From a virus: a stretch of DNA of 22,380 nt. The translations under genes were made by a program, and so were the position numbers. Position 1 is the first letter of the stretch. The number at the start of each line of letters is the position of its first letter. Positions 1 to 22,380 of this stretch are shown here, in pieces. The stretch lies in IMG/VR virus record IMGVR_UViG_3300047481_001922, positions 1-22,380 of that record. One strand, written 5' to 3'. Under the pieces are notes generated by a model. The model had not been told where the DNA came from, searched no databases, and saw only the letters and a program-made list of their open reading frames with translations.

Positions 1-54
1 ATGCTTAATTTTATAACGTTATTGTATATAAGGCAAATAATCAGTTGAGTAGGG
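1..54 (-). promoter_or_regulatory. Short gap after the portal gene with a possible -10 box
   Basis: This non-coding stretch follows the portal stop codon and leads to a gene beyond the left edge. On the minus strand it holds TATATACAAT (TACAAT at 21-26), which resembles the boxes found before other genes in this window. No Shine-Dalgarno site is visible in bases 1-20. Whether it is a promoter cannot be decided without the next gene. Confidence 0.2.
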
Positions 55-1638
55 TTAGTCGACTTGTCTTCCGTCGCCCTGAGCATTTCGGCCTTCTCCA
101 GAAATATCTGGAGAATTTGCGGAACGTTCAGAATCTCTAGTTCTGGTTTTCCCTGCCTGTGCTCTTTGCTCTGCTGCTGCCTGTGGTTTTAATTCAACGA
201 CTTTATCTCCACCGTCCAATGGGACCATACCCATTCTAATTCTAACTTCATTAGGGGTAATTACCTGCATCCTTAAATATCGCTCATCGATTTTTGACTG
301 GGTATCTTCATCGGTCAAGGTTAGCTCGTTAAATTTAAGAAGTAGGGCGTCGGTCATTTCCTCAATAATTTTATTTAATTTCTTTTCTAAATTCATTTGA
401 GCTGGACGACATACTTGCTCTCTAAATGTTTTATCGGCATCTCTAGCCACCGCCAAATTAACTCCTTCGGGAGTTCCAATTTTATTAATTGGGACACGGT
501 GAGATAATAGAATTTCATCTCTATTAGATTTACGATACACGTTAAATGAAGACTCTTGAGTTCCTGCCTCAATTGGCTCCATCTTAAATTCAACCTTTGA
601 GTCTGGTGAATCTGGTGGAAGTGGGATATATAGAGATCTGTGATTCTTACCTCTTAGTCCTACTTGGAAAAACTCAAGCAATTTACGCTCAGACTCTGTT
701 GATAATTTAGCACCCTTTACAGTGATGATATATCTAGGCACCGCTTTATTCTCAAAGTAGTCAAGATTATACTTACCAGCAAACTCGTTTCCAGCCATAG
801 CATTTGAAGATGCGACAATATCTGGAATACCATAGTAGTTATTTGTTGGTGTGTATTTCTTTAGATGAATAATTTCATTTGGTCTATCTAGTCCGCCTGC
901 AATTGGGTTCTCTGTTTCTTGATCTCCAAAGTTACGAAAGTATACTGCCTTGCCATATAGCAATTGAATGAAGCCGTCACGAAGGCGACGCACACGCATT
1001 GTCTTTGCAGGGATATGTCCGATATATCCAATTCGTCCTGCAGATGTTCTGCCGATTTCGATATACCCATTTCCTGTTGCTTCAACATCTGTATAAGCCT
1101 TAATTAAAGTTTCTGTAAATGTCTCTTCTTCGTTGCATTGTTCTAGCCACTCGTATAAATCTTGACGTAATCTATTTAGCTTTCTGCGAGCACGATCTAA
1201 AGATTTTTCATCTGTGATGTTATCAAATGCTTCTTGTGTTTTACGTGTTTCAATGAAGTCGTGGCCAAGACCTACGATATTCGAAACCTTAGCGTTAATT
1301 GCTGCATAGTTATATGGGGAAATTTCGTAGATTTTTGAAAGATAATCTAAATTGTATGGTGGCTCGATAAGATCAAACATAGCATAGCCAGTAATTGCTT
1401 GTGCTAATAAATTCTGTTGTGTTTCAGTTCCTTCAATACCTTGGAATCTCTTTTGTAATTCTCTGCTTATCTTGCGACGGAATGCAGGACTTAGTCCTGA
1501 TATCTTTGTGAGCTCTTCCCCATTTACCTTAAATAAGTCTGTGCTTGTTTCTTGTCTTGGAGTATTAAACTTCATCCAGTCAGCAACATTAGATATTGCT
1601 ATCTCTTGTGAGTTGTCATCTTCTTCGTATTGAATCAT
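55..1638 (-). CDS. Phage portal protein
   Basis: This is the dodecameric ring protein at the capsid vertex through which DNA is packaged and ejected, and to which the tail attaches. The 527-aa product has the layout of the PBSX/HK97-type portal family (Phage_portal). There is a conserved start around PYNLDYLSKIYEISPYNYAA (about residues 94-113), a YYGIPDIVASSNAMAG segment near residue 270 corresponding to the family's YG(I/L)P region, a VPINKIGTP stretch near 385, and the C-terminal ITPNEVRIRMGMVPLDGGD near 465. The length is normal for the family. The C-terminus is a charged, probably disordered tail. The ATG shares one base with the upstream stop (TAATG), so it is probably translationally coupled to the 114-aa gene. 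A terminase gene, usual next to a portal gene, is not seen upstream. Confidence 0.93.
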   Translation of the reverse strand: MIQYEEDDNSQEIAISNVADWMKFNTPRQETSTDLFKVNGEELTKISGLSPAFRRKISRELQKRFQGIEGTETQQNLLAQAITGYAMFDLIEPPYNLDYLSKIYEISPYNYAAINAKVSNIVGLGHDFIETRKTQEAFDNITDEKSLDRARRKLNRLRQDLYEWLEQCNEEETFTETLIKAYTDVEATGNGYIEIGRTSAGRIGYIGHIPAKTMRVRRLRDGFIQLLYGKAVYFRNFGDQETENPIAGGLDRPNEIIHLKKYTPTNNYYGIPDIVASSNAMAGNEFAGKYNLDYFENKAVPRYIITVKGAKLSTESERKLLEFFQVGLRGKNHRSLYIPLPPDSPDSKVEFKMEPIEAGTQESSFNVYRKSNRDEILLSHRVPINKIGTPEGVNLAVARDADKTFREQVCRPAQMNLEKKLNKIIEEMTDALLLKFNELTLTDEDTQSKIDERYLRMQVITPNEVRIRMGMVPLDGGDKVVELKPQAAAEQRAQAGKTRTRDSERSANSPDISGEGRNAQGDGRQVD

Positions 1639-1982
1639 TATTGTCCCTCTGCCCTCAAGTTTTTCATTTCGTCTTTATAGTTTCCAATATCCAAAGGATC
1701 TGGAACTAGGCCCCACTTTAGTCTTTGTTCTTGTTCTGCATATTCTTCGTCTGTGATTTTTCGACGGGCTGAAAGAAATTTAGGCCCGCCCTCATATATA
1801 CCGTATGAGCGAACTTCTCTAGCCAGAGCATCGATTCTGGATCTATTTCCTTTTTTAGACGTGACCGAAAGAAAGTTCCCATCATCGTCTCCAATCCATC
1901 TACCGTCTGGCATTTCCCATACATAGATTCCTAGGGTTGATTCTTCTTGCAGAATCTTAGTATTTGCTTTACCGATATCCAT
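1638..1982 (-). CDS. Conserved 114-aa phage protein preceding the portal
   Basis: The product is 114 aa and I cannot assign a function. The N-terminal half contains GIYVWEMPDGRWIGDDDGNF (residues about 18-37), which looks like a small beta sheet. The C-terminal half is charged and probably helical (ITDEEYAEQEQRLKWGLVPD). There is no signal peptide, membrane segment or cysteine cluster. It overlaps the portal start by one base, so a head or connector role, or a role in portal production, is plausible. No Shine-Dalgarno site precedes the ATG. Instead GGTAAAAT ends 8 nt upstream, so the message may begin at or very near the start codon. It follows a hairpin and may open the head operon. Confidence 0.75.
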   Translation of the reverse strand: MDIGKANTKILQEESTLGIYVWEMPDGRWIGDDDGNFLSVTSKKGNRSRIDALAREVRSYGIYEGGPKFLSARRKITDEEYAEQEQRLKWGLVPDPLDIGNYKDEMKNLRAEGQ

Positions 1983-1990
1983 AGAAGTTT

Positions 1991-1996
1991 ATTTTA
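1991..1996 (-). promoter_or_regulatory. Weak -10-like box (TAAAAT) before the head genes
   Basis: On the minus strand GGTAAAAT is followed by 8 nt and the ATG of the 114-aa gene, with no ribosome-binding site between them. The spacing matches a leaderless start. The box is a poorer match than the GTATAAT boxes elsewhere, and no convincing -35 element is visible. Confidence 0.25.
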
Positions 1997-2022
1997 CCAC
2001 TCTTTACGGTCTAAGTCCAGCT

Positions 2023-2045
2023 TTTTGTCAGGGGAAGTGACAAAA
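2023..2045 (-). terminator. Hairpin between fibre genes and portal operon
   Basis: TTTTGTCA and TGACAAAA form a perfect 8-bp stem around a 7-nt loop. The stem begins directly after the stop codon of the LamG fibre gene. Only two of the eight pairs are G-C and no T-tract follows, so it is at best a weak intrinsic terminator. It could also protect a 3' end or serve as a protein-binding site. It lies at the boundary between adhesin and head genes. Confidence 0.35.
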
Positions 2046-3791
2046 TTACGTACTTTGTAACACTATCCAGTCATTATTATATGCAATAATGTCTGATTCT
2101 GTCAGGGTAATTGCTGGTTCTGTTAAAGTTGAGACGGATCTTCCAGTATATAATTCAAAATGGGTCTCTACAGTTCCAGAGCTTAATTCCTTTTCGTAGG
2201 TTGTAATATTCTTATATAGGTTGGATGGCCCACCAGATGTTTCGTAATTTAATTGTAATGACCCAGTTACTGGGGTAGTAAATACTATTACGACATGGTG
2301 TGGCTCTTCTGCATTTAAATATGAGCTAATGTTTGTTTGATTAGTTACATCTACATTGTTTACGTATATCTTGGCTATATTAGCCTTAGAAACCACTCCA
2401 GAGCCGTTCCAGGCCAGTCTGGTAGCAGAAGGGTCGGAAGCATAGAAAAGGGTGTTAGCGGCCAACGTAAGGGGCGTAAAGAACATCTCTACGGACTTGA
2501 TAGAAGACAATGTATTGATATTAAATCCTGCCCCATTTTTAGCCCTAATTCCATTTGTATAATTGCGGGAAAGGATAGGATAATTTAATGATCCAAGGTA
2601 ATATTCGGTGGAAGAGGATATTCTATCCCCATAATTATCGGCATAGATATCTTTATTTGAATAAAAGGCTATGCAGAAGAATGACAAGATTGGCAGATAT
2701 TTGCTGGCATCTGAGGTAGACATGGTTATTCTAATATATAGATTACGGCTGGTATCAAATGAATCTTTTGTATATTGAGGAATAGGCTGTCCATTTACGC
2801 ATGAGACATATGTGGTTCCATCTATACTGGATTCTACTGTTATTCCTAAATCATTCCGCCACTCAACTTTTGATGTAACTAAATTTAATCCTGACGGGAT
2901 TGTAATAAAATCATTAATAATAAATGTTCTAGCAGTTACAGTGTCTGTTTCATAGAATCCAATATGGCCGTCTACTAAATCGTAGTATGTATTATCATCT
3001 AGCCAATCTGTCCATGGTTTATTGACTGGATATGAATAATCAAAGGCTGGCTTTAAGTTAGCATCTGATCCTGAATATAAAACTCCCTCATCTGGATATG
3101 CCACCTGAATTGCAGGAGATGTTATGTTGCCGCTTATATAATGTTTAGCAATTGTTTTATCTGACAGAGAATACCTGTAAATTGCTGGGGCATCAACAGT
3201 AAATTCATCGCCTGCCGTTGTGCTTGGTCCAATTTGTAAACCTAATGTTGTGTTTGTAAATTTAAAATTAGTTAATGATTTAGAAGCTACAGAGATTCCA
3301 TCAACATATAGCAAGATCGACTCTCCTGTGTACTTGCCAGCAATATAGGCAGTCTTCTTGGAATATGTAAGCGGAGATATTACCCACTCATTTGCTGAAA
3401 CCTTAAATACAATATGACCGTTATCCCAGAATAATCCTATGTTGTTTGTTGTATCGGCAAATAGTCTAACAACATCGGTTGATTCAATTGAGGGATATAT
3501 CCATGCTTCTATTGTAAAGTCATTGTCTGAAGTATATTTTGTTCCAAATCCCGCCCCAACTGTTGCACCGTAATAATCTTTTGTAACTGGTACTGTTATG
3601 TATGCGGTATTTGTAATACGTGTTCCTGATACCCCGCCTGAAACTAAAGGTAAAATATTTGCTGCAGGTGATCCTACATATGTAGCATTGTTTCCGCATC
3701 CTGAAATATCTGAAGCGGTGGTACCCGAAGACTCATCCAACGGCCAAAAGCCAATTGGATAATCCTTGATTACCTTTAATTGATATGTCAT
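2046..3791 (-). CDS. LamG / concanavalin A-like tail fibre or adhesin (581 aa)
   Basis: The N-terminal 225 residues form a LamG-type jelly-roll: FWPLDESSGTTASDISG near residue 15, then FTIEAWIYPS near 92, LFWDNGHIVFKV near 120 and LLYVDGISVASKSL near 160, the usual strand order of the family. A second, more divergent LamG-like segment covers about residues 431-551 (MFFTPL, HHVVIVFTTP, YTGRSV). Such domains bind glycans in other systems, so a role in adsorption to surface sugars is likely but inferred. It is the last adhesin gene before the head module. The start has no ribosome-binding site. A GTATAAT box lies 6 nt before the ATG, which suggests a leaderless message. Confidence 0.82.
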   Translation of the reverse strand: MTYQLKVIKDYPIGFWPLDESSGTTASDISGCGNNATYVGSPAANILPLVSGGVSGTRITNTAYITVPVTKDYYGATVGAGFGTKYTSDNDFTIEAWIYPSIESTDVVRLFADTTNNIGLFWDNGHIVFKVSANEWVISPLTYSKKTAYIAGKYTGESILLYVDGISVASKSLTNFKFTNTTLGLQIGPSTTAGDEFTVDAPAIYRYSLSDKTIAKHYISGNITSPAIQVAYPDEGVLYSGSDANLKPAFDYSYPVNKPWTDWLDDNTYYDLVDGHIGFYETDTVTARTFIINDFITIPSGLNLVTSKVEWRNDLGITVESSIDGTTYVSCVNGQPIPQYTKDSFDTSRNLYIRITMSTSDASKYLPILSFFCIAFYSNKDIYADNYGDRISSSTEYYLGSLNYPILSRNYTNGIRAKNGAGFNINTLSSIKSVEMFFTPLTLAANTLFYASDPSATRLAWNGSGVVSKANIAKIYVNNVDVTNQTNISSYLNAEEPHHVVIVFTTPVTGSLQLNYETSGGPSNLYKNITTYEKELSSGTVETHFELYTGRSVSTLTEPAITLTESDIIAYNNDWIVLQST

Positions 3792-3797
3792 AATGTT

Positions 3798-3804
3798 ATT
3801 ATAC
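3798..3804 (-). promoter_or_regulatory. GTATAAT box, 6 nt before an ATG without RBS
   Basis: TATAGTATAAT, then AACATT, then the ATG of the 581-aa LamG gene. With transcription starting about 6-7 nt after the -10 box, the message would begin at the start codon. There is no Shine-Dalgarno site and no clear -35 hexamer at the expected distance. Confidence 0.45.
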
Positions 3805-3822
3805 TATATAAGCTGGTTAAGT

Positions 3823-4155
3823 TTAAGGAATGACTTCTACGCCAGAAATGGTAAGCAGAATACCGCCTGGGATACTAGCGGATGCGTATATCGTGTCTCC
3901 AGGATTTACAACTATTGTTACGTCATGTGATTCAATAGTTTTGTCACTTATAGCCATATCTGGAAAAACTTTATTATAATTTTGAGCGTCTTGACCAGAA
4001 GGGGCAATATATATTGCATATTTTAATGTTCCATTGTATATGTTTGAAACAACAATGTTTTTAATGATTGCCTTATTGCTAAATACTTTTAACGGAGTTG
4101 TTGCTAAAGGGGTTAAAATTAATGGACCAACAAATCTTTCTGGAACGTATGCCAT
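3823..4155 (-). CDS. Small beta-rich tail accessory protein (110 aa), paralogue of the 105-aa protein at 9016-9333
   Basis: The product is a 110-aa, strand-rich protein without signal peptide or cysteines. It follows a pattern also seen at 9016-9333: a short lead, an AIIKNIVVSNIYNG strand pair near residue 29, a stretch around residues 75-85, then NPGDTIYASAS and a closing LTISGVEVIP. The other copy has VITSVTLCNVTD, NAGDSIILSALN and AFISGVKITTI at the matching places. Proteins of this type occur next to phage fibres and may form a knob or collar. The function is inferred from position only. A strong RBS (AAGGAGA) precedes the ATG and overlaps the end of the upstream gene. Confidence 0.72.
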   Translation of the reverse strand: MAYVPERFVGPLILTPLATTPLKVFSNKAIIKNIVVSNIYNGTLKYAIYIAPSGQDAQNYNKVFPDMAISDKTIESHDVTIVVNPGDTIYASASIPGGILLTISGVEVIP

Positions 4156-4164
4156 TTAATCTCC

Positions 4165-4887
4165 TTAAACTATTGTCCATTTAGAGACCAAGTCTCGTTC
4201 GACCTGAGCCATTTCATAATCACTTACTGCTCTGTTATAGATAATTATTTCGCCTAAATCAAACTGTCCATAAGTAGAAAGATATCTTCCTATGCCTTGA
4301 CCCGTCATTCCAGAAGGAGCTCCGTCTGAAGCACCAAGTCCTACGGTTACACCGTTTCTTCTAACTTCTCTTCTGTTATTTAAATTATCGTATCTAACGG
4401 CATAAAGCTCTGGTTGACCAACTGTTACTGTTGGAACGATTGAGTTAATATCGTCTCCTCCAAAAACTGTTTTAAAGGATGTTGGAATTGTGTAGCCTAA
4501 AGCCAGGTTGCTTCTTGTTGATGTTCCAAGTCCGCCTATGATAAACGAATTAGTTGTTTTAGCCGTTTTTGTTGCAACGACAAATATTGTAAATGATGTG
4601 TTAGCCAACCAAGAAAGCGTTGGATCAACAAATGTCATAAAATTATTTATGCCATCAAATCTTAATGCAGGCAATGAATTTATTGCTGCTAGAACATAAG
4701 TTGGTTGATTGGCGGCAGTTGCTTGCTCAAAATTTCTTTGATACTGAGATCTATCTTTTGCCAAAAAGCACTTGCCAGTTCCTGGTGTTACTTCAAAATT
4801 ATCTACCGCAGATCCGTCTAACCACAATTGAAGTCCAAACTGACTGTATCTAGATCTCTTAAATAACGATCTTTGATTATCTAACAT
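4165..4887 (-). CDS. LamG / concanavalin A-like adhesin (240 aa)
   Basis: The 240-aa product is a single LamG-type domain. It reads FGLQLWLDGSAVDNF near residue 17, LPALRFDGINNFMTF near 72, FTIFVVATKT near 98, and ends with GEIIIYNRAVSDYEMAQVER, the typical closing strand and helix of LamG_3-like phage and bacterial proteins. A surface-glycan binding role is likely by family. Its ATG overlaps the stop of the upstream 98-aa gene by one base (TAATG) and has a near-perfect RBS (AGGAGG), so it should be strongly and coupledly translated. It forms a short run with the 110-aa and 581-aa products. Confidence 0.82.
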   Translation of the reverse strand: MLDNQRSLFKRSRYSQFGLQLWLDGSAVDNFEVTPGTGKCFLAKDRSQYQRNFEQATAANQPTYVLAAINSLPALRFDGINNFMTFVDPTLSWLANTSFTIFVVATKTAKTTNSFIIGGLGTSTRSNLALGYTIPTSFKTVFGGDDINSIVPTVTVGQPELYAVRYDNLNNRREVRRNGVTVGLGASDGAPSGMTGQGIGRYLSTYGQFDLGEIIIYNRAVSDYEMAQVERDLVSKWTIV

Positions 4888-5183
4888 TACGCCTCCTGAA
4901 TAGAATTAAATTCTTCTTCAGCGGCCAGGTTTGATTCTAGTTCTTCTGAAGTAAATTCTACAGATTCAACTCTGTAAACTGAACCATTTAAAAAATATGG
5001 ATCACAGAATACCATTTTATGTGTATCTGAGTTATGTTCAATTGTTTCCAAAACCTCGACTAGATTGTTTTCTTCTTTAAATGAATCATCTGGTCCAGTT
5101 AAGGGGAATGATGTATTTGGAAAAAGAGTCTGTAATGTTCCAGACCTTGTTACATTTTCTCCATTAAGTATCGCATAATACAC
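4887..5183 (-). CDS. Small fibre-associated protein, possible tail fibre assembly chaperone (98 aa)
   Basis: The 98-aa acidic protein begins YYAILNGENVTRSGTLQTLF and continues FPNTSFPLTGPDDSF. This N-terminal pattern recurs in small phage proteins coded directly after tail fibres, some with C-terminal chaperone domains. Here the C-terminal part is only a short acidic helix (EELESNLAAEEEF), so a reduced chaperone or attachment protein is possible. It begins with GTG two bases after the stop of the 515-aa fibre. A GGAG site lies 11 nt upstream, inside that fibre's last codons. This location supports a dedicated partner of the fibre, which is an inference. Confidence 0.72.
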   Translation of the reverse strand: MYYAILNGENVTRSGTLQTLFPNTSFPLTGPDDSFKEENNLVEVLETIEHNSDTHKMVFCDPYFLNGSVYRVESVEFTSEELESNLAAEEEFNSIQEA

Positions 5184-5184
5184 T

Positions 5185-6732
5185 TTAGTAGTGACTCCAT
5201 TCGCCTACAGGAACAATTGTTGGGTAATTTGTAGACTGGTATCTTGTATCAAACGAATAGGTAAATGTTGATTTAAACAAGTCAATACTTGATCCGTTAG
5301 ATCTAGCTGTACCAGTAGACTCTACTCCATATTTTTCAAGTCCTCCAAGGTCTACAACATAAAGTCTCATTCCTACGTTTCCGTCGGCATTAGAATCTTC
5401 TGAGTGGAAAATAAACTTGTCTTTCTTAAAAGGAACTAGTTTTGCTCCCCAGGAAGTTGAAGCCCATTGACCAGTATAATATTTAGACGGATCTTTTGTA
5501 TTAAAGAATATTACGTTAAATCCAGTCTGATAGTAATAGTATGGTGCATATGCAGCAACCCAGTTATTGTCCCAAGTCTGCATGTATCTCATTCCGTACC
5601 AAGTATCTTGCTCAATACCGTATGAGGTTGTATTTCCAATACCATTTAGAGTGGCTAAAGTTCCTGATGTTGCGGAAAAGTTTGGGGTAAATGTTGCGTA
5701 ATGTGTTATGTTTGACGGAACAAATCTTGCAATTCCAACCATATTGTTATCTCCCATAACAATGTATGCTTTTCTACGTGATTCGTCATAGCTTTGTGAA
5801 CTATTTGCTTGCCATTGAAAATCGTTATAGTAGTAGTAAGCTGTTTGAGATAATGATGTTGGAGTTCCAGCATTTTTTGCCTCAAGCATGAACCTGTGTA
5901 GTGTTCCAACCTTATAGTTATAGGCATCTAGATCTCTATCTGCATTTGCATTCTTCCAAACGTGCAATCTGTAGTTGTTGGAGTTGTCTCTTGGCTCCAA
6001 TACAGCCAACGTGTTTGTTCTTGCATTGTAAGAAATTGCAGTATATCCAGTATTAAAAGCTGACCATGTTGCATATGTGCTTGACATATCAACAGTTTCT
6101 AATGGAGCAACGCCGCCTCTAGGATAAATTCTAAGTTGGCTATTTCTGTAATAAATTGAATTGTTTGGTCTATATCCAGACTTTTTTATAACCGTTCCAA
6201 AAAACGGCCAGTGGGATCTGATGTATTCTGGCATTTGTCCATGAGCAAATTGTCCATCTGATCCAGATGCCGCTTCATGGCCTGGCATTCTAACAAGCCA
6301 GTTTCCTTCATCTTGCTGATAGCATGTTCCTTTTACTGAGGAGTGTCCTGTGCCTCTGGTTCCTTGAGAAGTATTGGTATATCTCCAGTCTCTACCCCAG
6401 TCTTGACCTTCTGTATCATCTCTTAAGTATCCGCCATAAAGAGGCTGCATGTTGCTGTTATAAACTACGAATGCAGGCTCGTTTGATCTATTTGCATATG
6501 TTGCAAACGTTGGCAGTGGAGTTTTTGTAATAGCATTATTTTTAATGTTATCATCAATTAATTGAACTTGAGCAATTGATGTATTTAGGCTAAGAGCTGC
6601 TGATGATGCCAACAAAATCTGTAACATTTTGGGACTTGTGTTAAGCGCAACGTTAAGATTTGCAAATATTGATGCATCTAAATCTGGTAACGCTATTGAG
6701 GTACTGTTAGTAGAAATTGTTGTTATGGCCAC
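5185..6732 (-). CDS. Aromatic-rich tail fibre / receptor-binding protein (515 aa), paralogue of 7481-8989
   Basis: The 515-aa product is rich in Tyr, Trp, Asn and Ser. An N-terminal part of about 75 residues is followed by a long beta-rich body that begins PTFATYANRSNEPAFVVYNS. Landmarks shared with the 502-aa protein are NNYRLHVWKN (about 252), DFQWQANSSQSYDESR (about 304), TTSYGIEQ (about 368), WDNNWVAAY (about 387) and NADGNVGMRLYVVD (about 448). Repeated turns of this kind would suit a propeller or beta-barrel fold, but I recognise no named family. The start is GTG with an AGGAG site 7 nt upstream, and a TATAAT box lies 18 nt upstream. A role in host recognition is inferred from position and composition. 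Confidence 0.83.
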   Translation of the reverse strand: MAITTISTNSTSIALPDLDASIFANLNVALNTSPKMLQILLASSAALSLNTSIAQVQLIDDNIKNNAITKTPLPTFATYANRSNEPAFVVYNSNMQPLYGGYLRDDTEGQDWGRDWRYTNTSQGTRGTGHSSVKGTCYQQDEGNWLVRMPGHEAASGSDGQFAHGQMPEYIRSHWPFFGTVIKKSGYRPNNSIYYRNSQLRIYPRGGVAPLETVDMSSTYATWSAFNTGYTAISYNARTNTLAVLEPRDNSNNYRLHVWKNANADRDLDAYNYKVGTLHRFMLEAKNAGTPTSLSQTAYYYYNDFQWQANSSQSYDESRRKAYIVMGDNNMVGIARFVPSNITHYATFTPNFSATSGTLATLNGIGNTTSYGIEQDTWYGMRYMQTWDNNWVAAYAPYYYYQTGFNVIFFNTKDPSKYYTGQWASTSWGAKLVPFKKDKFIFHSEDSNADGNVGMRLYVVDLGGLEKYGVESTGTARSNGSSIDLFKSTFTYSFDTRYQSTNYPTIVPVGEWSHY

Positions 6733-6750
6733 TTTTTGCTCCTATTTTAT

Positions 6751-6756
6751 ATTATA
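6751..6756 (-). promoter_or_regulatory. TATAAT box 18 nt before the 515-aa fibre
   Basis: GATATAATATAAAATAGGAG followed by a GTG start: the box, an AGGAG ribosome-binding site and the start codon are in order, with 18 nt between box and GTG. The box overlaps the stop codon of the preceding 145-aa gene. There is no clear -35 element. Confidence 0.35.
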
Positions 6757-7189
6757 TCTTAAGATCCGAAAATGCGTAAGATCCGTAAATTGTTGTTCCG
6801 TTATCTCTAGTATAGAAATTTAAAACGGTTGTGTCTAATGATAATACTGGTTGAATGTTTGAGGCTCCGCCACCATCCCAAACAATTCCTGCTGGCCAGT
6901 TAATTGTATAAGTTCCACCAGATTTAATTTCAAGTTGCCAAAATTGAGCAACGTTTGGTGTTGCAGCAATATTGCTAAATGCGACTGTAAAATTACCACC
7001 AGCAATAACTTTAAAAACATTTGATTGAGCAATATCAAGAGTTAGAGTTCCACTTGACTTAGTCCCCAAATCTGCAAACTGTGAAGGGATGTTAAAGTAT
7101 GGTTTTCCTTGTCCATCAATAGGTGCTTGAACATATGTGTATGTCCATAAAGCTGGAACTACTGATGCGGGGGTCTGTGTAATTGGCAT
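6752..7189 (-). CDS. Small beta-rich virion protein, possible fibre tip or spike (145 aa)
   Basis: The 145-aa product has a Pro-rich start (PITQTPASVVPALW) and then a chain of short strands and turns: GTLTLDIAQSNVFKVIAGGN (about 47-66), WQLEIKSGGTYTINWPAGIV (about 84-103) and a closing LNFYTRDNGTTIYGSYAFSD. This pattern of alternating strands with INWP is common in C-terminal domains of phage fibres. The 881-aa protein ends with a similar arrangement (LTLTLPAGPSIGAVVEI ... KALKLIYS), though similarity there is only of style. The RBS GAGGA lies in the end of the upstream 93-aa gene, one base separating the stop from the ATG. Confidence 0.7.
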   Translation of the reverse strand: MPITQTPASVVPALWTYTYVQAPIDGQGKPYFNIPSQFADLGTKSSGTLTLDIAQSNVFKVIAGGNFTVAFSNIAATPNVAQFWQLEIKSGGTYTINWPAGIVWDGGGASNIQPVLSLDTTVLNFYTRDNGTTIYGSYAFSDLKI

Positions 7190-7190
7190 G

Positions 7191-7472
7191 TTATTCCTCT
7201 TCTGGAAGGTCTAGCTCTGGCAAATCTGCAGGGCGTGTACCAACTCTTTCATCTTCTGGGGTGTTATCCCATGCTTCTTGTCCAGCAATAGTATCTGCTA
7301 CTGCAGCAGCATGATCTGCAATTCTTACTTCATTGTCAGTTTTTCCTGGATATTTATCAACAACTTGTCCGTCAACAACTGTAAGTCTATGAGGTAAAGA
7401 TGTAACAATATCTGTTTCAAATTCTCCGTTTTCATCAAACGAGACTACGCCGTTATTAAAATTAAGTTTCAT
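7191..7472 (-). CDS. Small acidic protein following a tail fibre (93 aa)
   Basis: The 93-aa product has an N-terminal beta part (LNFNNGVVSFDENGEF), a central helical stretch (ADHAAAVADTIAGQEAWDN) and a very acidic Pro-rich end (LPELDLPEEE). I recognise no family. Its place directly after the 502-aa fibre, with 8 nt between them, matches that of the 98-aa and 125-aa proteins after their fibres, so a fibre-assembly or attachment role is plausible. The RBS AAGGAG overlaps the stop of the fibre gene. Confidence 0.7.
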   Translation of the reverse strand: MKLNFNNGVVSFDENGEFETDIVTSLPHRLTVVDGQVVDKYPGKTDNEVRIADHAAAVADTIAGQEAWDNTPEDERVGTRPADLPELDLPEEE

Positions 7473-7480
7473 TTTACTCC

Positions 7481-8989
7481 TTATATCTTCCTGGTCCAGT
7501 GAGGCATCTGCATTAACACTGGATAATTTGTGCTTGTATAATCTAGGTCAAATATACCAGCCTGTTCGTTATTCTGCAAGCCTAGGGTTCCACCGTTTGC
7601 AATGGTTCCGTTAGTTGTTCTTCCCTCTAAAGCTCCTTGGGGATCGATAATATATAGTCTTAATCCTACGTTACCGTCAGCGTTGCCTGTAGAAGCATTA
7701 AACATAAACTTATCTTCCTTGTAAGGAACCAATTGGCATCCAGTAGAAGTATTTCCATTTTGTGCAATAAAATAATTTCTTGGATCTCTTGTATCGATAA
7801 AGTATACATTCATTCCGCAACCATAATAATAATATGCGTTATATGCTACTACCCAATTATTATCCCAGCTAATATTTGAGCGCATTCCGTAACGGTTGCC
7901 TTGCTCAATTCCATAAGATGTTGTTAGTCCAATTGTATTATATGATGTAGTTAATTGTGAATTTGCAGTATTAAAAGTTGCATAATTACTTGCGTTGGAA
8001 GGAACCATTCTTGCCATTCCAATAATGCCGTTATCTCCTGCAACTACACGCATACGATATCTTGATTCGTCATAATTTTGAGAAGAGTTAGCCTGCCACT
8101 GGAAATCATAGAAATTATATGAGGCCATGCCTGCTCCTTGACCAGCATCTAATAGTCCAAGCTTTGCTTCACGCAAAAATGCTGGAAGAGTTCCTGCGGT
8201 ATAGTTATCAGTGTTTAAAGACCTGTCAATTCCTTCGTTTTTCCAAACATGCATTCTATAGTTATTTGAACCATCTTTTGCTTGAACGCAAACAAGGGTT
8301 CTGGTTCTATCGTTGTAGCATGCTGAACCATAGGCGGTATTTCCACTCCAAGTAGAATATGTAGCGCTACTTAGATTAACTGTGTCGTAGTACCCTTCTT
8401 GAATTCCACGCTCCATAATTCTTAAAGTTGTATTATTATGGTACAGGGAAAAATTTTGTCTAACTCCCTTTTTACCAATTACAACTCCCCAAAAAGGAGC
8501 ATACGATGGCATTGTGTCTGGATTGTATGCTGTATATGTTCTATTACCAGCATTTGGTCTTACCATCCAGTGACAATCTGCTTGTTGATATGGAGTTGCT
8601 TGAACCCAATAGCTTGTCCAGCTTGATGATCCAAAATGTCCGTTTGTATAATTGTTACCTGTCCATGGAGCCCACAACTCTGAATCTGTGTGTTGGCTTC
8701 CTGCTGAAATTGGTTGAAGTCTACTGTTCCAAATATTCCAGAACGGTCTATTATCACGGCATGAGTATGTTGCAAATGTAGGATAGGGGTTTGAGCTAGG
8801 CAAGTCTGAAACAACTGCATTTGCATCAGCAATCGCAGCGTCAAGCTGTACTGTGCTTCCTGTAGCAGCTAGATTAGATCTAATTGATTCAACTGTATCG
8901 TTAGTAAGTATTGCAGATATAGAGTTATCTACAACAGCTTTATCTAAGCCAGGTAGAACAATCTGCGTAACTGTATTTGCAACTGCCAT
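7481..8989 (-). CDS. Aromatic-rich tail fibre / receptor-binding protein (502 aa), paralogue of 5185-6732
   Basis: The 502-aa product is collinear with the 515-aa fibre over nearly its full length. Shared elements include an N-terminal LPGLDKAV segment, PTFATYSCRDNRPFWNIWNS, NNYRMHVWKN, DFQWQANSSQNYDESR, TTSYGIEQ, WDNNWVVAYNAYYYY and NADGNVGLRLYIID. The two diverge most in loops and at the C-terminus. This copy has several extra Cys residues (YSCRDN, QQADCHW, YYYGCGMNV). The ATG has a good RBS (AGGAGA). It is followed by its own small acidic protein. A receptor-binding role is inferred. Divergence is too great for a recent duplication. Confidence 0.83.
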   Translation of the reverse strand: MAVANTVTQIVLPGLDKAVVDNSISAILTNDTVESIRSNLAATGSTVQLDAAIADANAVVSDLPSSNPYPTFATYSCRDNRPFWNIWNSRLQPISAGSQHTDSELWAPWTGNNYTNGHFGSSSWTSYWVQATPYQQADCHWMVRPNAGNRTYTAYNPDTMPSYAPFWGVVIGKKGVRQNFSLYHNNTTLRIMERGIQEGYYDTVNLSSATYSTWSGNTAYGSACYNDRTRTLVCVQAKDGSNNYRMHVWKNEGIDRSLNTDNYTAGTLPAFLREAKLGLLDAGQGAGMASYNFYDFQWQANSSQNYDESRYRMRVVAGDNGIIGMARMVPSNASNYATFNTANSQLTTSYNTIGLTTSYGIEQGNRYGMRSNISWDNNWVVAYNAYYYYGCGMNVYFIDTRDPRNYFIAQNGNTSTGCQLVPYKEDKFMFNASTGNADGNVGLRLYIIDPQGALEGRTTNGTIANGGTLGLQNNEQAGIFDLDYTSTNYPVLMQMPHWTRKI

Positions 8990-9015
8990 TTTTTATTTCT
9001 CCTAAATATTTTTAA

Positions 9016-9333
9016 TTAAATCGTTGTTATTTTTACGCCAGAGATAAATGCTGTAACAGAGTTTGCGTTAAGTGCTGAAAGAATAATTGAATCTCCCGCA
9101 TTTAAAACCTGCTTAACATCTATAACTGTAATTTGACGAGGTGCTAAATCAATGTTCTTGAAGAAGAAAATACCTGCCAATTTTGCGCTTGCCTGTTGAG
9201 CAATGTCGGTAACGTTGCATAGGGTAACAGATGTAATAACATCTGTCTCTCCTGCTGGGACAGTGTAAACCTGAGCCTCAGTTGCTGTAACGCTTCCGCC
9301 GAATAGTCTTGCTGGTAAACTTATTTGTGCCAT
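9016..9333 (-). CDS. Small beta-rich tail accessory protein (105 aa), paralogue of 3823-4155
   Basis: The 105-aa product reads LFGGSVTATEAQVYTVPAGE, then VITSVTLCNVTD (about 33), a short helix, ITVIDVKQVLNAGDSIILSA (about 70) and a final AFISGVKITTI. The arrangement 'YTVPAG ... strand pair ... NAGDSI ... ISGV' occurs in small phage proteins coded between fibres and matches the 110-aa protein nearer the portal. The structural role is unknown; a knob or adaptor is possible. The RBS GGGAG overlaps the end of the upstream 108-aa gene. Confidence 0.74.
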   Translation of the reverse strand: MAQISLPARLFGGSVTATEAQVYTVPAGETDVITSVTLCNVTDIAQQASAKLAGIFFFKNIDLAPRQITVIDVKQVLNAGDSIILSALNANSVTAFISGVKITTI

Positions 9334-9334
9334 T

Positions 9335-9661
9335 TTATATTACTCCCATGTTTACGAATAGATTGTAGTTGTCTACTGCTGCATTTACTAATGCAATTTG
9401 TTGATTTCCAGAAGTAACTACAGCATTTACTTGAGAAGACCCAGCGTTGGTGATTGTTTGAACCTGTCCGCTAGATGCATTTGTTATCTCTGAAATTTTA
9501 GTATTTGTTACTGCCACAATATCGTTGACTCCTAAAAGGGTGCCAAGGGATTCAAGGGATTTAGCCAAGAATACAATGTCTTGTGTAGTAAGAGTTGATG
9601 CCGACAAGGCGTTGATCTTTGTCTTTGCTAACTCAATTTGTGTGGTTAAAGATGCTGTCAT
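9335..9661 (-). CDS. Helical oligomerisation-type tail protein (108 aa), related to a module of the 881-aa fibre
   Basis: The 108-aa product is almost wholly helical. Residues 4-60 (SLTTQIELAKTKINALSAST followed by LTTQDIVFLAKSLESLGTLL) match residues 659-715 of the fibronectin III fibre (TLSNQIDTIKSKINALASTT, then LNAEQILYLSKSLIILSEAL) at many positions. The rest has a heptad-like 'ITNAGSSQVNAVV' pattern that could form a trimeric coiled coil. It may be a free-standing copy of the stalk module, for example an adaptor to which short fibres attach. This role is inferred. The start is ATG with AAAGGAG upstream, and two -10-like boxes lie further upstream. Confidence 0.74.
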   Translation of the reverse strand: MTASLTTQIELAKTKINALSASTLTTQDIVFLAKSLESLGTLLGVNDIVAVTNTKISEITNASSGQVQTITNAGSSQVNAVVTSGNQQIALVNAAVDNYNLFVNMGVI

Positions 9662-9680
9662 TTGTTTACTCCTTTAGAAT

Positions 9681-9686
9681 ATTGTA
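9681..9686 (-). promoter_or_regulatory. TACAAT box 19 nt before the 108-aa gene
   Basis: GATACAATATTCTAAAGGAG precedes the ATG at 9661. The box, RBS and start codon have nearly the same spacing as at 6732, 17863 and 19846 (18-20 nt). A second box (GTATAAT) lies 17 nt further upstream. Confidence 0.3.
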
Positions 9687-9697
9687 TCATAAAACTT

Positions 9698-9704
9698 ATT
9701 ATAC
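9698..9704 (-). promoter_or_regulatory. GTATAAT box between the 125-aa and 108-aa genes
   Basis: CAGTATAATAAG overlaps the stop codon of the chaperone-like gene and lies 36 nt before the next ATG. It shares the GTATAAT core with boxes at 3798, 17882, 19867 and 20136. The heptamer also turns up inside genes, so by itself it is weak evidence. Confidence 0.3.
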
Positions 9705-10076
9705 TGGAACCTCTGGAAGGGTATATTCTAGGCCTTCCGTCATTGTTTCTGGAAGGTCTCTTAGTGCCTGTCTGTAAGTTTCCCATTCTGTTACTTTTGC
9801 TTCTGATAGACCTGAATTTGGTAATTGAGTCCAATCCGATCTCATTAGCAGTTCATTTCTTTCTGATCTTAAATTAGCGTATGAATAATCTGTCTTTAAA
9901 GAAAGATAATATGAATCTTTTTCTTCTTCAGTCATAGCAATTGCAGCCCCAGAAACTAATTTAAATATTTTTCCATCTATATCTTCTGGAACTGCATGCC
10001 AGCCTTCTCCTGGGTTTTCTTCAGCAATGACCATCTGCTCCTGAATCCCATTTTTATCAAACTTTATATAATTCAT
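9699..10076 (-). CDS. Phage tail assembly chaperone (125 aa)
   Basis: The C-terminal half, LRSERNELLMRSDWTQLPNS (about 69-88) through WETYRQALRDLPE (about 98-110), is the hallmark of the small phage tail assembly chaperone family (Phage_tail_APC). Its usual pattern is R..RN.LL..(S/T)DWT.LP ... W..YRQALRDLP. The N-terminal part (MNYIKFDKNGIQEQMVIAEE) is a small beta domain, followed by an acidic linker. Members help fold or trimerise the fibre coded next to them. Here the upstream neighbour is the 311-aa fibre, with 2 nt between its stop and this ATG, so that fibre is the likely client. The RBS is weak (TAGG), which suggests translational coupling. Confidence 0.85.
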   Translation of the reverse strand: MNYIKFDKNGIQEQMVIAEENPGEGWHAVPEDIDGKIFKLVSGAAIAMTEEEKDSYYLSLKTDYSYANLRSERNELLMRSDWTQLPNSGLSEAKVTEWETYRQALRDLPETMTEGLEYTLPEVPV

Positions 10077-10078
10077 AT

Positions 10079-11014
10079 TTACCTATTTCCGAACATTTGA
10101 GATGTTCTATTCCAAATTTTATAAGAGGTTTTTATATTAAATTGATTGTCTTGATCGTTATATTGAAGTGCTGCCTGAGTCATTTTAAGATCTGGTTGAA
10201 TCCAGAAATCAGAAAATGTTGTATGTAGGTCATAGAACATATTTTGATCTAGGTACCAGTGAACATAGCCTGACTGCCAGTAATACATTGTATTAGTCTG
10301 TACAACTACCACAGTTGTTTTTGCTGGAATTGTTACGTTCCAAGACCACTGATAGTACGAGTTTCCACCAGTTCTATTAACTGGAACCGTCCAGTTAATA
10401 TCTGTAACTGCGCTGTAAGAACCATTAACGTTAGGCGTTCCAATACACACTCCAGATCCGTCGTGTCCAGAAGCCCAGTAATTTGAATAGCTTCCATACA
10501 TTGTTACGGTTTTTTGAAGGGTAGGGTGGTGATTTCTAAGGAACATAGTTCTAAGTCTAAACGGAGAATATGCAGAGTTTCTTCCGTGGGCAATGTGAAC
10601 ACTGTCATTTCCAACAACAGAGTTCTTTGCATAGATCAATCTGTTATTTTCAAATGAGCTTGTTGCATATCCTACGGTATTCTGTCTAGTATTTGTTCCA
10701 AGTGAGAACCAGAATGCTCTTTCGCAGTCTGCCTGAGTTGTTCCAGTTAAATAATTATAGTAGCCAGTCCAGGACTCTCCTGATGACCAAATTTGCCACC
10801 ATGACTGATTTCTTTCATTTATTGTTGTAATAGTAGGAATCATGTATGGACGACGTGTGCCATCTGTAACTTCTCTGTTTAGTCTATCTTCTGCGTTTAC
10901 AACACCAAGGGATTCTGGAGTAATTCCTAGCGATGCTCCAGTTACTCCAAGTGTGGCTAGTTCGGATGCTTTAAGTCCTGATGATAATGTTAAAAGCGTG
11001 TCTAATGATGCCAT
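10079..11014 (-). CDS. Aromatic-rich tail fibre / receptor-binding protein (311 aa)
   Basis: I choose the ATG at 11014, which shares one base with the upstream stop (TAATG) and has GGAGAA at a good distance. An ATG 15 nt earlier would give 316 aa. The start ASLDTLLTLSSGLKASELAT is helical. The body is Trp/Tyr/Asn-rich and beta-rich (SWWQIWSSGESWTGYYNYL, YYQWSWNVTIPAKTTVVVVQ). The end is YKIWNRTSQMFGNR. Its domain order (helical N-terminus, then an 'xWxIW' strand, then QADC plus aromatic) recalls the 502-aa protein (FWNIWNS, QQADCHW). They may share an origin, but similarity is too low for me to be sure. The next gene is a tail assembly chaperone. Confidence 0.8.
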   Translation of the reverse strand: MASLDTLLTLSSGLKASELATLGVTGASLGITPESLGVVNAEDRLNREVTDGTRRPYMIPTITTINERNQSWWQIWSSGESWTGYYNYLTGTTQADCERAFWFSLGTNTRQNTVGYATSSFENNRLIYAKNSVVGNDSVHIAHGRNSAYSPFRLRTMFLRNHHPTLQKTVTMYGSYSNYWASGHDGSGVCIGTPNVNGSYSAVTDINWTVPVNRTGGNSYYQWSWNVTIPAKTTVVVVQTNTMYYWQSGYVHWYLDQNMFYDLHTTFSDFWIQPDLKMTQAALQYNDQDNQFNIKTSYKIWNRTSQMFGNR

Positions 11015-13659
11015 TATGCGATTCTCCATCCCTTTGCAGTATTTGAATATATTAATTTCAAAGCTTTATTATTTACGTTAAAGATAAGGTCTTCGGCTGC
11101 GCCTTGAATTAATTCACCATTTCTATCTATTGTAAAAAAGTTTGTTGATGCTGTTCCAGAAATATCTATAATTTCTACAACAGCGCCAATTGAAGGTCCT
11201 GCTGGAAGTGTTAATGTTAGTCCGCCTACCCCGCCTTGTCCTGATGGAGTATTTACAAAAACTCTGTCTCTGTTAACTAAAAGCTTGCTAGAGGTTAAAA
11301 CTTGCCAAGGGTTGTACCCAGCGCTTGCTGCCAATGCAGATGCTGTTGCAATATTTGATTCTTGATTTGTTATTACTCCCTCTAGGGAAGTAACTCTAGG
11401 ATTAATATTATCATACGCTGCTTGAAGTGTAGTATATTGACTTGATAAATTTGATACTGCTACGCCATTTGCCGTTCCGCTAACAAGGGTAATTGTAGCT
11501 GCACCAGCATTATCAATTTGTGTAATTGCATTTGCGGTAGCGTCAACAACATCTTCTACTCCAAGTGCCTCTGACAAAATAATTAATGATTTTGATAAAT
11601 ATAATATTTGTTCTGCGTTTAAAGTTGTGGATGCTAAAGCATTAATTTTTGATTTGATTGTATCAATTTGATTTGATAAGGTAGCATAATTTGCTGAGCT
11701 ACCAAAATCTGTTGTAATAATATTACTGAAGGCTGATTCTTCACCCTGGCTATTTACGCTGGTAACGGCCCTAATTTTAAATCTATAGGCGGTTGCAGGT
11801 GTAAGGCCTGTAATGGTAATTGGAGAAGTTGTGCCTGCTCCAGATCCTCCGATTGGAGTTGATTGAACAGTGTATCCAGTAATTGTTTGTCCGTTAGTTA
11901 CGGTTGGGGGAGTAAATGTTAATGTTGCACTTGTTGCACCAGTTTTTGCAGCAACTCCGACTGTTGGTGGTCCAGGAGGGGCGCTATCTGTGTTTACAAT
12001 ATTACTTGCAGCAGACTGAGGTCCAGTTCCAACTGAGTTAACTGCTGCTATTTTAAATGTATAATGAGTTGCAGGAGTTAAACCTGTAAAAGTAATTGGT
12101 GATGTTGTCGATGAAGCAATTATGTTGCCAGGAGTTGATGTACCAATATAGCCAATAATTGTTGCTCCACCGTTATTTGCAGGTGGGGTAAATGCAGCGG
12201 TTGCTGTTGTTGAGCCAGTTTTTGTTGCAGTTCCAATAGTTGGGGCATCTGGAACAAAAACATCTGCGGCATCTGTTGTAATGCTATTGCTTGCTGCAGA
12301 CTCAGGGCTGTCTCCAACAAAGTTGGATGCAATTATTTTAAATGTATAAGAGGTTGCAGGTGTTAGACCTAAAACTGTAATTGGTGAAGATGTACCCGAA
12401 GCAACTATATTTCCAGGAGTTGATGTTACTGTGTATCCAGTAATTGATGCTCCGCCATTATTTGCTGGAGGTGTAAATGCAACTCTTGCTGAAGTTGATG
12501 TTAATTTTGTAGCTGTTCCAATTGTTGGAGCGTCAGGAGCAACTGCGTTAGATGTTATCTGGTTAGATGGTCCCGAAGGCACAGAAGTACCAGCAATGTT
12601 GGTTGCTGTTACTGTAAAGGTATATGAAGTTGCTGGCGCTAAACCTGTAACTGTAATAGGTGAGCCATTGCCAGTAGCGGTAATATCACCTGGACTTGAT
12701 GTAACAGTATAAGTAGTTACTGCTGCTCCACCATTATTTGCAGGTTCAGTAAATGTAACAACTGCTGTTGTCGCTCCTGTTTTTGTAGCTGTTCCAATAG
12801 TTGGGGCGCCTGGAGCTGCCGCATCTGTTGTAATAGAATTGCTTGATTCAGAGTTAATACCCGCACCTTGTGAGTTAGTTGCAAAGACTACAAATGTGTA
12901 TTCTGTTCCTGGGGTTAATCCAGTAACAGTGATTGGTGTTCCTGTTCCCGTTCCAGTAATACCGCCAGGTGTTGATATAGCAGTGTATTGAGTAATTGCA
13001 TACCCGCCATCAGATGCTGGTTCCGTAAATCCAACTGTTGCGGTTGTAGTACCAGTTTTTGTAGCTGTGCCAATTGTTGGTGCGCCAGGAGTATTAGGAT
13101 TTATATAATCTGTAGTAATGCTATTACTTGCTTGAGAAGGCGAAGAAGTTCCAACAGAGTTAGTTGCTGTTACTGTAAATGTGTAAGATGTTCCAGAAGT
13201 TAATCCTGTAAAATTAATTGGTGAGGACGTGCTAGTTGCAGTAATACTACCAGGTAAAGAAGTGGCGGTGTATAAAGTAATCGCCTGTCCACCATCTTCT
13301 AGTGGTGCATTAAATGTTAAGGTTGCTGTTGTTGTGCCAGTTTTTGTAGCGGTGCCAATTGTTGGAGCATCAGGTACTGAAGAATCCGTAGTAATACTAT
13401 TACTTGGTGAAGATGGACCAGAAGTGCCATCACCGTTAGTGGCTGTTACTGTAAAAACGTAAGTAGTATTTGGCTCTAATCCAGTAACTGTAATTGGAGA
13501 AGTTGCACCACTAGCACTAATATTTCCAGGGTTTGATGTAGCAGTATAGCTGGTGATTGTAGAGCCACCATCATCTAATGGTGCCGCAAAACCAACCGTT
13601 GCTGTCGTGGTGCCAGTTGCTGTGGCCGTGCCAATAATTGGTAGATCTGGTGCTGCCAT
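11014..13659 (-). CDS. Fibronectin type III repeat tail protein (881 aa)
   Basis: Residues 4-653 consist of seven fibronectin III domains of about 91-96 residues. Each starts P(D/G)APTIGTATKTG and ends (S/T)NSITTD, with GLTPATSYTF in the middle. Residues 659-715 are a helical module related to the 108-aa protein at 9335-9661. Residues 720-780 look like a coiled-coil stalk (LSSQYTTLQAAYDNINPRVT), and residues 784-881 form a beta-rich tip (LLVNRDRVFVNTPSG ... NKALKLIYSNTAKGWRIA). Fibronectin III arrays on virions are thought to give weak binding to surface carbohydrates, so a host-adhesion role is likely. The ATG has AAGGAG overlapping the stop of the preceding gene, so it is probably cotranscribed with the 1186-aa gene. 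Confidence 0.88.
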   Translation of the reverse strand: MAAPDLPIIGTATATGTTTATVGFAAPLDDGGSTITSYTATSNPGNISASGATSPITVTGLEPNTTYVFTVTATNGDGTSGPSSPSNSITTDSSVPDAPTIGTATKTGTTTATLTFNAPLEDGGQAITLYTATSLPGSITATSTSSPINFTGLTSGTSYTFTVTATNSVGTSSPSQASNSITTDYINPNTPGAPTIGTATKTGTTTATVGFTEPASDGGYAITQYTAISTPGGITGTGTGTPITVTGLTPGTEYTFVVFATNSQGAGINSESSNSITTDAAAPGAPTIGTATKTGATTAVVTFTEPANNGGAAVTTYTVTSSPGDITATGNGSPITVTGLAPATSYTFTVTATNIAGTSVPSGPSNQITSNAVAPDAPTIGTATKLTSTSARVAFTPPANNGGASITGYTVTSTPGNIVASGTSSPITVLGLTPATSYTFKIIASNFVGDSPESAASNSITTDAADVFVPDAPTIGTATKTGSTTATAAFTPPANNGGATIIGYIGTSTPGNIIASSTTSPITFTGLTPATHYTFKIAAVNSVGTGPQSAASNIVNTDSAPPGPPTVGVAAKTGATSATLTFTPPTVTNGQTITGYTVQSTPIGGSGAGTTSPITITGLTPATAYRFKIRAVTSVNSQGEESAFSNIITTDFGSSANYATLSNQIDTIKSKINALASTTLNAEQILYLSKSLIILSEALGVEDVVDATANAITQIDNAGAATITLVSGTANGVAVSNLSSQYTTLQAAYDNINPRVTSLEGVITNQESNIATASALAASAGYNPWQVLTSSKLLVNRDRVFVNTPSGQGGVGGLTLTLPAGPSIGAVVEIIDISGTASTNFFTIDRNGELIQGAAEDLIFNVNNKALKLIYSNTAKGWRIA
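11701..13653 (-). repeat. Seven tandem fibronectin III-coding repeats
   Basis: Seven units of about 275-290 bp lie head to tail in the 881-aa gene. Unit boundaries fall at residues 4, 95, 191, 282, 374, 469 and 561. Units 3-6 are the most alike. The seventh is the most diverged (PPGPPTVGVAAKTGATSATL) and borders the stalk. Recombination between units could change their number. Confidence 0.85.
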
Positions 13660-13671
13660 TTTATACTCCTT

Positions 13672-16600
13672 TTATGCCTGAGCTTCTGTCCAAGACAAAC
13701 GAGCTGAAATATCTCCAGATGTTAATCCTAGGTTTGTTGCGACAATTGTCAAAATATCTGGACCATTTGGGAATCCTGGTGCTTTGAAGTTTCCATCACC
13801 AGAAAGAATTGATGTTCCTAAGTCCTTAACCCTTGACAAATCGAAAGTAGTAGCTGAATAGTTTGTACCACCAGTACCGTCGGTATAGAAGGCAAACGCC
13901 TGGTCTCCACCTCTAATTGTTGTTGTTGGGCTAGTTACTGTAGAACCTGTTTTACCAGTGTTATCATGATAAATAACCTGTGCTAGAGATCCGCCAGGAA
14001 TTCTAATAGTTTCCCAATCATTTGGAATGTTTACTCCAGTAGGGAAAGATGATGGGTTATAAATACCCTGAATCAAGAATGCTCCCTGAGCAAGAATACC
14101 AAGTGAGCTGAGTGCTAGCTGCATGGTATTTAATGTTTCTCTTTTACCATAATTTCTTCCAATTCCATTGTCTGCTGAAGGGGCAATTCTGATTGAAAGA
14201 AGCGGTCTTGCAACTGCCGTGCTGCCAAAGCTCTGAGAAACAGATCCTTGTGGTGTAACAATACTTGTTGGAATTGTTGTACCAAATGGGATCGTGTACT
14301 GAACTGTATTGCTTGTTACTGCGCTTACTGTAAATGTACCATTAAATGTTGTACGCTCAGTAGCAGTTGCATTTGTTTGTACACGAGAAGTATATCCGTA
14401 GACTCCAGCAAATGTTATGTCAATCTGATTTGTTGCTGGAACAGCAGCCACGTCTCTTTGCCCATTCAAAACAGTAGTTATAGCTGTACTCTGAATTTGA
14501 CCATTTTGTAAGTTTTGAGAAAGTTGAGTATTTGCTAATGTTAGAGTTTGTCCTGCAACAAAGTTGTGAGCACCTTGAGTTGTAAGTCTTACGTTAGATG
14601 CAGAAGTTCTTTGAATGCTTGTTATAGATGCTACAGTGTTTACGTCAGAAACTATAACTGGATAACCTACCTGCAATTGATGCGGTGCAGCAGTTGTTAA
14701 TGTTGCAACTCCTGATGTTGTAGACTTTGAAGCAATCTTGGCAATAACTTCACCAGAACCTGCAACGTTTACGAATCTCTGCATACCAGCGGTAAAGATA
14801 AAGTTTTTATCATCATCAAACTTGCCGTCCATAATTACTGATGATCCCCAGTGTGAAATAACTGGAGCACATGTATTGGTAATTGTTTGAACTGAAACCT
14901 GTGCTATACCAGTTCCATTTGTAATTGTATTATCTGGAAGGAATGTTGCATTGTTTGAAGTTCCAGATAGCTGAACTGCCTGTCCTTGCAAATAAGAGGT
15001 TATTGGCTGTCTTCTAGCAATATTAACAGCATAACCTTGAGCTATTGAATTGTATTCTCTGTTTGTAATAGTGTAAGAACAAATTTCAAAATTGTCTGTA
15101 TCTTTAATAACCAAGTATCCTGAATCTGGCCAGAACTTAATACTGTCTACATACATAACAATCATTGTTGGTGTCAATGCAGATCCAACTATTCCTGAAG
15201 ATCCCGCCTTTAGCTTTGTGCTAAAGAATGGAGAGTTAATTGCCTCGTATCTTGCTGGAAGGTTTCCAGAACGCATGTAAGCTTCTGTATTTCTATTGTT
15301 ATTAGGCATCTTGTGGCAATAAATAATATTTCCTTCTGTGCCTCTAAATCCAAATCGAATAAAGCCTGCGCCATACCATGTATAGTCAATATAGGCCATC
15401 TGCATTAATGCAGGGTCTAATGTGTATCCTGAAGGGCCTTTTCCATCAAGCTTATCTACGTTCCATTCAGTCTGAGGAACTCTGATTTCTTGAGTTATAA
15501 CATAAGAAGAGTTTGTTAGAGAGTCTCCCTTATATGCTGGAGAAACCTTTAGATTAGTATCTGATGCAATCTCAATAATATTGTAGTTTGCTCCCTTAAT
15601 TACAATTTGGTCTCCAACTAACAACTGTTTTCTAAATCTTGTATTTATACCAGTAATTGTATTTGAAAACTTAGTTGCAGCAACTTTACCAAACAGATCT
15701 TTCTTAGTAAATCTTCTAACTGCATATAGATAATTTCCATCGTATTCTAGGAAGAATCCATTTTGGTCATTAAACATACCAGTTCTTGTTGCTGCGCCGT
15801 CCCACTTATAAACTGTAACTGAAACGTCAACTCCTCCTGGGAATTGATCTGTAGCACTTAGGTTTTGTGTAAGTGGCATTATGTACTGAAACTCATTTGT
15901 TCCCAAAACGTTTGTAACTACGAATTTGCCATTCCATGGATTATATGAACCTGCTGTAACAATTCCATCTACCTTAATTTTTGCACCTGGCTGCATTCCG
16001 TGATCTTGAATTGTGCGGACCGTTACAACCTGATTTCCGATTAAAACTCCTGCTACTGATATCTGATCTACGTCAAATGTCGGAGTAAATTTTACACCAG
16101 TTGAGAATTGAATTGACTTACCTGATTGGTATCTAAAGTGACGACGTGTCTGACGAATTACTCTTACTCCACAAACGTTATCTGTAGTTGAAAGAATAAC
16201 TCCGCCGTCATGTGGTCTGTGCTGAACATAACCATTTGGCTTTGCATAAAGTCCTACGCCATTTGTAATAATTGGATTAGAAACCTGAGATTCCATTTTA
16301 AATTTTAATTGGTTTGGAGAAGATACGTTAAATACTCTCCAAGAACCCTTGATTGAGCAGTTTGGATTCTGGCTTCCGATTAGGATTGGAATTCCTGGAA
16401 GAAGTCCATGAGCTGTGCTTGTTGTAATTGTAATTGTAGATTGTGCTGCTCCATCTGATTGAGCGGTCCAACCCTGTAATCCTTGAGCATCGCTTCCGCC
16501 TGGAATGTGAGCGTTATCATAAATTCCACCACCTGTAACAGATGTAAGGCTTCCGTCGGCAACTGCTCCGCTTACAATTCCGTTTGCTAAATATGTAAAT

Positions 16601-17232
16601 GTAAATCCATCTGCGCTTACTGTTTCAACTGGAAAAGTTCCTTCAGCCAAAGGATTTTTTGTGTCTTGAACTGAAACAACGTCTCCTGCAACAAGTTCTG
16701 TTGCTGGGCTAGAAACTACTACTGTTACTGTAGATCTTGGTGATACTCCGTCTCCAGTTACGCTTACTACGTCAAATGAGTTTCCGCCTGTTGCTCGAGA
16801 AAAGAATGATGGGTAATTTGATGTTAGGACTAAAGCTTCCCATTTAGAGCTCTGAATACCATATTCAAAGTCTGTATCCATTAAAGATTGTGGTGGAGCA
16901 ACTCGTAGCTTGTTAACAGCATCCATCAAAGGTTCTGTAAATGTTACTGTTTCTGCTGGCTCATCAACAATAATTGCAAGCTGGTCTGTTGAAGCCATTC
17001 CTGCACAATTATACTTAAGTGTAATTACTGTTTTTGGTTCATACCCAACCTCGTTATCAACTGCGAAAGAAACAGCGCCTAAGTTAGTGTCGGAGAAATT
17101 ATAGATAACCTTGCCTTGAGTGGTATTTGTAATAAGCATCAATCTATCTTGTCTTACTATTCTTGGAATAGTAATTTGATTTAGTGATGGATTAAATACA
17201 TAGTATGCGTGTTCTATTTGTCTTCTTGACAT
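13672..17232 (-). CDS. Large beta-rich tail / baseplate-type virion protein (1186 aa)
   Basis: The N-terminal 130 residues (IEHAYYVFNPSLNQITIPRI near 6; PPQSLMDTDFEYGIQSSKWE near 113) resemble large virion structural proteins of marine T4-like phages, as far as I can recall the family. After this come several copies of a beta module: a 'T..AHGL..G' start, then a GD/NG turn, then 'F.V..V.....F.Y'. These sit at about residues 166-216, 264-312 and 399-452, with at least two more near 845-1000. The middle (HRPHDGGVILSTTDNVCG, then RRHFRYQSGKSIQFSTGVKF) is a distinct conserved segment. There is no enzymatic motif. It probably sits at the tail tip or baseplate and carries adhesins coded around it. 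The RBS is AGGAGA. Confidence 0.78.
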   Translation of the reverse strand: MSRRQIEHAYYVFNPSLNQITIPRIVRQDRLMLITNTTQGKVIYNFSDTNLGAVSFAVDNEVGYEPKTVITLKYNCAGMASTDQLAIIVDEPAETVTFTEPLMDAVNKLRVAPPQSLMDTDFEYGIQSSKWEALVLTSNYPSFFSRATGGNSFDVVSVTGDGVSPRSTVTVVVSSPATELVAGDVVSVQDTKNPLAEGTFPVETVSADGFTFTYLANGIVSGAVADGSLTSVTGGGIYDNAHIPGGSDAQGLQGWTAQSDGAAQSTITITTSTAHGLLPGIPILIGSQNPNCSIKGSWRVFNVSSPNQLKFKMESQVSNPIITNGVGLYAKPNGYVQHRPHDGGVILSTTDNVCGVRVIRQTRRHFRYQSGKSIQFSTGVKFTPTFDVDQISVAGVLIGNQVVTVRTIQDHGMQPGAKIKVDGIVTAGSYNPWNGKFVVTNVLGTNEFQYIMPLTQNLSATDQFPGGVDVSVTVYKWDGAATRTGMFNDQNGFFLEYDGNYLYAVRRFTKKDLFGKVAATKFSNTITGINTRFRKQLLVGDQIVIKGANYNIIEIASDTNLKVSPAYKGDSLTNSSYVITQEIRVPQTEWNVDKLDGKGPSGYTLDPALMQMAYIDYTWYGAGFIRFGFRGTEGNIIYCHKMPNNNRNTEAYMRSGNLPARYEAINSPFFSTKLKAGSSGIVGSALTPTMIVMYVDSIKFWPDSGYLVIKDTDNFEICSYTITNREYNSIAQGYAVNIARRQPITSYLQGQAVQLSGTSNNATFLPDNTITNGTGIAQVSVQTITNTCAPVISHWGSSVIMDGKFDDDKNFIFTAGMQRFVNVAGSGEVIAKIASKSTTSGVATLTTAAPHQLQVGYPVIVSDVNTVASITSIQRTSASNVRLTTQGAHNFVAGQTLTLANTQLSQNLQNGQIQSTAITTVLNGQRDVAAVPATNQIDITFAGVYGYTSRVQTNATATERTTFNGTFTVSAVTSNTVQYTIPFGTTIPTSIVTPQGSVSQSFGSTAVARPLLSIRIAPSADNGIGRNYGKRETLNTMQLALSSLGILAQGAFLIQGIYNPSSFPTGVNIPNDWETIRIPGGSLAQVIYHDNTGKTGSTVTSPTTTIRGGDQAFAFYTDGTGGTNYSATTFDLSRVKDLGTSILSGDGNFKAPGFPNGPDILTIVATNLGLTSGDISARLSWTEAQA

Positions 17233-17242
17233 TTACATTCTC

Positions 17243-17863
17243 CTAAAATAAATAACTTGATGCTGCAAATTTACTATTTAACTCTGTTTGAGTTAAGGTG
17301 CTTGTGTACTTTGGATAATATAGACCTAGGTTTAACATTGCGTCTACCCTGGCTACCGTTGTTTCCTTAAGTATATCATTAGCTAATTCATTACCAGAAG
17401 GCCCAGTTGGTCCTGTTGCTCCTGTTAATCCTTGTGGGCCTTGTGAGCCTCTAATATTTCCTTGTAGTGTCCAAGTTGAGGTGCTTGAATTATACTGAAA
17501 CCAATCGCCTGTTGTTGTATTTAAATAATTATCTAAACCTAATTTATTTGCTGGATTTTCTGCTGTTGGATCTGCAATTCCAGTAAAGTTATATGATCCT
17601 CTTTGTCCTGGAGTTCCTTGTGCTCCCGCCGCACCTGGTGTACCAGCTGGACCAGTTGTTCCAGCTGGAATGTTAAATTGTAATACTGCTGCGGAAGAAG
17701 TTCCTGTATTTACAACTGTTGCTGTAGATCCAGATGGCAAAGTGTTTACTGCTCCAACTGAAACTGTTGCTGCAGTTCCTGGAATACCTTGTGGACCTTG
17801 TGGTCCAGGGCGTGATCCTGCTACTACAACCCAAGCCGATCCGTTCCAACGTTTTAGTGACAT
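17243..17863 (-). CDS. Collagen-like tail fibre protein (206 aa)
   Basis: The start SLKRWNGSAWVVVAG is a common N-terminal anchor of phage collagen-like fibres. Gly-X-Y runs occur at residues 20-29 (GPQGPQGIPG), 68-89 (GTTGPAGTPGAAGAQGTPGQ then RG) and 139-157 (GSQGPQGLTGATGPTGPSG). They are separated by beta segments, one with WFQYNSSTSTWTLQG. The C-terminus (ETTVARVDAMLNLGLYYPKY) is helical. The Gly-X-Y runs imply a trimer with triple-helical shafts. The ATG has GGAGGA upstream and a GTATAAT box 18 nt before it, so transcription may be boosted here. The neighbours on both sides are also long fibre or tail proteins. Confidence 0.88.
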   Translation of the reverse strand: MSLKRWNGSAWVVVAGSRPGPQGPQGIPGTAATVSVGAVNTLPSGSTATVVNTGTSSAAVLQFNIPAGTTGPAGTPGAAGAQGTPGQRGSYNFTGIADPTAENPANKLGLDNYLNTTTGDWFQYNSSTSTWTLQGNIRGSQGPQGLTGATGPTGPSGNELANDILKETTVARVDAMLNLGLYYPKYTSTLTQTELNSKFAASSYLF

Positions 17864-17881
17864 ATTATTCCTCCGAGTTTT

Positions 17882-17888
17882 ATTATAC
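17882..17888 (-). promoter_or_regulatory. GTATAAT box 18 nt before the collagen-like gene
   Basis: TTTATAGTATAATAAAAC is followed by CGGAGGAATAAT and the ATG. The TATAGTATAATAA core is the same as that before the 581-aa LamG gene. It lies in a 36-nt gap, one of the larger gaps here. No -35 element is evident. Confidence 0.4.
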
Positions 17889-17899
17889 TATAAATTCCT

Positions 17900-19846
17900 T
17901 TAAAATCCTACCCATGAAAGCACTTCTGAATCTGAGTTTGGGTAAAGTTTTTTCCATTGCCCATCTATAGATGCATATATTGCTTTCTCTGATAAAACAT
18001 AAAGGTTTATTCCTGGATATTGTGTAGCACTTGGCAAAGTGGCAAAGGATTGGACCTGGGCCGCTCCGTCTTTAAATAAATCTTTGTATTGCAAATAACC
18101 CTCTTCGTTTGACAAATCTATCCACAAATCTGTTTCTGTTGGGGAAGGAGCAACCAAAGAACTTAATACCGATTGTCCAGATGTATCATCTAAATCTATC
18201 CATAGCTCTCCTGCATATGATGGAGTCGCTGGCTCATTTGCGCTATATATTAGTTCTGATATTGGTTCGTCTGTGTCAATCCATAATGTGTCTGTTGAAT
18301 AATTTGTTGGGGCTTCAGGACCTGCAAATATAAATTCTGTCTCGCCAGCATCGTCATCTACGTCAATCCATAGATCTCCAAGGGTCGTTGCCCCAGAAGG
18401 TGGTTGAACTAAACCTACAAAGAATGTGCTTGCTGGTGCGCTTCCATCTGTAGGAATTAAGGTTAGTCCGCCGCCTCCTCCTGAGCCTGAAACTTCTTTC
18501 CACAGCAAACCATCCCAGACATTTAATTTATTAAGGATCTTGTTGTAATATATTTGACCGTGAACCGCATTAGCTGGTGCAGCATCCAAACCAATGATGA
18601 TTCCGTTTGTGTAAGTATTTTTAGAAGTCCATGTATTTGTAGTAGAAAGAGACAGGTCTGAGCTTACATACTCCCAGGTTGTAGTCAAGGCATTCCATAC
18701 CTTAAGAGCTCTTGTTGTTCCGCTTCTATATTCATCGGTATCGAACCAGAATTGTCCGTCAGATGGATTTAATGGAGCGGTAGCTGACATTATAGCTTTT
18801 GACGGAGGAATAATTGTTTCTAATATTAACTTGTTAGCCTCATCGTCATAAGTTGCGGTAATATTTGGATTTAAGTTATGTACAAAAAGAGGGGCAATAT
18901 AGTCTTGAGCTTGCTCTTGTGTTAGCTGGGCAATTACTGAAAGGTTTATTTTGTTAGTTGTATCGTCATAGGTTGCAACTACGTTTGTATGTCCTGAGTG
19001 TGCAAACATTGCGCCTGTTGTGTCTGATATTACTTCTGGGGCATCTACCTTTGACAAATAGGTACTTGCTGCATCTGCTATGCTAAGCTTAGTTGATAAT
19101 GCTGTGGTTATAGTTGTTGCAAAATTGGCATCGTCTCCAATAGCCGCAGCAATTTCATTTAAAGTGTCTAAAAGTCCTGGTGCAGAATCTACAAGGTTAG
19201 AGATTGCTGTATTTACATAAGTTTGTGTGGCAATAGAATTTGTATCTACGCCTATTGTTATTGTTTGTGAAAAAGTATATAGTGTCCAAGAACCATTTGT
19301 AGCTCCGCCTGGTTCTGGTGGGTAGCCTGGATTTCCTGGATTGCCAGATCTTATAAAATATGATCCAACTATTCCGTATGGGCTTCCTGCTGGAATAACT
19401 ACAACATCATTTAATGCATAGTATTCGTCATTGTTGTATTCGCCTCTATAATTTGGTGGTGTTGATGAAGATGTTTTAGTTATACCAGTTCCAGCGGTTA
19501 AAGCTGTAGCAATTGCAGATATAGTTTCTTCCTGATCATATGTTGCTGTTAAATTTATTTTGCTAGCAGAGCTATCATAGGCAACTAAAATATTTTGATG
19601 GGTTCCAGAAGTTAATAGGCTAGCAACGGCTGCTTTTTGATTATTATTTATGCCTTGCTCAAGTGTTCTAATTTTAAAATCTAAAGAATTGGTATTAGTA
19701 TCATTATTTTTTCCAACTTTTATTTCAAGGGCTTCGATGGCGTCATTTGCATTAGAGTGTTGATCGGAATGAGAAATTACCTCAACCGAACTATTAGGTT
19801 GAGGGTTTACCAGAACATCTAAGTCTGTTGGAAAATTTGTTGCCAT
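17900..19846 (-). CDS. Long tail fibre protein with repeated ATYDD and LWID motifs (648 aa)
   Basis: The N-terminus (ATNFPTDLDVLVNPQPNSSV, then HSDQHSNANDAIEALEIKVG) is a widespread phage tail-fibre start. Then comes a 'HTN(I/V)xATYDDxxNKINL' element in three versions (about residues 89-108, 290-320 and 330-350) with helical linkers between them. A Gly-rich hinge (SGSGGGGGLT) is at about residues 462-471. Residues 492-577 hold four LWID motifs about 20-30 residues apart (LWIDVDDD, LWIDTDEP, LWIDLDDT, LWIDLSNE), preceded by a related FWFDTDE near 366. It ends in a small beta cap (GINLYVLSEKAIYASIDGQW). The ATG has AGAGG upstream and a GTATAAT box 20 nt before it. Confidence 0.83.
   Translation of the reverse strand: MATNFPTDLDVLVNPQPNSSVEVISHSDQHSNANDAIEALEIKVGKNNDTNTNSLDFKIRTLEQGINNNQKAAVASLLTSGTHQNILVAYDSSASKINLTATYDQEETISAIATALTAGTGITKTSSSTPPNYRGEYNNDEYYALNDVVVIPAGSPYGIVGSYFIRSGNPGNPGYPPEPGGATNGSWTLYTFSQTITIGVDTNSIATQTYVNTAISNLVDSAPGLLDTLNEIAAAIGDDANFATTITTALSTKLSIADAASTYLSKVDAPEVISDTTGAMFAHSGHTNVVATYDDTTNKINLSVIAQLTQEQAQDYIAPLFVHNLNPNITATYDDEANKLILETIIPPSKAIMSATAPLNPSDGQFWFDTDEYRSGTTRALKVWNALTTTWEYVSSDLSLSTTNTWTSKNTYTNGIIIGLDAAPANAVHGQIYYNKILNKLNVWDGLLWKEVSGSGGGGGLTLIPTDGSAPASTFFVGLVQPPSGATTLGDLWIDVDDDAGETEFIFAGPEAPTNYSTDTLWIDTDEPISELIYSANEPATPSYAGELWIDLDDTSGQSVLSSLVAPSPTETDLWIDLSNEEGYLQYKDLFKDGAAQVQSFATLPSATQYPGINLYVLSEKAIYASIDGQWKKLYPNSDSEVLSWVGF
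18116..18373 (-). repeat. Four diverged LWID repeats within the 648-aa fibre
   Basis: Four segments of 20-30 codons each contain LWID followed by acidic residues, and most have a preceding 'P(S/T)..G' turn. The DNA units are diverged but recognisable on the plus strand as variants of (T/A)TC(A/T)ATCCA(T/C)A(G/A). They may mark a repeated beta hairpin that could bind cations. Confidence 0.6.
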
Positions 19847-19866
19847 TTGCGTATACCTCTTCCCTA

Positions 19867-19873
19867 ATTATAC
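19867..19873 (-). promoter_or_regulatory. GTATAAT box 20 nt before the 648-aa fibre
   Basis: AAGGTATAATTAGGGAAGAG precedes the ATG at 19846. The order box, RBS, start and the 20-nt distance agree with the sites before the collagen-like and 515-aa genes. It lies in the 45-nt gap between the zinc-ribbon gene and the fibre operon. Confidence 0.4.
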
Positions 19874-19891
19874 CTTAGAATTTATTAAGCT

Positions 19892-20137
19892 TTACCACTT
19901 ACCAAGTGGGCAGGTGGCATTTTTAAGCCTAGTCTTTGCAGCCATAAAACAACCACATTTTTTACAGGTTTTTGTTAGACTGATAAATTCTGGACAAAAG
20001 TTGCAAATGCTGTATCTTCTGTCCGCCTCTTCTTTTGTAGAATACTCAGTGTTTGGATTTAAAAAGTCCCAGGGCCTTACTTCTCTTTTAGGAGAATTGT
20101 TATTTTCTATTTCTGACATTTTTTCCATATGATCCAT
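19892..20137 (-). CDS. Small six-cysteine zinc-ribbon protein (81 aa)
   Basis: The 81-aa product has C45-x2-C48, then C58-x2-C61-x-C63, and C76 in CPLGKW at the very C-terminus. This pattern (C..C ... C.KCGCFM..K ... CPLGKW) is typical of a small phage zinc-binding family. The first four cysteines could hold one zinc, with C63 and C76 close by. Residues 1-40 are charged and probably unstructured. Function is unknown; such proteins often sit near tail genes. The ATG at 20137 overlaps a GTATAAT box, so the true start may be residue 4 (ATG at 20128), 7 nt after the box, or residue 7. Confidence 0.82.
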   Translation of the reverse strand: MDHMEKMSEIENNNSPKREVRPWDFLNPNTEYSTKEEADRRYSICNFCPEFISLTKTCKKCGCFMAAKTRLKNATCPLGKW

Positions 20138-20142
20138 TATAC
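20136..20142 (-). promoter_or_regulatory. GTATAAT box at the start of the zinc-ribbon gene
   Basis: TTTTGGTATAATGGATCAT is followed by ATG (20128). The box itself contains the first ATG of the reading frame. With normal -10 spacing the message would begin at the second ATG, giving a leaderless start like that of the 581-aa LamG gene. Confidence 0.35.
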
Positions 20143-20156
20143 CAAAATTAATGTTT

Positions 20157-20753
20157 TTAGCATAGAGGTATCCATTTTTCTAAGTACTGCCCCTTTAGCT
20201 CAGATACTGGAAGTACCTGTATGTCTAAGGATTTAAAAGAGTCTAAATAAATAACTTTATTTCCAGCCTCAGAAATTACAACATCTCCTGGATTTAAAGA
20301 CAAAAATACTTCATTAATTTTTATACTGGAAACAGAGTCACCTAAATGCCATATTCCAAACAGAGCTGGCCTGCTTGCGCTAGAATGATCGTGCCAAAAA
20401 TCAGTTGGTTTATTGTCTGATAATGAAGAAGACAGGTAGTACCTATTTGCATCGTAGCTTAAATTAAACTCAGTGCATGACTCTTTTATTAAGCTAACAA
20501 ATTTTTTAAAAATTTTATTTATTTCAATGTCTGGGCAAGAAAGTATGTTTTTACTTTTATTTGGGAGCAGTATTTTTGGACTTTGACTTGTTCCTAAAAT
20601 TCCTGTAATTGGAAATTGATATAAAAAATCTTTTTTGTTTAACTGTGAATCAAAAATTTTATATACACCTTCTGAATTTATGTGTCCAGAATATATAAGA
20701 GTTTTTTTGTTGGATCTATACAACAAGCTTTCATTACGACTCAATGCTACCAC
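20157..20753 (-). CDS. Unassigned protein with a possible cupin / 2OG-Fe(II) oxygenase-like fold
   Basis: I chose the GTG at 20753 (198 aa) because AGAAGG lies 4 nt upstream. An ATG at 20810 would give 217 aa but overlaps the upstream gene by 77 nt and has no RBS. A TTG at 20744 is also possible. Numbered from that ATG, the C-terminal half has FWHDHSS (H140, D141, H142), then ALFGIWHLGDSV and LSLNPGDVVISEAGNKVIYL (near 171-190). HxH followed by a PGD strand is what a double-stranded beta-helix metal site would look like. The distal His expected in active 2OG oxygenases or cupins is not evident, so the protein may be inactive or something else. A role in modifying a virion protein is speculative. 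Confidence 0.6.
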   Translation of the reverse strand: MVALSRNESLLYRSNKKTLIYSGHINSEGVYKIFDSQLNKKDFLYQFPITGILGTSQSPKILLPNKSKNILSCPDIEINKIFKKFVSLIKESCTEFNLSYDANRYYLSSSLSDNKPTDFWHDHSSASRPALFGIWHLGDSVSSIKINEVFLSLNPGDVVISEAGNKVIYLDSFKSLDIQVLPVSELKGQYLEKWIPLC

Positions 20754-21291
20754 CAGGCCTTCTGTTAGCCCATACAAAAGGGTATACTGGATCTCTTGGG
20801 GGAAGAACATCTTTTACAGAAATATCAGATAACATTTCTTCTGGTTTTCTTGGAGGAATATGCTCTCCAAATGGTTCGTATGCTCCAATTATTCCTTTTT
20901 TTGTTTTTAAGCTGCTGTCTGTAGTCGTTTCTACTATTACGTTAAAAAGCTCGTACATTAGTGTTCTTAATATAGGTCCACTTACTGCTAAAAGGCCTTT
21001 TTTTCTGTGTACTGGATTTATATAAACTCTATCTACCGTTCCATCATGGTCTACAAGCAAATACATGTCTGGATATTCTTTTATAACAGAATCTGAAACT
21101 ATTAGGGTTCCTTCTGGATAAATGTCGTTAAAATAAAATTGACAAACCCATCTTGTTTGAATTAAAGATACTTCTGTTATTTGTAGCCACCAGCCAGATA
21201 ACTCTTTGGGCCAGGCTGAAAAAACGGGAATTATCTTATCTCCTGCTTTTTTTAAACTTATAATGTTATATTTAGATTGAGAAAGAGTCAT
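20734..21291 (-). CDS. GNAT-like acetyltransferase-related protein (185 aa)
   Basis: Residues 76-115 (MYLLVDHDGTVDRVYINPVH, then RKKGLLAVSGPILRTLMYEL) fit motif A of GNAT acyltransferases: a strand, then 'V.P..R.KGL' and a helix. The acetyl-CoA pyrophosphate loop usually reads (R/Q)xxGx(G/A). Here it is RKKGLL, so the second Gly is missing and catalysis is uncertain. Aromatic residues are frequent before the motif (GWWLQITE). The C-terminus is Pro-rich (PPRKPEEM, LPPRDPVYPF). The ATG lies 20 nt inside the end of the Hint-protein gene, with no RBS, so translation is probably coupled to it. That link suggests the two products act together. Confidence 0.58.
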   Translation of the reverse strand: MTLSQSKYNIISLKKAGDKIIPVFSAWPKELSGWWLQITEVSLIQTRWVCQFYFNDIYPEGTLIVSDSVIKEYPDMYLLVDHDGTVDRVYINPVHRKKGLLAVSGPILRTLMYELFNVIVETTTDSSLKTKKGIIGAYEPFGEHIPPRKPEEMLSDISVKDVLPPRDPVYPFVWANRRPGGSIES

Positions 21292-22380
21292 GAGTTAACA
21301 TTTTTTCAGTAAAGAACATATCATAGGGTTCGCAGTCTATTGATATGGTTTCATGATTAACTGGTATTAATTCAAACAAATCTACTATCTCCCAAGTATT
21401 TGTCTCTGGGTCAAAAATGTAATCAGAATTTTCAACAATTTGATCGGACAGAACAAATTTTGCCACATTATCTCTTTTTATAAGAATCCAGTGGTATTGA
21501 GAAAATATATCGCCATTAATAATAACAGCCATATTTCCAATTCTTCTTGTTATATTTACAATTGTTGTATGAACAAATTCTATGTTTGGATTTTCGCTTG
21601 TCCAAGCAAGTGCCTGCTCTGTGACACCTTCGATTGGGTCATATGGAAACCCTTCTATGTCTGCAGAAAGCAACACGTCTCCTACATTTAAGTTTTCAGC
21701 ACGAACAAGTCCAGATGGTGTTTTAATTAATGTTGATACACCCACAGACTTTGCAGGCGGTTCGAAGTCAAAAGGTGGCAAATCAATTGGTGGAAATGAT
21801 GGTGGATCATCTGGCGGTGGAGCAGATGGTGGATCATCTGGTGGATCATATGGTGGATCAGATGGCGGTGGACCAGATGGTGGTGGATCTGCTGGTGGAC
21901 CAGATGGTGGTGGTGTTCCTCCTGATCCTCCGCAACCCCTTGAGTTTGATTCGATAAGGTTGCCCCAATACTGAAACTGTCCTCCTGAAGGACAGCCTGC
22001 TGTAGAACTGCTTCCGTCGCTACAAGATCTTGAATATGCAGAATAATATCCTTCATAAACATCTTCACCGTTGCAAGTAGGGGACATGGTTACGTACCCA
22101 ACACACTCTCCGCATGTAACTGTTGGTGGACCAGATGGCGGTGGACCAGATGGCGGTGGACCAGATGGTGGTGGATCTGCTGGTGGACCAGATGGTGGAG
22201 CAGATGGCGGTGGAGCCACGTAAACATAATAACTAAAAGATACTACGTCTCCAATTTTAATAGTAGTTCCGCTTGCAACTCCTTGACTTTCAACTGCTCC
22301 ATCTAAATTTATATTCTGAACACTAGTTGCAGTTTCGGACCAGGTAAGTCCTAATGACTCTAAAAGTGTTTTTGCTTGTG
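21272..22380 (-). CDS. Partial PASTA / proline-rich / Hint-domain virion protein
   Basis: The reading frame is open to the right edge, so the N-terminus is missing. The first visible segment (QAKTLLESLGL ... GAVESQGVASGTTIKIGDVV) is a PASTA domain, a fold that in bacteria binds peptidoglycan. Then follow a Pro-rich linker (22121-22216), a six-Cys module of about 68 residues (TCGEC ... RGCGG), a second Pro-rich linker (21752-21916), and a C-terminal Hint domain (21287-21748). The Hint domain shows GVSTLIKTPSGLVRAENLNV with GD following, then SQYHWILI, and ends in MFFTEKMLTHD. Hint domains are the self-cleaving or splicing fold of inteins. Only SFSI follows it. The protein may be a tail-tip or fibre component that is autoprocessed, which is inference. 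Confidence 0.8.
   Translation of the reverse strand, partial: QAKTLLESLGLTWSETATSVQNINLDGAVESQGVASGTTIKIGDVVSFSYYVYVAPPPSAPPSGPPADPPPSGPPPSGPPPSGPPTVTCGECVGYVTMSPTCNGEDVYEGYYSAYSRSCSDGSSSTAGCPSGGQFQYWGNLIESNSRGCGGSGGTPPPSGPPADPPPSGPPPSDPPYDPPDDPPSAPPPDDPPSFPPIDLPPFDFEPPAKSVGVSTLIKTPSGLVRAENLNVGDVLLSADIEGFPYDPIEGVTEQALAWTSENPNIEFVHTTIVNITRRIGNMAVIINGDIFSQYHWILIKRDNVAKFVLSDQIVENSDYIFDPETNTWEIVDLFELIPVNHETISIDCEPYDMFFTEKMLTHDSFSI
21752..21916 (-). repeat. Second Pro-rich repeat tract (PPSGPP / DPP units)
   Basis: The tract codes PPPSGPPADPPPSGPPPSDP and then more acidic PPYDPPDDPP units up to the Hint domain. The plus strand shows tandem GGTGGACCAGATGGC / GGTGGATCATCTGGC variants of 12-15 bp. 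One stretch of about 45 bp is nearly identical to part of the first tract. Confidence 0.8.
22121..22216 (-). repeat. First Pro-rich repeat tract (PPSGPP units)
   Basis: Tandem 15-bp units reading GGTGGACCAGATGGC on the plus strand code PPSGP repeats between the PASTA domain and the Cys-rich module. The units are close to identical, which favours slippage or recombination with the second tract. Confidence 0.8.

Follow-up and report, generated by a model that had tools for sequence, protein, structure and literature searches.

What would a self-processing domain do at the end of a phage protein that begins with a wall-binding module? The question is raised by a gene of an aquatic phage, at the right end of the window, i.e., the complete 22,380-base virus record IMGVR_UViG_3300047481_001922, which ends at the window's edge. 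The reading frame runs on the minus strand from 22378 to 21272 (368 aa), its 5' end is open at the record's end, and it encodes, in order, a PASTA domain, a proline-rich linker, a six-cysteine module, a second proline-rich linker and a Hint domain. A first-pass annotation, which did not state the strand, had read both the open frame and this domain order from the DNA alone, and both are borne out, the order by Pfam, a profile search, AlphaFold2 and a close relative. The features are:

22217..22378, minus strand: PASTA domain, C-terminal ~54 residues (Pfam PF03793; the record stops short of the first ~12 profile positions)
22121..22216, minus strand: first proline-rich linker, with PPPSGPP repeats (from the translation; varies among relatives)
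21923..22120, minus strand: six-cysteine module (Cys 89, 92, 102, 119, 129 and 149)
21749..21922, minus strand: second proline-rich linker (from the translation)
21287..21748, minus strand: Hint domain, residues 211-364 (AlphaFold2, structure matches, Foldseek)
20734..21291, minus strand: gene after the Hint gene, possibly a GNAT acyltransferase, overlapping the Hint gene by ~20 bases

Because the window is the entire record, the 5' end of the gene was taken from relatives. The same frame is present in five close relatives (L002-L006), and in L003-L006 it continues to a start codon ~25-32 codons before the window's first visible residue, with none of the stops or frameshifts just beyond the edge that would have counted against the annotation. 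The complete architecture, including the six-cysteine module, recurs in the uncultured viral contig L002 (70% identity to the window), viral metagenomes being where the annotation had proposed to look for it, and since L002 repeats the whole of it, the architecture is no accident of assembly or reading. Several relatives likewise have a gene of the 20734..21291 type after their Hint gene; its GNAT match comes from one relative only (E 0.0018, under the Pfam cut-off), and a Pfam search with the window's copy returned no family match.

The PASTA domain was confirmed by Pfam, as the annotation had suggested checking. On the window's 55-residue piece alone PF03793 scored 23.8 bits against a cut-off of 23.2 bits (E 4.3e-5), and within the whole window protein 18.6 bits, under the cut-off. 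In complete relatives all four members match, with Pfam E values up to 9e-9 and 32.7 bits in L003, and there is a PDB match to the PASTA kinase 3py9 (E 2e-5). These relatives have just ~15-20 residues, mostly basic, ahead of PASTA, which is therefore the N-terminal domain; judged by eye, no signal peptide is visible in those residues. From what is known of its family, the domain would bind peptidoglycan or stem peptides.

For the six-cysteine module, searches found no Pfam family, no match in cultured phages and among viral contigs one further copy only, in L002 (75% identity, all six cysteines retained). Other family members carry cysteine-rich modules, and such a module moves independently, since L008 and L031 share 90% identity there but 55% each in PASTA and Hint; L008 and L007, in turn, are close in Hint (87% identity) and in PASTA (80%) but share 45% in the Cys module. 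The linkers of the family are built of GPP, NPGF, FGAFGAF, HYGGF or NYGNY repeats. In several relatives 2OG-Fe(II) oxygenases (PF13640, E 2e-15 to 3e-6) are encoded shortly downstream of the Hint gene:

L002:3183-3740: 2OG-Fe(II) oxygenase gene
L049:6500-7069 and 8185-8763: two 2OG-Fe(II) oxygenase genes
L106:4547-5266: 2OG-Fe(II) oxygenase gene

This gene order suggests that the proline-rich linkers might be targets of hydroxylation.

The identity of the C-terminal domain emerged from profiles and predicted structure. Single-sequence Pfam searches gave weak PT-HINT and Hint_2 matches (E ~0.03, under every cut-off), and matches of the segment to Kelch were rejected as a 16-residue chance likeness. 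A profile built from 45 relatives found 2lwy, an intein-like domain of Clostridium thermocellum, with an E value of 1.2e-6, and more weakly the gp41-1 intein (E 0.009) and a PolB1 intein (E 0.016). The AlphaFold2 model from 75 sequences, which supersedes one from 11 sequences (pLDDT 62.9), reached a pLDDT of 94.3 and a pTM of 0.89. When it was compared with solved structures, all 50 matches listed were Hint proteins (Z 13.8-18.5 over 118-138 residues), the closest of those listed being BIL2 6y75 (Z 18.5, rmsd 1.6, 135 residues), with 2lwy at Z 17.4 and the Hedgehog structures 1at0 and 6tyy at Z 16.7-16.9 (1at0 at Z 16.9); Foldseek also matched the model to 2lwy (E 5e-7). Together the profile, the model and its structure matches make this, beyond reasonable doubt, a Hint domain, and the structure prediction proposed by the annotation upholds its claim.

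To establish which parts of the active site are kept, conservation was scored over 108 distinct sequences of the domain, the most divergent being ~31% identical to the window's. The positions that matter are:

21746..21748, minus strand: Ser211, predicted to act as catalytic residue 1 in an N-O acyl shift; Ser in 108/108
21491..21493, minus strand: His296, block-B His; 108/108, profile-aligned with the block-B His of the 9hth intein
21320..21334, minus strand: block F signature C-E-P-Y-D, residues 349-353; C, E, P and D in 108/108, Y in 106/108
21287..21289, minus strand: Asp364, at the terminal-Asn position; D in 101, N in 5 and E in 2 of 108
21275..21286, minus strand: four residues S-F-S-I after the Hint domain; the +1 Ser in 51/108 only

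Structure matches pair Ser211 (model residue 4) with residue 1 of inteins and residue 258 of Hedgehog, and Asp364 (model residue 157) with residue 440 of Mtu RecA intein structures, model residues 4..157 covering chain residues 1..440 of the latter. In the profile alignments, too, Ser211 lines up with intein residue 1, His296 with the block-B His and Asp364 with the position of the terminal Asn. The block-B motif reads S-Q-Y-H in the window, and most family members have SxxH or TxxH; thirteen positions are invariant in all 108 sequences (Ser1, T216, G233, T271, H296, I347, C349, E350, P351, D353, F355, T357 and L361). The tree of the domain has branches of >0.5 changes per site, and dN/dS values of 0.03-0.27 (pairs with dS >0.5) indicate purifying selection.

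The C-terminal side is looser. The penultimate position, 363, is H in 46, F in 34 and Y in 23 of the 108, and the +1 residue, Ser in the window, is C, S or T in 60/108 and as such not conserved as a nucleophile. All 46 relatives with a penultimate His, which form the window's own clades, keep a potential +1 nucleophile; the co-occurrence of penultimate His and +1 Ser (46 of 46) was dropped as evidence, since the tree needs just two His changes (sign test p 0.5). Terminal Asn occurs in five sequences, none of them with a penultimate His, and a small clade (L103, L104, L109, L114 and L115) ends in Tyr-Asn, not His-Asp, thus with the canonical terminal Asn. Assignment to class 3 inteins, which use the block-F Cys as nucleophile, was rejected, since the profile alignment sets C349 three positions past F:4, a position that is Ser in this family, and since Ser1 is retained.

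The architecture, with which the annotation was unacquainted, does appear to be undescribed in papers, but it is not unique, being one member of a large modular family. Two scans of uncultured viral contigs gave 209 and 240 stretches encoding Hint relatives (the lists overlap), so that the domain occurs in more than 200 such contigs, always at the extreme C terminus; in all but three of the 108 sequences 2-12 residues follow position 364, usually 3-7 before the stop. Among 84 representative full-length proteins the N-terminal modules were fn3 in 33, PASTA in 28 and collagen in eight. The family is thus a constant Hint domain behind exchangeable adhesin modules (PASTA, Fn3, collagen, Cys-rich). 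A scan of bacterial genome contigs with two short peptide patterns found no relative, a result that leaves room for a prophage or host version. One viral contig, IMGVR_UViG_3300032326_001363 (L140 and L156), carries two Hint-ended adhesin genes ~12 kb apart, with N-terminal parts that look Fn3-like by eye.

Distant relatives also occur in isolated jumbo phages, where a homologous Hint domain ends the collagen-like tail protein of Dickeya AD1 (AXG67152.1), Yersinia fHe-Yen9-02 and Alcaligenes Afa-NA1. These cultured jumbo-phage relatives also carry a second gene, annotated as 'putative large intein domain protein', which lies downstream of the Hint-ended tail gene at a distance of a few genes (L172:5116-6342 and L173:5003-5399).

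In the window the Hint gene sits among tail-fibre genes, and the genes of the window are structural, including Fn3 and collagen-like tail genes; a similar tail-fibre set flanks the Hint gene in L004 and L006. This neighbourhood, together with the annotation of distant relatives, points to a tail location. The annotation's 'virion protein' accordingly gains partial support from the gene neighbours and from the distant version at the C-terminus of jumbo-phage tail proteins, as far as a predicted tail location goes. Since the window's portal is ~60% identical to that of Streptomyces siphophages, the host is probably an actinobacterium, a group whose wall kinases and PBPs carry PASTA domains. Judging by its proteins, the phage is apparently a mosaic, with a 1186-aa structural protein (13672-17232, minus strand) resembling virion proteins of T4-like cyanophages (36-39% identity) beside the Streptomyces-like portal (55-1638, minus strand). 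Two ~500-aa proteins in the tail region (5185-6732 and 7481-8989, minus strand) look like paralogues by eye and are possibly alternative receptor-binding proteins.

The reading that we consider best, with a probability of roughly 55%, is that an actinobacterial phage makes this protein as a modular tail adhesin, from which the Hint domain at the C terminus cuts itself free. The N-terminal PASTA domain would attach to peptidoglycan or stem peptides, while the proline-rich linkers and the swappable Cys-rich module would form a stalk that differs between phages. Once the Hint domain has folded, the bond before Ser211 would shift to an ester (an N-O acyl shift, with His296 assisting), which water or a small nucleophile would resolve, releasing the domain. 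The adhesin would so mature with a free C terminus, and Hint would serve as a C-terminal maturation domain using intein-like (BIL) chemistry. Of this account the analysis shows the domains, the fold, where the catalytic positions fall, their conservation and the exchange of modules, while wall binding, tail location, host and the cleavage with its timing are inferred. That hundreds of uncultured phages have this Hint domain behind exchangeable adhesin modules suggests a self-processing step, so far undescribed, in making or using a phage adhesin.

The annotation had left it at 'cut or spliced'. The active-site pattern fits self-processing (residue 1 and block-B His in 108/108, dN/dS 0.03-0.27) and leans towards a cut, because the +1 nucleophile is not kept across the family and Asp364 has just four residues after it. 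The invariance of Ser1, the block-B His and C-E-P-x-D, set beside a variable +1 residue and penultimate His, matches cleavage at the N-terminal junction or acyl transfer better than splicing. Hedgehog proteins use only the first step of intein chemistry, and BIL domains, which lack the +1 nucleophile, mostly cleave (PMC7664689, PMC7765530); given this behaviour and the full conservation of first-step residues beside a loose splicing side, we rank self-cleavage before Ser211 above acyl transfer, and acyl transfer above splicing. Against self-cleavage it counts that His-Asp-Ser is retained in the window and its clade, where splicing is thus possible, that an Asp instead of the Asn may slow down or prevent the C-terminal chemistry, and that a role in binding or folding could also explain such strong conservation.

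Hedgehog-like acyl transfer, in which the Ser211 ester is attacked by an amine or hydroxyl belonging to another virion protein, to a sugar or to the host wall, so that the adhesin is joined covalently and Hint leaves, is the best placed of the alternatives, though unlikely. It needs the same conserved N-terminal chemistry and can dispense with the C-terminal one, and both Hedgehog structures are among the matches listed, but no acceptor-binding region follows the domain and no acceptor is known. More doubtful than any alternative weighed here except the last is the bolder proposal that Hint passes the PASTA adhesin to a nucleophile of the virion or bacterial wall, a covalent one-shot coupling common to hundreds of adhesin-swapping aquatic phages.

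Next, and also improbable, comes a Hint domain that no longer reacts and serves as a structural cap or binding domain. A fold by itself shows no function, the C-terminal motif has diverged and Ser1 replaces Cys1; however, an inert cap need not keep both Ser1 and the block-B His in every sequence across such long branches. Protein splicing, which would excise Hint and join the adhesin to S-F-S-I, we rate slightly lower again. The window has Ser1, SxxH, His-Asp and Ser+1, and inteins that end in Asp reportedly splice (Amitai et al. 2004, as cited in PMC4031507), but across the family the +1 nucleophile and the penultimate His are kept far less strictly than Ser1 and the block-B His, and a four-residue C-extein offers little to join. 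That the domain is a mobile intein of the ordinary kind, or releases a toxin as a pretoxin-type Hint would, is scarcely credible despite the weak PT-HINT and Hint_2 matches, as it is contradicted by the architecture in 108 sequences, with no homing endonuclease, no interrupted conserved host protein and no domain after Hint.

Returning to self-cleavage, its interest lies in where it would place Hint domains. Self-cleaving tail adhesins are known with protease-like C-terminal chaperones (endosialidase-type Peptidase_S74). If our reading is true, a Hint domain with Ser1 and terminal Asp in the chaperone's place is a second adhesin-maturation chemistry, and intein-like domains gain a concrete job, namely to process or couple an adhesin that varies between phages. 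The size of the family, its clear active site and its relatives in cultured jumbo phages make the question testable. PASTA, Hint and tail adhesins are each already known, and variable proteins with intein-like domains are known too. A search of the literature, which covered few subscription journals, found tail adhesins with Hint or PASTA nowhere described; the joining of PASTA and Hint, the Ser1/Asp/C-E-P-Y-D variant and the extent of the phage family all appear to be undescribed in the papers searched, although UniProt has members under automatic names. One such entry is A0A6J5NY54, a 301-aa 'PASTA_pknB domain containing protein' of an uncultured Caudovirales phage, which resembles the window protein in PASTA by name and in Hint fold by structure match (TM 0.87) and whose automatic annotation names PASTA only.

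Among known systems the window's domain has what defines the Hint superfamily, i.e., the fold, a nucleophile as first residue (Ser211) and a block-B His (His296). It departs from inteins in lying C-terminal behind a variable partner and not inside a conserved host protein restored by splicing, and the family lacks their conserved +1 Cys/Ser/Thr. From the pretoxin Hint (PF07591) it differs in that nothing follows the domain, and it scores 15 bits against a cut-off of 27.7. The Hedgehog C-terminal autoprocessing domain (1at0) shares the fold, the C-terminal position and the need to keep only the first step, but the window has Ser in place of Cys258 and no sterol- or adduct-recognition region after Hint. 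In Alexandravirus-type jumbo phages (PHROG 38766, 'virion structural protein', of which 25 of 84 members match the Hint family at E <1e-3) the homologous domain also ends a modular tail protein, but the N-terminal part is collagen-like and other, without PASTA, and the Hint domain has the canonical Cys1, THEH or TPEH (TxxH) and His-Asn, then T, V or M at +1. The nearest likeness is to BIL domains (2lwy; Tetrahymena thermophila BUBL1 BIL2 6y75), which are the best structure and sequence matches and which also sit in variable, non-conserved proteins without a fixed +1 nucleophile; the phage family differs from them, in nearly all members, in Ser1 for Cys1 and Asp for the terminal Asn, and in having its own C-E-P-Y-D block F and in occurring, without exception, at the very C-terminal end of phage proteins. 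A-type BIL domains end in His-Asn (PMC7765530), whereas the window's Hint ends in His-Asp. B-type domains have the intein motifs except the C-terminal one (PMC7765530); the window's Hint keeps the A and B motifs and has an altered C-terminal motif, which by that published description makes it at most a candidate for the class.
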